Shown here: piece after piece, positions 1 through 64,000 of the stretch | Layout of the letters: every line of letters begins with the position of its first letter | Numbering within the stretch: position 1 is the first letter of the stretch | Source: Sphingomonas sanxanigenens DSM 19645 = NX02 | GTDB taxonomy: Bacteria; Pseudomonadota; Alphaproteobacteria; Sphingomonadales; Sphingomonadaceae | Assembly (NCBI RefSeq): GCF_000512205.2 | Contig: NZ_CP006644.1 | Location: 1,606,520-1,670,519, forward strand | Length of the DNA: 64,000 nt | Direction: 5' to 3' | Notes under the pieces: generated by a model | Told to the model about the DNA's origin: nothing | The model's database searches: none | What the model saw: the letters and a program-made list of their open reading frames with translations, nothing else | Translations under genes and position numbers: made by a program

Positions 1-16
1 CAAAGGGAGATTGCCG

Positions 17-889
17 ATGGATGTCGTTGGGGTGATTGGCGCCGGCCAGATGGGCTCGGGCATTGCGCAGGTGGCCGCTCAGGCCGGCATCAAGGTGCTG
101 CTCGCGGACATCTCGCTGGACATCGCCAACAAGGGCAAGGCCGGCATCGTCAAGATGCTCGACCGCGCGGTCGATAAGGGCAAGCTGGAGGGCAGCGCAC
201 GCGACGCCGCCGCTTCCGCGATCGAGCCGGTCGGCGATCTCGATGCGCTGGCAGGCGCCAAGCTGGTGATCGAGGCCGCGACCGAGCGCGAGGACCTCAA
301 GCGCACGATCTTCGGCAATGTCGGCAAGCTGCTCGGCCCGGATGCGGTGCTGGCGACCAACACCTCGTCGATTTCGATCACCCGGCTTGCGCAGGCGGCG
401 CCTGATCCGGCGCGCTTCATCGGCCTGCATTTCTTCAACCCGGTGCCGCTGATGCCGTTGCTGGAGATCATCCGCGGCCTCGGCACCGCCGATACCACGG
501 TCGCCGTCGCCGAGGCGTTCGGCAAGAAAGTGGGCAAGACGACGATCATCGCCGCGGACAGCCCCGGCTTCGTCGTCAACCGCATCCTGCTGCCGTTGAT
601 CAACGAAGCCTGCTTCGCCGTGGGCGAGCGACTGGCCTCGATCCCGGACATCGATGCCGGCGTGAAGCTGGGGCTGGGGCACCCGATGGGCCCGCTGACC
701 CTGGCCGACCTGATCGGGCTCGACACGGTGCTGGAAATCCTGCGCGTGTTCCAGGCGGACTTCGGCGACCCCAAATATCGGCCCGCGCCGATCCTGATGA
801 AGCTGGTCGAGGCCGGCTGGCTCGGGCGCAAGAGCAAGCGGGGTTTCTACGATTATTCGGGCGCGGAGCCGGTGCCTTCGCTGAGCTAG
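17..889 (+). CDS. 3-hydroxybutyryl-CoA / 3-hydroxyacyl-CoA dehydrogenase
   Basis: NAD-dependent oxidation of (S)-3-hydroxyacyl-CoA to 3-ketoacyl-CoA, a beta-oxidation step in the cytoplasm. The N-terminus carries a Rossmann loop ([13 protein letters not shown], residues about 5-17). The family [14 protein letters not shown] segment, with the catalytic His region, is near residue 139. The C-terminal helical domain includes [16 protein letters not shown]. About 290 aa is the normal length for the single-domain family. ATG at 17 is preferred because GGGAG lies 7 nt upstream; an in-frame TTG at 11 overlaps that site. The stop overlaps the stop of the convergent SDR by 3-4 nt. It is probably part of the catabolic block to its right. 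Exact chain-length preference cannot be told. Confidence 0.93.
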
Positions 890-1644
890 GGTCTCAGCGA
901 GGCGCCGCCGTCGACCGCGATCACCTGGCCGTTGATCCATTCGCCGTCGGGCGAGAAGAGCATGGCCACCATCGCCGCGATGTCCTCGCTTTCGCCCAGC
1001 CGCCAGTGGCGGTGGGCGGCGAGCACCCGGTCCTGGAATTCCTGCGGCATCGACTGCTTGATCTGTGCGGTCAGCACCATGCCCGGCGCAATAGCATTGG
1101 CGCGGACGCCTTCCTTGCCCCAGCGGCTGGCGATGTGGCGGACCAGCGCGTTCACCGCCGCCTTGGTCATCGCATAGGCGACGCGCTCGGGCTCGCCCAT
1201 GTGCGCCGCCGAAGAGGAGGTGACGACGAAGGCGCCGCGATTGGCGACGAGGTGCGGCAAGGCGTGGCGCGCGCAACTGAGCGTGCCGCGCATATTGACC
1301 GCGACGGTGGCGTCGAACGTGTCGAGCGACAGCGTCATCGCATCGCCATCCTCGCGGATCGCGCGCATGTTAGCGGCGTTGGCGTGCATGAAATCGAGCC
1401 GGCCGAACCGATCGACCGCAGCGGCGACCAGCCCCGCCACCGCATCGTCGTCGGCGGCATCATAGGCCATGCCCGCGCACGGGCTGCCGGTTGTCTCGAT
1501 GGCGGCGGCAGCCGTCACGGCCGAGGCGCCATCGAGGTCGCCCAGCATCACTGCGCAACCTTCGGCGGCCAGCCGCTCCGCGGTCGCAGTGCCGATGCCG
1601 CCGGCACCGGCGACGACGGCGACCTTGCCCTCCAGCCGACGCAT
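886..1644 (-). CDS. SDR family oxidoreductase (A)
   Basis: Classical short-chain dehydrogenase of about 252 aa. It has a GxxxGIG-type nucleotide loop (AGAGGIGTA), a Ser in VVTSSSAAH and an intact YAMTK (YxxxK) catalytic pair, and it ends in the usual VDGGASL tail. NAD(P)-dependent alcohol/ketone interconversion is expected; the substrate is unknown. The ATG at 1644 forms a TGATG overlap with the stop of the upstream SDR and has GGCGGA 9 nt upstream. An alternative ATG at 1653 would add three residues but leaves that ribosome site abutting the codon. It is the last gene of a leftward receptor-SDR-SDR unit. Confidence 0.9.
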
Positions 1645-2567
1645 CAGGCCCATTCCGCCAGTGCGACGATGCCGGGGTGCGACAGCGCGGGCGGCTCGGC
1701 GGGCGCCAGCGTTTCGCGCGCGTCGAGCGAGCGCACGGTCAGCTCATGATCGTGCGGCCATTGCATCGAATAGGCGATGCGGCCGGTGCGCGTGGCCGCG
1801 GGCAGATGGCACATGGCGAGCACCGTCTCGGCGAGATAGGCGACATCCTCGGTCGGATAGCCCTCCGGGATCAGCTGCGCCGCCCCCGGCGTGCGGATCG
1901 CGGTTGACGGCGCGACCACGTTGACGGCGATATTGGCGTCGACCAGTTCGGCGGCGAGGCCCTGGCTGAAGCGGTTGAGCGCCGCCTTGACTGCCGCATA
2001 GACGGTGTCGCCACCGGCGCGGGCGTAATCGAGATAGGGACGGATCGGCGGAAGCGCGGTGACCGACCCGATATTGACGATCCAGCCGCCGCCCGCTGCG
2101 CGCAGGCGCGGCACGGCGGCGCGGCTGAGCGCGAACGGCACCTCCAGATAGTGCAGCATCGTGCGCGCGAAAGTGTCGTCGGTCATGTCCTCGACCCGCG
2201 CATAATCGGCGAAGCCGGCATTGTTGACGAGGATGTCGAGCCCGCCCGCAGCCCCGGCGGCGCGCTCGATCAGCGCCTCGCGCTGTGCGCGGTCCTCGAT
2301 GTCGGCGGGAAGCGCGATCGCCTTGCCCCCGGCCGCCGCGATCAGCGCCACGGTTTCGTCGAGCGTGCCGGCGACGCGGTGCTCGGCACCGAAGCGCAGC
2401 AACGCCGCCGGCGCCGCGACCGAGCGCGCGGTGACCACCACCGTCGCGCCGGCCGCAGCCAGCCGCTGGGCGATCGCGCGCCCGATGCCGCGGCTCGCCC
2501 CGGTGACGAGCGCGACGCGCCCGTCGAGCCGGGGAGCGTCAGAAGGCGAAGCCGAGTTCGACGCCAT
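1644..2567 (-). CDS. SDR family oxidoreductase (B)
   Basis: Short-chain dehydrogenase of 307 aa, longer than the usual 250. The nucleotide loop (TGASRGIGRA) follows a short N-terminal tail. NNAG is intact (LVNNAGFADY). The catalytic Ser (NIGSV) and YAAVK are separated by an extra loop (PPIRPYLDYARAGGD). The C-terminus has about 50 residues beyond the core. ATG at 2567 has GAGGGG upstream and lies inside the last 29 nt of the TonB receptor gene, so the two are translationally coupled. Co-transcription with a receptor suggests it acts on the imported compound. Confidence 0.88.
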   Translation of the reverse strand: MASNSASPSDAPRLDGRVALVTGASRGIGRAIAQRLAAAGATVVVTARSVAAPAALLRFGAEHRVAGTLDETVALIAAAGGKAIALPADIEDRAQREALIERAAGAAGGLDILVNNAGFADYARVEDMTDDTFARTMLHYLEVPFALSRAAVPRLRAAGGGWIVNIGSVTALPPIRPYLDYARAGGDTVYAAVKAALNRFSQGLAAELVDANIAVNVVAPSTAIRTPGAAQLIPEGYPTEDVAYLAETVLAMCHLPAATRTGRIAYSMQWPHDHELTVRSLDARETLAPAEPPALSHPGIVALAEWA

Positions 2568-4947
2568 AGGTCCGTCCCCTCTCATAGGTGCCCACCAGCG
2601 ACAGGACCGGCGCGCCGAAAGCGATATAGTCCTTGTCGAGGAGGTTCTGGCCGAACGCCGAGATCGAGATCTTGCTGCCGCCGATCGGCAGATCGACGAG
2701 GCCGACGCGAGCATCGACCAACCAGTAGCCGGGCTGGCGGTTGAGATCCTCCAGGGCCTCCTGGCCGGTGGCGATGTTGATGAACGGCGTGGAGGTCAAA
2801 TAATAAGCGCTGCGATAGCGGCCTTCGACAAGGCCTTGCAGATGGCTGCCGTTTGAGAATTCCGGCGCGTCATATTGCGCCGCTGCCCGGGCGGTCCACC
2901 GCGAGTTGTAGGTCGTGCGGGCCACGTCGGCGACCTCGACGCCGTTCAGGATGAAGGTCTTATAGTTCAGATCGGCGAGGCCGACATTGCCGCTGAGCGT
3001 GAGGCCGGGCAGCGGGATCAGGTCGGCCTCGATTTCGAAGCCCTTGATCGATGCCTTGCCGGCATTGTCGAAGAACTGGCGGCCGTTGATGAAGTTCTGC
3101 GTCTGCAGATCCTTGTAGTCGCTGTAGAAAGCGGCGACGTTGAGCCGCAGACGGTTGTCGAACAGCTGTGTCTTGGCGCCGACTTCATAGGCGATCAGCG
3201 TTTCGGGATCGTAGGGGATGCCGCTGAGGATGCCGCCCGCCACATAGCCGCTGGAGATCTTGCCATAGAGCGTGGCGGAGTTGGTCGGCCGCCAGGTCAC
3301 GATTCCGGTATAGTTGAGCTTCTCGAAGGAGACCTTGTATTTGCCGATGCCGAGCTGGCCGCCCTGGCCGCCGGCAATGTTGAAGATTTCCAGCTGGCGA
3401 TCGTCGATCGTGTAGCGCAGCCCCGCGGCGATATCGATCGTATCGCCGATGTGCAGCGTGCCCTGCGCATAGCCCGCCATCGAATCGTTGATCGACAGCG
3501 TGTCGGTGGTGCCGCTGCCGAACGCGGCGTCGAGCGGGCTCGGCACCACCCGGCCGCCGGGGATCGGCGAGAGAATGCCGAGCAAATCGACCGCCGGCGA
3601 ATTCTCGTGGAAGTAGAAGAGACCGGCAGTGAGATCGAAATTGTCGGTCTGCACCTGGAACTGGAGTTCCTGGCTGAACTGCTTCTGCCGCGTGTCACGC
3701 GACGTGAGCAGCGAATAGAAATAATCGTTGGGCCCCGGCGCATTGGCCGGGTTGAACAGGATCCCCTGGATCTGCTCCGGCGTCAGCCCCGGCGTGATGA
3801 ACGCCGCGAACTGGGCGAAGGTGAAGCGCAGGCCGCCGGTCGCCGCAAGATCGTAGATATTGGGATCCTGGCGGAACTTGCGGAAGGCGGTGATGCTCTT
3901 CAGCGTCAGCACGTCGTTCGCTTCCAACGTCAAGCTCAGGCTGTGGCCCTGCGTCACGACATGCTCGGTGCTGGTGCCGTTGGCGACCGCATCGAGCCGC
4001 TCGTCGGGCGCATAATTGGTGATGCCCCCGAAGAAGGGCTGGAGGTTGACGATCGGCTGGAGCAACTGGCCCGACTGGTCGGGAATCACGCCCAGGCTCT
4101 GGATCGCGCGGCCGGTGGTGCGCGCATCGGTATAGTCGAAGCGATAGTCGGCCGTGAGGTTGCCGAACTCACCGCGCACCGCGACCTGCCCGCCGTCGAT
4201 GTTGCGCATGCCCAGCTTGCGCGCGAAGGTCAGCGTGCCGAAGCGCGGGTCGCGCGCCGACAGGTCGATCGTCTGGCCGCCCAGCAGATTGGTCGCGTCG
4301 CCGTCGATCTGGTCGTGCAGATAGGCGAGCTTGATCGAGAAGGGGCCGAACTGCGGCAGGTTGATCACCACCTTGCCGCGCATCGCGTCATAATTGCCGT
4401 AGGAGACGTTGCCGCGCACCTCGAACTCGCCGGTGGGCGGTGCGCTGACGAGGCTGATCGCGCCGCTGGTCGCGTTGCGGCCGAACAATGTGCCCTGCGG
4501 ACCGCGCAGCACCTCGACGCGCTGGATGTCGGCAAGGTCGAAGATCGAACCCACCGTGCGGCCGATATAGACGCCGTCCAGATAGATGCCGACCTTGGGA
4601 TCGACGGCGTTGTTCGACACGCCCGAGGCGACGCCGCGGATCGCGATCGACGGGTTGCTCTGGAGGCCCTGCGTCTGGATCTGCAGGCTGGGCGCCAGGC
4701 CGGCGAGGTTCTTGACGTTGGTGACACGCAACGTGTCCAGCGCCTCCGCCCCGATCGCGGTGACCGCGACGGGCACCCTCTGAAGGCTTTCCTCGCGCCG
4801 CTGCGCGGTGACGACGATGTCGGTGAGCGTGGTCTCGCTGACCGGGTCCGCCTGGGGTGCCGGGCCTTGGGCGGCATCCTGCGCGTATGCGACGGTCGAA
4901 AACGTGGAAACGCCGGCAAGTGCCAGCGCGACGATTGTGAAGCGCAT
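2539..4947 (-). CDS. TonB-dependent receptor (sphingomonad catabolic type)
   Basis: Outer-membrane beta-barrel receptor of 802 aa. A signal peptide (MRFTIVALALAGVSTFSTVAYA) is followed by the plug opening motif IVVTAQRREE (about residues 44-53) and a plug domain with LRGPQGTLFGRNATSGAI, a hallmark of the family. The C-terminus ends in Phe (GVELGFAF), as expected for BAM-dependent insertion. ATG at 4947 is preferred because AGGAGAGG lies just upstream; the open frame extends to 5097 without a credible start. It heads a unit with two SDRs and is divergent from another SDR, so it probably imports the cluster's substrate and not a siderophore. Confidence 0.92.
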   Translation of the reverse strand: MRFTIVALALAGVSTFSTVAYAQDAAQGPAPQADPVSETTLTDIVVTAQRREESLQRVPVAVTAIGAEALDTLRVTNVKNLAGLAPSLQIQTQGLQSNPSIAIRGVASGVSNNAVDPKVGIYLDGVYIGRTVGSIFDLADIQRVEVLRGPQGTLFGRNATSGAISLVSAPPTGEFEVRGNVSYGNYDAMRGKVVINLPQFGPFSIKLAYLHDQIDGDATNLLGGQTIDLSARDPRFGTLTFARKLGMRNIDGGQVAVRGEFGNLTADYRFDYTDARTTGRAIQSLGVIPDQSGQLLQPIVNLQPFFGGITNYAPDERLDAVANGTSTEHVVTQGHSLSLTLEANDVLTLKSITAFRKFRQDPNIYDLAATGGLRFTFAQFAAFITPGLTPEQIQGILFNPANAPGPNDYFYSLLTSRDTRQKQFSQELQFQVQTDNFDLTAGLFYFHENSPAVDLLGILSPIPGGRVVPSPLDAAFGSGTTDTLSINDSMAGYAQGTLHIGDTIDIAAGLRYTIDDRQLEIFNIAGGQGGQLGIGKYKVSFEKLNYTGIVTWRPTNSATLYGKISSGYVAGGILSGIPYDPETLIAYEVGAKTQLFDNRLRLNVAAFYSDYKDLQTQNFINGRQFFDNAGKASIKGFEIEADLIPLPGLTLSGNVGLADLNYKTFILNGVEVADVARTTYNSRWTARAAAQYDAPEFSNGSHLQGLVEGRYRSAYYLTSTPFINIATGQEALEDLNRQPGYWLVDARVGLVDLPIGGSKISISAFGQNLLDKDYIAFGAPVLSLVGTYERGRTYGVELGFAF

Positions 4948-5202
4948 TAATCCTCTCCTGGATCGACGCCGTTTCTGGACGGCCGCATGTGCGGCCAACC
5001 CGGTCAACACGCCCGTATCGGGTTCGCGCTGAACGGGTTTTTGATCATCTCGCCATCCGCGCCGGCTGGTCGCTCTTTGCGCGGTCGGGCGCGGCATTCG
5101 CTACGCGGAAAATCCCTTGGCCATCAGCTTGCCCCTCTCATTTGTCTTTATGACTTGCGCTTTATAACACGACGCTCTTTACGCAAACAGTGAAGCGAGT
5201 GC

Positions 5203-5225
5203 TGATTGACTGGCTAAACCAATCA
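5203..5225. promoter_or_regulatory. Inverted repeat in divergent promoter region (candidate operator)
   Basis: The 350-bp gap between the TonB receptor (start 4947, leftward) and SDR C (start 5298, rightward) contains TGATTG-N11-CAATCA, perfect 6-bp arms. The gap is more AT-rich than its surroundings, as expected of a promoter region. The size fits a TetR/XRE-type operator, but the binding protein is unknown. Confidence 0.35.
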
Positions 5226-5297
5226 AGCGGGGCGTCAAGAGGGTGATCGACCAAAAGCCCACGCATTGGTGTTTTTATGATCGGGAGAGGCGGGATC

Positions 5298-6065
5298 ATG
5301 GGCGATATGGACGGGCGCGTGGCGATCGTGACGGGGGGCAGCGACGGCATCGGCCGCGCGACCGCGGCGCTGCTGGCGCGGGAGGGCGCGCACGTCGTCA
5401 TCTGCGCGCGGCGGCCAGAGGTGCTGTACGCGGCGCACGATGAGATCGCGGCGCATGGGTCGGTCGAGTCGCATGTGCTCGATGTGGGGGATGCCGCTGC
5501 CTTTGCCGCACTCGTCGCCGAGGTTGCGGCGCGCCACGGCCGGCTCGATGCCATGGTCAACAATGCGATGGCGGTCACCTACAAGGATGTGCTCGACCTC
5601 GACATCACCGAATGGCGATCCGATTTCCGGGTGAATGCGGACGCGGTGTTCATCGGCACGCAGGCGGCGATGCGGGTGATGATCCCGCGGGGGGCGGGCG
5701 CGATCGTCAACATCTCCTCGTTGAACGGGCTGCGCGCGATGCCGGGCATGGCGAGCTATTCGGCGTCGAAGGCCGCGCTGGTCCATTTCAGCGCGGTCGC
5801 GGCGGCGGAGGCGGCGCCGCATGGCGTGCGGATCAATGTCGTGGCGCCGGGGCAGGTGATGACGCCCGCGACGATGGCGTTCGCCGCCGCCGATCCGGAG
5901 CGCAATGCGCGGGTATCGGAGACGATCCCGATGCGGCGCGGCGGGCGGCCCGAGGAGGTTGCCGAGGCGATCCTGTTCCTGCTGTCGGACCGGGCATCGT
6001 TCATCACCGGCGCGTGCCTGCCGGTCGATGGGGGGAAGGTGGGGCAATTGTTCGTGCCGGGGTAG
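5298..6065 (+). CDS. SDR family oxidoreductase (C)
   Basis: Classical SDR, 255 aa. It has TGGSDGIGRA at the N-terminus, NNAM in place of NNAG, NISSLNG and an intact YSASK, with the terminal VDGGK tail. ATG at 5298 is chosen because GGGAGAGG sits upstream with a spacing of about 7; an ATG at 5277 has no ribosome site. It is divergently transcribed from the receptor operon and followed by a convergent XRE regulator. The substrate is unknown. Confidence 0.9.
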   Translation: MGDMDGRVAIVTGGSDGIGRATAALLAREGAHVVICARRPEVLYAAHDEIAAHGSVESHVLDVGDAAAFAALVAEVAARHGRLDAMVNNAMAVTYKDVLDLDITEWRSDFRVNADAVFIGTQAAMRVMIPRGAGAIVNISSLNGLRAMPGMASYSASKAALVHFSAVAAAEAAPHGVRINVVAPGQVMTPATMAFAAADPERNARVSETIPMRRGGRPEEVAEAILFLLSDRASFITGACLPVDGGKVGQLFVPG

Positions 6066-6086
6066 GGGGGGCTGCGCGCGACCGTG

Positions 6087-6851
6087 CTACGGCCCGATCA
6101 ATGTCTTCATCGATCGCGCCACCGCCAGCACGGCGTGCCATTCCCCAGGCAACGCCGCCGTGCGCCGATCATCCAGTTCGATCGCACGCAGATCGGCGCG
6201 GAACGCCTCGATCCGCTCGCGCATCCGCGCCACGCCAAGCGGTGACAGCTTCACCGTCTCCGCACCGAAAATGGTCTGCGGATCGGCATAGTCGATCGAC
6301 GAGAAGAACTGCTTGAGGTTGCGCTCGAAATGGCGGCGCATGGGCACGCGCTGCCATGCATGCGCCGGACTCAACCGGGCGCGGACGCGGCCGCCCGGCA
6401 GCCGATCGACCAGCGCCAGCCGTTCCAGCTTGGCGACATGGCGTTCGACCACGTCGGGCGGGATGTGGAAGCCTTCGGTCGCCTCGCTCAGCGGCCAGCC
6501 CTTCACGATGAGGAAGAAGATCGTCGACAGGTTCGGATCCTGGGTCAGCGCTTCTTCCTGTGCTAGCGTCAGATGATCATTCTCCTGCGCGGCCAGCCGG
6601 CTCTCGTCGGTCAGTTCGGCAAGGTTGGTGCCGGCGAGCGTGGCGAGGCGGCCGAGCGTGTTCAGGCTGAGCCCGCGGCCGTGCAGCCAGCGCTTCACCG
6701 TCGCGCTCCCCACGCCCAGCTCCGCGGCAAGGCGCGACTGCGTCCATCCCGCGCTGCGGAGTGCGCGGCGGAGCGCGCCGAGCAGTGCGGCGGTCTCGCC
6801 GGTCGCTGGATCATCGGAGGACGTGTCGGGGATCGTCGCATGATCCGTCAT
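6087..6851 (-). CDS. XRE-family transcriptional regulator
   Basis: Protein of 254 aa with an N-terminal helix-turn-helix (GWTQSRLAAELGVGSATVKRW, about residues 35-55) and a C-terminal region of about 170 residues resembling a ligand or oligomerisation module of unknown type. It includes a second possible winged-helix segment around the residues FHIPPDVVERHVAKLERL. The start at 6851 is chosen on protein form; it has no strong ribosome site, and a TTG at 6944 would add 31 residues. It is the only DNA-binding regulator in the first 19.6 kb, so it is the best local candidate for controlling the catabolic genes. Confidence 0.8.
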   Translation of the reverse strand: MTDHATIPDTSSDDPATGETAALLGALRRALRSAGWTQSRLAAELGVGSATVKRWLHGRGLSLNTLGRLATLAGTNLAELTDESRLAAQENDHLTLAQEEALTQDPNLSTIFFLIVKGWPLSEATEGFHIPPDVVERHVAKLERLALVDRLPGGRVRARLSPAHAWQRVPMRRHFERNLKQFFSSIDYADPQTIFGAETVKLSPLGVARMRERIEAFRADLRAIELDDRRTAALPGEWHAVLAVARSMKTLIGP

Positions 6852-6953
6852 GGCAGAGTTCGCACGACGCGCGGATGGGGCATGGCTTAGTCTCTCCCTC
6901 GCGATGTCCGGGCCGTTGTTCGACGCCAGCGGTCCGGCGTCCAACCCTTGACT

Positions 6954-6986
6954 GATCCGGCCGCAGGCATTGCCCGCGGCCGGATC
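6954..6986. terminator. Strong hairpin, terminator-like
   Basis: Perfect 11-bp stem GATCCGGCCGC / GCGGCCGGATC with an 11-nt loop, lying between the end of SDR D (7042, leftward) and the start of the XRE gene. The plus side is followed by TCTTATTT; there is no T-run on the minus side. It would end the leftward 10263-7042 unit, although an operator role cannot be excluded. Confidence 0.5.
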
Positions 6987-7041
6987 TCTTATTTCGCGCT
7001 ACTCTCGGATTGTTTGAGGCCAAAGGTCAACGACCGATGGA

Positions 7042-7857
7042 TCAGCGACCGCCGTTGGCGGGAATGTCGATGCCGTTGATGAAGCCCGCGCGCGGATCGG
7101 CCAGGAAGGCGACGACATGCGCGATATCGGCCGGCTCGCCGATGCGGCCGGCAAAGTTGGAGATCATTCCGTCCTGCACATGGGCGGTGATGGAAGCCCA
7201 GTCGTCGTCCCAGCCCTGCGCCTTGGCCATGGATTTCAGCCAGCGGTCCGGCCCGTCCGAATGGGTGAGGCCGGGGCTGATGCTGTTGCTGGTGATGCCG
7301 GTGCGCGAGAGCGCCATCGCCAGGCTGCGGGTGAGCGAGCGGATCGCCAGCTTCGCTGCCTGATAATCGGGGATCACCGTCATCGGAAAATCGGCGCTCT
7401 CGCTCGAAAGCTGGATGATCCGCCCCCAGCCGCGCTCACGCATGCCGGGCACCGCCAGCCGAACCAGCCGGACGATCGATCCGACATTGGAGTTGTAGGC
7501 CTTGTTCCACAACGCCGCATCGACATCGAACCACGGCATCGTGCCGGTGCCTGCCGATTCGCCGCCGGCATTGTTGACGAGGATGTCGATGCCGCCCAGC
7601 GCCGCATGGGCGCCGGCGAACACGCCGGCGGCACTCTCGTCGTCGGAGAGAGAACCGCTGACCGCGTGGACCTCGCCGCCGGCCTGGGCGACGCGCTCGC
7701 GCGCCGCCGCCAGCCGTTCCTCGTTGCGTCCGTGCAGGCAGACCGCGGCGCCCTCCTGCGCGAGCCGCAACGCGATGCCCTCGCCAAGCCCGGAACTCGA
7801 GCCGGTGACGAGCGCGCGCTTGCCGTCGAGCGGGGCGTTCTCGAAGGGACCGGGCAT
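7042..7857 (-). CDS. SDR family oxidoreductase (D)
   Basis: SDR of 271 aa with TGSSSGLGEGIA, LVNNAGG, a Ser in QLSSES and YQAAK catalytic residues. The C-terminus IDIPANGGR is a variant of the usual VDGG tail. The start codon overlaps the stop of the upstream NTF2-like gene as TGATG (shared base 7857), so the two are translationally coupled. It is the last gene of the sulfotransferase-NTF2-SDR set. The substrate is unknown. Confidence 0.9.
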   Translation of the reverse strand: MPGPFENAPLDGKRALVTGSSSGLGEGIALRLAQEGAAVCLHGRNEERLAAARERVAQAGGEVHAVSGSLSDDESAAGVFAGAHAALGGIDILVNNAGGESAGTGTMPWFDVDAALWNKAYNSNVGSIVRLVRLAVPGMRERGWGRIIQLSSESADFPMTVIPDYQAAKLAIRSLTRSLAMALSRTGITSNSISPGLTHSDGPDRWLKSMAKAQGWDDDWASITAHVQDGMISNFAGRIGEPADIAHVVAFLADPRAGFINGIDIPANGGR

Positions 7858-8306
7858 CAGCTATATTCCAGCTTGATGCGGGTCAGCCGCGTCGCCGACA
7901 TCAGCCAGCGATCGCCGACTTTCGCGTAGCGGTCCTCATAATGGCCCCAGCCATGCATCCGCCCGGCGGGCAGCACCGGATGCCCCTCGGGCACCCAGAG
8001 CCAGTCCTCCATCGACCAGATCGCCCTGGCCTCGGTGTCCGAGACGATGTCGATGCGCGGCATATAGCCGAAATGCGCGGTCTTCACCTGGCCGAGCACG
8101 AAGGCGTTGTTCTGCGCGAACGCCTTGGGATCGTGCGACAGCAGGTCCGGATTGTGCGGCTCCACTGCCTCGCGCATGTCGGTCTCGGCATCGGCGGTGA
8201 AGTTGGCGACCAGCGCCTCCCAGTCCTGCTCGTCGATGCAGCGGAAATATTCCGCCTTGCAGCGCTTGACGCCCTCGATCGCGAGCAGCGTGTCGAGCGG
8301 GCTCAT
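7857..8306 (-). CDS. NTF2-like / SnoaL-like protein
   Basis: Protein of 149 aa with the alpha+beta cone fold signature of the NTF2-like superfamily: an N-terminal helix leading to KAEYFRCIDEQDWEALVANFTADAE, then a sheet-rich half with EDRYAKVGDRWLMSATRLTR. Members act as isomerases, hydratases, dehydratases or non-catalytic binding proteins. Here it is coupled by ATGA to the sulfotransferase gene upstream and by TGATG to SDR D downstream. It is the first of four such proteins in the block. It is not visible as a separate frame opening because the frame is open far upstream to 9131. Confidence 0.85.
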   Translation of the reverse strand: MSPLDTLLAIEGVKRCKAEYFRCIDEQDWEALVANFTADAETDMREAVEPHNPDLLSHDPKAFAQNNAFVLGQVKTAHFGYMPRIDIVSDTEARAIWSMEDWLWVPEGHPVLPAGRMHGWGHYEDRYAKVGDRWLMSATRLTRIKLEYS

Positions 8307-9469
8307 GCCGGCACCTTTTCGCCGAGGAAGGCGGCGCGATAGTCGGCGAAATCCTGCTCCACCTGATCGCGGGTGAGGCCGAAATCCTCCAGCGCATAAC
8401 GGTGCGGCGCGCGCCCCTCGCGCTTGTTGGCCTCGACCCATTCGGCCATGCCCGCGACGATCTCCGGCGTCACCTCGATGCCCGCCTCGGTCAGCACGCG
8501 CGTGCCTTCCTCGATCGGCCTGGTGGTGGTGTCGGTGTAGCGGACGTCGATGAAGCTCTCCGGTCCCGCCTTGCTGCGCACCGACATGAACAGGTCGAGC
8601 AGTTCGGCGAGGCGCTTTTCCCAGAACGCGCCGATCCGCTCGCGATCGACGGTGGAGGCCATGTGATAGAGCGTCGTCATCATCGAGCAGTAGGAGGGCA
8701 CGGTCTGCACCGGATCGCGGTGCGTCATCACGATCTTGGCCTCCGGGAAGGTTTCCAGCACGCCGTCCAGCGCCATCAGATGGCCGGGCGTCTTCAACAC
8801 CCATTTCGCCCCCTTGCGCCCCTTGTCCTGCCACTGGAGCGACTGCAGGATCTCCTTCAGATCCGCATAGCAGCGCGTGCGGCTGTTCTCGACCAGCCAG
8901 CGCGCGTAGCTGGGGACATAATACATCCCCTCGATCATCGTCGACGAGAAGAGCAGGCCGAGGATGATCAGTTCCTCGTCCGACTGGTCGATGCTCATCG
9001 GATGGATCGACATCAGGTCGGGCGCGTGCTCGAGCATGTAATCGAGATAATATTTGGCGGCGACGCGGCGCGGCTCCGGATCGCCCGCCGCCTCGCCCTC
9101 GAACGGCGCGTAGTTCTGCGCTTCCCACCATTTCACGCCGGTCATGCCCGGCGCGGAGGAGAGCATGCGGTGGAGCATCGTGCTGCCGGTGCGCGGCAGG
9201 CCGACGACGACGGCCGCGACGTCGATCTCCTCGTCGAGGATCTCGGGATGATCCTTGATGAGCTGGACATGGCGCAGCCGGTTCGAGAGCGCGGTGACGA
9301 TCATCGTCTCCGCGCCCGCGACGCCGACCTCGGTCAGTTCGGATTCACTGTTGAGCACCGGGATCAGCGTATCGAGATTCTCGAAGATCCACGGATCGCC
9401 GAAATCGCTCAATCCGGTCGCTGCCTCGGCGCGCGCGGCGAGCGTTGCGCGGTCGCTTACCTGGCTCAT
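8303..9469 (-). CDS. Sulfotransferase family protein
   Basis: Protein of 388 aa with the PAPS 5'-phosphosulfate loop GLPRTGSTML (residues 90-99) and a later 3'-phosphate region (IVMTHRDPVQTVPSYCSM), both typical of the Sulfotransfer_3 family. It would transfer a sulfuryl group from PAPS to a hydroxyl, in the cytoplasm; whether this family member is catalytic on small molecules is not established. ATG at 9469 is preferred over 9475 because GGAGGGG lies 7 nt from it. A conjugating enzyme in a catabolic run is unusual; it may modify a hydroxylated intermediate. Confidence 0.88.
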   Translation of the reverse strand: MSQVSDRATLAARAEAATGLSDFGDPWIFENLDTLIPVLNSESELTEVGVAGAETMIVTALSNRLRHVQLIKDHPEILDEEIDVAAVVVGLPRTGSTMLHRMLSSAPGMTGVKWWEAQNYAPFEGEAAGDPEPRRVAAKYYLDYMLEHAPDLMSIHPMSIDQSDEELIILGLLFSSTMIEGMYYVPSYARWLVENSRTRCYADLKEILQSLQWQDKGRKGAKWVLKTPGHLMALDGVLETFPEAKIVMTHRDPVQTVPSYCSMMTTLYHMASTVDRERIGAFWEKRLAELLDLFMSVRSKAGPESFIDVRYTDTTTRPIEEGTRVLTEAGIEVTPEIVAGMAEWVEANKREGRAPHRYALEDFGLTRDQVEQDFADYRAAFLGEKVPA

Positions 9470-9489
9470 GTTCATTCCCCTCCGCTCGA

Positions 9490-10263
9490 TCAGATGCCGT
9501 AGCCACCCGCCACGGCAAGTTGTTGTCCGGTGGTGTAGCCGGCGCGGTTCGAGGCGAGAAAGGAGACGGCGTGGCCGATCTCTTCCGCCTGGCCCCAGCG
9601 GCCGAGCGGAAGCTGTGCCTTCACCTCCGCCACCCACTTGTCGTCGAACTGGCCCTGCGCCAGCAGTTCATGGAACATGCCGGCGTCGATCACGCCGACC
9701 AGCACCGTGTTGGCGCGAATGCCGTAGCTGCCTTCCTCGCGCGCGATGCCGCGCACGAGCGACTCGTTGGCAGCCTTGGGCGCGACCGACAGCCCGTCCC
9801 GCGGCGGCCAGGCGAGATCGCCCGCCGAGCCGAGATGGACGAAGGAGCCGCCGCCCTGCTCGCGGAAATGCGGGATCAGCGCCTGGGTGGCGGCAAAGAA
9901 GCCATGGACCTCGACGTCGATCGCGCGCTTCCATTTTTCGAGAGGCGTCTGCGAGAGATAGAGCTGGTCGACCAGCGGCCCCGCCGCCCACACCATCGTG
10001 TGGATGCGGTCATGCGCCGCGACCGCGGCGTCGCGCGCGGCATCGATCGTTGCGGGATCGGTCGCATCGACCGCGTGCAGCGAGACGCTGCGGCCCAAGC
10101 CGCGCAGTTCATCGGCGATGGCTTCGGCGGCGTCGCGCTTGGAACGGAAGCACAGGGCGATGTCGCTGCCGTCCCGCGCCAGCGCACGCGCCGCAGCCGC
10201 ACCGAGACCGCCGGTGCCGCCCATCACCATGGCGGCGCCCTGGGGGAAATTCGTTTCCGTCAT
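9490..10263 (-). CDS. SDR family protein (E) lacking the catalytic Tyr
   Basis: SDR-fold protein of 257 aa with an intact nucleotide loop (GGTGGLGAAAA, from residue 15) and a WAAG variant of NNAG. Ser146 and Lys163 sit in the canonical positions, but the Tyr expected at 159 is Ser (GLSVAPKAA), with 13- and 4-residue spacings otherwise exact. The C-terminus is AVAGGYGI. ATG at 10263 has GGAGAGGAT upstream. It is probably either an altered-mechanism reductase or a non-reductive binding/isomerase protein. It heads the leftward unit and is divergent from SDR F. Confidence 0.85.
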   Translation of the reverse strand: MTETNFPQGAAMVMGGTGGLGAAAARALARDGSDIALCFRSKRDAAEAIADELRGLGRSVSLHAVDATDPATIDAARDAAVAAHDRIHTMVWAAGPLVDQLYLSQTPLEKWKRAIDVEVHGFFAATQALIPHFREQGGGSFVHLGSAGDLAWPPRDGLSVAPKAANESLVRGIAREEGSYGIRANTVLVGVIDAGMFHELLAQGQFDDKWVAEVKAQLPLGRWGQAEEIGHAVSFLASNRAGYTTGQQLAVAGGYGI

Positions 10264-10354
10264 GCCTGATCCTCTCCGGCTGGCGTCCGCTTCGCATTAT
10301 GGCGGACTGCTCGTTTCGGCTCGTTAAATTGCAGAATGATGATGGCAAATCAAC

Positions 10355-10397
10355 ACGCAAAGCTTGACATATTGCAGTGATATGCCGAGTCTTGCGT
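10355..10397. promoter_or_regulatory. Nested 43-bp dyad in divergent promoter (candidate operator)
   Basis: Between SDR E (start 10263) and SDR F (start 10436) lies ACGCAA-N7-CATAT-N7-ATATG-N7-TTGCGT. Both the outer 6-bp and inner 5-bp arms are perfect and all three spacers are 7 nt. TTGACA at 10365 could be a -35 element. Such symmetry in a divergent promoter suggests binding of a dimer or tetramer of a regulator. Confidence 0.55.
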
Positions 10398-10435
10398 AGC
10401 AGAGCCGGTGTCAGCCGGCCGACAGGAGGATGCGG

Positions 10436-11227
10436 ATGGGACGACTCGCCGGCAAGGTAGCGATCATCAGTGGCGCGGCACAGGGGATGGGCGCGGCAAC
10501 CGCGCGACTCTTCGCTTCGGAAGGCGCGAAAGTGGTGCTGGGCGACGTTCTGGAGGAGAAGGGTCGCGTGGTCGCCGCGGAGATCGGCGACGCCGCGTCC
10601 TTCCAGAAGCTGGACGTGCGCGAGGAGGCGGATTGGGCTGCGATCGTGGCGCATGCCGGAGAGCGGTTCGGCAAGCTCGACATCCTCGTCAACAACGCCG
10701 CGGTGACCCATTTCGGCGCCGCCGAGGAATTGCGCAAGGCGGATGTCGAGCGCGTGCTGGGGATCAACCTGATCGGCACGATGATGGGGGTGAAGCATGC
10801 GGTGCCGGCGCTCAAGGCGAACGGCAAGGGCGTGATCGTCAACATCTCTTCGGTGGATGGCCTGCGCGGCTGCAACGGGCTCGTCGCCTATACCGCCAGC
10901 AAATGGGCGGTGCGCGGCATCAGCAAATCCTACGCCTATGAATTCGGGCCGTTCGGTATCCGCGTCGTCTCGATCCATCCCGGCGGGGTGAATACGGAGA
11001 TGGGCAATCCCGCGGGCGAAGCTGCCGAGGCGGTCAATGCGCGCCACTTCCGCCGCGTGCCGCTGCAGCGCATCGGCGAGCCCGAGGAGATCGCGCGGGC
11101 GACCCTGTTCGTGTGCAGCGACGAGGCGAGCTACATCAGCGGCGCCGAGATCGCGGTCGATGGCGGCTGGACGGCCGGCCATTACGAGCCGGCGCTGCCC
11201 GGTTGCGCACCCAGCCTGCTGGCCTGA
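10436..11227 (+). CDS. SDR family oxidoreductase (F), hydroxysteroid-dehydrogenase-like
   Basis: SDR of 263 aa with SGAAQGMGAA, LVNNAAV, NISSVDGL and YTASK, and a VDGGWTAGH tail. The overall form resembles the 3-alpha/20-beta-hydroxysteroid dehydrogenase branch, but this is a family resemblance only and not proof of a steroid substrate. ATG at 10436 is preferred over 10430 because AGGAGG lies 6 nt upstream of it. It is the first gene of the long rightward unit, 3 nt ahead of the next SDR. Confidence 0.9.
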   Translation: MGRLAGKVAIISGAAQGMGAATARLFASEGAKVVLGDVLEEKGRVVAAEIGDAASFQKLDVREEADWAAIVAHAGERFGKLDILVNNAAVTHFGAAEELRKADVERVLGINLIGTMMGVKHAVPALKANGKGVIVNISSVDGLRGCNGLVAYTASKWAVRGISKSYAYEFGPFGIRVVSIHPGGVNTEMGNPAGEAAEAVNARHFRRVPLQRIGEPEEIARATLFVCSDEASYISGAEIAVDGGWTAGHYEPALPGCAPSLLA

Positions 11228-11230
11228 GCG

Positions 11231-11992
11231 ATGGGGGCGCTCGACGGCAAGGTGGCCTTGGTCACGGGGGCGGGCCAGGGCGTCGGCCGCGGCATCGCGC
11301 TTGCGATGGCCACGGCTGGCGCCCGGGTCGCGGTGGTCGGCCGCACGCAGGCCAAGGTGGAGAGCGTCGCCGCCGAGATCGCCAGTGCTGGCGGGCAGGC
11401 GGAGGCGTTCGCCTGCGACGTGAAGGACGCGGCGTCGATCGCCGGGCTGGTCGACGCGGTGGCGGCGACCTTCGGTAGCATCGATATCCTCGTCAACAAT
11501 GCGCAGGAGGTGCCGCTCGGCCCGCTCACCGACGTGACCGACGAGGCGTTCCAGGCCGGCTTCGCCTCGGGCCCGCTCGCCAGCTTCCGGCTGATGAAGG
11601 CGTGCCATCCGCACCTCGCCCGCGCCGCGGGCGGCGTGATCGTGAACCTCGCCACCTCGGCGGCGCGGCGGTGGGACATGAGCGGCTATGGCGCCTATGC
11701 GGCGGTCAAGGAGGCGACGCGCGTGCTGACCCGCGCCGCCGCCGCCGAATGGGGCCCGGACGGCATCCGCGCGCTGACGATCGCGCCGCATGCCGATTCG
11801 CCGGGGCTCAAGGCATGGATCGAGGCGCGGCCGGATGAAGCGGAGGCGTTTTTCCGGACGATCCCGCTACGCAGGGTGGGGCGCTGCGAGGAGGATATCG
11901 GGCGTGCGGTCGCGGCGCTGTGCGGGCCGGAGTTCGGCTACCTGACGGGGGCGACGGTGCCGCTGGATGGCGGTCAGGCGAATTTCGACTGA
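11231..11992 (+). CDS. SDR family oxidoreductase (G)
   Basis: SDR of 253 aa with TGAGQGVGRG, LVNNAQE (NNAG altered), NLATSAA and YAAVK. The tail is LDGGQANFD. It follows SDR F after 3 nt, so they are surely co-transcribed. The region after the Tyr lacks the usual PG substrate-loop motif (APHADSPG), so the substrate pocket probably differs from SDR F. The substrate is unknown. Confidence 0.89.
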   Translation: MGALDGKVALVTGAGQGVGRGIALAMATAGARVAVVGRTQAKVESVAAEIASAGGQAEAFACDVKDAASIAGLVDAVAATFGSIDILVNNAQEVPLGPLTDVTDEAFQAGFASGPLASFRLMKACHPHLARAAGGVIVNLATSAARRWDMSGYGAYAAVKEATRVLTRAAAAEWGPDGIRALTIAPHADSPGLKAWIEARPDEAEAFFRTIPLRRVGRCEEDIGRAVAALCGPEFGYLTGATVPLDGGQANFD

Positions 11993-12152
11993 TGGGCGGG
12001 GGGATGGTCACAGGCTGGCGAGCAAGCGCACGCTTCTCCTCCTCGAGCGACGTTCGCGCAGGAGATTTTCAGCCGCGCGCAATCCAATGTTTGAATTCGG
12101 TCGCGCCCACCCGCCCTGCTGAAGCGGACGGGCTGAGAAGGGAGCCATGCGA

Positions 12153-13394
12153 ATGAGCATCGCCTTCACGCCGGTCAAAGTCGGGCCGGTCACGCTTCCA
12201 AACCGCTTCATCCGCTCCGGCGCGAACGAGATGATGACGCGCAACTCGGTGCCCACCCGCGCACTGCTCGAATTCCACCGCCGCCTTGCGGCCGGCGGTG
12301 TCGGCATGACCACGCTCGCCTATATCGCGGTCTCGCCCGACGGGCGCACCTTCGCCGGCCAGGGCGTGATGAACGCGACCAGCGTGCCGCACTATCGCGC
12401 GATCGCCGATGCGGTGCATGCCGAAGGCGCGCTGATCTCGGCGCAGATCACCCATGGCGGCAGCTTCGTGCAGCACAAGGAATTGTCGACGCCGCGGGCG
12501 ATGTCGTCCTCGGGCGGCATCGACAAGATGGGCGTGATGATGGGGCGCTTTTTCCAGCGTCAGATGAACCGCGCGGACATGGATCAGGTGCGCGACGAGT
12601 TCGTTGCGGCGGCGCGGCTGGCGGCGGAGGCCGGGTTCGATGCGGTCGAACTGCATATGGGCCATGGCTATCTGCTCAACCAATATATCTCGCCGCTCTC
12701 CAACAAGCGGCGCGACGAATATGGCGGCACCGCCGAGAAGCGCGTGCGCTTCCCGGCCGAGGTGCTGGCGGCGGTGAAATATGCCGTGGGCGATCGCATC
12801 GCGGTGCTTGCCAAGATGAACCTCTACGATGGCGCCAAGGGCGGTGCCACGGTGGAGGACGGCATCGTTACCGCGCGCGCGCTGGAGGCGGCTGGCGCCG
12901 ACATGCTGGTGCTCTCGGGCGGGCGCAACATCGAATCCAGCTATGTGATGTTTTCCAGCCCGCTGCCCTATGACGATCTGGCGGCGATGCAGCCGGGGTT
13001 GCTCGCCAAGCTGCAGTTCAAGCTGCTCAAGATGGCGACGCCCAAGACGGTGCGCTTCTCCGAACTCTACTTCCTCGAAGCGGCGCGGCAGGTGCGCGCG
13101 GCGGTGACATGCGGTCTCGGCTACCTGGGGGGCGTGCTTTCGCTGCCGGCGGCCGAACTGGCGCTGTCGGAAGGGTTCGAGGCGGTGGTGATGGCGCGCT
13201 CGCTGGTCCATGATCCGGATCTGGTTGCGCGCTGGCGCGAGAACGCCGGGCACCGTTCGGGCTGCACCGCATGCAACCGCTGCGTCGCGCTGATGTATGG
13301 CCCGTCGGGCACGCACTGCCCGGTGACGGCGAATGAGATCGACCCAAAACTCAACAGGATATGGGCGGGAGAGGAGATAGCTGATGCTGCTTAA
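12153..13394 (+). CDS. NADH:flavin oxidoreductase, Old Yellow Enzyme type
   Basis: FMN-binding TIM barrel of 413 aa, expected to reduce an activated C=C bond or oxidise a ring. PNRFIRSGANE is at the N-terminus, ELHMGHGYLLNQYISP holds the substrate-binding His region, and the phosphate-binding region is near GFEAVVMARSLVHDP. Unlike simple OYEs, the C-terminus keeps four Cys (C371, C374, C377, C389; CxxCxxC-N11-C) like the 4Fe-4S site of 2,4-dienoyl-CoA reductases, but the second FAD/NAD(P) domain of those enzymes is absent. ATG at 12153 has AGGGAG 8 nt upstream; 12147 is too close. It overlaps the next SDR by 11 nt. Confidence 0.9.
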   Translation: MSIAFTPVKVGPVTLPNRFIRSGANEMMTRNSVPTRALLEFHRRLAAGGVGMTTLAYIAVSPDGRTFAGQGVMNATSVPHYRAIADAVHAEGALISAQITHGGSFVQHKELSTPRAMSSSGGIDKMGVMMGRFFQRQMNRADMDQVRDEFVAAARLAAEAGFDAVELHMGHGYLLNQYISPLSNKRRDEYGGTAEKRVRFPAEVLAAVKYAVGDRIAVLAKMNLYDGAKGGATVEDGIVTARALEAAGADMLVLSGGRNIESSYVMFSSPLPYDDLAAMQPGLLAKLQFKLLKMATPKTVRFSELYFLEAARQVRAAVTCGLGYLGGVLSLPAAELALSEGFEAVVMARSLVHDPDLVARWRENAGHRSGCTACNRCVALMYGPSGTHCPVTANEIDPKLNRIWAGEEIADAA

Positions 13395-14160
13395 GGACAA
13401 GGTAATCGTCGTCAGTGGCGTAGGCCCCGGCATGGGGCAGTCGCTTGCGAAGATCGCGGCCGCGGAGGGGGCGAAGGTCGGCCTCGGCGCGCGCAACAAG
13501 GCGTTCCTCGATGAGGTGGTCGCCGACATCAAGGCGAAGGGCGGGGAGGCGATCGCCTTGCCGACCGACGTGACCAACGCCGATCAGTGCCGCGCGCTCG
13601 CCAAGGCGACCGAGGATGCGTTCGGTAAGATCGACGGGCTGATCAATTCCGCCTATATGCACGGCGAATGGCTGCCGACCGACATCGCCGATGTCGAGGA
13701 ATATGCCTCCGTCTTCAACGTCAACTGCGCCGGCGCGCTGCGCATGGGGCAGGCCTGCCTCGAGGCGCTGAAGGCGTCGAAGGGCGCGATCGTCAACGTC
13801 TCGACGATGTCGACGGTCAATCCCTTCCCGGGCGAAGGCGCCTATTCCGCCGGCAAGGGCGGCATGAACGCGCTGACCCGGCATATGGCGAAGGATTTCG
13901 GCAAATACGGCATTCGGGTGAACGTCACGCGGATGGGCTGGATCGGCGGCGCGCCGGTGTGGGGCCATATCGATCGCGAGGTGGCGGGCGGCCGCGACCG
14001 CGACGAGGTGATCGGCGAGATCACCGCGCGCATCCCGATCGGCATCATTCCGCCAGAAGAGGATTGCGCCAAGGCGGTGCTGTTCATGGTTTCCGACTAT
14101 GCCAAGGTGGTCTCCGGCGCGTCGCTCGACGTCAACGGTGGCCAGTATATGGCGCCATGA
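13384..14160 (+). CDS. SDR family oxidoreductase (H)
   Basis: SDR of 258 aa with SGVGPGMGQS, NSAYM in place of NNAG, NVSTMST and YSAGK catalytic residues, and a VNGGQYMAP tail. The altered NNAG segment suggests a somewhat different Asn network. It starts within the OYE gene and ends in an ATGA overlap with the DUF1214 gene, so it is embedded in the rightward operon. The OYE-SDR pair suggests consecutive reduction or oxidation of an unsaturated ketone/alcohol. Confidence 0.9.
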   Translation: MLLKDKVIVVSGVGPGMGQSLAKIAAAEGAKVGLGARNKAFLDEVVADIKAKGGEAIALPTDVTNADQCRALAKATEDAFGKIDGLINSAYMHGEWLPTDIADVEEYASVFNVNCAGALRMGQACLEALKASKGAIVNVSTMSTVNPFPGEGAYSAGKGGMNALTRHMAKDFGKYGIRVNVTRMGWIGGAPVWGHIDREVAGGRDRDEVIGEITARIPIGIIPPEEDCAKAVLFMVSDYAKVVSGASLDVNGGQYMAP

Positions 14161-15248
14161 GCGGAAATGGGGATCGCGTCGCGCCGGGTGAAGCCTGGCG
14201 CGACTTCTGCCGCCGGTTGGAGAAGACCGGCGAGTTGGTGTTCAACGCCGAGGTCGCCGGCACGCCGATCGATCAGGCGGAGGGCTATCGCTATCTCTCG
14301 CGCCTGCTGCGCATCGCCCTCGACATGCATATGGAGAATGCGGACACCGACTTTCCGTCGTTCTACCAGGCCTCGCATCCGACCGCGAAGATCGGTGCCG
14401 ACAATCCGGACAATCTCTACCTCAACGCCTCGATCGACGGCGCGCGGCGCTATCGCATCACCGGCAAGCGCGGCACCGTGCCGATCCTCAGCTTCGGCAC
14501 CAAGGCCAATCGCTATGCCGTGGACGGAACGATGGCCTCGACCGGCGAGATCGATTCCGCCGACATGCATTTTGAGGCGGACGGCAGCTTCGAGATCATC
14601 GCCTCGAAGGATCATGCCAATGGCAACTGGCTGAAGCTGGCCGACGACAGTTCGATGCTGCTCGTCCGCCAGACCTTCCTCGATCGCGACAGCGAGGTGC
14701 CGGCGACGGTGAAGATCGAGGCGATCGATCCGCCGCGCGCGACGCCCGAGCCGCTGACGCTCGGCAAGCTCGAACAGGGCTTCACCAAGGCGATCGCCTT
14801 CGTCGAGGGCACGGCCAAGACCTTCCTGCGCTGGACCGACATGTTCAAGGCGGAGCAACTCAACCAGCTCGCCACCACCGACCAGACGATGTTCTTCAAG
14901 GCCGGCGGCGATCCGACGATCTTCTACCTGCACGGCTATTGGAAGCTGGAACCGGGCGAGGCGCTGGTGATCGAGACGCCGGTACCGGAGTGCAGCTTCT
15001 GGAACTTCCAGCTCGATAATATCTGGATGGAATCGCTCGATTACCGCTTCCACCGCGTCCATGTGAACAAGCATAGCGCGACGCCCAATGCGGACGGATC
15101 GGTGACGATCGTCGTCGCCGAGCGTGATCCTGGACATGGCAATTGGGTGGATACGGCGGGGCATGACCAGGGCACGATGCTGCTGCGCTGGACCGGCGCC
15201 AGCGAACATCCCGTACCCCAGACCAAGGTGGTGAAACTCGATGGCTGA
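14157..15248 (+). CDS. DUF1214 domain-containing protein
   Basis: Protein of 363 aa without a signal peptide or membrane helix. The C-terminal half has the DUF1214 signature (YWKLEPGEALVIETPVPEC, then WNFQLDNIWMESLDYR and later HGNWVDTAGHDQGTMLLRW). The function of the family is not established. The start is the ATG of an ATGA overlap with SDR H. It overlaps the next gene by 8 nt, so it is tightly coupled in the catabolic operon and likely acts on the same pathway. Confidence 0.85.
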   Translation: MSGNGDRVAPGEAWRDFCRRLEKTGELVFNAEVAGTPIDQAEGYRYLSRLLRIALDMHMENADTDFPSFYQASHPTAKIGADNPDNLYLNASIDGARRYRITGKRGTVPILSFGTKANRYAVDGTMASTGEIDSADMHFEADGSFEIIASKDHANGNWLKLADDSSMLLVRQTFLDRDSEVPATVKIEAIDPPRATPEPLTLGKLEQGFTKAIAFVEGTAKTFLRWTDMFKAEQLNQLATTDQTMFFKAGGDPTIFYLHGYWKLEPGEALVIETPVPECSFWNFQLDNIWMESLDYRFHRVHVNKHSATPNADGSVTIVVAERDPGHGNWVDTAGHDQGTMLLRWTGASEHPVPQTKVVKLDG

Positions 15249-15711
15249 TCTGGAAACCCGCATCGCGCGGCTGGAGGCGGAGAGCGAGATCCGCAAGCTC
15301 AAGGCGCGCTATCTCAACGCCTGCGATGCCAAGGATGTCGAGGCGATCCGCGCCTGCTTCACCCCTGACGCGGAACTGGACTATCAGCCGGTCGGCAAGT
15401 TCGGGCCGGACGGGCTGATCGAGGCGTTCACCCAGATCGCGGTCAACAGCCCGATCGTCGATGTCCACCAGATCCACAATGGCGAGATCGAGATCGTCGA
15501 TGCCGACACCGCGACGGCGCGGTGGAGCCTGGGCTTTTCCACCTATGATCCGCGTGCGGGCAGCTTCCGGTTGATCGGCAGCTTCTATCACGACGAATAT
15601 GTCCGCACGCCCGAGGGCTGGCGCGTTTCCAAGTCGACCCATGAGCCGCGCACGATCGTTGACGGCACGATCGGCGAGGGGGGCGTCTCCGCGCGGTCGA
15701 TCCTGGGATGA
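15241..15711 (+). CDS. NTF2-like / SnoaL-like protein
   Basis: Protein of 156 aa: an N-terminal helix with a coiled tendency (LETRIARLEAESEIRKLKARYLNAC is the region), then CDAKDVEAIRACFTPDAELDYQ and a beta-rich half ending RVSKSTHEPRTIV. It is an NTF2-like cone fold. Conserved Asp/His positions of ketosteroid isomerase-type enzymes cannot be assigned with confidence. It overlaps its neighbours by 8 and 4 nt. Confidence 0.85.
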   Translation: MADLETRIARLEAESEIRKLKARYLNACDAKDVEAIRACFTPDAELDYQPVGKFGPDGLIEAFTQIAVNSPIVDVHQIHNGEIEIVDADTATARWSLGFSTYDPRAGSFRLIGSFYHDEYVRTPEGWRVSKSTHEPRTIVDGTIGEGGVSARSILG

Positions 15712-16862
15712 GCGGCCTGCTCGATGAGGCACGGGCATGGCTGACCGCCGCGCTCGACGGGCCGTTCGCGGACGTCCGCGGCGTCGCCGATCTTTCCAGC
15801 GCCTATGATCGGCGCAAGCAGTGGGAACGGGCGCTGGGCGAGGCGGGGCTCGGCGCGGTCGGCTGGCCGACCGACCATGGCGGGCGGGGGGCGACGATCG
15901 CCGAGCAGGTCGCGTTCGCCGAACTCTATGCGCGGCTGCGCGCGCCCTCGCGGCTCAGCCATATCGGCGTCGAGCTTGCAGGGCCGACGATCATCGCCTT
16001 TGGCACCGAGGCGCAGAAGCAGCGCTTTCTGCCCGGCATCGCTTCGGGCCGCGAACTTTGGGCGCAGGGCTATTCCGAGCCCAATGCGGGATCCGACCTC
16101 GCCAATGTCCGCACCCGCGCGCGGCTGGTCGATGGGCGCTGGGTGATCGACGGGCAGAAGATCTGGACGTCGCTGGGAATGATTTCCGACTGGGCGTTCG
16201 TCGTCGCGCGGACCGAGGAGGGAAGCAAGGGCCCCAAGGGGCTCTCCTATCTGCTGGTGCCGCTCGATCAACCGGGCATCGTCCGCCGTCCGATCCGGCA
16301 GATGACGGGCGAAGCGGAATTCGCCGAGCTCTTCTTCGACGGCGCGGTGACCGATGCCGACAACATCGTCGGCAGCGCGGGCCAGGGCTGGGGGATCGCG
16401 ATGGCGACATTGGGGTTCGAGCGCGGCGTCTCCACGGTCGTCCAGCAGATGCAGTTCGGCAACGAGCTCGCTGCGCTGATCGCCACCGCGCGCGCCAATG
16501 GCGCCGATCGCGATGCAGGCCTGCGCCGCCGCATCGCCGATGCCTGGATCGGGCTGGAGGTGATGCGCCACGGCCTCGTCCGCACATTGTCCGACGAGTC
16601 GACCGAGGAACTGGGCGAGGAGGCGCTGACGTCCAAGCTCTATTGGTCGCGCTGGCACCGCGACCTCGGCGATCTCGCGATGGACGTGCAGGGGCTGGCG
16701 GGGCAGGTCTCCGACAGCGACGAGTATCGCTTCGACGCGCTCACCCACATGTATCTCGCGAGCCGCGCGGACACGATCTACGCGGGATCGAGCCAGATCC
16801 AGCGCAACCTGATCGCGGAGCGCGGACTGGGGCTGCCGCGGGAGCCGCGCGGGAACCGGTAG
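15708..16862 (+). CDS. Acyl-CoA dehydrogenase family protein
   Basis: FAD-dependent alpha,beta-dehydrogenase of 384 aa. It has the YSEPNAGSDLANVRTRA segment in the middle domain, WTSLG flavin-contact region and IYAGSSQIQRNLIAERGLGLPR at the C-terminus. The N-terminal helical domain is short. It probably introduces a double bond into a CoA thioester of the pathway; ring-containing substrates of this kind often need a second subunit, which is not present here. ATGA overlap with the preceding NTF2-like gene. Confidence 0.9.
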   Translation: MSGLLDEARAWLTAALDGPFADVRGVADLSSAYDRRKQWERALGEAGLGAVGWPTDHGGRGATIAEQVAFAELYARLRAPSRLSHIGVELAGPTIIAFGTEAQKQRFLPGIASGRELWAQGYSEPNAGSDLANVRTRARLVDGRWVIDGQKIWTSLGMISDWAFVVARTEEGSKGPKGLSYLLVPLDQPGIVRRPIRQMTGEAEFAELFFDGAVTDADNIVGSAGQGWGIAMATLGFERGVSTVVQQMQFGNELAALIATARANGADRDAGLRRRIADAWIGLEVMRHGLVRTLSDESTEELGEEALTSKLYWSRWHRDLGDLAMDVQGLAGQVSDSDEYRFDALTHMYLASRADTIYAGSSQIQRNLIAERGLGLPREPRGNR

Positions 16863-16874
16863 GAAGGGCAGAAC

Positions 16875-17579
16875 ATGGAAAAACTGATCTACGCCCTCTG
16901 GCGCGACGATGCCGAGCCGCGCGATGCGTTCAACGCCCGCCTGCTCGGTGCCGTCGCCGACGAACTCGCGCCGCACACGCACGCGCTGCGCATCAATGTG
17001 CAGGACGAAAGCGTCGCCGCCGGCACCAGCCCGCATTTCATCGTCACCCAGCCGCAGATGGAGGCGGTGGTGCAGATGTGGGTCGATACCGCCTATCCGC
17101 CCGCGCGTGCGCCGATCGAGGCGGCATTGGGGCGGGTGGCGTCGCGGATCGAGGGGTGGCTGGTCAGCGAGTCGGTGCCCTTGCCCAATCGCGCCTGCCC
17201 ACCGGGCCTGCCGACCGACGGCTTCGCGCAGGTGGTGTTCATCGAGAAGCCTGCGGCGCTGGATCATGAGACGTGGCGGCGCAACTGGCAGGATGGCCAC
17301 ACCGGCGTCGCGGTCGAGACGCAGAGCAATTTCGAATATGTCCAGAACCTCGTGGTGCGGCCGCTGACGGACGGTGCGGCGCCCTGTGCCGCGGTGGTCG
17401 AGGAATGTTTCCCGCTGGCGGCGCGCGCCGACAGGGCGCTGTTCTACGACGCGGTGGGCGAGCCGGCGAAGCTGGAGGCCAACGAGGCGCGGATGATGGC
17501 GAGTTGCGCCAACTTCATCGGCGAGAAGGGGTGCGACTGCATCCCGATGCGGCAATATCAGATCAAATCACTTGCGTAG
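16875..17579 (+). CDS. EthD domain-containing protein
   Basis: Protein of 234 aa with two ferredoxin-like alpha+beta repeats (first about residues 1-110, second about 115-225). The second contains ETWRRNWQDGHTGVAVETQ, the EthD-type W..H..H region. EthD-family proteins accompany cytochrome P450 and SDR degradation operons; their role is unclear (binding, isomerisation or stabilisation). It begins 12 nt after the acyl-CoA dehydrogenase and is followed by a 104-nt gap with a long inverted repeat. Confidence 0.75.
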   Translation: MEKLIYALWRDDAEPRDAFNARLLGAVADELAPHTHALRINVQDESVAAGTSPHFIVTQPQMEAVVQMWVDTAYPPARAPIEAALGRVASRIEGWLVSESVPLPNRACPPGLPTDGFAQVVFIEKPAALDHETWRRNWQDGHTGVAVETQSNFEYVQNLVVRPLTDGAAPCAAVVEECFPLAARADRALFYDAVGEPAKLEANEARMMASCANFIGEKGCDCIPMRQYQIKSLA

Positions 17580-17591
17580 ATGGACTTGCGG

Positions 17592-17624
17592 CCGCGTTAC
17601 GCAAAGCGTTGACGCGTAACGCGG
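17592..17624. promoter_or_regulatory. 11-11-11 inverted repeat (candidate operator)
   Basis: CCGCGTTACGC-N11-GCGTAACGCGG, perfect 11-bp arms with an 11-bp spacer, in the gap before the SRPBCC gene. The spacer and left arm include ACGCAAAGCGTTGAC, close to ACGCAAAGCTTGACA in the 10355-10397 dyad. It could be an operator of an internal promoter or a transcript hairpin; there is no T-run after it. Confidence 0.55.
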
Positions 17625-17683
17625 ATGGTCTGACGATCGAGCGAAAGGCCGGCACAAGCCGGCGTGGCGAGGAGATGATGCAC

Positions 17684-18187
17684 ATGGCCGACGATCTGAA
17701 CCTGCCCGATTATCCCGAAGACAGCACCGTCCGCTCCGACGTGGTGACGATCGATGCGCCCGCCTCGGTGGTGTGGGAGGTGCTGACCGACATGCCCAAC
17801 TATGGCGCGTGGAACCCGTTCTGCATCGCGGCGGAATCGACGCTGGAATTGGGCGCGCCGGTGAAGATGACGCTGGCGAACTATACGATGCCGGGCGAGA
17901 CCGCGCTGAACGTCGAATATGTCTGCGCGAAGATCCCCGAGCGGCTGATCTCGTGGGAATTGCAGGACGATCCCGCGTGGCCCTATCCGGCGCGCCGCGA
18001 CCAGATCATCGAGGCGCTGGGGCCCGATCGCTGCCGCTACTGGTCGACCGACGCCTTTTTCGGCCCCAACGGCATCCATGTGATGCGGTTCTGCGGCCCC
18101 TGGGTGACCCGCGCGTTCAACGACACGGCGCGGGCGCTGAAGGCGCGCGCCGAGGCGATCCATGCCGAGCGGCGGGCCGCGGCATGA
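17684..18187 (+). CDS. SRPBCC family protein (START/Bet v1-like)
   Basis: Protein of 167 aa with the polyketide-cyclase/START-like pattern: DVVTIDAPASVVWEVLTDMPNYGAWNP at the N-terminus and a C-terminal helix (TRAFNDTARALKARAEAIH). Members bind hydrophobic ligands in a central cavity. ATG at 17684 has GAGGAG 9 nt upstream; ATGs at 17675 and 17678 abut that site. It ends in an ATGA overlap with the next NTF2-like gene. Confidence 0.85.
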   Translation: MADDLNLPDYPEDSTVRSDVVTIDAPASVVWEVLTDMPNYGAWNPFCIAAESTLELGAPVKMTLANYTMPGETALNVEYVCAKIPERLISWELQDDPAWPYPARRDQIIEALGPDRCRYWSTDAFFGPNGIHVMRFCGPWVTRAFNDTARALKARAEAIHAERRAAA

Positions 18188-18654
18188 GCCTGCGGCTGGA
18201 GGATATCGAGCTCATCCGCCGGCTGAAATGCACCTATTCGCGGGCGATCGACACCGGCGACATGGCGACGGTGGAGCGCCTGTTCACCGAGAATGCGACG
18301 ATCGACTATCGCGGCGGCAGCTATCATGTGCAGCTTTCCGGCCGGGCGGCGATCGTCGAGGCGCTGCGCGGCATGTTCGTGCCGAGCTTCGTCGGGTCGC
18401 ACACCGTCCATATGCCGGTGATCGACGTTTATGACGACGATACCGCAGACGGCACGTGGACGCTGATCGACTATGCGCTGAACCTGGCGGAGGGCAACAA
18501 GACCACCGTCGGCACCGCCATTTATCGCGATCGCTATGCAAAGCAGGATGGCCGCTGGCTGATCGCGCACAGCGAATATGACCGGGTCTACGAGCGCGTC
18601 TATACCGACCCCGCGCCCGGCCTGACCGCGCATTTTCTGGGGGAGCACGTATGA
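18184..18654 (+). CDS. NTF2-like / SnoaL-like protein
   Basis: Protein of 156 aa, starting MSLRLEDIELIRRLKCTYSRAID, then VERLFTENATIDYRGGSYH, and finally YRDRYAKQDGRWLIAHSEYDRVYER. NTF2-like fold with the common DGRWLIAH strand motif. The start is the ATG of an ATGA overlap with the SRPBCC gene. It is directly followed by a paralogue, also by ATGA, so the two may form a heteromer. Confidence 0.86.
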   Translation: MSLRLEDIELIRRLKCTYSRAIDTGDMATVERLFTENATIDYRGGSYHVQLSGRAAIVEALRGMFVPSFVGSHTVHMPVIDVYDDDTADGTWTLIDYALNLAEGNKTTVGTAIYRDRYAKQDGRWLIAHSEYDRVYERVYTDPAPGLTAHFLGEHV

Positions 18655-19190
18655 GCCCCGATCCCGCCGCGCTGCAGGACCTGATCGACCGCGAGGCGAT
18701 CCGGCAATTGATCACCACGTATTGCAACGCCGCCGACCGGCACGACCATGTGAAGATGCGCAGCCTCTATCATGAGGACGCGATCGACGAGCATGGCCAT
18801 ATGTCGAAGGGGCCGGCGATGGATTTCATCGACAAGCTGCCCGAGATCCAGGCGCCGATGGAGATCCTCCACCACAACGTCACCACCATCAACATCGCGC
18901 TGGATGGGGATCGCGCCGAGGGCGAGGTCTATCTGATCGCGCTTCATCGGGTGAAGGGCGCGGACGGGCCGTTCGACGTGCTGGTCGGCGGACGCTATTT
19001 CGACAAATATGAGCGGCGCGACGGCCGCTGGAAGTTCGCGCACCGCGCGATCGTGGCCGACTGGGCGAATATCCACTCGCCCTCGATCGTCGATCTGGAG
19101 CATCCGTTCCTGCACGGTGCCTATATCGGCAAGCCGGGGCCCGAGGATCCCTCCTACGCCTTCTTCGGGCTGCTGGGGCGCGGCGCGTGA
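18651..19190 (+). CDS. NTF2-like / SnoaL-like protein
   Basis: Protein of 179 aa with REAIRQLITTYCNAADRHDHVKMRSLYHEDAIDEHG at its N-terminus and GRWKFAHRAIVADWAN near its C-terminus. This is the form of bacterial SnoaL-like proteins found in aromatic and terpenoid degradation clusters. It overlaps the next gene by a GTGA junction. Confidence 0.86.
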   Translation: MSPDPAALQDLIDREAIRQLITTYCNAADRHDHVKMRSLYHEDAIDEHGHMSKGPAMDFIDKLPEIQAPMEILHHNVTTINIALDGDRAEGEVYLIALHRVKGADGPFDVLVGGRYFDKYERRDGRWKFAHRAIVADWANIHSPSIVDLEHPFLHGAYIGKPGPEDPSYAFFGLLGRGA

Positions 19191-19570
19191 TCAAGTCGAT
19201 CGCGCTGCTGCGCCGCCGCGCCGACCTCAGCCGCGAGGCGTTCGTCGATTATTATGAGCGGCACCACGCGCCCTTGATCCTCTCGCTGATGCCCGGAATC
19301 GTCGATTATCGCCGCAACTTCGCGGTGTTCGACGGCGCGTTCGTCAATGAGGGCGCGGCGCCGTTCGACTTCGATGTGGTAACGGAATTGTGGTTCGCCG
19401 ATCGGGCCGCCTATGACGCCGCGATCGCGGTGGCGACCGCGCCGGACGTGGCGGCGCGGATCGCCGCGGACGAGGAGAATTTCCTCGACCGCACGGGCAC
19501 GCGGATGTTCGTGGTGGAGGAGCGGCGGAGCGCGACGGCGCCAGCCATGCCGGCCTCCTGTCACCCCTGA
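19187..19570 (+). CDS. EthD domain-containing protein
   Basis: Protein of 127 aa with the EthD signature YYERHHAPLILSLMPGIVDYRRNF (about residues 22-45), a single ferredoxin-like domain. The start codon is GTG in a GTGA overlap with the previous gene. It closes the rightward catabolic operon; a 116-nt gap separates it from the peptide transporter. Confidence 0.85.
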   Translation: MIKSIALLRRRADLSREAFVDYYERHHAPLILSLMPGIVDYRRNFAVFDGAFVNEGAAPFDFDVVTELWFADRAAYDAAIAVATAPDVAARIAADEENFLDRTGTRMFVVEERRSATAPAMPASCHP

Positions 19571-19686
19571 GCGGCGAGAGGGAAGCGGTGCCGCGTTGTT
19601 CCAAAGCGGAGCAACAATATTCTTCACAGACGCAATTTCGTCGCTAGGCTACCCGACATGCACCGGCCGGAAAAAGGCCGGAAACA

Positions 19687-21519
19687 ATGGAATTCGGGAG
19701 TCGCCACTACATGGCAGAAACGAAAGGGGGGGCAGGTACGCCTCCGGTCGAGTTGTCCGCTGTTCCTCTGGACGGCGGGCGGACCTGGTTCGGCCACCCG
19801 CCGCAGCTTGCCCGCCTGTTCACGATCGAGATGTGGGAGCGGTTCGGCTTCTACGGCATGCGCGCGCTGCTGACGCTCTATCTCGCCAACCACTTCCTCT
19901 TCTCGCAGGGCACCTCCAACGGCCTTTATGGCGCCTATACCAGCCTCGTTTATCTCACCCCGCTGATCGGCGGCTGGGTGGCGGACCGCTATCTCGGCTC
20001 CAAGGGCGCGGTGAAGCTGGGCGCTGTGCTGATGTCGATCGGCTATTTCACGCTGTGCTTCGGCGGCGAGCAGGCCAAGCCGCACGCGATCATCGACGGC
20101 CAGCGTTACGAGGTGGTGATCGGTGGCGAGCGCGGCCAGGAAACGCCGCCGCAATATGCGGTGATCGACGGCCGGCAGCTCCAGATCCGCGGCAATGATG
20201 ACAAGACGGTGTCGCTGCTGGCGGCGGACGGCAGCGAGGCACGCAAGGTTGCGGCCGGCAGTTTCCGCTCGGACGCGGATCGCTCGCCCTTGTTCGTGCT
20301 GGTGATGCTGCTCGGCCTGTCGGCGGTGTCGATCGGCAACGGCTTCTTCAAGCCCAACATCTCGACGGTGGTCGGCACGCTCTATGCCCCCGGCGACCGG
20401 CGACGCGATGCCGGTTTTACGATCTTCTACATGGGCATCAACGTCGGCTCGCTGCTCTCGCAATTCGCCTGCCCGCTGCTTGCGGTCTATGTCGGCTGGT
20501 GGGCGGGCTTCCTGCTCGCGGCGGTCGGCATGGTGTGCAGCTGGGCGCTGGTGCAGTTCGATGGCGGCAAGCTCGACGGCTATGGCGAGCCGCCGGCGGG
20601 CGTCGCGGATCGGCGGCTGCTGATCATCATCCTCGCGGTGCTCGCGATCCCGCTGATGTACCTGCTGTTCTCCAACGTGCTGGCGAGCGGCGATGCCGCG
20701 ACCAAGGCGGCGCGGGAAGGCGCGGGCGTGCTCGGCTATATCGCCTCGCTGCCGGTGCTGGGGCAGCTGATGTTCGGCAGCTTCCTGCTCGCGGTGATCG
20801 GCATCCCGGTCTGGGCGTGGCGGATCGGCAACCGCCAGGAATTCCAGATGATGATGGTCGCGATCATCCTGGTCGTGTTCAACGTCGTCTTCTGGACATT
20901 GTTCGAGCAGGCCGGATCCTCGCTGACCTTCTTCGCGCAGAGCAATACCGAGCTCGACATCGGCGCCTACACCATGCCGGCGGCGCAGGTGCAGGTGTTC
21001 AACCCGCTGTTCATCGTGATGTTCGCGCCGGTGATGGGCTGGCTGTGGGGCGTGCTCGGCCGCAAGCGGCTCGAACCCTCGATCCCGGTCAAGTTCGCGC
21101 TGGCGCTGGTCGGCGCCGGCGCCGGCTTCCTCGTGCTGGTGTTCGGCACGCAGTTCGCCGGCGACAACTTCAAGGTGGCGCTGGTGTGGGTCGCTGCCAC
21201 CTACCTGATCCACTCGATCGCCGAACTGTGCATCTCGCCGGTGGGGCTCTCGATGATCACCAAGCTGTCGATCGCCCGCGTCGTCGGGCTGATGATGGGC
21301 ACCTGGTTCCTGTCGATCGCGGTTGCGCAATATGTCGCCGGCATCGTCGCCCAGTTCGCCAGCGTCGAGACGGTCGGCGGGCAGGTGACGAACCTCAAGG
21401 TCTCGCTTGATACCTACACCGGCGTGTTCCAGACGATCGGGCTGATTTCGGTCGGCATCGGCGTCGTCCTCCTCATCCTCTCGCCGCTGATCAAGAAGTG
21501 GATGCACGGTGTCCAATAA
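19687..21519 (+). CDS. Peptide MFS transporter (POT/PTR family)
   Basis: Proton-coupled oligopeptide transporter of 610 aa with the ExxERFxxYG motif (E48 to G57) in helix 1 and NGFFKPNISTVVG, a POT hallmark, in the middle. A hydrophilic insert of about 70 residues (about 130-200) interrupts the helices; this is commonly seen in proteobacterial members with long periplasmic loops. An ATG at 19711 is an alternative start with GGGAG about 11 nt upstream. It overlaps the next gene by 11 nt and likely feeds di/tripeptides to the amidohydrolases' pathway. Confidence 0.92.
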   Translation: MEFGSRHYMAETKGGAGTPPVELSAVPLDGGRTWFGHPPQLARLFTIEMWERFGFYGMRALLTLYLANHFLFSQGTSNGLYGAYTSLVYLTPLIGGWVADRYLGSKGAVKLGAVLMSIGYFTLCFGGEQAKPHAIIDGQRYEVVIGGERGQETPPQYAVIDGRQLQIRGNDDKTVSLLAADGSEARKVAAGSFRSDADRSPLFVLVMLLGLSAVSIGNGFFKPNISTVVGTLYAPGDRRRDAGFTIFYMGINVGSLLSQFACPLLAVYVGWWAGFLLAAVGMVCSWALVQFDGGKLDGYGEPPAGVADRRLLIIILAVLAIPLMYLLFSNVLASGDAATKAAREGAGVLGYIASLPVLGQLMFGSFLLAVIGIPVWAWRIGNRQEFQMMMVAIILVVFNVVFWTLFEQAGSSLTFFAQSNTELDIGAYTMPAAQVQVFNPLFIVMFAPVMGWLWGVLGRKRLEPSIPVKFALALVGAGAGFLVLVFGTQFAGDNFKVALVWVAATYLIHSIAELCISPVGLSMITKLSIARVVGLMMGTWFLSIAVAQYVAGIVAQFASVETVGGQVTNLKVSLDTYTGVFQTIGLISVGIGVVLLILSPLIKKWMHGVQ

Positions 21520-22918
21520 GCTCACCACCTTTCTGGCGATCGCCCTGCTGGTCGGCGGTCCGGCGACGGCCGCGAAGAAGAAGGACGACTCCTCAAGCCG
21601 CGCCGAGCGCGAGGCACGGGTGCCCAACCCCGATCCGTTCCCGTCGACCTACAAGCGCTATCCCAACGCGCCGACATTGGTCACCAACGTCAAGATCTTC
21701 GACGGCGAGGGCGGGCGGATCGACAACGGATCGGTGCTGTTCGCCGACGGCAGGATCGTCGCGATCGGTGCCGACGTGACGGCGCCGGCCGGCGCCACGG
21801 TGATCGACGGGCGCGGCAAGGTGCTGACGCCTGGCATCATCGACGTCCACAGCCATCTCGGCGACTATCCCTCGCCGGGCGTCGAGGCGCTGTCGGACGG
21901 CAACGAGGCGACCGGGCCGGTCACCGCCGACGTGTGGGCCGAACATAGCGTGTGGCCGCAGGATCCCGGATTCAGCCGCGCGCTCGCCAATGGCGGCGTC
22001 ACCACGCTGCAGATCCTGCCCGGCTCGGCGAACCTGTTCGGCGGCCGTTCGGTCACGCTCAAGAATGTGCCTGCGCGCACGATGCAGGGGATGAAATTCC
22101 CCGGCGCGCCCTATGGCCTCAAGATGGCGTGCGGCGAGAACCCCAAACGCGTCTACGGCGCCAAGGGACGCCAGCCCTCCACGCGGATGGGCAATGTCGC
22201 GGTCGACCGGCAGACCTGGGCGAAGGCGGCCGAATATAAGCGCAAGTGGGACAAATATCTCGATGAGGGCGGCGATCCGCCGAGCCGCGACATCGCGATG
22301 GATACGCTCGCGGGCGTCCTCGCGGGGGACATCCTCGTCCATAACCATTGCTACCGCGCCGACGAGATGGCCATCGTCATGGATATGGCCAAGGAGTTCG
22401 GCTACCGCGTCACCGCGTTCCACCACGCGGTGGAGGCCTACAAGATCGCCGATCTGCTCAGGGCCAACGAGGCCTGCGCGGCGGTGTGGGCCGACTGGTA
22501 TGGCTTCAAGATGGAAAGCTATGACGGCATCCGCGAAAATCTCGCGCTGCTGCAGAACCAGGGCGCCTGCGCCATGATCCATTCGGACGATCAGGACGGT
22601 ATCCAGCGCCTGAATCAGGAGGTCGCAAAGGCGCTGTTCGCCGGGCGCCGCATGGGCATCGACATTTCCGACGAACTGGCCTGGACGTGGCTGGCGATCG
22701 CCCCGGCGAAGGCGCTGGGCATCGCCGACCGCACCGGCAGCCTCAAGGCGGGCAAGATGGCGGACGTCGTGCTATGGAACGGCGATCCGTTCAGCGTCTA
22801 CAGCCGTCCCGAAAAGGTCTGGGTCGATGGTGCGCTGCTCTATGACAGCAGCGATCCCAAGCGCCGTCCGGTTTCCGACTTCGAACTCGGCATGCCCGGT
22901 GAGGGAGATGTGAAATGA
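21509..22918 (+). CDS. Secreted amidohydrolase, imidazolonepropionase/prolidase-like
   Basis: Metal-dependent hydrolase of 469 aa with a signal peptide (MSNKLTTFLAIALLVGGPATA) and the HxH metal pair in IDVHSHLG (H114, H116). LVHNHCYRADE (H278, H280), AFHHAVEAY and a late IHSDDQD supply further likely ligands. The composite N/C-terminal beta domain ends in GSLKAGKMADVVLWNGDP. GTG at 21509 is the start, overlapping the transporter. Dipeptide or cyclic amide hydrolysis is likely; exact substrate unknown. Confidence 0.9.
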   Translation: MSNKLTTFLAIALLVGGPATAAKKKDDSSSRAEREARVPNPDPFPSTYKRYPNAPTLVTNVKIFDGEGGRIDNGSVLFADGRIVAIGADVTAPAGATVIDGRGKVLTPGIIDVHSHLGDYPSPGVEALSDGNEATGPVTADVWAEHSVWPQDPGFSRALANGGVTTLQILPGSANLFGGRSVTLKNVPARTMQGMKFPGAPYGLKMACGENPKRVYGAKGRQPSTRMGNVAVDRQTWAKAAEYKRKWDKYLDEGGDPPSRDIAMDTLAGVLAGDILVHNHCYRADEMAIVMDMAKEFGYRVTAFHHAVEAYKIADLLRANEACAAVWADWYGFKMESYDGIRENLALLQNQGACAMIHSDDQDGIQRLNQEVAKALFAGRRMGIDISDELAWTWLAIAPAKALGIADRTGSLKAGKMADVVLWNGDPFSVYSRPEKVWVDGALLYDSSDPKRRPVSDFELGMPGEGDVK

Positions 22919-24231
22919 AGCCCGCGCTTCTCGCCGCCGCCGCGGCGCTGACCGTCGTCGCCAGCGCCGCCACGATCGTCCCCGCCGCCGCGCAGACCAT
23001 CGCCTTCACCGGCGGCACGGTGGCCGTGGGCGATGGCTCCGCGCCGATCGAGGGCGGCACCGTCGTCATCAGCAACGGCAAGGTCGTCGCCGCGGGCAAG
23101 GATGTGCCGGTGCCCGCCGGCGCGAAGGTGATCGACGCTACCGGCAAATGGGTAGCGGCAGGCATCGTCGCGGGGATGAGCACGCTCGGCATCTCAGAGG
23201 GCTATGGCGTCGACACGATCAACGATGCCGTCGCGGCCAAATCGCCGTTCAGCGCGGCGATCGACGTGGTGCCCGCGATCAACCCGGCCTCGCCGCCGAT
23301 CGGCAACGAACGCGCCGGCGGCGTGACCCGCGCGATCATCGCACCGGCCACGGCCAGCTCGATCTTCGCGGGCATGGGCGCGGTGATCGACCTGGGGGCG
23401 GACAGCGATCCGGTGACCCGCGGCCGCGCCTTCCAATATGTCGAGCTCGGCGAGACCGGCAAGGAGGCCGCCGGCGGCAGCCGCGCCGCCGCGCATGTGC
23501 TGTTCCGATCCGTGCTGCAGGAGGTGCAGGACTATCGCCGCGCGCCCGCCGCGTTCGGGCAGAACGGCCAGATGCTCAAGCGCGCCGACGCCGCGGCGCT
23601 GGTGCCGGTGCTGGATGGCACGATGCCGTTGCTCGTCCATGTCGAGCGTGCCAGCGACATCCGCCAGACATTGGCGCTGAAGAAGGCGTTTCCGACGCTC
23701 AAGCTGGTGCTGGTCGGCGCCACCGAGGCCTGGCTGGTCGCATCCGAGATCGCGGCGGCGCGCGTGCCGGTGATCGCCGCTGCGCTCGCCGACCTGCCGG
23801 CGTCGTTCGAGATGCTGGCGGCAACGGAATCCAATGTCGGCCGCCTGACCCGCGCCGGTGTGGTGACAGGCATCTCCACGCTCGACATCGGGCCGCCGCC
23901 ACAGCAGCGCAACCTCACCCAATATGCCGGCAACCTCGTCGCGATCACGCGGGTGCCGGGGGCCACCGGGCTGGATTGGGGCGCCGCCTTCGCGTCGATC
24001 ACGTCGAAGCCGGCGGCGGCGGTGGGCCTCGATGGCGAGATCGGCTCGCTGCGTCCCGGCCGCCGCGCGGACGTGGTGGTGTGGAGCGGCGATCCGCTGG
24101 AATTCTCGTCCGAGGCCGAAGCCGTGTTCATCGACGGCGTCCAGCAGCCATTGAACAGCCGCCAGCACAAGCTGCGCGATCGCTATCGCAGCGCCACGGA
24201 AGGCGATCTGCCCAAGGCCTATGAGCGCTAG
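22915..24231 (+). CDS. Amidohydrolase-like paralogue lacking the HxH metal site
   Basis: Secreted protein of 438 aa with signal peptide ending AAAQ (about residue 27). It shares the composite beta domains (VIDATGKWVAAGI at the front; IGSLRPGRRADVVVWSGDP at the back) with the preceding gene. At the place of HSH it has GIVAGMSTLG, and no HxH is seen, so the usual metal centre cannot form. ATGA overlap with the active paralogue suggests the two are a fixed pair, perhaps heteromeric. A degenerate-but-maintained partner is more likely than a dying gene because the frame is intact. Confidence 0.85.
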   Translation: MKPALLAAAAALTVVASAATIVPAAAQTIAFTGGTVAVGDGSAPIEGGTVVISNGKVVAAGKDVPVPAGAKVIDATGKWVAAGIVAGMSTLGISEGYGVDTINDAVAAKSPFSAAIDVVPAINPASPPIGNERAGGVTRAIIAPATASSIFAGMGAVIDLGADSDPVTRGRAFQYVELGETGKEAAGGSRAAAHVLFRSVLQEVQDYRRAPAAFGQNGQMLKRADAAALVPVLDGTMPLLVHVERASDIRQTLALKKAFPTLKLVLVGATEAWLVASEIAAARVPVIAAALADLPASFEMLAATESNVGRLTRAGVVTGISTLDIGPPPQQRNLTQYAGNLVAITRVPGATGLDWGAAFASITSKPAAAVGLDGEIGSLRPGRRADVVVWSGDPLEFSSEAEAVFIDGVQQPLNSRQHKLRDRYRSATEGDLPKAYER

Positions 24232-24251
24232 AAGACGCAACCTCTTTTAAC

Positions 24252-24304
24252 GTCACCGGCCGGGCGAATGGCGTACAACGCCGCGGGGTTGCCCGGCAGG
24301 TGAC
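24252..24304 (+). terminator. Two-tier hairpin before the DUF2490 gene
   Basis: GTCACC and CCGGGC pair with GCCCGG and GGTGAC across a symmetric 2-nt internal loop; a small GGCGT/ACGCC hairpin sits within the 25-nt loop. It lies just after the amidohydrolase operon and may end it. The right arm also covers the AGGTGA ribosome site of the ATG at 24307, so a leader role is possible. No T-run follows. Confidence 0.4.
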
Positions 24305-24306
24305 GC

Positions 24307-25023
24307 ATGCAGGCCTTGGATGTCGCGCCATCCTTCGGGATGGCGCCAGCGCTTTCGATCCTTGCGGCGCTCGGCGCCTTGCTGTGCCCGGCGCAAGCCG
24401 GCGCGCAGACGGTGGACAGCGACGCGCAGGCCTGGCCGTCGCTGACGGTGATCGTGCCGATTGCGAGAGGGCTCGATCTCAGGGCCGACGCGGTCCTGCA
24501 ACTCACGGACGATGGATCGCATCTCGGCCGGCAGCTCTATCGCGCTGTGCTGCTGGCGAAGCTCGATGACGATCTGTCGATCGGCGGCGGCTACACCTGG
24601 ACGCGCATCGACCCCGGGACGGCGCCGGCGCAGGTGGAACATCGCGCGGTGCAGGACATCGTGTTCCGCAAGGCGGTGGCACCGGGCGGACTGACGTTGA
24701 TGCTGCGCACGCGGCTCGAAACGCGGGTGCGCGAGGCGCGCAATGGCGTGTCGTGGCGGCTGCGGCAACTGACCAGGCTAGAATTGCCGGTGACGGCGGG
24801 CGGCGTGAGTGCGGTCGCGTGGAACGAATATTTCCATGGCTTCAACACCACCGAATGGTCGGGGCCGTCCGGCTCGGCGCTGATGCTGACCTTCATCGGC
24901 GTGCAGGTGCCGGCGGGGCGGCGGATCGTCGTGGAGCCGGGCTATCTCAACCAGACCGGCTTCGATGCCGGGCGCAACAGCGTGCGTCATGTCGCATCCT
25001 TAACCATGGTTCTGCGCCTGTGA
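24307..25023 (+). CDS. DUF2490 domain-containing outer-membrane-like protein
   Basis: Protein of 238 aa with a signal peptide ending AGAQ (about residue 34) and an all-beta body (QAWPSLTVIVPIARGLDLRADAV; then alternating hydrophobic strands; C-terminus HVASLTMVLRL ending in Leu). The pattern fits the DUF2490 beta-barrel family. The start may be ATG at 24307 or ATG at 24340, the latter giving a shorter, cleaner signal peptide. Function unknown. Confidence 0.8.
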   Translation: MQALDVAPSFGMAPALSILAALGALLCPAQAGAQTVDSDAQAWPSLTVIVPIARGLDLRADAVLQLTDDGSHLGRQLYRAVLLAKLDDDLSIGGGYTWTRIDPGTAPAQVEHRAVQDIVFRKAVAPGGLTLMLRTRLETRVREARNGVSWRLRQLTRLELPVTAGGVSAVAWNEYFHGFNTTEWSGPSGSALMLTFIGVQVPAGRRIVVEPGYLNQTGFDAGRNSVRHVASLTMVLRL

Positions 25024-25264
25024 CGATCGTTGTTCCGTTCGTCCGCGTGAAGCCGAAGGGCGGACGGCCGCAAGCGGGTATCCGATGCAGGCGGGATCGC
25101 ACATCTTCCTTCATCGCGCGGCTTCGCTCGGCGCGGACGGAGGTTGGGGATGGGCAGGGGCGCACCAGCCCACCGCCCGCTCACACCGCGTCGCAACATC
25201 GCGATTGACTCGAATCATGCGCCGGGCCAAGCGTCGGCGCGTCGCCATCGGGCAACCGGTGGAT

Positions 25265-25453
25265 GGACGCGCGGGAGAGCGTGGTGCCGGTTCGCCGGTA
25301 TCGCCGCCGAAGGAGCAACCGCCCCGGAATCTCTCAGGTCAAAGGACCGCGCGGACAGTCGACACTCTGGAAAGCGTCCGGTGAAAACCGGGCCACCGAA
25401 GGGGTAAGCCCGGCACGTCCGGGTCAAAGCTCTCAGGTCCCGTGACAGAGGGG
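25265..25453 (+). ncRNA. Tandem glycine riboswitch
   Basis: Two glycine aptamers in the leader of gcvT. Aptamer 1 has GCGCGGGAGAG, GCCGAAGGAGCAA and AATCTCTCAGG, then AAAGGACCGCGC; GCGCGG (25269-25274) pairs with CCGCGC (25347-25352). Aptamer 2 runs from CACTCTGG (25362) through CCACCGAAGGGG and GCTCTCAGG to CAGAGG. Glycine binding would switch on the cleavage system. The order and conserved core match the known class. The 237 nt before it (25024-25260) show no gene; a transcription start must lie there. Confidence 0.95.
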
Positions 25454-25467
25454 GTATCGGATCGTTC

Positions 25468-25484
25468 GGACGGCTCGGCCGTCC
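25468..25484 (+). terminator. Hairpin between riboswitch and gcvT (expression platform candidate)
   Basis: GGACGGC-TCG-GCCGTCC, 7-bp stem, 15 nt after aptamer 2. No T-run follows, so it may act at translation initiation and not as a classical terminator. Confidence 0.4.
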
Positions 25485-25505
25485 TGTGTCCGGTGACCTG
25501 CTGAC

Positions 25506-26657
25506 ATGGAGACGCACGTGGCGGACGTAGCCGAAGACGATATCGAACAGCCGATCCTGCCGCTCGACGGCTGGCACCGTGCGCAGGGCGCGCGGATGGT
25601 GGATTTCGCGGGCTATCAGATGCCGATCCAGTATGAGGGCATCCTCGCCGAGCATCTGTGGACCCGCGCGCATGCCGGCCTGTTCGACGTCAGCCATATG
25701 GGCCAGCTCTTCCTTTCCGGCGAAGGGCTGGACGCGGCTCTCGAGGCGCTGCTCCCCGCCGATGTCGCCGGACTGAAGCTCGGCCGGATGCGCTATTCGC
25801 TGCTGCTCGACGAGAGCGGCGGCATCCTCGACGATCTCATGCTCAGCCGCTGGGCCGATGGCGTCTACATCGTCGTCAACGGCGCGGTGAAGCATGAGGA
25901 TATCGGCTGGCTGCGCGAATATCTGCCCGACGAGATCAACATCAACCATCTCGAAGACCGTGCGCTGCTCGCGCTGCAGGGCCCCGAGGCGGCGGCGGCG
26001 CTCGCCCGCCACGTCACCGGCGACCATGATCTGGACGCGCTCAGCTTCATGACGGGCGGCCGCTACACGATCGCCGGCGTCGATGCCTGGATCAGCCGCT
26101 CGGGCTATACCGGCGAGGACGGGTTCGAGATTTCGATCCCCGCCGAGGCAGCCGAAGCCGTCGCGACGCTGCTGACCGGCGAGCCCGAAGTGAAGCCGAT
26201 CGGCCTCGGCGCGCGGGATTCGCTGCGCCTCGAAGCCGGGTTGCCGCTCTACGGCCATGACCTCGACCCCGGAACGACGCCGATCGCCGCCGATCTCGGC
26301 TTCGCGATCTCGAAGCGCCGCCGCGAGGAAGGCGGCTTCATGGGTGCGGATCGCGTGCTCGCCGAGCTGGCCGATGGCGCAACCCTGAAGCGCGTCGGCC
26401 TGTTCGTCGACGGGCGCCAGCCGGTGCGCGAGGGCGCCGCGGTGGTCGACGCGGAGGGCAGCGAGGTTGGCCGCGTCACCAGCGGGGGCCATTCGCCCAG
26501 CCTCGGCCGGCCGATCGCGATGGCCTATGTACCCATTGCCAGCGCCGTGCCCGGCGCCACGATCCGCGTCAGCCAGCGCGGCAAGCTTCATGATTGCACG
26601 GTCACCCCGATGCCGTTCGTCCCGCATAATTATCGCCGCAAGGGAGCAGCCAAATGA
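25506..26657 (+). CDS. gcvT: Aminomethyltransferase (glycine cleavage T protein)
   Basis: T protein of 383 aa: transfers the methylene of aminomethyl-lipoyl GcvH to tetrahydrofolate, releasing ammonia. [12 protein letters not shown] (about residues 55-66), [13 protein letters not shown] and [20 protein letters not shown] are family landmarks. A GTG at 25518 has GGAGA 5 nt upstream and may be the real start; the ATG at 25506 has a weaker site. It heads a five-gene operon controlled by the glycine riboswitch and is joined to gcvH by ATGA. Confidence 0.97.
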
Positions 26658-27025
26658 GCCGTTATTTCACTGATGAGCATGAGTGGATCGACGTCGACGG
26701 CGAGGTCGCGACCGTAGGCATCACCGATTATGCCCAGAGCCAGCTCGGCGACATCGTGTTCGTCGACGTGCCCGAAGCCGGCAAGACCGTCGCCAAGGGC
26801 GACGACGCTGCGGTGGTGGAATCGGTGAAGGCCGCGTCAGACGTCTATGCGCCGGTTTCCGGCACGGTGATCGAGGGCAATGCGGCGCTCGCCGACGAAC
26901 CGGCGCTGGTCAATTCCGATCCCGAGGGCGATGGCTGGTTCTTCAAGCTGACGCTGGCGGATGCCAGCGAGCTCGACGGGCTGATGGACGAGGCCGCCTA
27001 CCAGGCGTTCGTCGAGAAGCTCTGA
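26654..27025 (+). CDS. gcvH: Glycine cleavage system H protein
   Basis: Lipoyl carrier protein of 123 aa, the normal length. The lipoylated Lys is K59 in [15 protein letters not shown] lies upstream of the ATG, which overlaps the gcvT stop. It shuttles the aminomethyl group between P, T and L proteins; the L protein (lipoamide dehydrogenase) is not in this window. Confidence 0.97.
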
Positions 27026-27028
27026 TCG

Positions 27029-28387
27029 ATGCGTTACCTTCCCCTCCAGCAGGCCGATCGCCAGGCGATGCTCGCCAAGGTCGGCGCCGCCTCGATCGAA
27101 GACCTGTTCATGGACGTGCCCGAAGAGGCGCGGCTCGACGGCCCGGTGCCGGGCCTGCCGAACCATGCCAGCGAGATGGCGGTCGAACGCCACATGTCCG
27201 CGCTCGCGGCGAAAAACCTGTCGGCGGGGCAGGCGCCCTTCTTTCTGGGGGCCGGCGCGTATCGCCACCATGTGCCGGCGACCGCCGACCACATCATCCA
27301 GCGCGGCGAGTTCCTGACCGCCTACACGCCCTACCAGCCGGAAATCGCGCAGGGCACCTTGCAGGTGCTGTTCGAGTTCCAGACGCAGGTCGCGCGGCTG
27401 TTCGGTTGCGACGTCGCCAACGCCTCGATGTATGACGGGTCGACCGCCTGCTGGGAGGCGATCACGATGGCCCGCCGCGTCACCAAGCGCGGCAAGGCGA
27501 TCCTCTCCACCGGCCTGCACCCCCATTATGTGTCGGTCGCGAACACGATGGCGCGCTTCACCGGCGATGAGCTGGTCACCGGCGCGCCGAGCCTGACCGC
27601 CGAGACCGACACGCAGGCGCTGTTCGACGCGATCGACGGCGGGACGAGCTGTGTCGTCGTCCAGTATCCCGACATTCTCGGCCGCATCACCGACCTCGCG
27701 CCGATCGCGGCGCGCGCGCACGAGAAGGGCGCGCTGCTGGTCGCGGTGGTCACCGAGCCGCTGGCGCTGGGCGCGATCCGGTCGCCGGGCGAGATGGGTG
27801 CCGACATCGTCGTCGGCGAGGGCCAGTCGCTCGGCGTCGGCCTGCAGTTCGGCGGGCCCTATGTCGGGCTTTTCGCGTGCAAGGAGAAGTTCGTCCGCCA
27901 GATGCCCGGTCGCCTGACCGGCGAGACGGTGGATGCGGAAGGCAAGCGCGGCTTCGTGCTGACGCTCTCCACCCGCGAACAGCATATCCGCCGCGAGAAG
28001 GCGACCTCGAACATCTGCACCTCCAGCGTGCTGTGTGCGCTGGCGTTCAGCGTCCACCTGACCCTGCTCGGCGAGAAGGGGCTGCGCGCCCTTGCGCTGC
28101 TCAACCATGGCCTCGCGGTGCAGGCGGCGGAACGGCTGGCGAAGGTGCCGGGCGTGACCCTGGTCAACGAGACCTTCTTCAACGAGTTCACCGTGCGGCT
28201 CGGCAAGGAAGCGCGCCCGATCGTCCGCAAGCTCGCGGACGAGGGCGTGCTGGCGGGCGTCTCGCTCGGCCGGCTCTATCCCAAGGAGTCGGGGCTGGCC
28301 GACGGCCTGATCGTCGCGGTCACCGAAACCGTCACCCCTGAAGATATCGAAGCCCTGGCCGCTGGCCTTGAGGAGGCGCTGGCATGA
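27029..28387 (+). CDS. gcvPA: Glycine dehydrogenase (decarboxylating) subunit 1
   Basis: N-terminal half of the split P protein, 452 aa. It has [24 protein letters not shown] and the later [20 protein letters not shown] segment typical of GcvPA. With GcvPB it forms the PLP-dependent decarboxylase. The split form occurs in many alphaproteobacteria, archaea and Gram-positives. Starts 3 nt after gcvH and overlaps gcvPB by ATGA. Confidence 0.97.
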
Positions 28388-29952
28388 CGATCAACCAGAG
28401 CGGCTGGCGTCCCGAAATGGGCAACGCCGAGGGCGGTGGCATCGCCGGCACCTTCACCGGCAATCGCGGGCTGATGCTGGAAGAGGCGCTGATCTTCGAG
28501 ATCGGCGACACCGCGACTACTGGCGTCGATCTGGCGGATGCGCCCACGGTGGCGTCGCGTCTCGGCGGGCTCGATCGCAATCGCGAGATCGGGCTGCCGG
28601 GCCTCACCGAGCCGGAGGCGATGCGGCATTATCCCCGCCTCAGCCGGCAGAATTATGCGATAGACCTCGGCCTGTTCCCGCTCGGCTCGTGCACGATGAA
28701 GCACAACCCGCGGCTGAACGAGAAGGTCGCGCGACTGCCCGGCTTCGCCGATCTCCACCCGATGCAGCCGATCGACACGATCCAGGGCGCGCTCGGCGTG
28801 ATCGACCAGCTCGCGCACTGGCTGAAGACGCTGACCGGCATGCCGGCAGTGTCGATGAGCCCGAAGGCCGGCGCGCATGGCGAACTGTGCGGCCTGCTCG
28901 CGATCCGCTCCGCGCTCGAAGCGCGCGGCGATCCGCGCGCGGTGATCCTGGTGCCGGAAAGCGCGCATGGCACCAACCCGGCGACCGCGGCCTTCTGCGG
29001 CTACAAGGTCGAGAATATCCCGGCGACCGCCGCGGGCCGCGTCGATCTCGCCGCGCTCGAGGCGCGGCTGGGGCCGGACGTGGCGGCGGTGATGATCACC
29101 AACCCGAACACCTGCGGCCTGTTCGAGCCGGACATGAAGAAGATCGCCGACGCCGTGCATGCGGTGGGCGCGTTCGTCTATTGCGATGGTGCCAACTTCA
29201 ACGCGATCGTCGGCCGGGTGCGGCCAGGCGATCTCGGCATCGACGCGATGCACATCAACCTGCACAAGACCTTCTCGACGCCGCATGGCGGCGGCGGGCC
29301 GGGCGCCGGGCCGGTGGTGTTCTCCGAAGCGCTGGCGCCGTTCGCGCCGCTGCCCTTCGTCGAACAGACGGATCATGGTCTCGTGCTGGTCGAGGAAGAG
29401 ACGGCGGGGGAGCATCATGCGCAGAGCTTCGGCCGCATGGTCGCCTTCCACGGCCAGATGGGCATGTTCACGCGCGCGCTGACCTACATCCTCAGCCATG
29501 GTGCGGATGGCCTGCGCCAGGTGGCGGAGGATGCGGTGCTCAACGCCAATTACATCCTGCGCAGCCTCGACGATCTGCTCGACGCGCCGTTCGGCGAGAG
29601 CGGCCCGTGCATGCACGAGGCGCTGTTCAGCGATAACGGCTTCGCCGAGGGCTTCTCGACGCTGGATGTCGCCAAGGGGCTGATCGACGAGGGCTTCCAC
29701 CCGATGACGGTCTATTTCCCGCTCGTCATCCACGGCGCGATGCTGGTCGAACCGGCCGAGACCGAGAGCAAGGCCTCGCTCGACCAGTTCATCGGTGCGT
29801 TCCGCAGCGTCGTGGAACGCGCGAAGGCGGGCGATCAGGCGCTCAAGAGCGCGCCGCACTTCGCCCCGCGCCGCCGCCTCGACGAAACGCTCGCCGCGCG
29901 CAAGCCGGTGCTGGTGTGGAAGGAAACGCAGGTGGCCGCGGCGGCGGAATGA
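28384..29952 (+). CDS. gcvPB: Glycine dehydrogenase (decarboxylating) subunit 2
   Basis: C-terminal half of the split P protein, 522 aa, carrying the PLP Lys (K295 in [17 protein letters not shown]). [12 protein letters not shown]-type motif appears as [16 protein letters not shown] overlaps on both sides (with gcvPA and the GNAT gene) mean strict co-translation within the glycine-induced operon. Confidence 0.97.
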
Positions 29953-30452
29953 CCGCCCGGCTGGAACCGCTGACGCCGGCGGACTTCGCGTCGGCCGGCG
30001 CGCTGGCGCGGACCATCTGGCACGCGCATTACGGCCCGCTGATCGGTGCAGCCCAGGTCGATTACATGCTCGACCGGCGCTTCACCGCGGCGGGGCTCGC
30101 CGCCTATGTCGGCGCCGCGGATCGCGGCTTCGACCTGCTGCGCGATGGCGATGCGCTGATCGGCTATTGCAGCTATGGTCCTGGTGGCGAGCCCGGCGAA
30201 CTGAAGCTGGAACAGCTCTATCTGCTGCCCGACCGGCACGGGCAGGGGCTGGGCCGGCTGATGCTGGGCCATGTCGAAGCCCGGGCGCGGGCGCTGGGCT
30301 GCGACCGGATGATGCTGATGGTCGCGAAGGCCAACACGAAATCGAAGGCGGTCTATGAACGCGCGGGCTTCACCGTACGCGGACCGGTGACGGTGGATAT
30401 CGGCGGCGGGTTCGTGATGGATGATTATGTGATGGAGAAACGGCTGGCGTAG
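29949..30452 (+). CDS. GNAT family N-acetyltransferase
   Basis: Acetyl-CoA-dependent acetyltransferase of 167 aa with the LEQLYLLPDRHGQGLGRLML acetyl-CoA-binding segment (Q/RxxGxG/A, about residues 78-97) and NTKSKAVYERAGFTV near the C-terminus. The ATG overlaps the gcvPB stop, so this gene belongs to the riboswitch-controlled operon. Its link to glycine metabolism is not obvious; the target is unknown. Confidence 0.88.
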   Translation: MTARLEPLTPADFASAGALARTIWHAHYGPLIGAAQVDYMLDRRFTAAGLAAYVGAADRGFDLLRDGDALIGYCSYGPGGEPGELKLEQLYLLPDRHGQGLGRLMLGHVEARARALGCDRMMLMVAKANTKSKAVYERAGFTVRGPVTVDIGGGFVMDDYVMEKRLA

Positions 30453-30489
30453 AGGGGGCTCCACGCGACCCGTACCCTTGTTCCGTTCG

Positions 30490-30509
30490 TCCCGAACGGA
30501 GGTTCGGGA
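30490..30509. terminator. Bidirectional terminator-like hairpin
   Basis: TCCCGAAC-GGAG-GTTCGGGA, perfect 8-bp stem, between the convergent GNAT gene and the TonB receptor. A GTTCCGTTCGTCC stretch just before it also occurs near 25031, hinting at a dispersed intergenic repeat. Confidence 0.6.
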
Positions 30510-30533
30510 GCGCTTTGAACGCCCCCATCGCCT

Positions 30534-32639
30534 TCAGAAATCCATGCTCGCCGAGAATCTTACCTGCCGCGCCAGTCCGACGTAGAACACGCTGCCACCC
30601 GTCGACCAGTAGCGCTTGTTGGTGATGTTGTCGCCATTCACCCGGAAGGTGATCGCCCGCTCTCCGTCCAGCCGCAGCTTGTAATTCGCGCCCAGGCTGT
30701 AGGTCGTATAGGCGGGCAGTTCGAATGTGTTCAGCGCATCGGCATAGCGCAGGCCGGTGTAGTAGACACCGCCGTTGATCCCGAAATCGGGAAGCGCCTC
30801 GGGCCGATATTCCGCGAACACCGATCCGCCCCAGCGCGGCGTATTGTCCACGCGCAGGCCGTTCTGCGCGGCGACGCCGGTGTCGCGCTGGGTCGCCTTC
30901 AGATACTGGCCGGCGATCGCGACCGAGAGTTGCGGGGTGAGGTTGCCCTGCAGCGAGGCCTCGACGCCTTCATGGATGGCGGTGCCATCGACAACATAGA
31001 GATTGTCGGCGTCGATATAGCCGAGTGCGCGGTCGATGCGGAAATAGGCGAGCGACGCCAGCGCGCCCAGCACCTCGATGCGCCCGCCTGCCTCGATCTG
31101 CTTGGAGACCACGGGGCGCAGGATGTCGCCCTCATTCTCGGTGCCGGCGGGCGCGGTGCCCGCGCTTTCGAGGCCCTCGATATAGGTGAAATAGAGGCTG
31201 GTCTTCGGCGTCGGGCGGAAGACGATGCCCGCGGTCGGCGTCCACGTCTTGATCGTGTAATCCTCGCCGGCTTCCTCGGTGTCGTAGATCACCCGGCGTA
31301 CGCCGCCGATCAGCAGGATCTTCTCGCCGACATGCGCGATATCGAGCGCGTAGAGGCCGGTATCGATATTGACGCTGCCGGGCTGCAGCCGGGTAGTGGT
31401 GAAGACGAGATCGTCGAACGAGATCCTGACCGGATCATAGATGTTCTGCGCCACCGCGGCATAGCTGCGCTGGTTCTGATCCTTTTGGATCTGGCGGTTG
31501 CGGGCGACGCCGAACAGCAGTTCATGTTCGATGCCGAACGTGTCCAGCTTGCCGGCCAGTTCGGCGCGCAGATACTCGTTCCGATATTCCTGGTCGGGCG
31601 TGTAATTGCCGCTGATCCGGCCGATGCCGGTGGTCGGTCCCGTAGTAGTGGACGTGAAGCTGAAATCGGCGCGGCTGCGCTGGCGGCGCGACGTGGCCAG
31701 CCCGGCTTCGGCGCGCAGCGACCAGCTTCCGCCCAGAACATAGTCGGCGCGGCCGAGAATGTTGGTGGACCAAGTGCGATAGGGCGCGTCGGCCGGCGCA
31801 TAGCGGTGGTGCGGATCGGGGATCTCCGTCAGCAGCCGCGCCGCGGCGAGTGCGATGCCGCCGGGTTCGTCGGTCGCGCGCCGATAATGCTCCACGTCGA
31901 GCTTCAGCGACAGCCGCTCGCTGACCTGCCAGTCGAACGCGCCGCTGGCGAGGTAGCGATAGCCGTCGACGCCGTCGATCGGCGTTTCGACATGACTGGC
32001 ATAGCCGTTGAGGCGCACGCCGAACTGGCCGTCCGGCCCGAAGGTGCGGCCGATGTCGAGGCCGCCGCCGACGCTGCCCTCGGCATCGCCGTTGACGTAG
32101 ACATTGGTCACCGGCCGGTCGCCCGCGCGCTTGGCGACGACGTTGACGATGCCCGACGGCGTCGAGAGGCCATAATAGAGCGCGGACACGCCCTTGAGCA
32201 GTTCCACGCGCTGCTTGTTCTCGATCGGCACCGGGCTGAGGTTGATGATCTGCAGCGCGCCGTTGAGGCGATAATTGGTTCGGGCGTTCATCAGCACGCC
32301 GCGATTGACGAAATTGTTGCTCGTCGTCGGGCTGGTCGCCTGCTGGGTGACGCCGGGCGTGTTGCGCAGCGCCTCCTCGAGGCCGGTCGCGCCCTGCGCG
32401 TCGAGCAGCGCCCGCGAGATCACCGCGATGCTCGACGGCGTATCGAGGATCGACTGGTTGCGGAACGCGCCGACCTGGACGACCTCGGTCTTGAAGGAAG
32501 GGCGCTGGCCGATGACGACGATCTCCTCGTCGAGCTTGCGCTCTACGGTTTCGCCGCCCGCGCCCTGTTCGGATGCTGGCTCGGGGGCGGGGGCTGCGGA
32601 CGGCGCGGCGACGGCAGCGGCGATAAGGAGAATATTCAT
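30534..32639 (-). CDS. TonB-dependent siderophore receptor
   Basis: Outer-membrane receptor of 701 aa. Short signal peptide (MNILLIAAAVAAPSAAP), linker rich in Pro/Glu, then plug with DEEIVVIGQRPSFKTE and SALYYGLSTPSGIVNVVAKRA, the siderophore-receptor version of the plug end. The C-terminus is ...VRFSASMDF, ending in Phe. ATG at 32639 has GGGGAT upstream. It is divergent from a PepSY-reductase fusion, with a Fur-like box between the two, so ferric siderophore uptake and reduction is the likely role. Confidence 0.92.
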   Translation of the reverse strand: MNILLIAAAVAAPSAAPAPEPASEQGAGGETVERKLDEEIVVIGQRPSFKTEVVQVGAFRNQSILDTPSSIAVISRALLDAQGATGLEEALRNTPGVTQQATSPTTSNNFVNRGVLMNARTNYRLNGALQIINLSPVPIENKQRVELLKGVSALYYGLSTPSGIVNVVAKRAGDRPVTNVYVNGDAEGSVGGGLDIGRTFGPDGQFGVRLNGYASHVETPIDGVDGYRYLASGAFDWQVSERLSLKLDVEHYRRATDEPGGIALAAARLLTEIPDPHHRYAPADAPYRTWSTNILGRADYVLGGSWSLRAEAGLATSRRQRSRADFSFTSTTTGPTTGIGRISGNYTPDQEYRNEYLRAELAGKLDTFGIEHELLFGVARNRQIQKDQNQRSYAAVAQNIYDPVRISFDDLVFTTTRLQPGSVNIDTGLYALDIAHVGEKILLIGGVRRVIYDTEEAGEDYTIKTWTPTAGIVFRPTPKTSLYFTYIEGLESAGTAPAGTENEGDILRPVVSKQIEAGGRIEVLGALASLAYFRIDRALGYIDADNLYVVDGTAIHEGVEASLQGNLTPQLSVAIAGQYLKATQRDTGVAAQNGLRVDNTPRWGGSVFAEYRPEALPDFGINGGVYYTGLRYADALNTFELPAYTTYSLGANYKLRLDGERAITFRVNGDNITNKRYWSTGGSVFYVGLARQVRFSASMDF

Positions 32640-32684
32640 TGGATCCCCGAAACGATTTTGATTCTGCGTTGCGGCGCCCATAGG

Positions 32685-32703
32685 ATTAATGATAATGGAT
32701 CGC
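32685..32703. promoter_or_regulatory. Fur-box-like sequence
   Basis: ATTAATGATAATGGATCGC matches the E. coli Fur consensus (GATAATGATAATCATTATC) at 12 of 19 positions, with an unbroken TAATGATAAT core. It sits 46 nt upstream of the receptor start and 71 nt upstream of the reductase start, where one site could repress both promoters. Confidence 0.55.
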
Positions 32704-32773
32704 AATTGCGTTCTTTAATATTTTCATACAAAAAGGACGGCATGGGAGAGGGTGCCGAGCCTGCGGGGGTCGC

Positions 32774-35311
32774 GTGACGAGACAGATCTTCTTCCAGATT
32801 CACTGGTTCCTCGGGATCAGCGCCGGGATCGTGCTGGCGCTGATGGGCATCACCGGTGCCACGATGAGCTTCGAGGACGAGATCGGCGAGGCGCTGTCGC
32901 CGCGCATCTACGTCCCCGGCGTGCCCGCCGGGCCCGACCTCTCGCCCGACCGGCTGATCGCGAAGCTGGAGGCGGACAATCCCGGCTATTATGTCGCGCG
33001 GCTCGATTGGGAAGCGGATCGCGCGCGCTCGTTTCGCGTGCGGATGAATGCCGGCGAGGGGCGGGGCCGCAAGCAGGGGCAGGTCGACCGCGCGACCGGT
33101 GCATGGCTCGGCGATTCGAGCGCCGAGGGCTTTTTCCGCACGATGGACGAATTGCACCGGTGGCTGGCGCTGCCCGGCGGCAGCAACGGCATCGGCCGCA
33201 AGATCACCGGCTTCAGCGCGATCTCGTTGATCTTCTTCGCGCTTTCCGGCCTTTATCTGCGCTGGCCGCGCAAGGCGCTCGACTGGCGTTCATGGCTGGT
33301 GCTCGACCTGCGCAAGACCGGGCGCAACCTGTGGCGCGCGCTGCACGTCAGCATCGGCACCTGGGTGCTGTGCTTCTACCTGATCAGCGCGTTCACCGGG
33401 CTGTGGTGGTCCTATGACTGGTATCGGAGCGGTGTCACCTACGCGCTGACCGGCAAGGTGACGAGTGAGGGCGAGGGGCGGCGCAAGCGCGGCGGCAAGC
33501 CCGCGCCGCGCCCGCCGATCGCCCCGAGTTGGGCGACCTTCATCCGCGACAACGGCCAGGATTATGCCTGGGCGCGCCTGACCCGCCCTGCGCCGGGTGC
33601 GCCGATGAAGACGGTCAACGTCGATGCGCGTCCCCAGGGCGCGCGCCACCTGCGCCAGACCGACAGGTTCAGCTATGATCCTAGGACGGGAGCGCTCAAG
33701 AAGACCGACCTCTATGATCGCCGGCCGCTAGGGCAGGTGATTACGCAGAGCATGTTCGAAATCCACCGCGGCGCGTTCTTCGGCTTGCCCGGGCGGATCA
33801 TCATGCTGATAACCAGCCTCACCATGCCGATGTTCACCATCACCGGCTTCATGCGTTACCTGTCGCGCCGCAAACGCAAGCGAGAGGCGAAGGCGCTCGC
33901 CGCCGAGGCCGAGGCCGGTGCCGGGACGGGGCCGGGCACTGGCAGCGGCGATGGCGGCTTCCTGATCGTCTACGCGACGCAGACCGGCAATGCCGAGCTC
34001 AGCGCGCGCGGCGCAGCGCGGGCGCTTGGCGCAGGCGGCGTATCGGTGGAGGTCGTCGCGATCGCGGCGTTGACGCAGGAGATGCTGCGCCGCGCCAACC
34101 GCGCGCTGTTCGTCGTCAGCACCTATGGCGAGGGCGATCCGCCCGATGTTGCGCGTGGTTTCGCCCGCGCGATGATGCGCAAGCGGTTGAAGCTCGGGCA
34201 TCTCGACTATGGCGTGCTGGGGCTCGGCGACCGCCAATATCCCGATTTCTGCAATTTCGGCGTCGAACTCGATGCATGGCTGGCGCAGTCCGGTGCGCAG
34301 CGGCTGTTCCCGCTGATCAAGACGGATGGCAGTGACAGCCGTGCCTATGCCGCGTGGCGCCGGGAACTGGTTCGCCTCGGCGCGGCCGAGAAGGGCAATG
34401 AACCCGCCGCGGATGCCTTCCGCCGTTGCCGGCTCGTCACGCGTAAGGTGCTGAACGGTGCCAGCGGCCATGCCAAGGCGTTCCACCTCAGGCTGGAGCC
34501 GCTCGATGGCGGTGCCATGGCTTGGGAGGCGGGCGACATCGTCGAGATCCAGCCGCGTAACGCCCCGGCGGATGTCGAGGCGCTGCTGCAGCAGGCCACG
34601 CCCGACGGCGAATTGCTGGAGGATCTGTCGGCGCTGCGCGAGCAACTCGCCGCGGCAGTGCTGCCCGAGGACGGCATGTTCGCGCGCGACGGAGCGGTGA
34701 CGCTGCGCCCGCTGTCGACGCGCGAATATTCCGCCGCCTCGATCGCGGCGGATGGTGCGATCGACCTCGTCGTGCGGCAGGTGCGTCGCGACGATGGCCG
34801 CTTCGGTATCGGATCTGGCTGGCTGACCGCGCATGTGTCGCCCGGCGAAACGGTGATGCTGCGCGTGCGGCCCAATCCCGGCTTCCGCCTCTCCGGTTTC
34901 GGCGGGCGGCTGATCCTGATCGGCAACGGCACCGGCATTGCCGGGCTGCGCGCGCATCTGCGCGCGCAGGCGCATACCGGACGCCAGGGGCATTGGCTGT
35001 TGTTCGGCGAGCGCGAGCGCGCGCACGCCTTCTTCGACGCCGAACTGGAGGGCTGGCTGGACGATGGCACGCTCACCCGCCTCGATCGAGCCTTCTCGCG
35101 CGATGCCGATTGCGGTCGCTACGTTCAGCATCTGCTGCAGGCGGCGCGTGCGGACGTGCTGCGCTGGGTGGATGATGGCGCCGCGATCCTCGTCTGCGGC
35201 AGCCTTGCCGGCATGGCGCAGGATGTCCACGCGACGCTGGGGGAGATCATCGGGGAAGAGCGGCTCGAGGCGCTGATCGAAAGCGGCCGTTACAAGCGCG
35301 ACGTCTATTGA
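32774..35311 (+). CDS. PepSY membrane protein fused to flavodoxin and FNR domains
   Basis: Protein of 845 aa. Residues about 1-370 are a PepSY-associated transmembrane part with helices near 8-30, 152-170, 196-218 and 335-355, preceded and separated by periplasmic stretches. Residues about 397-540 form a flavodoxin (FLIVYATQTGNAELS; GLGDRQYPDFCNFG). The rest is FAD/NAD(P)-binding: RPLSTREYSAAS contacts FAD and LILIGNGTGIAGLRAHL contacts nucleotide. The layout moves electrons from cytosolic NAD(P)H across the membrane, probably to reduce ferric siderophores. The start is GTG, with no strong ribosome site. Confidence 0.9.
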   Translation: MTRQIFFQIHWFLGISAGIVLALMGITGATMSFEDEIGEALSPRIYVPGVPAGPDLSPDRLIAKLEADNPGYYVARLDWEADRARSFRVRMNAGEGRGRKQGQVDRATGAWLGDSSAEGFFRTMDELHRWLALPGGSNGIGRKITGFSAISLIFFALSGLYLRWPRKALDWRSWLVLDLRKTGRNLWRALHVSIGTWVLCFYLISAFTGLWWSYDWYRSGVTYALTGKVTSEGEGRRKRGGKPAPRPPIAPSWATFIRDNGQDYAWARLTRPAPGAPMKTVNVDARPQGARHLRQTDRFSYDPRTGALKKTDLYDRRPLGQVITQSMFEIHRGAFFGLPGRIIMLITSLTMPMFTITGFMRYLSRRKRKREAKALAAEAEAGAGTGPGTGSGDGGFLIVYATQTGNAELSARGAARALGAGGVSVEVVAIAALTQEMLRRANRALFVVSTYGEGDPPDVARGFARAMMRKRLKLGHLDYGVLGLGDRQYPDFCNFGVELDAWLAQSGAQRLFPLIKTDGSDSRAYAAWRRELVRLGAAEKGNEPAADAFRRCRLVTRKVLNGASGHAKAFHLRLEPLDGGAMAWEAGDIVEIQPRNAPADVEALLQQATPDGELLEDLSALREQLAAAVLPEDGMFARDGAVTLRPLSTREYSAASIAADGAIDLVVRQVRRDDGRFGIGSGWLTAHVSPGETVMLRVRPNPGFRLSGFGGRLILIGNGTGIAGLRAHLRAQAHTGRQGHWLLFGERERAHAFFDAELEGWLDDGTLTRLDRAFSRDADCGRYVQHLLQAARADVLRWVDDGAAILVCGSLAGMAQDVHATLGEIIGEERLEALIESGRYKRDVY

Positions 35312-35329
35312 TGGCGGCGCGGGCGGGCG

Positions 35330-35833
35330 TCAGGGCTCAATCTGCTTGACGAAGACATGGCCGGTCATGTGGAAGCCTTCGCGCTCGAAGAATTGATGTG
35401 CGCGTTCGTTGCGCAGGCCGCTTTCGAGGAAGAGCCACGCGACGCCGCGCTCCTTCACCCTTTCCTCGACCAGACGGACAAGCTGACCGCCGACCCCGCT
35501 TGAACGGTTGAGCGGCGCGACCACCATATCTTCCAGCACGGCGAAGCGCCGCCGGCTGCTTTCCTCCCACGCCAGGATTGCAATGCCGGCAATGCTCCCG
35601 TCCGGGGTGCGGGCGATCAGAAGATCGCGCTCCTCGCCGAAGTCGGCGAAATCGCTGGCATAGAGGCGGGCGAGATCCGGCGCCCAATGCGCACCATCGA
35701 TGCTGAGCCCGGTCTGGATCTCGCCATGGCTGATATAGGCGGTATCCTGTCCGATTATCGCCGCAGCGAAGGATGCCGCCGCCGCGGCGCTGGCGGGCGA
35801 CTTGTCCCATGCGAATGTCAGGTCGGTCTGCAT
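35330..35833 (-). CDS. GNAT family N-acetyltransferase
   Basis: Acetyltransferase of 167 aa. LEDMVVAPLNRSSGVGGQLVRLV holds a slightly relaxed acetyl-CoA loop (SSGVGG), and LESGLRNERAHQFFEREGF is the typical C-terminal strand-helix. ATG at 35833 has AAGGTG 6 nt upstream. The gene is downstream of the membrane-anchored hypothetical (gap of 31 nt), same strand. Substrate unknown. Confidence 0.87.
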   Translation of the reverse strand: MQTDLTFAWDKSPASAAAAASFAAAIIGQDTAYISHGEIQTGLSIDGAHWAPDLARLYASDFADFGEERDLLIARTPDGSIAGIAILAWEESSRRRFAVLEDMVVAPLNRSSGVGGQLVRLVEERVKERGVAWLFLESGLRNERAHQFFEREGFHMTGHVFVKQIEP

Positions 35834-35864
35834 GGGCGCACCTTGTTTCGGATCGGGCAGCGGG

Positions 35865-36605
35865 TCAATCAGCCGGTTCGCCGGGTGCCTCGGTGGGCAG
35901 GTCGTCAATGAAGGTGTCCTGATAATATTTGGCGCATTCCTCGATATAGCCATAAGTCTCAATGCTGTAATATTCGAGGATATAGGTTTTGAAAACGTCC
36001 TGCGCGTGGGCGTCGAACTTGCGCTGGCCATTTTTCGGGTTGATGATGCGATGGCAGTAAAAAGTCAGATCTCCGAATAATTTTTTGTCTATATTTGTCG
36101 ATCTTAGATCGGTTACGGTCTGCTGGATGATCGAGAGGAAGACGTCGAAGCATGTCCGGTAGGTGTAGAGGTCGGCATCTTCCCAATTGGCATTCTTCAC
36201 GATCGGCAGCGCTTCCACGAAACGCTCCCAGTTGATCCGCATGATCTCGGGCGAGATCTGGTCTGGCATCGGGTTCGCGGCGAAGAAGGGTTTCAGATCC
36301 GCCGGGATCAGCGCCGGCCCGTCACGCCAGTCGAGAATGCGGAAGATCAGCGCGACCTTGGGGTCGTTCGACATGTCGGACAGCAGCTTGCGGACGAACT
36401 CGGACCGACGCCACGCCGTTTCTTCCTCATGGCGTTCCGCCGTCTGCTGGAGTTGCTTTCGCGCATGCCTGAGTTGTGAGAAGGCAAAATAGAATCCTCC
36501 GCCCGCGACCGTCGCGCTGACGAGCGATCCAATGAATGTCGGGCTGTTGATGAGCGCAACGGCCCATTCTCCCAGCGTTGTGGCATGTTGCACGGCATCG
36601 CTCAT
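35865..36605 (-). CDS. Membrane-anchored hypothetical protein
   Basis: Not recognised. 246 aa with one N-terminal membrane segment (about residues 25-44, SLVSATVAGGGFYFAFSQL), then a charged helical stretch (RHARKQLQQTAERHEEETAWRRSEFVRKLL) likely to be coiled coil, and a mostly helical cytosolic body rich in Trp, Tyr and Phe. Codon use is more AT-rich than its neighbours, which hints at horizontal acquisition. The single-helix plus coiled-coil form is seen in DUF4760-like proteins, but I cannot confirm that family. Confidence 0.7.
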   Translation of the reverse strand: MSDAVQHATTLGEWAVALINSPTFIGSLVSATVAGGGFYFAFSQLRHARKQLQQTAERHEEETAWRRSEFVRKLLSDMSNDPKVALIFRILDWRDGPALIPADLKPFFAANPMPDQISPEIMRINWERFVEALPIVKNANWEDADLYTYRTCFDVFLSIIQQTVTDLRSTNIDKKLFGDLTFYCHRIINPKNGQRKFDAHAQDVFKTYILEYYSIETYGYIEECAKYYQDTFIDDLPTEAPGEPAD

Positions 36606-36783
36606 TCATACCCCCATATGTGAGCGTTGATTCGCTTCATACTATCTGGCCTTTACATGTCAGCGTCTTGACGGCTGGCGCATGGGCCGCGCAGCGGATC
36701 GAAAATTTTCAGATCGCGGCAAATGGTTGCTGTTGCTAGTGGAAGAAGGTCGGCACGATGCCGGCAGGAGGGGGAGTGCGATG

Positions 36784-37167
36784 ATGAAGGGCTTTATCGC
36801 AGGCGTGGCACTGCTTGCGGCCACCGGTGCGTGGGCGCAGGCCGCGGCACCGGGCGCGGCATGTCCGGCCGGCACGCGCTATGGAACGATCCGGCACAGC
36901 CTGATCAAACCGGGAAAGCTGGCCGTGTTCGAGAAGGCCGTGGCCGCGCACAACGCCTGGTATGTCGACAAGAAGAACGCCACGAGGACGCGCCTGATGC
37001 GGTTGGTCGACAAGCGCGCGCTGATGGAGAGCGAGGCCGCGACGATTACGCTCTATGCCGATACGCCGATGCCCGAGCGCGATGCCGCCTTCGAGGCGTT
37101 CACCGCGCTCTATCGTGACAGTTCGACGTTGAAGGATGAAATGCGCGGCTGTTTGCCGGCGCTGTGA
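36784..37167 (+). CDS. Small secreted hypothetical protein
   Basis: Protein of 127 aa with a signal peptide (MKGFIAGVALLAATGAWAQ) and a mature part with two Cys (AACPAG and MRGCLPAL) that could form a disulfide. AHNAWYVDKKNATRTRLMRL resembles no family I know. ATG at 36784 has GGGGGAG about 7 nt upstream; the ATG at 36781 is slightly close. The 178 nt upstream are a lone promoter region. Convergent with the RidA gene. Confidence 0.7.
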   Translation: MKGFIAGVALLAATGAWAQAAAPGAACPAGTRYGTIRHSLIKPGKLAVFEKAVAAHNAWYVDKKNATRTRLMRLVDKRALMESEAATITLYADTPMPERDAAFEAFTALYRDSSTLKDEMRGCLPAL

Positions 37168-37186
37168 TCGGCTTTGCGGCTGCACG

Positions 37187-37216
37187 CCCAACCGCCGCCG
37201 ATCGGCGGCGGTTGGG
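37187..37216. terminator. 30-bp perfect palindrome, bidirectional terminator-like
   Basis: CCCAACCGCCGCCG-AT-CGGCGGCGGTTGGG lies 20 nt after the secreted protein gene and 10 nt before the end of the convergent RidA gene. No T-run, but the stem is very stable. Confidence 0.65.
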
Positions 37217-37225
37217 TACGCCGGT

Positions 37226-37624
37226 TCAGTCAGCGGCAGGAATGCGCGCGACCACCTTGATCTCGAAATCGAATCCGGCCAGCCAGGTTACGCCCACCGC
37301 GGTCCAGCTTGGGTAGGGCGCTTCGCTGAAGACCTTGTCCTTCGCTGCCAGCACCGTTTCGAACTGCTGCTCGGGGTCGGTGTGGAACGTGGTCACGTCG
37401 ATGACGTCGTCGAAGCCGGCACCCGCCGCTTTCAGCACCGCGCCGAGATTGGCGAAGGCGCGTTCCACCTGCTGCGCGAAGTCCGGCTCGGGCGATCCAT
37501 CCTCGCGGCTGCCGACCTGCCCGGAAACGAACAACAGGTCGCCCGAACGGATCGCCGCCGAGTAACGGTGGATGTCGTACAGCGCCTGGCGGCCCGCGGG
37601 GAAGATTGCGTCACGCTTTGCCAT
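37226..37624 (-). CDS. RidA family protein
   Basis: Protein of 132 aa of the RidA/YjgF/UK114 family, which hydrolyse reactive imines/enamines or related compounds. It has LLFVSGQVGSREDG, VERAFANLGAVLKAAGAGFDDVIDVTTFHTD and a C-terminal AVGVTWLAGFDFEIKVVARIP with the family's final EI..A region (the Arg of RidA proper is absent at the usual WxxR spot). ATG at 37624 has GGAGTGA 6 nt upstream. Divergent from a TetR gene that likely controls it. Confidence 0.9.
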   Translation of the reverse strand: MAKRDAIFPAGRQALYDIHRYSAAIRSGDLLFVSGQVGSREDGSPEPDFAQQVERAFANLGAVLKAAGAGFDDVIDVTTFHTDPEQQFETVLAAKDKVFSEAPYPSWTAVGVTWLAGFDFEIKVVARIPAAD

Positions 37625-37663
37625 GATGTCACTCCATTGATGTGGTGGGCGCTCGGTCATTGA

Positions 37664-37730
37664 TATACGCGCCGTATGTCCGCATATTGGAGCGTACGAG
37701 GCGTATGTCAATTAGCATACGCAGCGTATG
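37664..37730. promoter_or_regulatory. Three copies of a 15-bp operator
   Basis: Between the RidA and TetR genes lie CATACGC-A-GCGTATG (37716-37730, perfect), CGTACGA-G-GCGTATG (37693-37707) and TATACGC-G-CCGTATG (37664-37678). All follow a 7-1-7 palindrome. Starts are 29 and 23 bp apart. This suits cooperative binding of the adjacent TetR protein, repressing both genes. Confidence 0.75.
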
Positions 37731-37747
37731 TAGATGTGAGGAGATGA

Positions 37748-38383
37748 GTGGTGGCCGCGCGACGTCGAGCAGACATGGTGGAGGAGACGCGCGCCAAGCT
37801 GATCGCTGCCGCGCGCCGCGCATTCGCGACCAAGGGGTATGCAGCGGCATCGATGGACGAACTCACCGCCGAAGCGGGGCTCACGCGAGGCGCGCTGTAC
37901 CATAATTTCGGGGACAAGAAGGGACTGCTTCAGGCGGTGATCGGCCAGATCGATGCCGAGATGCTCGCCCGCCAGCACGCGGTGCAGGCCCGTGCGCCGA
38001 CGCGCTGGCAGGGGCTGCTCGACGAGGGTGTCGCCTATATCGAGATGTCGCTCGATCCGGAGATCCAGCGGATCGTCCATCTCGATGGGCCCGCTGTGCT
38101 GGGCGATCCCTCGCGCTGGCCCAACCAGACCGCCTGCCTGCGTGCCACCACCGATACGGTCCAGGCGTTGATCGATGAGGGTGTCGTCCAGCCGGTGGAT
38201 GCGGAGGCGGCGGCGCGGCTGCTCAATGGCGCGGCGCTGAATGCGGCTTTGTGGATCGCCGCGGCGGAGGATCCGGCGGCGGTAATGGTGCGCGCGGTCG
38301 ATGCGTTTCTGCGTCTCGCGGCGGGGCTGCTGCGCGCGGAAGATCCCGGCACCGGGGCGCTTATGTCATTGCCGCGATCATGA
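37748..38383 (+). CDS. TetR/AcrR family transcriptional regulator
   Basis: Repressor of 211 aa. The N-terminal HTH is ARRAFATKGYAAASMDELTAEAGLTRGALYHNFGDKKGLL (about residues 22-60). The C-terminal domain is helical (ligand binding). It starts with GTG at 37748 or 37751; AGGAG is 4 or 7 nt upstream. Divergent from the RidA-family gene with three operator-like repeats in between, so autoregulation and control of RidA are likely. Inducer unknown. Confidence 0.92.
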   Translation: MVAARRRADMVEETRAKLIAAARRAFATKGYAAASMDELTAEAGLTRGALYHNFGDKKGLLQAVIGQIDAEMLARQHAVQARAPTRWQGLLDEGVAYIEMSLDPEIQRIVHLDGPAVLGDPSRWPNQTACLRATTDTVQALIDEGVVQPVDAEAAARLLNGAALNAALWIAAAEDPAAVMVRAVDAFLRLAAGLLRAEDPGTGALMSLPRS

Positions 38384-38483
38384 TCCTTCGATCTCTCCCG
38401 ATCGCCTCGACTTGCCGGCGGCGATATGGTGTCGTCGATGATGGCCGCCGTGCCGGGCAGGCCGGTCCGCAGGAGACGATATC

Positions 38484-38589
38484 TTGACCCGATCCCTCGA
38501 CGATTTCGCGATCACGCGACGCTGGCCGGCGCAGCACCCCGATCGGCTGCAACTCTATTCGCTGCCGACGCCCAACGGCGTGAAGGTCT
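38484..38589 (+). CDS. Glutathione S-transferase, 5' exon (interrupted by group II intron)
   Basis: First 35 codons plus one base of a GST gene. TTG at 38484 has AGGAG 8 nt upstream. The encoded peptide ends LQLYSLPTPNGVKV, the first beta strand and the glutathione-contact turn of the thioredoxin-like domain. The exon ends ..AAG GTC T, and joins to CG ATC ATG ATG at 40538 to give KV-S-IMM without a frame change. The whole spliced protein has 236 aa, a full GST length. Without splicing only this stub is made. Confidence 0.85.
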
Positions 38590-39080
38590 GTGCGCCGTGC
38601 CAAGGCGGCGCTTTCCAGTGGGTGAAAGCCCCACCCGGCAACATGCTCCAGCCGGAAGCAACCGGGGCAGGCATGGAGGTGACGAAATGTCTGAAGCCCC
38701 CGGATGACGGTCACATAGGTGACCGTGCGAGTGTGCAGGCCGCAACGTGAGTGAACGCTGAGCAAACCTCGAAAATGCCGATGTGTGGGCCGACCCGGCC
38801 GGACTTCCGGGGAAGGCTGATACGGATGGGGGAGTTTGAGCGACGCTGAACCCATCCGCCACACCGGGGTAGTGGCGGCAGCATGTACACAAGGAAAGCG
38901 CACGCAACACGGGAAGCCCCATCACGTGCTCGGGGACGAGCAACCGGACGCCCGCGAGGGATGGGACGGGCGCGGTGGGGTGGCGGAGAGGCCCGTAGTA
39001 CCGGGGAAGCCGGGTAATGCCGGTGGAGGGAAGGAGCCTCAGTTCAAGGCGAACGCACCAAGTAGTGAGGGACCGCGAGA

Positions 39081-40412
39081 TTGGGAAACCTATCAACTCC
39101 GAAAAGCGTCCAGAAACTGCAGACGGCGTTGCACGCGAAAGCGAAGGTGGAAGCCGGCTACCGCTTCTACGCGCTGTACGACAAGATCAGCCGCGACGAC
39201 ATTCTGGCTCATGCCTATGCCCAGTGTCGCTCCAATAAGGGCGCACCGGGGATCGACGGTCAGGACTTCGCGGATATCGAGGCGTACGGCGTCGAGCGGT
39301 GGCTGGCGGAACTGACGCTTGCCATCAGAGAGGAGACGTATCGACCGGAACCGATCAGACGGGTCCATATACCGAAAGCCAACGGCAAACTCAGGCCGCT
39401 GGGCATTTCCACCGTGCGGGATCGGGTCTGCATGACAGCAGCGATGCTGGTGCTGGAGCCGATCTTCGAAGCCGACCTTCCGCCAGAGATCTATGCCTAC
39501 CGAACTGGGCGTAACGCCCAGCAGGCCGTGATCGAGGTGGAAGACCAGCTGTTTCATGGCCGTCCCGATGTCGTGGACGCCGACCTCGCCGACTATTTTG
39601 GCAGCATTCCCCATCCCGAACTGATGAAGTCCGTCGCCCGCCGGATCGTCGATCCGCGCGTGCTGCACCTGATCAGGTTGTGGCTGGACTGTGCTGTCGA
39701 GGAAACCGACGACAAAGGCCGGAAGACACGAACGACGGCGGCCAAGGATCAGCGACGCGGCATCCCGCAAGGCTCACCCATCTCACCCTTGCTGGCAAAT
39801 CTTTACATGCGCCGGTTCGTGCTGGGATGGCGGAAGCTCGGTCTTGGGCAACGCCTCGGCGCTCGGCTCGTCACTTACGCTGATGACCTCGTCATCCTAT
39901 GCCAGAAGGGCAACGCGGAAGCCGCGCTCGATCATATGCGCAGGTTGATGGGCAAGCTGAAGCTGACCGTGAACGAGGAAAAGACCCGCATCTGCAAGGT
40001 GCCGGACGAGACGTTCGACTTTCTGGGATACACCTTCGGTCGGATGTACTCTCCGACGACAGGAAGGGCCCGCATGGGCTACCGACCGTCGAAGAAGAGC
40101 ATCAAGCGCACCGTGGATAAAATCCACGCGCTGACCGAGATGACGTCGACATGGCAGGATCCCGCAGTACTGATAGCGAAGATTAACCGGGCGCTACGCG
40201 GTTGGGCCAACTACTTTTCGGTCGGCACAACAAGCAAGGCGTACCGGGCCGTCGACAGCTACACGTTGGTGCGGGTGCGTCGGTGGCTGCGTATCAAACA
40301 TCGAGGCAAGCGACGCAGGGCTCGGGTTTATCCAGACGAGTACCTCTACGAGACCATTGGACTCGTACGCCTGACCAGACTTGGACGTAGCTCGCCATGG
40401 GCGAAGGCGTGA
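39081..40412 (+). CDS. ltrA: Group II intron reverse transcriptase/maturase
   Basis: Intron-encoded protein of 443 aa. RT blocks are complete: IPKANGKLRPLGISTVRDRV, AYRTGRNAQQAV, DADLADYFGSIPH, the RRGIPQGSPISPLLANLYM segment and the active-site YADD (266-269). A maturase (X/thumb) domain follows (LRGWANYFSVG; IKHRGKRRRARVYP). No HNH endonuclease domain follows, so mobility would rely on other priming. It opens with a TTG at 39081 without a clear ribosome site; the true start is uncertain. It lies in domain IV of the intron. Confidence 0.92.
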   Translation: MGNLSTPKSVQKLQTALHAKAKVEAGYRFYALYDKISRDDILAHAYAQCRSNKGAPGIDGQDFADIEAYGVERWLAELTLAIREETYRPEPIRRVHIPKANGKLRPLGISTVRDRVCMTAAMLVLEPIFEADLPPEIYAYRTGRNAQQAVIEVEDQLFHGRPDVVDADLADYFGSIPHPELMKSVARRIVDPRVLHLIRLWLDCAVEETDDKGRKTRTTAAKDQRRGIPQGSPISPLLANLYMRRFVLGWRKLGLGQRLGARLVTYADDLVILCQKGNAEAALDHMRRLMGKLKLTVNEEKTRICKVPDETFDFLGYTFGRMYSPTTGRARMGYRPSKKSIKRTVDKIHALTEMTSTWQDPAVLIAKINRALRGWANYFSVGTTSKAYRAVDSYTLVRVRRWLRIKHRGKRRRARVYPDEYLYETIGLVRLTRLGRSSPWAKA

Positions 40413-40424
40413 TGTCTTGTTCGA

Positions 40425-40457
40425 GAGCCGGGTGCGGGAAATCTGCACGCCCGGTTC
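40425..40457 (+). ncRNA. Group II intron domain V
   Basis: 33-nt hairpin with the catalytic AGC triad at 40426-40428. GAGCCGGG pairs with CCCGGTTC, with a GGAAAT-containing loop region. This is the ribozyme core of the intron, 13 nt after the maturase stop. Confidence 0.9.
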
Positions 40458-40537
40458 GCCGAGCGGGGGGTGAAAACGGAACGTCTGGTAAGCCCTACAG
40501 GCGCACCGCACGTCACCGCGTCACCTCCCGACTCTAC

Positions 40538-41142
40538 CGATCATGATGGAAGAGACCGGGTTGCCCTACGAGGTCCACCGTATCGATTTCGGGAAGGGCG
40601 AGCAGCGCACGCCCGAATTCCTCAGCCTCAACCCCAACGGCAAGATCCCCGCGATCCTCGACCCGAACGGGCCGGGCGGTGAGCCCCTGGCGCTGTTCGA
40701 GTCCGGCGCGATCCTGCATTATCTCGCGGAGAAGACCGGCAAGCTGCTGCCCGCCGATCCGACCGGGCGCTGGGAGACGATCCAGTGGGTCTATTTCCAG
40801 GTCGGCGGCGTCGGGCCGATGTTCGGGCAACTCGGCTTCTTCCACAAGTTCGAAGGCCGTAGCTGGAACGACAAGCGTGCGCTCGACCGCTACGTGGCCG
40901 AGAGCCAGCGGCTGCTGGGGGTGATGGACGCGCATCTGGCGAGCCGCGACTGGTTCGTCGGCGGCGCCTTCAGCATCGCCGACGTCTCGATGCTGGGCAT
41001 GGTGCGCAACCTGATCGGCTTCTACGATGCCGCCGCGCTGGTCGGCTTCGATCGCTATACGCACGTTGCGCGCTGGCTGGATCGCGGGCTGGCGCGCCCG
41101 GCGGTCCAGCGCGGCGTGACGATCCCGGGCGCCGCGGGGTAG
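40538..41142 (+). CDS. Glutathione S-transferase, 3' exon
   Basis: Remaining 201 codons of the interrupted GST. It contains GLPYEVHRIDFGKGEQRTPEFL, then LNPNGKIPAI (cis-Pro region) and LFESGAILHYLAEK (Glu-Ser glutathione contact) of the thioredoxin-like domain. The helical C-terminal domain follows (RDWFVGGAFSIADVSMLGMV, the N-capping S/T-x-x-D motif). Read alone, an ATG at 40543 could give a 199-aa fragment lacking the first strand and therefore probably inactive. GST of the YghU/nu-like bacterial type is likely. Confidence 0.9.
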
Positions 41143-41165
41143 GGCGCCGCGCCCCTGGGGCGGGG

Positions 41166-43169
41166 TTATTCCGGCACGCGCGGCCCGTCCTTCACCGAAT
41201 TCCACACATCGAACCGAAAGGTCCGCGGCGGGCGTTCGGGGCGGACCTCTAAGATCAAGGTCTCGCGCGCGGACGAACCCTGGGGTCGTGCCACCCGCAC
41301 GGTCGCGGTGTGCATCCCGGGTGCCAATGTCGCGGGCAGAGCGAAGCGCCAAAGGTGGGCGCTATGATCCGCCACCGACCCCTGCGGCTGCGGGGGGGCG
41401 GGCGGGGTGCGGGTCTGGCGGCCCTGGATGAAGCCCTGCGCCTCGGCATCGCCCGAACCGCTCTCGAACGCGGTTCGCGCCACGCTCAACTGGCGCTGCA
41501 GTGCGAACGGATCGGCATGTTCGGGGCCGTTGCGGCTGGGCTCGCCACGCGCCTCCTGCGTGTGCGTCATCGCCACGGGCGCCGTGCCGTCGATCGAGAC
41601 AGTGACCTGCGTCGCGCTGTCGCCCAGCCAGACATTGGCGGTCAGCCAGCTTCCTGCGCCCAGGTCCGCCGGGGTGAGCAGTTTCTCGTCGGGCAGATCC
41701 TGCACGCTCAGCGGCGGCACGCGGCCGCGCGTCGCCGGATCGGCGTTGCGCCAGTCGAGCAGCTTCGCTGCCCAGCCGCGGAAGGCCGGCGTGCTGACCG
41801 ATAGCCACATCGCCCGGTCCGCGGGCTCGCCGGTCGCGCGATAGTCGAGATCATAGTCGGTGCCGCTGACCCGCATGTCGACATAGCCGCGCGGCGAGCC
41901 ATCGCCCTGCAGGCTCATCGGAATACCCTCGACATCGAAGTCTCCGCCCCACCAGTCGCCCGCCACCGCGCCCGCGACGACATGGCGGAAGGGAATGCTG
42001 GTCACGCCCACCGCGTCCTTCCACCCCTCATAGGAATCGCCCGGCGCCAGATTTTCCAGCGTGTGACTGTGGCCGGACAGGTCGAGCGCCTTGCGCCCCT
42101 CGAGCAGGGCATAGACCTCCGGCGCATTGTCGGTCTGGTGCGCCCATTCCTTGCGATTGTCGAAGCCGACCAGCGGGATGTGGTGGCCGAGCACGATCAG
42201 CTTCGCCGGATCGGTGTTGGCGATCAGATTCTTGAGGAACGCCATCTGATCGTCGGTGAAGCGGCCGTTGTAGCTTTTCTGCGGATATTCGACGCAGAAG
42301 GGACGGGCACCCTTGCGATTGTCCGCCTCGCCACACGGATAGACGACATTGTCGAGGCCGACGAACAGCACATTGCCCATCTCGAACGCGTAGGTGGCGG
42401 GGCCATAGGTACGCCGCCAGGTGTCCGAAGCGTCGGCGTCGCGATCGGCGTCCGAATCATAGTCGTGATTGCCCTGCACCCACCATTGCGGGATCCTGAG
42501 CGCCCCCAGCACCTCTTCCAGCCGCGGGATCAGCCCGAGGTCGTCGCCCACGAGATCGCCCAGCGCGAACAGGCAGGCGGGCGGGGGACCCTTGCGGTCG
42601 GCGAGTTCGCGCACGATCGAGTCGCGCGCATAGCCGATCTCGTCACCCGAATAGACCTGCACGTCGCCCAGCACCGCGCAGTTGAAGTCCGGCCCGACCG
42701 TGCTCGGCGCGAGCGGGAAGTTGATCGCCGCGGGCAACGGCCCGGTATCCGGCAGCCCGCCGAAGCGCAGCTTGCGCGGCGAGCCGCCAAGTTTGTGCTC
42801 ATAGGCGAAGCGGGGGACGAAGTTGCGATCGGTCGGCACGCGCCAGCCGCTCGGCTGGACCACCGACACGCTCATATCCCTGCGCGCGGGCAGCACATAG
42901 CGGCCGTCAGCGCCGGTCTTCACCACCTCGCGCCCGTTGGAGACGTTGACCCCGGCGAGGCCGTGCTCGCCGGCGTCGAGCCGGCCGTTGCGGTTGGCGT
43001 CATCGAACACGATGCCGCGCACGGTCTTCGCGTCGCGCGCCTTGCCCTTCACCACTTCGATGTCGGCGAACCAGGGCGCATCCGCCGGCGCCCCCGCCCG
43101 GGCGATGCCGCCGGCCAGCGCGGCGGCGCACGCCGCCGTCAGCCACAGGGACTGCGAAACCTTGGTCAT
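41166..43169 (-). CDS. Secreted calcineurin-like metallophosphoesterase
   Basis: Protein of 667 aa with a signal peptide (MTKVSQSLWLTAACAAALAGGIARA). An N-terminal Ig-like domain with VFDDANRNGRLDAGEHGLAGVNV precedes the catalytic core: LGDVQVYSGDE, ALGDLVGDD, QGNHDYD, VLGHHIPL and SGHSHT give the binuclear metal site, except that the usual DxH of block 1 is DxQ. A beta-rich C-terminal domain follows (MetallophosN/C arrangement). ATG at 43169 has GGGAGGG upstream. Divergent from a TonB receptor; phosphate ester scavenging is likely. Confidence 0.9.
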   Translation of the reverse strand: MTKVSQSLWLTAACAAALAGGIARAGAPADAPWFADIEVVKGKARDAKTVRGIVFDDANRNGRLDAGEHGLAGVNVSNGREVVKTGADGRYVLPARRDMSVSVVQPSGWRVPTDRNFVPRFAYEHKLGGSPRKLRFGGLPDTGPLPAAINFPLAPSTVGPDFNCAVLGDVQVYSGDEIGYARDSIVRELADRKGPPPACLFALGDLVGDDLGLIPRLEEVLGALRIPQWWVQGNHDYDSDADRDADASDTWRRTYGPATYAFEMGNVLFVGLDNVVYPCGEADNRKGARPFCVEYPQKSYNGRFTDDQMAFLKNLIANTDPAKLIVLGHHIPLVGFDNRKEWAHQTDNAPEVYALLEGRKALDLSGHSHTLENLAPGDSYEGWKDAVGVTSIPFRHVVAGAVAGDWWGGDFDVEGIPMSLQGDGSPRGYVDMRVSGTDYDLDYRATGEPADRAMWLSVSTPAFRGWAAKLLDWRNADPATRGRVPPLSVQDLPDEKLLTPADLGAGSWLTANVWLGDSATQVTVSIDGTAPVAMTHTQEARGEPSRNGPEHADPFALQRQLSVARTAFESGSGDAEAQGFIQGRQTRTPPAPPQPQGSVADHSAHLWRFALPATLAPGMHTATVRVARPQGSSARETLILEVRPERPPRTFRFDVWNSVKDGPRVPE

Positions 43170-43267
43170 AAAGCCCTCCCGCATCGAACCGCGCGCCGGC
43201 GCCCGGTTGGCGGCCGCACGCAATTCAACAAAAAATCCACAAACCATTCGCCACATGGCGAGCGTTG

Positions 43268-43285
43268 ATGACAGATTGATGTAAG
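43268..43285 (-). promoter_or_regulatory. Pho-box-like repeat
   Basis: On the minus strand CTTACAT-CAAT-CTGTCAT: two 7-mers 4 nt apart, 5/7 and 7/7 to the CTGTCAT half-site of PhoB boxes. It lies 99 nt before the phosphoesterase start. The 385-bp divergent region (43170-43554) is AT-rich and holds no gene. Confidence 0.5.
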
Positions 43286-43439
43286 CTGGGATCCGACCAT
43301 GAATCTGCATGAGCCGCCGCATTGTCGAGAATATGGTGGCGTAACCGCCCGTATTGCCCGGATCTCTGGGGCTATCCAACAGTATCAGCATTAACGAGAT
43401 GTTGTATCATTCAGTTCGAATTTATGCTGGTTTGTTGTT

Positions 43440-43457
43440 TTGTTGACCGATTGTCAC
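43440..43457 (+). promoter_or_regulatory. Weak Pho-box-like repeat
   Basis: TTGTTGA-CCGA-TTGTCAC: the second half-site matches CTGTCAC at 6/7, the first is poor. It lies 98 nt upstream of the TonB receptor start. Only suggestive. Confidence 0.25.
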
Positions 43458-43554
43458 AAAAAATCCACGCAGCCCGCCTAGGCGCCAGATCGCACCGGGC
43501 TGGCCGCAGGGAGGCCCGGCACCGCCAGCCCAAACCATAATCGGGGGACTTATC

Positions 43555-46500
43555 GTGACGAGCCTTTCGCGAACCGCGCGGCGTGCCGCGTTCATCCGTG
43601 CTGCGCTGCTGCTCGGCGCCGCGCTGCCCGCAACCGTCGCGCTCGCGCCGGCCGCGCATGCGCAGGATTATACCAACATCACCGCTTCCGGCCGCGTGAC
43701 CAACGAAAACGGCGCGCCGATCGCCGGCGCGACGGTGACGATCAAATCGTCCGACCGCGGCATCGAGCGCACGACGACGACCAACGACGCCGGCTCCTAC
43801 AGCTTCGACCAGCTCACCCCGGGCGCCTATGATTTCAGCGTCAGCGCCACCGGCTTCGCTGCCTATACCGAACAGCGCGTGCTACTGACCGCAGCCAATG
43901 GCGGCGGCAACAGCTTCCGCCTCGTGCCCGACCAGCGCGACGGCGACATCGTCGTGCAGGGCCAGCGCATCGTCACTGCCGACTTCAACGATGCGACCAC
44001 CGGCGCGGTGATCGAGCTGGCGGATATCGACAAGCGTCTTCCCGTCGCGCGTACCTTGCAGGATGTGGTGATGCTGGCGCCGGGCGTGACCCGCGGGTCC
44101 AGCACCAACGGCACCTTCGCCAACCAGGTGACGATCAACGGCTCCACCTTCACCGAAAACGCCTATTTCGTGAACGGCCTCGCCATCACCAACTTCCGCA
44201 TCGGCCTGGCGCCGGTGGAGGTGCCCTATGACTTCTACGAGACGATCGAGGTCAAGACCGGCGGCTATCCGGCAGAATTCGGCCGTGCCACCGGCGGCGT
44301 GATCAACGCCGTCACCAAATCCGGTTCCAACGACTATCATGCCAGCGTGCTCGGCACGTGGGAGCCCAACGGCCTGCGTTCCAACTCGCCCGGCACCGTC
44401 GAGCTCGACAATGAGGATGCCACCCGCACCCGGCGCGAACTGGTGCTGCAGGCGAGCGGCCCGATCATCAAGGACCATCTGTTCGTCTACGGCCTCTACA
44501 ATTTCCGCGAGTTCGAGAGCTTCACGCCGGATGCCGACCAGGACAATGCGACCCGCGTCCGCAACACCAGCCCGTTCTGGGGCGTGAAGGTCGACGGCTA
44601 TGTCACCGACGACCAGCACCTCGAATTCACCTATTTCGACAGCAGCAACGACACCCACACCCGCAGCCTGGTCTATGATCGCGCGACGGGCGAGAAGGGC
44701 GCCGAGACCGGCGGCACCGACCAGCGCGCCGGCGGCGAGAATTTCGTCGGCCGCTACACCGGCACCTTCGCGCCCTGGCTCACCGTTTCCGCCGCCTATG
44801 GCCAGAACAAGCTGCGCGACGGCACCCTGCCGCTCGACATCACCAATGAACGCGTCCTCGACTATCGCGAGAATCCGGCGGGCACCGACATCGGCCTCAA
44901 CCGCATCACCGATGCCTATGGCCTGACCAACGACAAGCGTGAATTCTACCGCGCCGATGTCGATTTCAACTTCGAGATCTTCGGCGCGCACCACCTGCGC
45001 GTGGGCTATGATCATGAAACCGACACGTCCAGCCAGATCCACCAGACGATGGGTGGCGGCTTCTACAAGATCTTCACCGCCGGCACGCAGGATTCCGCCG
45101 ACCTCGGCATCCCGCTGGGCACCGACTATTACACCACCCGCGTGTATCGCAACAATGGCGAGACCACGGTCAAGAACGAAGCCTTCTATATCGAGGATGA
45201 CTGGTCGCTGTTCGACGACCGTGTGAAGTTGCAGCTCGGGCTGCGCAACGACCGGTTCAGCAACCAGGGGGTCGACGGCAAATCCTATTACAAGTCCGGC
45301 AACCAGTGGGCGCCGCGCCTCGGCGCCTCGTTCGACGTGTTCGGCGATCGCCGCACGAAGCTCTACGGCTTCTTCGGCAGATATTTCCTGCCGATGTCGG
45401 GCGATATCAACCTGAACGTCGCCGGCGGCACCGTCACCTACACGCGCTACAACCTGCTCAACGGCATCAACAGCGCCGATGGCACGCCGAATGCCGGCGC
45501 GCCGATCCTCGGCGGCCTTGGCCTCACCGCCTGCCCCGATACCGGCGTCGCCAACTGCATCGTCAGCCGGGACGGCAGCACCGCCGATTACTCCTCGTCG
45601 ATCGCGCACAACCTCAAGCCGCAATCGATCGACGAGTTCATCTTCGGCGGCGAGCATCGGCTCGGCGACGGCATCAAGCTGGGCCTCTATTACACCCATC
45701 GCAGCCTCAACGACGCGATCGAGGATATCTCGGCGGATTATGGCGCGCGCGCCTATTGCGTCCGCGCTGGGTTCAGCGAGGCTGATTGCACCGCCCAATT
45801 CCCCGGCGGCTCGATCTGGCCGATCGCCAATCCCGGGCGTGACACGGTGATCAACATCACCTTGCCGGACGGCACCAACGAAGTCGCCACCTTGCGCGCC
45901 GAGGATCTGCGTTACCCGAAGCCCAAGCGCAATTTCGACTCCGTCACGCTCACCTTCGATCGCGCGTTCGACGGCGTGTGGGGGCTCTCCGGCTCCTACA
46001 CCTGGGCGATGAACAAGGGCAATTATGAGGGCGGCGTGCGCTCGGAGAACGGCCAGCTCGCGGTCAACCGCTCGGCCGACTTCGACTCGCCCGGCTTCCT
46101 CAGCGGCGCCTATGGCTATCTGCCCAACGATCGCCGCCACACGCTCAAGCTCTATGGCAGCTATCGACCGCTGAGCTTCCTCGATCTCGGCGCCAACCTG
46201 CTGGTGCAGTCACCGAAGCATTACAGCTGCATCGGCACCGTGCCGTTCGACGTGGACCCGACCGCCTACGGCTATCATGGCTATAGCTATTATTGCGGCG
46301 GCGAGGTCGTGCCACGCGGCTCCGCCTTCAAGGGCGACTGGCTGAAGTCGATCGACGTCAGCGCGGTGGTCAACATGCCCAAGACCTGGGGTATCGACGC
46401 CTCGCTGCGCTTCGACGTGTTCAACCTGTTCAACAGCAAGTCGGTGACCGCCTTCAACGAAGCCGGCGAACTTGGCAACGGCACCCCGAACCCGCTCTAT

Positions 46501-46563
46501 CGCACCCCGCAGGCGTATCAGACGCCCCGCTACGTGCGCATGCAGTTCCGCGTCGGGTTCTAA
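43555..46563 (+). CDS. TonB-dependent receptor with carboxypeptidase-like regulatory domain
   Basis: Outer-membrane receptor of 1002 aa. The signal peptide ends near AAHAQ (about residue 37). A carboxypeptidase-regulatory-like domain (GRVTNENGAPIAGATVTIKSS, about 45-115) precedes the plug (DGDIVVQGQR, then VKTGGYPAEFGRATGGVINAVTKSG) and barrel, ending MQFRVGF. This is the Oar/SusC-like type. The start is GTG at 43555 with GGGGGA 6 nt upstream. Divergent from the phosphoesterase; it likely imports the product or substrate of that enzyme. Confidence 0.92.
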   Translation: MTSLSRTARRAAFIRAALLLGAALPATVALAPAAHAQDYTNITASGRVTNENGAPIAGATVTIKSSDRGIERTTTTNDAGSYSFDQLTPGAYDFSVSATGFAAYTEQRVLLTAANGGGNSFRLVPDQRDGDIVVQGQRIVTADFNDATTGAVIELADIDKRLPVARTLQDVVMLAPGVTRGSSTNGTFANQVTINGSTFTENAYFVNGLAITNFRIGLAPVEVPYDFYETIEVKTGGYPAEFGRATGGVINAVTKSGSNDYHASVLGTWEPNGLRSNSPGTVELDNEDATRTRRELVLQASGPIIKDHLFVYGLYNFREFESFTPDADQDNATRVRNTSPFWGVKVDGYVTDDQHLEFTYFDSSNDTHTRSLVYDRATGEKGAETGGTDQRAGGENFVGRYTGTFAPWLTVSAAYGQNKLRDGTLPLDITNERVLDYRENPAGTDIGLNRITDAYGLTNDKREFYRADVDFNFEIFGAHHLRVGYDHETDTSSQIHQTMGGGFYKIFTAGTQDSADLGIPLGTDYYTTRVYRNNGETTVKNEAFYIEDDWSLFDDRVKLQLGLRNDRFSNQGVDGKSYYKSGNQWAPRLGASFDVFGDRRTKLYGFFGRYFLPMSGDINLNVAGGTVTYTRYNLLNGINSADGTPNAGAPILGGLGLTACPDTGVANCIVSRDGSTADYSSSIAHNLKPQSIDEFIFGGEHRLGDGIKLGLYYTHRSLNDAIEDISADYGARAYCVRAGFSEADCTAQFPGGSIWPIANPGRDTVINITLPDGTNEVATLRAEDLRYPKPKRNFDSVTLTFDRAFDGVWGLSGSYTWAMNKGNYEGGVRSENGQLAVNRSADFDSPGFLSGAYGYLPNDRRHTLKLYGSYRPLSFLDLGANLLVQSPKHYSCIGTVPFDVDPTAYGYHGYSYYCGGEVVPRGSAFKGDWLKSIDVSAVVNMPKTWGIDASLRFDVFNLFNSKSVTAFNEAGELGNGTPNPLYRTPQAYQTPRYVRMQFRVGF

Positions 46564-46579
46564 AGGACGGAGCATGTTT

Positions 46580-46604
46580 CCTCCCCGAGCTCTGCTCGGG
46601 GAGG
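46580..46604 (+). terminator. Hairpin after the TonB receptor gene
   Basis: CCTCCCCGAGC-TCT-GCTCGGGGAGG, perfect 11-bp stem with a 3-nt loop, 16 nt after the stop codon. A weak A-rich tract follows instead of T; a factor-aided terminator is possible. Confidence 0.6.
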
Positions 46605-46706
46605 ACGAAAGGAGCCACCGCGGGTATCTGCCGATCCGCCCGCAATTGACCATTCCACCACACACAGGGCACCCTCAGCCCTCACCGCCGCCCAAGGAGA
46701 TCCACC

Positions 46707-47462
46707 ATTTTCAAACGATCCGAGCGTCAGCGCGAAATCGTCGCGCGGTTGCGCGGGGGTGTGGCGTTGTCGGTGAACGGCCTCGCCGCCGACCTCAACG
46801 TGTCCGACGAAACGATCCGCCGCGAACTGCGCATCCTCGAGGAACAGGGGGCGATCATCCGCGAACATGGCGGTGCGCGCCTCGCCGCTCCCGTCTACGA
46901 AGGCCCGCTCGTCCAGCGGATGGAGGAGCATGCCGACGCCAAGCTGCGCATCGCCCGCGCCGCCGCCGAGTTCGTGCCCGACGGCGCGATCCTCTTCATC
47001 GATAGCGGCACCACCTCCTGCTATGTCGCGCGGCAGCTCGTCGACCGGCGGTCGCTGACGGTGATCACCAATTCGCTGCAGGTGGCGAACGACCTCGGCA
47101 GCATCAACAACAACCGCCTGTTCCTCGCCGCCGGGCAAATGGATCCGGATTATCGCGCCTTCTCCGATCACACCGCGCAAGCCTATGTCGCCGGCTTCAC
47201 GCCGCATCTGGCGATATTGTCGGTCGGCGCGATCAGCCTCGATCGCGGGCTGATGGATTATCATCCGGGCGAGGCCGCGATGAGCCGCATCGCCTACGCC
47301 ACGTCGGAAAAGGTGTTGCTCGGCGCCGATTCCTCGAAATTCGGCCGCTACGGCCTGATGCACACCGCCGCGCTCACCGATGTCGACCTGCTGGTTACCG
47401 AGGCGCCGCTCGACGAGGAATTCGCCCGCGCCTTCGACCATGCCGAGGTGGTGATCGCCTGA
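46707..47462 (+). CDS. DeoR/GlpR family regulator with apparent ATT start codon
   Basis: Regulator of 251 aa. The HTH (ALSVNGLAADLNVSDETIRREL) is followed by the EEQGAIIREHGGARL wing and a sugar-phosphate sensor domain (FIDSGTTSCYVARQL; SVGAISLDRGLMDY; LLGADSSKFG). The family usually begins KxERxxxIVxxL; that stretch is encoded upstream (FKRSERQREIVARL) but with no ATG, GTG or TTG. ATT at 46707 sits 7 nt after a perfect AAGGAG. A TTG at 46749 would cut helix 1. The end overlaps the convergent transporter gene by 68 bp. Confidence 0.85.
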   Translation: MFKRSERQREIVARLRGGVALSVNGLAADLNVSDETIRRELRILEEQGAIIREHGGARLAAPVYEGPLVQRMEEHADAKLRIARAAAEFVPDGAILFIDSGTTSCYVARQLVDRRSLTVITNSLQVANDLGSINNNRLFLAAGQMDPDYRAFSDHTAQAYVAGFTPHLAILSVGAISLDRGLMDYHPGEAAMSRIAYATSEKVLLGADSSKFGRYGLMHTAALTDVDLLVTEAPLDEEFARAFDHAEVVIA

Positions 47463-48786
47463 CCCACGCACCGGCGCCCGCCGCTGCCAGCGCCACGCCG
47501 GCGCCGGCCGCGGCGAGCAGCGCGTGCAGCGCCCAGAATTGCGCGGGCGCCATCCGCTCGTAGAAGGCGCCGCCGAAGCCGACCCACAAATTGGCGAAGA
47601 AGCCGTGGAGGTAGAAGATGCCCACCCAGAGCCCGGTGAAGCGCGCCGGCGCGGAGGCAGTGACGAGGCTGAGCCCCGCCGGCCAGACGAGGACGATCGC
47701 AACGTCGATCAGCAGCAGATAGGCGAGCGGCGCCACGATCGGCACCGCGCCGGTGCCGATCGTGGCCGATGCCGCCAGCACCAGATTGCCGAGCGCGCAG
47801 GCCGCGCAACCCAATGCGATCTGCCCCAATGCGCCCAGCGCCAGCCCGCGGCGGGCCAGCGCCTTGAGCCCGATCTGCGTCAACGGCACGAGCGCGAGCG
47901 TGAACAGCCCGTCGAGCGAGAGCAGCCAGGGCACCGGCAGCCGCCAGCCGAACGCCTCCAGCGCCACCTGCGTCCGCGCCCAGACCAGGAACATGTTGCC
48001 GATCTGTTCATAGGCACCAAAGCACAGGAACACTGCGAGCAGCGCCGCGACGACGCGCGCCAGGTCTCCCGCGCCCGCAGGGTCGCGCGCGTCGGCGGGA
48101 GAGGGGGCGGGTGACCGCTTCGCCGGCGCCGCCACCGCGATCCGCCGGGCCGCCAGATGATAGCCTGCCAGCCCGATCGAGACCGCAACCGCCGCCGCCA
48201 TCATGCTCCAGCGCCAGCCGCCCACCACCGCGAGCGCACCGCAGACGAAGGGGCCGCAGATCACGCCGGCGTTGAGGACGCCCAGATAGCAGGCAAAGCC
48301 GCGCCTTCGCGCCGCATCGTCGTTGAACAAGGTGCCGACGACGGTCGAGAGATTGCCCTTCAGCGTCCCCGCGCCTGTTGCGAACAATATGAGCCCCGGC
48401 AGGAAGAACAGCCGCGTCGGCATCAGCAACAGCCCCGCGACCATCGCCCCGCCGCCGAGATAGACGGCGCCCCGCGGCCCCGCGACCCGATCCCCCAGCA
48501 ACCCGCCCAGCGGCACCGAAAGATACAGCAAGGCGTTGGCCATGCCATAGATCTGCGAAGCGAAGCCGGCGGCCGAAAGCGGCCCGAACCAACCCTCCAG
48601 CGCCCGCTCCGCCGCGCCGGACCCGAACACGTCTGCCCGCCCCACGACATGATCGATCAGCACGAGGGTGAGCATCGACTTCACCCCGGCGAGGGCAAAC
48701 CGCTCCCAGAACTCCGTCCCCGCGAGCGCCAGAAACCCCTCGGGCAGCCCGAACCGCCGCCTCACCGACTTCATCACGCCCGTCAT
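47395..48786 (-). CDS. POT-like MFS transporter
   Basis: Membrane protein of 463 aa, about 12 helices. The ExxERF motif (EFWERFALAG) and GTLKGNLSTVVGTLF replace the stricter POT sequences, so it is a divergent member of the peptide-transporter family. The C-terminal tail is Arg/Pro-rich (WVRRSPPRHGRRRGRIPRR) and is encoded opposite the last codons of the DeoR gene. ATG at 48786 is followed by a second Met at 48774. The transported compound is unknown. Confidence 0.87.
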   Translation of the reverse strand: MTGVMKSVRRRFGLPEGFLALAGTEFWERFALAGVKSMLTLVLIDHVVGRADVFGSGAAERALEGWFGPLSAAGFASQIYGMANALLYLSVPLGGLLGDRVAGPRGAVYLGGGAMVAGLLLMPTRLFFLPGLILFATGAGTLKGNLSTVVGTLFNDDAARRRGFACYLGVLNAGVICGPFVCGALAVVGGWRWSMMAAAVAVSIGLAGYHLAARRIAVAAPAKRSPAPSPADARDPAGAGDLARVVAALLAVFLCFGAYEQIGNMFLVWARTQVALEAFGWRLPVPWLLSLDGLFTLALVPLTQIGLKALARRGLALGALGQIALGCAACALGNLVLAASATIGTGAVPIVAPLAYLLLIDVAIVLVWPAGLSLVTASAPARFTGLWVGIFYLHGFFANLWVGFGGAFYERMAPAQFWALHALLAAAGAGVALAAAGAGAWVRRSPPRHGRRRGRIPRRAAPR

Positions 48787-48961
48787 TCGTTCCGCCTCGC
48801 CGCCGACGGGGCTTATCCGCGGCATTGGTGGCAGGGCGATGACAGGGGATGGGCGCGCACCGGCGGGGCCGGCCAAATCCCTTGGGTGGCTTTCGATGTG
48901 TTGCCGGTCGTCAGGGGCGATGCTTCTCCATCGAGGAATGGACCCGCAGCTTGTTCAACCG

Positions 48962-48988
48962 GCGCCGGACGGCACCGCGATCCGGCGC
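48962..48988 (-). terminator. Hairpin after the PhnA-domain gene
   Basis: GCGCCGGA and TCCGGCGC, perfect 8-bp arms with an 11-nt loop, directly after the stop codon (48993) on the minus strand and followed by TTGAAC. Likely ends the PhnA-domain transcript. Confidence 0.45.
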
Positions 48989-48992
48989 ATTG

Positions 48993-49301
48993 TCAACGCT
49001 TGCGGACGAACTCCGCCCGCAGCACCAGCCCCTTGATACCATCGAACTTGCAGTCGATCTCCTGCGCGTCGCCGGTCAGGCGGATCGATTTGATCAGCGT
49101 GCCACGCTTGAGCGTCTGCCCCGCGCCCTTGACGTCGAGATCCTTGATGAGGGTGACCTGGTCGCCGTCCGACAGGAGATTGCCGACCGCATCGCGGACT
49201 TCGGGCTGCGCGGCGCGGCGCTGCCGCTCGGCGCGTTCGGAAGCGGGCAGCCATTCGCCGCTCTCCTCGTCATACACATAATCGTCGTCGCTGTCCGTCA
49301 T
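48993..49301 (-). CDS. PhnA/YjdM C-terminal domain protein
   Basis: Protein of 102 aa whose C-terminal part (VRDAVGNLLSDGDQVTLIKDLDVKGAGQTLKRGTLIKSIRL ... VLRAEFVRK in blocks) is the PhnA/YjdM SH3-like barrel. The N-terminal zinc ribbon of full-length YjdM is replaced by an acidic tail (TDSDDDYVYDEESGEWLP). Despite the old name 'alkylphosphonate utilization', a role in phosphonate breakdown is not shown. The start lies within a 17-bp tandem duplication. Confidence 0.88.
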   Translation of the reverse strand: MTDSDDDYVYDEESGEWLPASERAERQRRAAQPEVRDAVGNLLSDGDQVTLIKDLDVKGAGQTLKRGTLIKSIRLTGDAQEIDCKFDGIKGLVLRAEFVRKR

Positions 49302-49324
49302 CTGCCCCTGTCCGTCATCTGCCC
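49291..49324. repeat. 17-bp tandem duplication over the PhnA-domain gene start
   Basis: CTGTCCGTCATCTGCCC occurs twice in a row. On the minus strand each copy has an ATG. The outer ATG (49318) opens a 6-codon frame, M-T-D-R-G-R, whose TGA overlaps the main ATG as ATGA. Confidence 0.8.
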
Positions 49325-49332
49325 TTGTCCGT

Positions 49333-49578
49333 TCACTGTCTCAACCGCACGCCGCGTCCGCCGCCCGGGCTGGGAAGATTCTCCCCGATCAACTCGATGC
49401 CTTCGCGCTCCAGGGCCGAGATGACCTTGACCAGCGTCTCGACGACGCCGCGCACCTGCCCGTCCGACGTTTCCATCCGCTGGATCGTCGGCAACGATAC
49501 ACCCGCCAGCGCCGCAAGGCGCTTCTGGTCGATCCCCAGCAGGGCGCGCGCTGCCCGCAGTTGCTGAGAGGTGATCAT
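49333..49578 (-). CDS. Small XRE-family regulator
   Basis: Protein of 81 aa, almost entirely a helix-turn-helix (QLRAARALLGIDQKRLAALAG then SLPTIQRMETSDG), a repressor type common in alphaproteobacteria. ATG at 49578 has AGGA 7 nt upstream; the frame extends to a TTG at 49614. A perfect 8-5-8 inverted repeat lies 10 nt upstream of the ATG, so it likely represses itself. Confidence 0.88.
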   Translation of the reverse strand: MITSQQLRAARALLGIDQKRLAALAGVSLPTIQRMETSDGQVRGVVETLVKVISALEREGIELIGENLPSPGGGRGVRLRQ

Positions 49579-49587
49579 ATGGGTTCC

Positions 49588-49608
49588 TATGATGTACAGA
49601 ACATCATA
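49588..49608. promoter_or_regulatory. 8-5-8 inverted repeat upstream of XRE gene (operator)
   Basis: TATGATGT-N5-ACATCATA, perfect arms, located just before the ribosome site of the XRE gene. Best explained as its autoregulatory operator. The remaining gap to 49813 shows no gene. Confidence 0.65.
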
Positions 49609-49813
49609 ATTCAATCCTGAAATGCCGTTATCGATGTCCAGGCTACCACTTAGGCCAACGATAACCGCTATGCCGTTCGGGCTGGCGACAGTCCGATATG
49701 TCTGGCTGATCGGCGGGCGATGCCCTAGGAGGGATCATTATCGGCGCGGGTTCCGCAGGCTGCCGATGACTGAGAGACCGGCTCGTGCTCCCGCTTGCGA
49801 CAGGAGCGCCGCC

Positions 49814-50047
49814 ATGACCGTTGCGGCCGGTGAGTCCGACCATATCCTTCGTACATGGCATGAGTGGGAGATCAACGGTCGCGAACGATCGGTGATCCTC
49901 GTGATCGAGACCGACGCAGAGATGTGCGCCGGTGAGCCAGGCTATGATGCAATGCTGCTCGAACAGATCCGCAGCGCCGCCGTCAGCCGATTGAATGCGA
50001 GCGCGACAGCGATCGACCGGATCCGCATCGTGCCGGTTCGGTACTGA
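49814..50047 (+). CDS. Small hypothetical protein
   Basis: 77 aa, starting at the ATG at 49814 with AGGAG 8 nt upstream. The beta-rich front (HILRTWHEWEINGRERSVILVIET) and helical middle (EPGYDAMLLEQIRSAAVSRL) suggest a small alpha/beta fold. No family recognised. Confidence 0.6.
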   Translation: MTVAAGESDHILRTWHEWEINGRERSVILVIETDAEMCAGEPGYDAMLLEQIRSAAVSRLNASATAIDRIRIVPVRY

Positions 50048-50051
50048 GGCG

Positions 50052-50279
50052 GTGTCGCCTGCAGGTGCGAATGGCGCGGCGGATTTCTACCGCCGCTGGT
50101 CGTCGCGCGCGGCCGATCTCGCGCTCGCCGAGACGCAGCCCAACATCAAGCGCCGCTGCGCGCGTTCGGCGGGCATTTGGGCGCAGATCGCCGACGCGAT
50201 CGAAGCGGGCGACAGGGCTGGCGTGGCGCGGCTGACCGCCAACATCATCTATATGGAGAACGCGCCGGCCGTGGGCTGA
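50052..50279 (+). CDS. Small hypothetical protein
   Basis: 75 aa with a GTG start at 50052, 4 nt after the stop of the previous gene. Mostly helical (FYRRWSSRAADLALAETQPNIKRRCARSAGIWAQIADAIEAG in segments). Coding bias fits the genome. No family recognised; start uncertain. Confidence 0.5.
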   Translation: MSPAGANGAADFYRRWSSRAADLALAETQPNIKRRCARSAGIWAQIADAIEAGDRAGVARLTANIIYMENAPAVG

Positions 50280-50397
50280 GCGCCGCCGCGGGGCTTCGCG
50301 CGGTTCCGCGCAGAGAACTGCCCGGCATGGCGCGGATCGGCGAATCGCGAACGGCGAAGGCAGACATCCGGCCGAAATCGTGGCTAATGAAGCCGGG

Positions 50398-50790
50398 ATG
50401 AGCGGGCGAATGACCTTCTATTTCGATGGTGGCTGCCGGCCCAATCCTGGGCCGATGGAGGCCGCTGTGGTGGTCGGGGGCTCCGTCCATCTGCGCGACG
50501 GGCTGGGTATCGGCGACAATAATCAGGCCGAGTGGCTGGCGCTGCTGTTCGCGGCCGAACTCGCGGTCGCCGCAGGGGCGACCGATGTGCTGTTCGTGGG
50601 CGATTCGACGCTCGTCGTCGAGCAGGCACGCGGACGGTGGCGGTGCCGCAGCGCACAGCTGCAGCCCTATGTCGCGGCGTTCGGCGTCGCGGCCGCAGGC
50701 ATATCGCGGGTGCGGCTGAAACAGGTGCCGCGGTCGAAGAACCTCGCCGGAATCGCGCTTGCGCGGCGGTGGGAACGGGCGCCCCTATAA
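50398..50790 (+). CDS. RNase H-like domain protein
   Basis: Protein of 130 aa with the RNase HI fold: FYFDGGCRPNPGPMEAAVV (D10), NNQAEWLALLFAAELA (E45) and LFVGDSTLVVEQ (D69) give three of the four acidic metal ligands. In the C-terminal SKNLAGIALARR the fourth acidic residue is not acidic. Start at 50398 or 50410 (MTFYFDGG). It may be a nucleic-acid binder or weak nuclease. Ends overlap the convergent gene by 6 nt. Confidence 0.8.
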   Translation: MSGRMTFYFDGGCRPNPGPMEAAVVVGGSVHLRDGLGIGDNNQAEWLALLFAAELAVAAGATDVLFVGDSTLVVEQARGRWRCRSAQLQPYVAAFGVAAAGISRVRLKQVPRSKNLAGIALARRWERAPL

Positions 50791-51204
50791 GGAGAAGAAG
50801 GTCGGGAACCGCTTCAACAATTCGGCGATCTCATTGTCGGAGATGTTGAATTCGAACCCCTCCTCATCGCCCTTGCGGCGATAGCCATAGATGTTGAGCC
50901 ACGACCAGCCGGGCGTGCCATCCTGGGGGAACACCTCCCAGGTCAGGTGGCACAGCGCCGCATCGTTGGAGACAGGGACGACCTTGTAGTCCTTGAGCCG
51001 GATATCGGTGCCGACACCGGAGCGGCCGAAGCGTGCGACCTGCTGCGTGCAGGCCTCGTCCGCGGTGGCGCGGTCTTCGAAGCTGTGGACACCGCCCAGC
51101 GTGAAGGAGATGTAGGGAAAGAGATAGTGGCCCGCGATCGCGCGGCCATCCTTGTCGAGCATGGCCTGGCCGTAGCTCTCGCAGAGTTGGTCTGGTCCCT
51201 TCAT
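50785..51204 (-). CDS. NTF2-like hypothetical protein
   Basis: 139 aa, with DQLCESYGQAMLDKDGRAIAGHY at the front and a sheet-rich back (CHLTWEVFP, WSWLNIYGYR, FEFNISDNEIAELLKRFP). The form fits an NTF2-like domain. Separate from the catabolic block; the 186 nt before it hold a cluster of hairpins. Confidence 0.7.
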   Translation of the reverse strand: MKGPDQLCESYGQAMLDKDGRAIAGHYLFPYISFTLGGVHSFEDRATADEACTQQVARFGRSGVGTDIRLKDYKVVPVSNDAALCHLTWEVFPQDGTPGWSWLNIYGYRRKGDEEGFEFNISDNEIAELLKRFPTFFSL

Positions 51205-51230
51205 GCGATTCTCCCATGTCTTGTTCTCAG

Positions 51231-51354
51231 CCCGTCCCCTTCGGGGGCGGGCGCGGTTTCCGACGTGGTCGGAAGTGCGCTGCGCTCGCCTCCACCCCGA
51301 CCCGGCATCGGGTTGGACTGCCCCGGGCAGTCCAGGTCCAGTCCGGGGGACTGG
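51231..51354. repeat. Cluster of four perfect hairpins (REP-like)
   Basis: In one intergenic region: CCCGtCCCC-TTCG-GGGGCGGG (51231-51251), TTCCGAC-GTG-GTCGGAA (51258-51274), a GGACTGCCC palindrome (51315-51333) and CCAGTCC-GGG-GGACTGG (51338-51354). Such runs resemble bacterial extragenic palindromic repeats; no gene is present. Confidence 0.6.
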
Positions 51355-51390
51355 ATGATCCCGATGCCCCGAAGATGAGGTGCTAGAGGG

Positions 51391-52224
51391 TCACCCCTTG
51401 AACTCCTGGAATACCCAGTCCCAATATCCCGGCTCGGGTCCGTCCTCGAACCCGAATTCGGCGCGGATTTCCGCCAGCGGGCGGTTGAGATGGTCTTCCC
51501 AGCGGATCATGAACAGCGGCTTTTCCTGCCGCGCGCCCAGCGCATAGCCCCGCGAAATGCCTTCCAGCAGCGCGGGCAATGTTTTTGGGTAATGCAGCCC
51601 CGACCGGCTGAGCGAGGTGGCCATCAGCACGGTGCCGTAGAGGTTGAGCTCATGCGCGAAGTCGACCGAGAAATAATTGGTGTTGGCCATGGTGTTGGCC
51701 GCGATCAGCGCGATTTCCCCGACCTGGCTGGGGCAGAGGCCGGTGACCATATGCTCGATGTCATGGTTCTGCGCGCGGCGCTTGATCAGGAATTCATAGT
51801 CGGTGCGGGGCGCCTCCTTGAACAGGAAGTCGATCGCATAGCCGCTGTCGGCGATGAAGGCGCGGATGCGCGCGCCGAGCGTGCCTTCGGCGCAATGCGC
51901 GACCTGCTCGACGGTGAAGTCCGAGATGAAGCGCTCGTCCAGCCAGGCGGCGAATTCCGGCAGGCGCTCGCGCTCCGCCGCCAGCAATGCGTCGATGCGC
52001 GCTGGATCGGTCACCTCGCCCATCGCGCGTGATAAGGTGGGGATCAGATAGGCGTCGGGCAGGTCGTGCCCGTCGCGCTTCAGCCCCATCTGCGCATAGA
52101 CGTCGCGAAACAGCGGGCTGTTGAGATATTTGGAATTGCTGATCAGCACGCTCGAGGTCGCAGGTTCTGCGCCGCCCATCAGATAGGCGGCCTCGTCTGG
52201 CGCCAGCTTGGTTTCGGCATTCAT
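51391..52224 (-). CDS. Coq4 family protein
   Basis: Protein of 277 aa. HDIEH (H154, D155, H158) followed after 11 residues by E170 is the HDxxHx11E metal motif of COQ4, the ubiquinone-biosynthesis protein that oxidatively decarboxylates the ring. The context here is not a ubi operon: two small hypotheticals and a D-aminoacylase-like gene lie upstream, all coupled by 4-nt overlaps. ATG at 52224 has GGGAGAG upstream. It might act on another hydroxylated ring compound. Confidence 0.85.
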   Translation of the reverse strand: MNAETKLAPDEAAYLMGGAEPATSSVLISNSKYLNSPLFRDVYAQMGLKRDGHDLPDAYLIPTLSRAMGEVTDPARIDALLAAERERLPEFAAWLDERFISDFTVEQVAHCAEGTLGARIRAFIADSGYAIDFLFKEAPRTDYEFLIKRRAQNHDIEHMVTGLCPSQVGEIALIAANTMANTNYFSVDFAHELNLYGTVLMATSLSRSGLHYPKTLPALLEGISRGYALGARQEKPLFMIRWEDHLNRPLAEIRAEFGFEDGPEPGYWDWVFQEFKG

Positions 52225-52484
52225 GCCACGCTCTCCCTTTTGTCCGTTGTCGCGGCGCCGAGAAAGGCGGGCGTCTTCACGTCCAGCACCGTCCAGCATC
52301 GGCCCACCAGATCCATCGCATTGCCGACACCGGCGTTCGCCATCACTGCGCGCGCCTCGTCCGCGGCGATCTGCACGTTGGACCGGCCGCCATTGGCGAA
52401 GCGGAGGCCGATCACCAGCGCCGCCTCGCCATCATGCGTCGGCGTCAGCCGCACGGTGTCGATGACGGCGCCGTTCGCGCTCAT
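52221..52484 (-). CDS. Small hypothetical protein in coq4-like operon
   Basis: 87 aa, no family recognised. Two beta-rich blocks (DTVRLTPTHDGEAALVIGLRF; RCWTVLDVKTPAFLG) separated by a helix (IAADEARAVMANAG). Overlaps both neighbours by ATGA, so it belongs to the operon. Confidence 0.75.
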   Translation of the reverse strand: MSANGAVIDTVRLTPTHDGEAALVIGLRFANGGRSNVQIAADEARAVMANAGVGNAMDLVGRCWTVLDVKTPAFLGAATTDKRESVA

Positions 52485-52693
52485 CGTGTCCGCGGCGGCT
52501 CGACGAACATCACGTCCGAAGGCGTGATCACGCTCACCGGACGAAAGGCGAGGTGGAGGTTCCAGCTCTTGAGCTGGGCGATCGCCTCATCAGGGTCGGC
52601 ATCGGGCATCAGCCGGTCGGCGATGCTCGCCCAGTCGTCGCCCGACAGCGGCTGGATGAAGCGGCGGACGGGGGGCAGCGCGGACGCGCTCAT
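52481..52693 (-). CDS. Small hypothetical protein in coq4-like operon
   Basis: 70 aa, no family recognised. Short helical front (VRRFIQPLSGDDWASIADRLMP) and a WNLHLAFRPVSVITPSDVMF strand pair. ATGA overlaps on both sides. Confidence 0.72.
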   Translation of the reverse strand: MSASALPPVRRFIQPLSGDDWASIADRLMPDADPDEAIAQLKSWNLHLAFRPVSVITPSDVMFVEPPRTR

Positions 52694-54375
52694 GCCGCGA
52701 TCCGCTCGGCAACCATGCCCGAGCGAGCCGGCGCGTAACCGGTGGCGCGGCTGTAGGCGAGCGCGCCGTTGACGAACACGCGCATCACGCCCTTGGCGCG
52801 GCGGATATAGCGGAAGCCGGGGGCGGGGAGGTCGTCCACCGCGATCTCGGGTCCACGATCGATCTTCTCGGCATCGAACAGCACGATGTCCGCAGCATAG
52901 CCGGGGCGCAGCAGACCGCGATCCTTGAGGCCCCAGACGGTCGCGACATCATGCGTCAGCTTGCGCACCGCATGCTCCAGCGGCATCGCGCCGAACCCGC
53001 GGACGTAGCGGCTGAACAGATAGCCCGTATCGCCATAGGTCGCGAAGTTGGTGACATGCGCGCCGCCGTCGCCCGCGCCGATGCCGATCAGCGGATCGGC
53101 GAGGAGACCGGCGATCTTCGCGGCATCGTCATGCCCGATCGCGTCGAGCCCGAACGCGGTCTCCAGATCGTCGGCGAGCGAGATGTCGATGATGGCCTCG
53201 GCGATGTGGCAGCCGCGTTCGGCGGCGATATCGCCCACGCGGCGGCCCATCAGCGCCGGATCGGGGCGGCCCATCCGCTTCACATAGGCATCGGCGAAAT
53301 CGATCTTGAGGCCGATCGGCATCATGAAATGATCCATCTCCCCCGCCAGCACGCGGCGCCGCTCCGGATCGGCGAGCAGCACCAGCTTCTCGTCGCGCGG
53401 CAGCAAGGTCATCGCCCACCAGGCGGGCAGGGTGGCGAAGGTGGACATCGGCGCGGTCAGGTCGAACGAGAGGTCGATCGGCCGCGTCTGCATCTGCGGC
53501 GTCACCCGCGCGCCATGCGCAGTCTGCAGCCGGATGCGATCGAGCGCGATGCCGACGAGTTCGGGCGCTGCATTGCTGTCGAACAGCGGCGAGAAGGTGG
53601 TGGCGATGCCGTGGCGGCGCGAGAGGTCTGCGAGCAGGTCGATGCGTGCGCAAAGAAGGTCTGCGTCCCAGAACTCGGGGACGATCTGGAGGATGCCGCC
53701 ATGCGCGCCCAATGTGGCGCACAGCGCGTCCAGTTCCTTCGGTTCGGCGAGCCGGGCGGCGACCGGGCGGTTCTCATGATCGATATCGACCCAGGATCCG
53801 CTCATCCCCACCGCGCCAGCATCGAGGCATTCGGCCAGCAGTCCCTGCATCGCGACGATCTCGTCATCGGTCGCGGCGCGTTCGCGCGCCGCCTCGCCCA
53901 TCACCCACAGCCGCACGAGGCTGTGGCCGACCAGCGGCGCGACGTTGACGCCAAGCTGGCCGCGAATCGCCGCGAGATACTCGGCGAAGCTCTCCCACGT
54001 CCAGGACAAGCCCGCGTCGAACGCGTTCTTGGGCATTTCCTCGATCTTGCGGAAGGTGGCGCCCAGCAGTTCGCGATGCTCGGCACGCAGCGGCGCGAGG
54101 CTCAGCGAGCAATTGCCCGGCATGATCGTGGTGATGCCATGTTCGAGGCTGGGCTGCGCCAGCCCGTCCCACACCAGTTGCGCGTCATAATGGGTGTGCG
54201 GATCGATGAAACCGGGGGCGATCACCAGCCCGGTGGCATCGACCGACTCGCGCGCACGGCCTGCAACCTCGCCGATCGCGACGATCTTGCCATCGCGCAT
54301 GCCGACGTCGCCGCGAAACGGCGGCGCGCCGCTTCCGTCGCAAATCAACCCGTTACGGATCACCAGATCGAGCAT
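52690..54375 (-). CDS. D-aminoacylase-like amidohydrolase
   Basis: Amidohydrolase of 561 aa of the N-acyl-D-amino-acid deacylase family: LVIRNGLICDGSGAPPFRGDVG front, APGFIDPHTHYDAQ (HxH), PGNCSLSLAP (Cys at a position known as a metal ligand in D-aminoacylases) and the late IGAGDGGAHVTNF Asp. C-terminal ADIVLFD. ATG at 54375 has GGAGGGG upstream. First gene of the coq4-like operon, divergent from a TetR gene. The exact amide cleaved is unknown. Confidence 0.88.
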   Translation of the reverse strand: MLDLVIRNGLICDGSGAPPFRGDVGMRDGKIVAIGEVAGRARESVDATGLVIAPGFIDPHTHYDAQLVWDGLAQPSLEHGITTIMPGNCSLSLAPLRAEHRELLGATFRKIEEMPKNAFDAGLSWTWESFAEYLAAIRGQLGVNVAPLVGHSLVRLWVMGEAARERAATDDEIVAMQGLLAECLDAGAVGMSGSWVDIDHENRPVAARLAEPKELDALCATLGAHGGILQIVPEFWDADLLCARIDLLADLSRRHGIATTFSPLFDSNAAPELVGIALDRIRLQTAHGARVTPQMQTRPIDLSFDLTAPMSTFATLPAWWAMTLLPRDEKLVLLADPERRRVLAGEMDHFMMPIGLKIDFADAYVKRMGRPDPALMGRRVGDIAAERGCHIAEAIIDISLADDLETAFGLDAIGHDDAAKIAGLLADPLIGIGAGDGGAHVTNFATYGDTGYLFSRYVRGFGAMPLEHAVRKLTHDVATVWGLKDRGLLRPGYAADIVLFDAEKIDRGPEIAVDDLPAPGFRYIRRAKGVMRVFVNGALAYSRATGYAPARSGMVAERIAA

Positions 54376-54508
54376 CCATCCCCTCCATCGCCGCCGGTGG
54401 CCTCTGCGGGCCGTCCGTGCGGCTAAAAAGGTACAGTCTGTTCCGAAAACTGCAAGCGGCAATCATGAGGGTCTGGACAGGCGCTGGCGCGGCGGGCCAC
54501 CAAGCGCC

Positions 54509-55102
54509 ATGGCAGCGAGCATCAGGAAAGCGCGGGGCCGCCCGCGCGACGCCGACATCGATCGCCGGATCCTCGATGCCGCGCGCAGCCTGCTTGCCGA
54601 AGGCGGCTTCCGCGCGCTCTCTTTCGATGCGATTTCGCAGATGGCGGAGGTTCCGCGCTCGATGATCTACCGGCGCTGGCCGACCAAGGTGCACATCGCC
54701 AATGCCATCGCGACGGGCGGCGAGGGGCGTTTGCCGGACGTGATCGATACGGAGGGGCTCGAGGCACAGGTGCTGGCGCTGGTCGAGCAATTGCTCGATC
54801 GCTACCAGCGGCCGGACATCGGCGCCGCGGCGGTCGGCGTAATCGCGGTGACGCAGGGCGACCGCGCGTTGCAGCGGGAATTGCAGGCGGAGTCCGAAAC
54901 CGCCGCGCGCGCGACCTTGGCGGATATCGTCGCGCGGGGTCAGCGCGCCGGGCTGATCGCGGATGGGGCGAGCGCGGATGCGTTGTTCGATCTGGTGATC
55001 GGCAGCCTGATCTATCGCGTGCTGTTCAGCCTCGAACCGCTGCCGGAAGGCTATGCGGCAAGCGTGACGCGGTTGCTCGTGGACGGACTGGCGCGGCGTT
55101 GA
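54509..55102 (+). CDS. TetR family regulator
   Basis: 197 aa with the HTH AARSLLAEGGFRALSFDAISQMAEVPRSMIYRRWPTKVHI (about residues 21-60) after a basic tail (KARGRPRDAD), and a TetR_C-like helical domain. Divergent from the D-aminoacylase operon, which it probably controls. No clean dyad was seen in the 133-nt gap. The start has no strong ribosome site. Confidence 0.88.
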   Translation: MAASIRKARGRPRDADIDRRILDAARSLLAEGGFRALSFDAISQMAEVPRSMIYRRWPTKVHIANAIATGGEGRLPDVIDTEGLEAQVLALVEQLLDRYQRPDIGAAAVGVIAVTQGDRALQRELQAESETAARATLADIVARGQRAGLIADGASADALFDLVIGSLIYRVLFSLEPLPEGYAASVTRLLVDGLARR

Positions 55103-55323
55103 CCCGTCGACGATTGCATTCTGAAGGCCTTCTCCCGCCCGCGCGAAATTAGGGCCGATAATGAATGCCTATCGGGCTCGACTCAGGATGCTGCGAAGAG
55201 AACCACCTTGCCCGAAGCTTGCCTTTTCCACGGCAGGATCCAACGGTTGTTGCAGTGGAGACGGCGATAGTCTGGGCCGCGCAATTAATGCATGCTCCAC
55301 GGGGCGATCCGTATATCGAACAT
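55103..55323. other. AT-richer intergenic stretch without a supported gene
   Basis: About 220 nt between the TetR gene and the PDZ-SHOCT gene. The short open frames here have no family signal or ribosome site. Confidence 0.6.
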
Positions 55324-56241
55324 CTATCGTGAAAGCAATTTGGCTTTCTGTTGGTCGAACTCAGTTTGTGTAATTAGACCACTATCCTTAAGTTTGGCTA
55401 GCTTTTCAATTTCGTCCGCGACGGAGAGAGTAGACGCCGCATTCACAATGCTCACTGCCATCGGCGCGACGACTGCTGGTGTTACGGTTTCGGTGTACGC
55501 TGCGCGAAATACCCGAGCCACATCCAATTTGACTGCTTTTCCAGCGCGCATCACTTCGATCTGATAGACTGGCGTTTTTGCTGCCTTCGCAGTCGCATCC
55601 AGCAAATCGTCTCCATCCTTAAAGCGCTTCTGGGCTATAGAGTTGATAACATCGCCGACTTGAACACCTGCCTTTGCAGCAGCCGAATCGTCCGTGACCG
55701 ACGTGACACGCATTTGTGTGTATTTGCCGTTTGCAACCGGGTCTAATTGGAGTCCGAGCACGACGTGGTTAGGAAACGTTGTTCCGACCGGCGGCTTTCC
55801 TCCCATACTGCCGAGAATGTTCATTGCGCTGTTGTGAAAGGGCGCACCGGCAAAATCTGTCCGGCGCATCTGTCCAAAAGCCATTTGAAGTTCCATCCAG
55901 CCAGACGCTTGGACACGAGACACGTTATTGACGCTCGCAACGCTATATTTGAAGAATCGTCGTGGAGGTGTGGAGTAACTATTTCCCATGAGTAACTGTC
56001 CCATGAGGGACTGCCCAAAATTCATCGGAGCTTCGCAAATGACATCGTTGGCCGTTGATGACGCAATGCTCCAGCCCATGTCGATACATTTCGCGGATAG
56101 CTTGCCGACCACTTCGGAAGGCGGCTCTGCAAAAATCATTTCGGTTGCGCCCGATGGCGTAACGGCGAAAAACTCATCTGCACGCGCCGGCACAGATGTG
56201 AGTGCTGCGGCAAAGGCAGTCGCAATCAGAAATTTTCTCAT
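55324..56241 (-). CDS. Secreted PDZ- and SHOCT-domain protein
   Basis: 305 aa with a signal peptide (MRKFLIATAFAAALTSVPARA). The middle has a PDZ-like repeat (VTDDSAAAKAGVQVGDVINSI ... FKDGDDLLDATAKA) and the C-terminus is a SHOCT helix pair (DEIEKLAKLKDSGLITQTEF). SHOCT domains often mediate oligomerisation or membrane association. GC content and codon choice are clearly lower than in all neighbours, indicating recent acquisition. Start at 56241 is chosen on the signal peptide; the ribosome site is poor. The 260 nt upstream hold no gene. Confidence 0.82.
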   Translation of the reverse strand: MRKFLIATAFAAALTSVPARADEFFAVTPSGATEMIFAEPPSEVVGKLSAKCIDMGWSIASSTANDVICEAPMNFGQSLMGQLLMGNSYSTPPRRFFKYSVASVNNVSRVQASGWMELQMAFGQMRRTDFAGAPFHNSAMNILGSMGGKPPVGTTFPNHVVLGLQLDPVANGKYTQMRVTSVTDDSAAAKAGVQVGDVINSIAQKRFKDGDDLLDATAKAAKTPVYQIEVMRAGKAVKLDVARVFRAAYTETVTPAVVAPMAVSIVNAASTLSVADEIEKLAKLKDSGLITQTEFDQQKAKLLSR

Positions 56242-56502
56242 TGAAGACCCATGCACACCGTTGATGGCCCCGTCGGCGCCCATGTTAAACATTTGCGGAT
56301 ATCGCGATGGAATCTCCTGCCGACGGATGTCCGTTGATCTCTGTAGCGCGAAATCATTAAAAATGTGATTACACCGGTTACGGAAATGCACAAATTGGCG
56401 AATACCTACTTCTGACAGAAGATGGGATGTTGGACGTTCTTGCTTTCTCGAACCAATAATCCGGCTAGTGCCCCTGCTCGCCACTCTGCTATTCCTCTCC
56501 CC

Positions 56503-57147
56503 ATGACAGAAGGCCCCTGGATCGCCGCTGAAGCTGGCCCCGAAGATCGTCGCCACGCGCCGGCGACCTTGCGCAACCGCGACGCGATCCTCGCGGTGTT
56601 GCGCGAGGTGTTGCCTCCGCAGGGGCTGGTGCTCGAGATCGCCAGCGGCAGCGGCGAGCATGTCGCCTGGTTTGCCGGCCAGTTCCACCGCCTCGTCTGG
56701 CAGCCGAGCGATCCCGACGAGGCGGCGTTGCGGTCGATCGCATCCTGGTCGGCGGAGGCGGGGCATGTCAATTTGCGGCCGCCGGTGCGGATCGATGCCG
56801 CGGCGGCGGACTGGCCGGTGGAGGCGGCGGACGCGTTATTGTGCATCAACATGATCCACATCAGCCCGTGGACCGCGACCGAGGGACTGTTCGCGGGCGC
56901 GGCGCGGCTGCTGCCGGCGGGGGCTCCGCTTTATATCTACGGGCCGTTCGTGCAGGCCGACGTGCCGACCGCGCCGAGCAACCTCGCCTTCGACGAGTCG
57001 CTGAAGGCGCGCGATCCTGCCTGGGGGCTGCGCGCGGTGGAGGATGTCTCCGCGCTGGCCGCCGGGCATGGCTTCGCGCTCGACCGGATCGTGCCGATGC
57101 CGGCCAACAATCTGTCGCTGGTCTATCGCCGCGCCGCACAGGGCTGA
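56503..57147 (+). CDS. DUF938 class I SAM-dependent methyltransferase
   Basis: 214 aa. LVLEIASGSGEHVAWFA is the SAM-binding loop, INMIHISPWTATEGLF follows, and LYIYGPFVQ completes a DUF938 pattern. Methyl acceptor unknown. ATG at 56503 is preferred; the frame is open further up. Confidence 0.88.
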   Translation: MTEGPWIAAEAGPEDRRHAPATLRNRDAILAVLREVLPPQGLVLEIASGSGEHVAWFAGQFHRLVWQPSDPDEAALRSIASWSAEAGHVNLRPPVRIDAAAADWPVEAADALLCINMIHISPWTATEGLFAGAARLLPAGAPLYIYGPFVQADVPTAPSNLAFDESLKARDPAWGLRAVEDVSALAAGHGFALDRIVPMPANNLSLVYRRAAQG

Positions 57148-57230
57148 TGCGGATCGGCGCTGTCCACAGGACCAACGGCGATGCGGGGCGGTAGCGCTCG
57201 TCATGCGCACAACCGGAGAGGAACGGATCG

Positions 57231-57572
57231 ATGGCCGACAGGAAGGAACGCGTGGTCGCCACGCCCGCGGCGCTGGCGCTGATCGAGGAGATCCGGGCGG
57301 AGCATGGCGACGTCCTGTTCCACCAGTCCGGCGGCTGCTGCGACGGATCGGTGCCGATGTGCTATCCCGCCGGTGAATTCCGCATCGGCGACAATGACAT
57401 ATTGCTCGGCATGGCCGGCGGTGTTCCGGTCTATATCGGCGCGGCGCAGGGCGAATTGTGGGCGCACACGCAACTCATCCTCGATGCGGCGCCGGGCCGG
57501 GGCGGAACGTTCAGCCTCGACAATGGCCGCGGCACCCGCTTCGTGACGCGCGGCCGCGTGTTTACCGATTGA
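57231..57572 (+). CDS. DUF779 domain protein
   Basis: 113 aa with the DUF779 core: HQSGGCCDGSVPMCYPAGEF (three Cys) and AHTQLILDAAPGRGG, FSLDNGRGTRFVTR. In other bacteria DUF779 genes sit next to acetaldehyde-type aldehyde dehydrogenases. Here the next gene is ethanolamine ammonia-lyase, which makes acetaldehyde, giving a plausible functional link even though the dehydrogenase is not in the window. Confidence 0.9.
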   Translation: MADRKERVVATPAALALIEEIRAEHGDVLFHQSGGCCDGSVPMCYPAGEFRIGDNDILLGMAGGVPVYIGAAQGELWAHTQLILDAAPGRGGTFSLDNGRGTRFVTRGRVFTD

Positions 57573-57631
57573 CGGCGTAACTCCCTCTCCGCCAAGGCAA
57601 CAGGGCCAGTAGGAAGAAGGCTAGCAATGCT

Positions 57632-59029
57632 TTGACCGCCTATCGCGTCGACCTTGCCGGCACCCGCCATGTCTTCCGTGACCTCGGCCATGTGCTCGCC
57701 GCGTCATCGCCGCTGCGGTCGGGCGATGTGCTCGCCGGCATCGCAGCCGAAAGCGCCGAGCAGCGGGTCGCCGCGCGCTATGTGCTGGCGGACCTGCCGC
57801 TCGCGCATTTCCTCAATACGGCGGTCATTCCCTATGAGGCGGACGAGGTCACCCGGCTGATCGTCGACCGCCACGACGTGCAGGCCTTCGCGCCGATCCG
57901 CCATCTCACCGTCGGCGGCTTCCGTGAATGGCTGCTCGATCCCGCCACCGACGACGCGGCGATCGCTGCCGCCGCGCCCGGCATCACCCCCGAAATGGCG
58001 GCGGCGGTCTCGCGGCTGATGCGCAATCAGGATCTGGTCGCGGCGGCGCGGCGGATCCGTGTGGTGACCGCCTTCCGCACCACGATCGGGCTGCCCGGGC
58101 GGCTCTCGGTGCGGCTGCAACCCAATCATCCCACCGACGACCCCGCCGGTATCGCCGCCTCGATCCTCGACGGGCTGCTGCTGGGCAGCGGCGATGCGGT
58201 GATCGGCATCAACCCGGCGGGCGACAGCGTCGATCAGGCGGCGCGGCTGCTGACCTTGCTCGACGAGGTGCGGCAGGGCTGGCGCATTCCAGCGCAAAGC
58301 TGCGTTCTCACCCACGTCACCAACACGCTCGCGCTGGTGCAGCGCGGTGCCCCGGTCGACCTCTGCTTTCAGTCGATCGCCGGCACCGAAGGCGCCAATC
58401 GCGGTTTCGGCATCGATATCGCGCTGCTGGCGGAGGCGCATGCCGCGACCGCGGCGCTGAAGCGCGGCACGGTCGGCAGCAATGTCATGTATTTCGAGAC
58501 CGGGCAGGGATCGGCGCTCTCGGCCGATGCGCATCACGGCATCGACCAGCAGACGCTGGAGGCGCGCGCCTATGCCGTCGCGCGGGCGTTCGATCCGCTG
58601 CTGGTCAATTCGGTGGTCGGTTTCATCGGCCCCGAATATCTCTATGATGGCAAGCAGATCCTGCGCGCGGCGCTGGAGGATCATTTCTGCGGCAAATTGC
58701 TCGGCCTGCCGATGGGGCTGGACATCTGCTACACCAACCATGCCGAAGCCGATCAGGACGATATGGACATGATCCTGACGATGCTGGGCGTGGCCGGCAT
58801 CAACTTCGTGATGGGCGTACCCGGCGCCGACGACGTTATGCTCAACTATCAGTCGACCAGTTTTCATGATGCACTCTACCTGCGCGAGGTGCTGGGGTTG
58901 CGGCCGGCGCCCGAGTTCGAGGCATGGCTGGCCGATGTCGGGCTGATCGGCGCCGACGGCCGTATCGCCGATGCGCCGGCGGCGCTGCCGCTGCGCGCGG
59001 TGCCGGCGCTGGCGCAACTCGATGGCTGA
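57632..59029 (+). CDS. eutB: Ethanolamine ammonia-lyase large subunit
   Basis: 465 aa, B12-dependent conversion of ethanolamine to acetaldehyde and ammonia. RLMRNQDLVAAARRI, GRLSVRLQPNHPTDD, GINPAGDSV, SIAGTEGANRGFGID and LPMGLDICYTNHAEADQDDMD are family blocks. The start is TTG at 57632, with AGGAAGAAGG about 11 nt upstream. Overlaps eutC by 8 nt. No eut shell or EutR gene lies nearby, so it is probably a simple nitrogen/carbon scavenging pair. Confidence 0.96.
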   Translation: MTAYRVDLAGTRHVFRDLGHVLAASSPLRSGDVLAGIAAESAEQRVAARYVLADLPLAHFLNTAVIPYEADEVTRLIVDRHDVQAFAPIRHLTVGGFREWLLDPATDDAAIAAAAPGITPEMAAAVSRLMRNQDLVAAARRIRVVTAFRTTIGLPGRLSVRLQPNHPTDDPAGIAASILDGLLLGSGDAVIGINPAGDSVDQAARLLTLLDEVRQGWRIPAQSCVLTHVTNTLALVQRGAPVDLCFQSIAGTEGANRGFGIDIALLAEAHAATAALKRGTVGSNVMYFETGQGSALSADAHHGIDQQTLEARAYAVARAFDPLLVNSVVGFIGPEYLYDGKQILRAALEDHFCGKLLGLPMGLDICYTNHAEADQDDMDMILTMLGVAGINFVMGVPGADDVMLNYQSTSFHDALYLREVLGLRPAPEFEAWLADVGLIGADGRIADAPAALPLRAVPALAQLDG

Positions 59030-59750
59030 CCTCCCCGATCGCGCCGCGCGGCTGCGTGCGCTGACGCAGGCGCGGGTGGCGCTGGGGCGGGTCGGGCATG
59101 CGCTGCCGACCACGCCGATGCTCGATTTCCAGCTTGCGCACGCCCGCGCGCGCGACGCGGTGCATGCCGAGCTGACGGTGGAGGGCTTTGCCGAGGCGAT
59201 CGGCCGGCCGGTGGTGGAGGTGCGCAGCCGCGCCCCCGATCGCGCGACCTATCTGGCGCGGCCCGATCTCGGCCGCCTGCTCGACGAGGCGGATATGGAG
59301 GCGCTGCAGCCGGCGGAGGCCGATCTCGCGATCGTCGTGGCGGACGGGCTGTCGGCAGCGGCGGTGCATGCCCATGCGGCGTCGCTGGTGGTGGCGCTGG
59401 TCGAGCGGCTGCGGGGCTGGCGGATCGCGCCGGTGGTGCTGGCCCATCAGGCGCGCGTCGCGCTGGGCGACGAGGTGGGCGCGGCGCTGGGCGTCGATCT
59501 GGTCGCGGTGCTGATCGGCGAGCGGCCCGGCCTTTCCGCGGCCGACAGCCTCGGCGCCTATCTCACCTGGGCACCGAAGTGCGGGCGGCTCGACAGCGAG
59601 CGCAACTGCGTTTCCAACATCCGCCCGCCGCATGGCCTCTCCTACGATCACGCGTCGGCGCGGATCGCCTGGCTGCTGAAGGCCGCGCGGGAACGGCGTC
59701 TGACGGGCATCGGTCTGAAGGATGAGGCCGCGCTGGGCCATGGCGGCTGA
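59022..59750 (+). CDS. eutC: Ethanolamine ammonia-lyase small subunit
   Basis: 242 aa. DFQLAHARARDAVH, IVVADGLSAAAVHAHA and IGERPGLSAADSLGAYLTWAP contain the usual EutC B12-binding landmarks; NCVSNIRPPHGL near the C-terminus. ATG at 59022 overlaps eutB. The following 200 nt (to 59951) show no gene. Confidence 0.96.
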   Translation: MADLPDRAARLRALTQARVALGRVGHALPTTPMLDFQLAHARARDAVHAELTVEGFAEAIGRPVVEVRSRAPDRATYLARPDLGRLLDEADMEALQPAEADLAIVVADGLSAAAVHAHAASLVVALVERLRGWRIAPVVLAHQARVALGDEVGAALGVDLVAVLIGERPGLSAADSLGAYLTWAPKCGRLDSERNCVSNIRPPHGLSYDHASARIAWLLKAARERRLTGIGLKDEAALGHGG

Positions 59751-59951
59751 GGCCCGCGCCCCGGATCGGTATGAACGGGCCTGGCGCTTTCGCAAAGGTC
59801 GGCCTCTCGCCCGCCTGGCGGGAGATGGACGTCGTGACCGATCGATGACTCTCTGTATTCGGCCTGTCACGAAAAAAGTGGAATTGGCGCTGGTGCGGCC
59901 GGCGGGGGCCGGCGAGCGGGGAGACCGGCCATTTATCACAGTGGTCCACTG

Positions 59952-61559
59952 GTGGCGGCAGGCGAAGAGCGGCGGCTGAGCGAGATATTGATCCATCTGC
60001 TGGCGGCACTGCTGTTGTTCACGCTGCTGCGCCAGGGAACGGATTTCGTGGCCGATGCGTCGCCCGGACATATCTGGCTGTGGGCGGGGATCGTGGCCGC
60101 GCCCGCGCTCGGCTTCGGCTGGGTCGGCTATCGCGCGCTGCCGGCGTTCGCGGTCAGGGCGATGCGGGGCGCCGCCTGCTTCCTCACGCTCTACTTCCTC
60201 GCCGAGCCCTTCGCGATTCCCTATGCTGCGCTCGGGCCGGAACATCCTGCCAGCCTGTTCCACGCGCATGCGCGCTGGGTCGGCGCCGCGCTCGCGCTGG
60301 TCGGCTTCTGGCGGCCTTCCGCGATCTTCGCGGCGGCGATGATCCTGTGGATGATGCGCGAGCTGCAGACCGGCATCACCGGCTTCTATTTCTCCACGCT
60401 CGATATCCGCAACGTCGCCGAGGTGATCGCCTTCTGGGCGATCGGGTTCGTCGTGATCGGATCGGCGCGGGCGATCCCGCGGGTTCGTGCCGCGCTGGGC
60501 GTCGACGAGGCGGTGCTGGGGCGCGCGGCACTGACCATCTTCGCGGCGGGCGTCGGCGCGCATCTCGCCAATTATTTCTGGTCGGGGCTTGCCAAGCTCA
60601 CGCTCGACGGCGGGCCGCTCTCATGGCCGCTCGGCAACCGGCTGGCGGATGGCGTACCGGCGGCGCTCGAGAAGGGGACGATGCCCTTCGCCGCCTGGCC
60701 CGGCGCGGTGCAACTGATCCACGACGTGCTGGTGTGGACCGCGATCCCGGTCAACCTGCTCGCGCTCGGCGTGCAGCTGATCGCGATCGCGGCACCGCTG
60801 CGCCGGCGCTGGCTGCTGCTCGCGACCCTGTCGTTCGACCTGTTCCACATCATCGTCTGGGCGAGCCTCGGCCTGCTCTTCTGGAAGTGGATCGCGCTCA
60901 ACCTGATCATCGTCGCGGCACTCACCCGCGTCGACGAGCGCGACTGGACCGCGCTGCCGCGCTGGACCTGCATCGCCTTCGTCATTGCCGGCATGGCGAT
61001 GTTCCGCACCGCGACGCTCGCCTGGTACGAGACGCCCGGCTTCGCCACGCCGCATTTCGAAGCGGTGATGGACGATGGCACGCGCCACCGCATCCCCAAC
61101 GCCTATTTCAACTCATCCTCCTACCAGGTCTCGCAGGGGCGGTTGTGGTGGCCGGGCGGAAAGGATCATTTCAACCCGTCGATCTGGGGATCGGTGCTCC
61201 ATTGGGACGATGCGCTCGCCGGCCGCAATTGTCGTGTGCCGGAGCGGGCCGCGCCCGCCGCGCCCGAGTGGGGCCCGACCGACGCGCTCGCGCGCTTCGT
61301 GCAGGCGCATCACCGCCAGATGCTGCCGCGCCTCGATGCGGCGGGGCGCAGCAACTATTATCTCGTGCCGCACCATCATGTGCCGTCGGCGTTCGTCGCG
61401 GATCGCTTCTCCGCACTCGATAAGCGCCGCATCGCCACCTACATCTACGTCATGGATTCGGTCTGCCTCGGCCTCGATCATGGACGGCTCACCCGCCGGG
61501 TGGTCGCGCATACCGAATTGCCGCTCTACGACGCGAAGCATGATCGGGTGCTGCCATGA
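59952..61559 (+). CDS. Polytopic membrane protein (HTTM-like)
   Basis: 535 aa with about nine to ten hydrophobic helices in the first 370 residues (for example IHLLAALLLFTLL, WLWAGIVAAPALGFGWVGY, LFHIIVWASLGLLFWKWIALNLIIVAAL) and a soluble C-terminal part (about 380-535) rich in Trp, His and Tyr. ATGA overlap with a DCC-domain gene is the pairing seen for HTTM/gamma-carboxylase-like proteins, so that is my best guess; the family was not confirmed. GTG at 59952 is the start used; a TTG at about 59992 is an alternative. Confidence 0.7.
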   Translation: MAAGEERRLSEILIHLLAALLLFTLLRQGTDFVADASPGHIWLWAGIVAAPALGFGWVGYRALPAFAVRAMRGAACFLTLYFLAEPFAIPYAALGPEHPASLFHAHARWVGAALALVGFWRPSAIFAAAMILWMMRELQTGITGFYFSTLDIRNVAEVIAFWAIGFVVIGSARAIPRVRAALGVDEAVLGRAALTIFAAGVGAHLANYFWSGLAKLTLDGGPLSWPLGNRLADGVPAALEKGTMPFAAWPGAVQLIHDVLVWTAIPVNLLALGVQLIAIAAPLRRRWLLLATLSFDLFHIIVWASLGLLFWKWIALNLIIVAALTRVDERDWTALPRWTCIAFVIAGMAMFRTATLAWYETPGFATPHFEAVMDDGTRHRIPNAYFNSSSYQVSQGRLWWPGGKDHFNPSIWGSVLHWDDALAGRNCRVPERAAPAAPEWGPTDALARFVQAHHRQMLPRLDAAGRSNYYLVPHHHVPSAFVADRFSALDKRRIATYIYVMDSVCLGLDHGRLTRRVVAHTELPLYDAKHDRVLP

Positions 61560-61945
61560 GCCGGCCCGGGATCGACATCGTCTATGACGGCGAATGCCCG
61601 TTCTGTTCCGCCTATGTGAAGATGGTGCGGCTGCGCGAGGCAGCGGGGCCGGTGCGGCTGGTCGATGCGCGCAGCGATGATCCGCTGGTGGGCGAGATGC
61701 GCCGGCGCGGCTTCGACCTCGACCAGGGCATGGGGATGCGCATCGGCGACGATTATGTCCATGGCGATCAGGTGATGCAGCGCATCGCGATGATGAGCAG
61801 CGCGTCCGGCGCGCTCAACCGGCTGCACGCCTGGATCTTCCGCGATGCTCGCCGCGCGCGGCTGCTCTATCCGGGGTTGCGCGCCTGTCGCAACGCGACG
61901 TTGCGGCTGCTCGGCCGCAAGCCGATCGGGGCGGGAGCGGGATAG
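61556..61945 (+). CDS. DCC family thiol-disulfide oxidoreductase-like protein
   Basis: 129 aa of the DCC1/DUF393 family. The name-giving DxxCxxC is YDGECPFCSAYV (C14, C17), a thioredoxin-like active site. GMGMRIGDDYVHGDQVMQRIA is the second conserved block. Coupled to the membrane protein by ATGA; probably transfers redox equivalents to it. Confidence 0.9.
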   Translation: MSRPGIDIVYDGECPFCSAYVKMVRLREAAGPVRLVDARSDDPLVGEMRRRGFDLDQGMGMRIGDDYVHGDQVMQRIAMMSSASGALNRLHAWIFRDARRARLLYPGLRACRNATLRLLGRKPIGAGAG

Positions 61946-61952
61946 GCCACGC

Positions 61953-62873
61953 TCACTCCACCGCGGCGGCGGCCTCGGTCACTTCCCTGTTCCGGCGATG
62001 CTCGCGCCAGACGATGTAGAGGCCGCTGGCGATGATCAGCGGGGCGCCCCACCAGGTGCTTTCCACCGGCAGCATGCCGAACACCAGCCAGCCGAACACC
62101 GTCGCCCACAGCAGGTTGATGTAATCGAACGGCACCACCAGCGAGACCGGGGCCCAGCGCAGAGAGGCGGTGAGGGCGATCTGGCCCATGCCGCCCAGCG
62201 TGCCCATCGCCAGCAGCAGCGCCCAGGTGCCGCCGTCGTGCCAGCGGCCGGTGAACGGCAGCAGCATTCCCAGCGGCAACACGGATAGAAAGCTGAACCA
62301 GAAAACGGTGGTAAGCGCCGATTCGGTCTTGCCGATCTGCCGCAACAGCACCGAGATCAGCGAGATCATGAAGGCGGAGGCGAGTGCCACGAGAGCGCCG
62401 ACCATCGGGATATGGCTCTGGCCCGGCTGCACGACGACGAGCACGCCGATGAACCCCAGCAACACCGCCCCCCAGCGATGGATGCCGGCATGCTCCTTCA
62501 GCAGCAGCACCGACAGGACCGTCGCGAAGATCGGCACGGTGAAGCCGATCGTCGTCGCTTCGGCGAGCGGCAGCAGCAACACCGCGCCGAACGTGGCTGA
62601 CATGCCGATCAGCCCCAGCACCGCGCGCGAAAGATGCGCGCCGAAGCGCTGCGTGCGGATCGTACCGAGCCCGGGGCCGAGCATGATCGCGCCGACGACC
62701 ACGGGCAGCGCGAAGAACTGGCGGTAGAACATCGCCTCGGGCAAGGAGACGCCGCGATCGCCGGTCAGCTTCACCATGGCGGACATCGAAGCGAGGCACA
62801 GCGTCGCCAGCAGTCTCAGGCCGATCGCGTATAAGCGCCGTTCGCCTGCCCCATAGCCGTCCGATCCGCTCAC
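61953..62873 (-). CDS. EamA/DMT family transporter
   Basis: 306 aa, ten helices in two EamA repeats (first about 15-150, second about 160-295). YRQFFALPVVVGAIML, EATTIGFTVPIFATVLSVLLLKE and PVSLVVPFDYINLLWATVFGWLVF are typical. Metabolite or amino-acid exporter of unknown substrate. Starts with GTG at 62873. The 267 nt to 63140 are a divergent promoter region. Confidence 0.9.
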   Translation of the reverse strand: MSGSDGYGAGERRLYAIGLRLLATLCLASMSAMVKLTGDRGVSLPEAMFYRQFFALPVVVGAIMLGPGLGTIRTQRFGAHLSRAVLGLIGMSATFGAVLLLPLAEATTIGFTVPIFATVLSVLLLKEHAGIHRWGAVLLGFIGVLVVVQPGQSHIPMVGALVALASAFMISLISVLLRQIGKTESALTTVFWFSFLSVLPLGMLLPFTGRWHDGGTWALLLAMGTLGGMGQIALTASLRWAPVSLVVPFDYINLLWATVFGWLVFGMLPVESTWWGAPLIIASGLYIVWREHRRNREVTEAAAAVE

Positions 62874-63140
62874 GCCGTCTCCGCCCGGTTACCCTCGGAC
62901 GTGCGGTTGGAGCGCGTCCGGCGGCGCGTCAAGCCATTCGACTTGCCGATGGCTGTCTGCGGGATATCGTCGCAGCGGCGCAAGCGGGCAGCGGAGACAT
63001 GGCCTCGGGCGATCAGGCTGGCTATGGAGGCGTCCACGGTTCGGCGCCGGACGGGTTGGACCCGTCCCGACCGCGGAGCGCGAGGGGCGTGTCCTTCCGC
63101 GTTTCGGGCGCCCGAATGCAATGGAGAGGAAGCCGGCGGA

Positions 63141-64000
63141 ATGACCGCACTATTCGACCTGACCGACGAACAGCGCGAGATTCAGGACCTCGCACGGCGC
63201 TTCACCGCCGATGCCATCACCCCGCACGCCGCGGCGTGGGACGAGAAGCATATCTTCCCGCGCGACACGATCCGCGCCGCCGCCGAACTCGGCTTCGGTT
63301 CGATCTACGTGTCCGAGGCGTCGGGCGGCATCGGGCTGGGCCGCCTGGAATCGGCGCTGATCATGGAGGCGATGGCCTATGGCTGCCCTTCGACGAGCGC
63401 CTTCATCTCGATCCACAACATGGCGTCCTGGATGATCGATCGCTTCGGCGGCGAGGCGGTGAAGGCGCGTTACCTGCCGTCGATGGTGACGATGGAGCGG
63501 ATCGCGTCCTATTGCCTGACCGAACCCGGATCGGGATCCGACGCGGCAGCGCTCAAGACAAGGGCGGTGCGCGACGGCGACGATTATGTCGTCACCGGCA
63601 CCAAGGCGTTCATTTCGGGCGGCGGCGAGAACGACATCTACGTGGTGATGGTCCGCACCGGCGAGGATGGCCCCAGGGGGATCAGTTGCCTGGTGATCGA
63701 GAAGGACATGCCTGGCGTGTCCTTCGGTGCGCAGGAGCGCAAGCTCGGCTGGCACTCGCAGCCGACCGCGCAGGTCAATTTCGATGCTGTGCGTGTTCCT
63801 GTGGATAATCTTGTGGGCAGCCTGGGGGAAGGCTTCCGCATCGCGATGATGGGGCTGGACGGCGGGCGGCTGAACATCGGCGCCTGCTCGCTGGGCGGGG
63901 CGCAGCGCTGCCTCGACGAGGCGATCAACTACACCAGGGAGCGCAAGCAGTTCGGCCAGGCGATCGCCGATTTCCAGAACACCCAATTCATGCTGGCGGA
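63141..64000 (+). CDS. Acyl-CoA dehydrogenase, isobutyryl-CoA dehydrogenase-like (partial)
   Basis: First 286 residues; the gene runs off the right end. LTDEQREIQDLARRF front, SAFISIHNMASWMIDRFGG, YCLTEPGSGSDAAALKTRA (flavin/substrate block), KAFISGGGENDIYVVM and CSLGGAQRCLDEAINYTRERKQFG are as in branched-chain (isobutyryl-CoA, ACAD8-like) dehydrogenases of valine breakdown. The catalytic Glu lies beyond the window. ATG at 63141 with AGGAAG upstream. Confidence 0.9.
   Translation, partial: MTALFDLTDEQREIQDLARRFTADAITPHAAAWDEKHIFPRDTIRAAAELGFGSIYVSEASGGIGLGRLESALIMEAMAYGCPSTSAFISIHNMASWMIDRFGGEAVKARYLPSMVTMERIASYCLTEPGSGSDAAALKTRAVRDGDDYVVTGTKAFISGGGENDIYVVMVRTGEDGPRGISCLVIEKDMPGVSFGAQERKLGWHSQPTAQVNFDAVRVPVDNLVGSLGEGFRIAMMGLDGGRLNIGACSLGGAQRCLDEAINYTRERKQFGQAIADFQNTQFMLA

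Follow-up and report, generated by a model that had tools for sequence, protein, structure and literature searches.

Comparative evidence for a conserved AUH start codon in a DeoR-family regulator gene of sphingomonads

The AUU codon at position 46707 of a 64,000-nucleotide stretch of the Sphingomonas sanxanigenens DSM 19645 = NX02 genome (hereafter the window, to which all positions refer) is, as judged from sequence comparison, the real start of a gene for a DeoR/GlpR-family transcriptional regulator, and it belongs to a weak type of start that is conserved among sphingomonads. The same comparison establishes the position of the start, its conservation, the accompanying Shine-Dalgarno (SD) motif and the synteny of the gene.

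The regulator gene (46707..47462, forward strand) lies in a frame that opens after a TGA at 46647-46649 and closes with the stop codon at 47460-47462. Counted from the non-canonical ATT at 46707-46709, which is in frame with the rest, it has 251 codons, corresponding to a protein of 251 aa. The earlier note on this DNA had proposed an ATT start and an N-terminus encoded without ATG, GTG or TTG, and the window frame indeed contains none of these, nor CTG, from the upstream stop to TTG 46749. The codons after ATT are TTC AAA CGA TCC GAG CGT CAG CGC GAA ATC GTC GCG CGG TTG, the last of them at 46749. The perfect AAGGAG that the note had placed ahead of the start is found at 46694..46699 on the same strand, separated from ATT by a 7-nt spacer (46700-46706). 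The protein exceeds the curated Pfam cut-offs for HTH_DeoR (residues 7-60, 54.8 bits, cut-off 21) and DeoRC (residues 75-232, 146.6 bits, cut-off 31.8), domains that it shares with the DeoR/GlpR/AgaR repressors. Its matches to the NCBIfam equivalogs GlpR, AgaR, SrlR and UlaR all stayed below the respective cut-off, the best reaching 155.9 bits against a required 300.

Orthologues were sought in overlapping genome sets, namely 59 relatives, 397 members of the family, 295 from a single genus, and two further genera with 10 and 3 genomes; Sphingomonas gei, a Sphingomonas MAG and Sphingosinithalassobacter portus were scanned in addition. The gene is uncommon: 7 of the 397 family genomes matched at E <=1e-50. 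Matches were most frequent in the genus represented by 295 genomes, 54 of which matched at E <=1e-60, 25 of those with at least 68% identity. Matches below 65% identity were excluded, leaving 31 genes including that of the window. Three of these, L012, L013 and L014, were same-species duplicates of L021, L022 and L023; counting each pair as one gene gave 28 non-redundant orthologues, all with at least 68% identity. For 24 lower-identity matches in the richest genus without a locus of their own, the codon was read only for L018. A plasmid search returned a single distant match (50.6% identity) on a Sphingomonas parapaucimobilis plasmid.

In the 28 orthologues, window included, the codon aligned to 46707 was ATA in 12, ATT in 7, ATC in 5 and ATG in 4 cases. 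The first two bases were thus AT in 28/28, while the third was A 12, T 7, C 5 and G 4 times. For comparison, the commonest pair of first two bases reached 10/28 at codon -1 and 14/28 at codon 2, and the most fixed of the six codons upstream of the start 17/28. Codon 2 varied (Glu, Leu, Gln, Asp, His, Phe), and from codon 3 onward the genes showed protein constraint with synonymous change, with Lys in 27/28 and then, at codon 4, Arg in 28/28 by means of six different codons. The invariance of AT excludes a coincidental ATH (ATA, ATT or ATC) behind AAGGAG, which would have been conceivable from one genome alone, and the ATG found in four orthologues fixes the start position at this codon. An orthologue check for ATG thus finds it in 4/28 genes and ATA, ATT or ATC in 24/28, upholding both the start position and its conservation. 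Since the genes are related, the 24 ATH orthologues do not represent 24 independent events.

Codon usage was also informative. Inside the 28 genes, isoleucine was encoded by ATC 385, ATT 42 and ATA 12 times, whereas at codon 1 the numbers were 5, 7 and 12, so that ATA made up 12 of 24 Ile-type codons at the start versus 12 of 439 internal ones (Fisher p 3e-11, a value that is indicative only because the 28 rows are related). In L010, a TAG lies two codons upstream of the ATT, leaving just ATC-ATT before the conserved protein. An internal isoleucine codon of a longer protein was considered and ruled out by codon usage, by the TAG in L010 and by ATG in 4/28 genes.

A GGAG-type motif precedes the codon in all 24 ATH orthologues, so that AUH together with an SD at working distance is kept across species in 24/28 genes. 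Calculated with an assumed anti-SD sequence, not one taken from the genome, duplex energies ranged from -8.3 to -15.1 kcal/mol in the ATH orthologues, with a mean of -10.7 kcal/mol in the 24 ATH versus -8.9 kcal/mol in the four ATG genes. Further upstream, ATTGACC (46645..46651, forward strand, about 60 nt before the start) is a putative -35-like promoter element. TTGAC followed by C, G or A was found 58-64 nt before the start codon in 11/28 orthologues, window included, and was absent from this interval in the other 17; a clear -10 element was not found upstream of the 28 genes.

The gene neighbourhood is largely conserved. Upstream of the regulator gene and on the same strand lies a TonB-dependent receptor gene (43555..46563, CarboxypepD_reg and Plug domains, GTG start), downstream and convergent an MFS/POT-like transporter gene (47395..48876, reverse strand), and divergent from the receptor gene a calcineurin-like phosphoesterase gene (41166-43391). 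Among the 20 longer loci examined, 18 have the receptor gene immediately before the regulator gene and in the same direction; in L065 it lies farther off, and in L067 none was found. An MFS relative is convergent downstream in 17 of the 20; L066 has it in another orientation, L067 at a different place, and in L049 none was found. The phosphoesterase recurred in L049-L053, and a search of the other 15 loci did not find it. Judging from adjacency, the regulator may act on the receptor gene, its conserved upstream neighbour and candidate target, and on the MFS gene. The sensor domain of DeoR regulators usually binds phosphorylated sugars, which makes a phosphorylated nutrient a fair guess for the ligand. 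In L055, an ORF beside the MFS gene (10249-12390) resembles, by eye, a secreted phospholipase C; together with the phosphoesterase of the window, it is a hint that the substrate may be phosphorylated or derived from phospholipid.

Two further features of this region were noted. The palindromic stretch CCTCCCCGAGCTCTGCTCGGGGAGG at 46577-46605, 3' of the receptor gene, matches 19 other places in the genome with 84-100% identity and looks like a dispersed terminator-like or REP-like repeat. The convergent MFS frame overlaps the 3' end of the deoR gene by 68 bases (47395-47462), and MFS relatives mostly align only to residue ~451-465 of 493, suggesting that the C-terminus of the MFS protein in the window may be altered.

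How such a start might work can be outlined from what is known of initiation. Initiator tRNA very probably decodes AUU 46707 as methionine behind the strong SD, and the sphingomonad orthologue group would keep the start as AUH, with the first two bases fixed and the third free, but usually not G. According to the excerpted text of PMC10158994, initiation factor IF3 tolerates only Watson-Crick pairs at the first two codon bases and is graded at the third, and a higher IF3 level disfavours the AUU/CAU pair; the fixed AT and free third base fit the tolerance at the three bases. AUH starts are weak and discriminated against by ribosome and IF3; here, strong SD pairing would rescue enough initiation. 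Most likely, the weak start keeps a DeoR-type repressor at a low level, so that the neighbouring uptake genes, for the TonB receptor and the MFS transporter, could be easily induced, and repressor synthesis would become sensitive to IF3 activity. We infer the low yield, the dependence on IF3, the regulatory purpose and the identity of the regulated genes from the type of start and its setting. The conservation of so rare and weak a start suggests that the cell makes little regulator on purpose, and likeness to published weak starts points to a repressor held low; by the same analogy, the conserved AUH start is presumably IF3-sensitive. We hold this explanation as a whole, from the AUU start to the IF3-sensitive low repressor level, with moderate confidence.

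The history of the codon bears on the chief alternative, namely that translation does start at AUH, which would be no more than a tolerated relic, with little need for repressor and no control through IF3 or protein level in use. In a protein tree that comprised all 28 orthologues plus three outgroup rows and left out codons 1 and 2, L042 and the outgroup, all with ATG, fell outside a clade of the other 27 (support 99/97). The fewest changes required on this tree were 3 for ATH versus ATG and 12 for the exact codon, counts that are approximate because L041 and L010 sit on long branches and support is weak at many inner ones. A single origin of ATH with two or more later returns to ATG (L041; L016 with L034) would fit the tree, which does not prove the direction of change. 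These apparent returns speak for a relic, and ATG in at least two lineages indicates that the weak start is not indispensable. Under weak selection, inheritance could preserve ATH even if it brought no regulatory advantage. Against a relic, SD pairing is still strong, and of the minimum of 12 codon changes that the tree requires, most stayed within ATH; moreover, AUH starts cut yield in published cases (PMC13009471, in excerpt). We regard a relic as possible but doubtful, and continue to prefer a weak start that holds the repressor low.

Other alternatives concern the place of the start. Translation could begin at a TTG or CTG at codon 2, or at an upstream in-frame ATG where there is one, with the ATH codon a bystander. 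No in-frame ATG, GTG, TTG or CTG occurs from the upstream stop to codon 12 in 4 of the 24 ATH genes (window, L015, L040, L010); the remaining 20 have an ATG at -12 nt (10 genes), TTG or CTG at codon 2 (5 genes), or only candidates farther upstream (5 genes), and the first two of these groups favour the idea. However, the window, whose codon 2 is TTC, and eight further ATH genes have neither a codon-2 TTG/CTG nor an ATG at -12, and a bystander would not be expected to keep AT in 28/28 orthologues. The ATG at -12 also overlaps GGAGG, and its upstream pairing is weaker: in the ten genes, the duplex with the anti-SD was -0.3 to -7.4 kcal/mol for this ATG and -9.7 to -10.7 kcal/mol for the ATH codon. 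A bystander role of the ATH codon is thus improbable. In the ten genes themselves (L026-L031, L033, L037-L039), the ATG lies within the SD (ATGGAGG), four codons ahead of ATH, and is a possible alternative or dual start.

Initiation at TTG 46749 (46749..46751, forward strand), which would yield a protein without the first 14 residues, has in its favour that no conventional start codon comes earlier in the frame. Yet the codon is conserved only as leucine (TTG 6, CTG 20, CTA 2; Leu in 28/28), the preceding codons 3-14 are conserved as protein with synonymous change, and the bases before it in the window contain no evident SD motif. The start would also truncate HTH_DeoR, which begins at residue 7: from TTG, codon 15, the first eight domain positions would be lost; the earlier note had named the first helix of the DNA-binding domain as the part removed. 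We judge the TTG to be an internal leucine codon and consider initiation there very improbable. Least credible of all is a sequencing or assembly error for ATG, a view with next to no probability and nothing found in its favour: the only second copy compared is the window's own assembly (GCF_000512205.2), identical and no independent check, but ATA, ATT or ATC occur at this codon in separate assemblies of other species (24/28 orthologues, window included), so error is not the explanation.

Control genes place the AUH start of the regulator in context. In 20/20 loci, the start codon of the neighbouring TonB-receptor gene is ATG or GTG (window and 19 others; L012-L014, where the flank ends short of the gene start, and L067, without a match, are omitted), the ATG of L065 being five codons ahead of the aligned start. 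A paralogue clade of about 50% identity had ATG in 6/6 genes read, and the MFS gene aligns too poorly at the N-terminus to serve as a start control. By contrast with these genes, infC of the same family has ATA in 26, ATC in 4 and an ATT-ATC pair in one of 31 loci (L048:1207, L069-L098), behind GGAG at a spacing of 8 nt in 30 and of 5 or 8 nt in one. The 31 loci were read from 39 matches, nine of which gave no new locus, the window genome's own one (L048) being read among them. Sphingomonad infC, the gene that the earlier note had named as the analogy, thus has ATA/ATC-type starts in 31/31 loci, one of them ambiguous (ATT-ATC), and such starts appear normal for IF3 in this group. If infC were annotated from an ATG farther downstream, the predicted IF3 would be too short.

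Retention of a non-canonical start across species is known for few bacterial genes, and genes for transcription regulators are very scarce among them. Gene finders restricted to ATG, GTG and TTG would cut the DeoR protein inside its DNA-binding domain or shift its start. The 24 AUH and four AUG natural versions, in nearly the same gene setting, make the retention of weak starts directly testable. More speculatively, and with rather low probability, sphingomonads may have a small IF3-controlled gene set beyond infC, in which DeoR synthesis would, by way of the AUH start, follow IF3 availability and the TonB-receptor and MFS genes would be derepressed at a high IF3-to-ribosome ratio; if true, translation-initiation fidelity would be wired into nutrient choice.

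Several known systems resemble the one described here. In E. coli, infC starts with ATT and is autoregulated through IF3 itself. Also in E. coli, pcnB, a gene of which the cell needs little product, has an AUU start as in the window, but this product is not a DNA-binding regulator. The DeoR gene and infC have in common an AUH start behind an SD; the infC product, however, is the self-regulating IF3, and the DeoR gene product a transcription regulator. The open-licence literature searched yielded no DeoR-family case, nor any sphingomonad case besides infC, and PMC11497404 contains no mention of AUU, AUC, infC or pcnB. Outside E. coli, infC starts with ATC in Streptomyces (PMC5472188, in excerpt) and with AUA in S. 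aureus (PMC13009471, in excerpt). The Streptomyces gene sigR resembles the DeoR gene in encoding a transcription factor whose non-canonical start is retained within a single bacterial group; its start is GTC, not ATH, its product is a sigma factor, and repression of this start by IF3 and the resulting low level were demonstrated experimentally, whereas for the DeoR gene the low level is deduced (excerpts of PMC5472188). In S. aureus reporters, yields from non-canonical starts were about 10% of the AUG yield when the medium was poor, and ccpN reached up to 30% in rich medium (excerpts of PMC13009471). The AUA-started ccpN of S. aureus and B. subtilis, whose product CcpN represses carbon metabolism, is, like the DeoR gene, a repressor gene that keeps its non-canonical start behind a strong SD; it differs in belonging to another family and phylum and in being backed by ribosome profiling and reporters, the DeoR start by sequence comparison (same excerpts). 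Conserved non-canonical starts are thus already known from infC, sigR (GTC) and ccpN (AUA), and the AUH start identified here by comparison adds one on a DeoR regulator.
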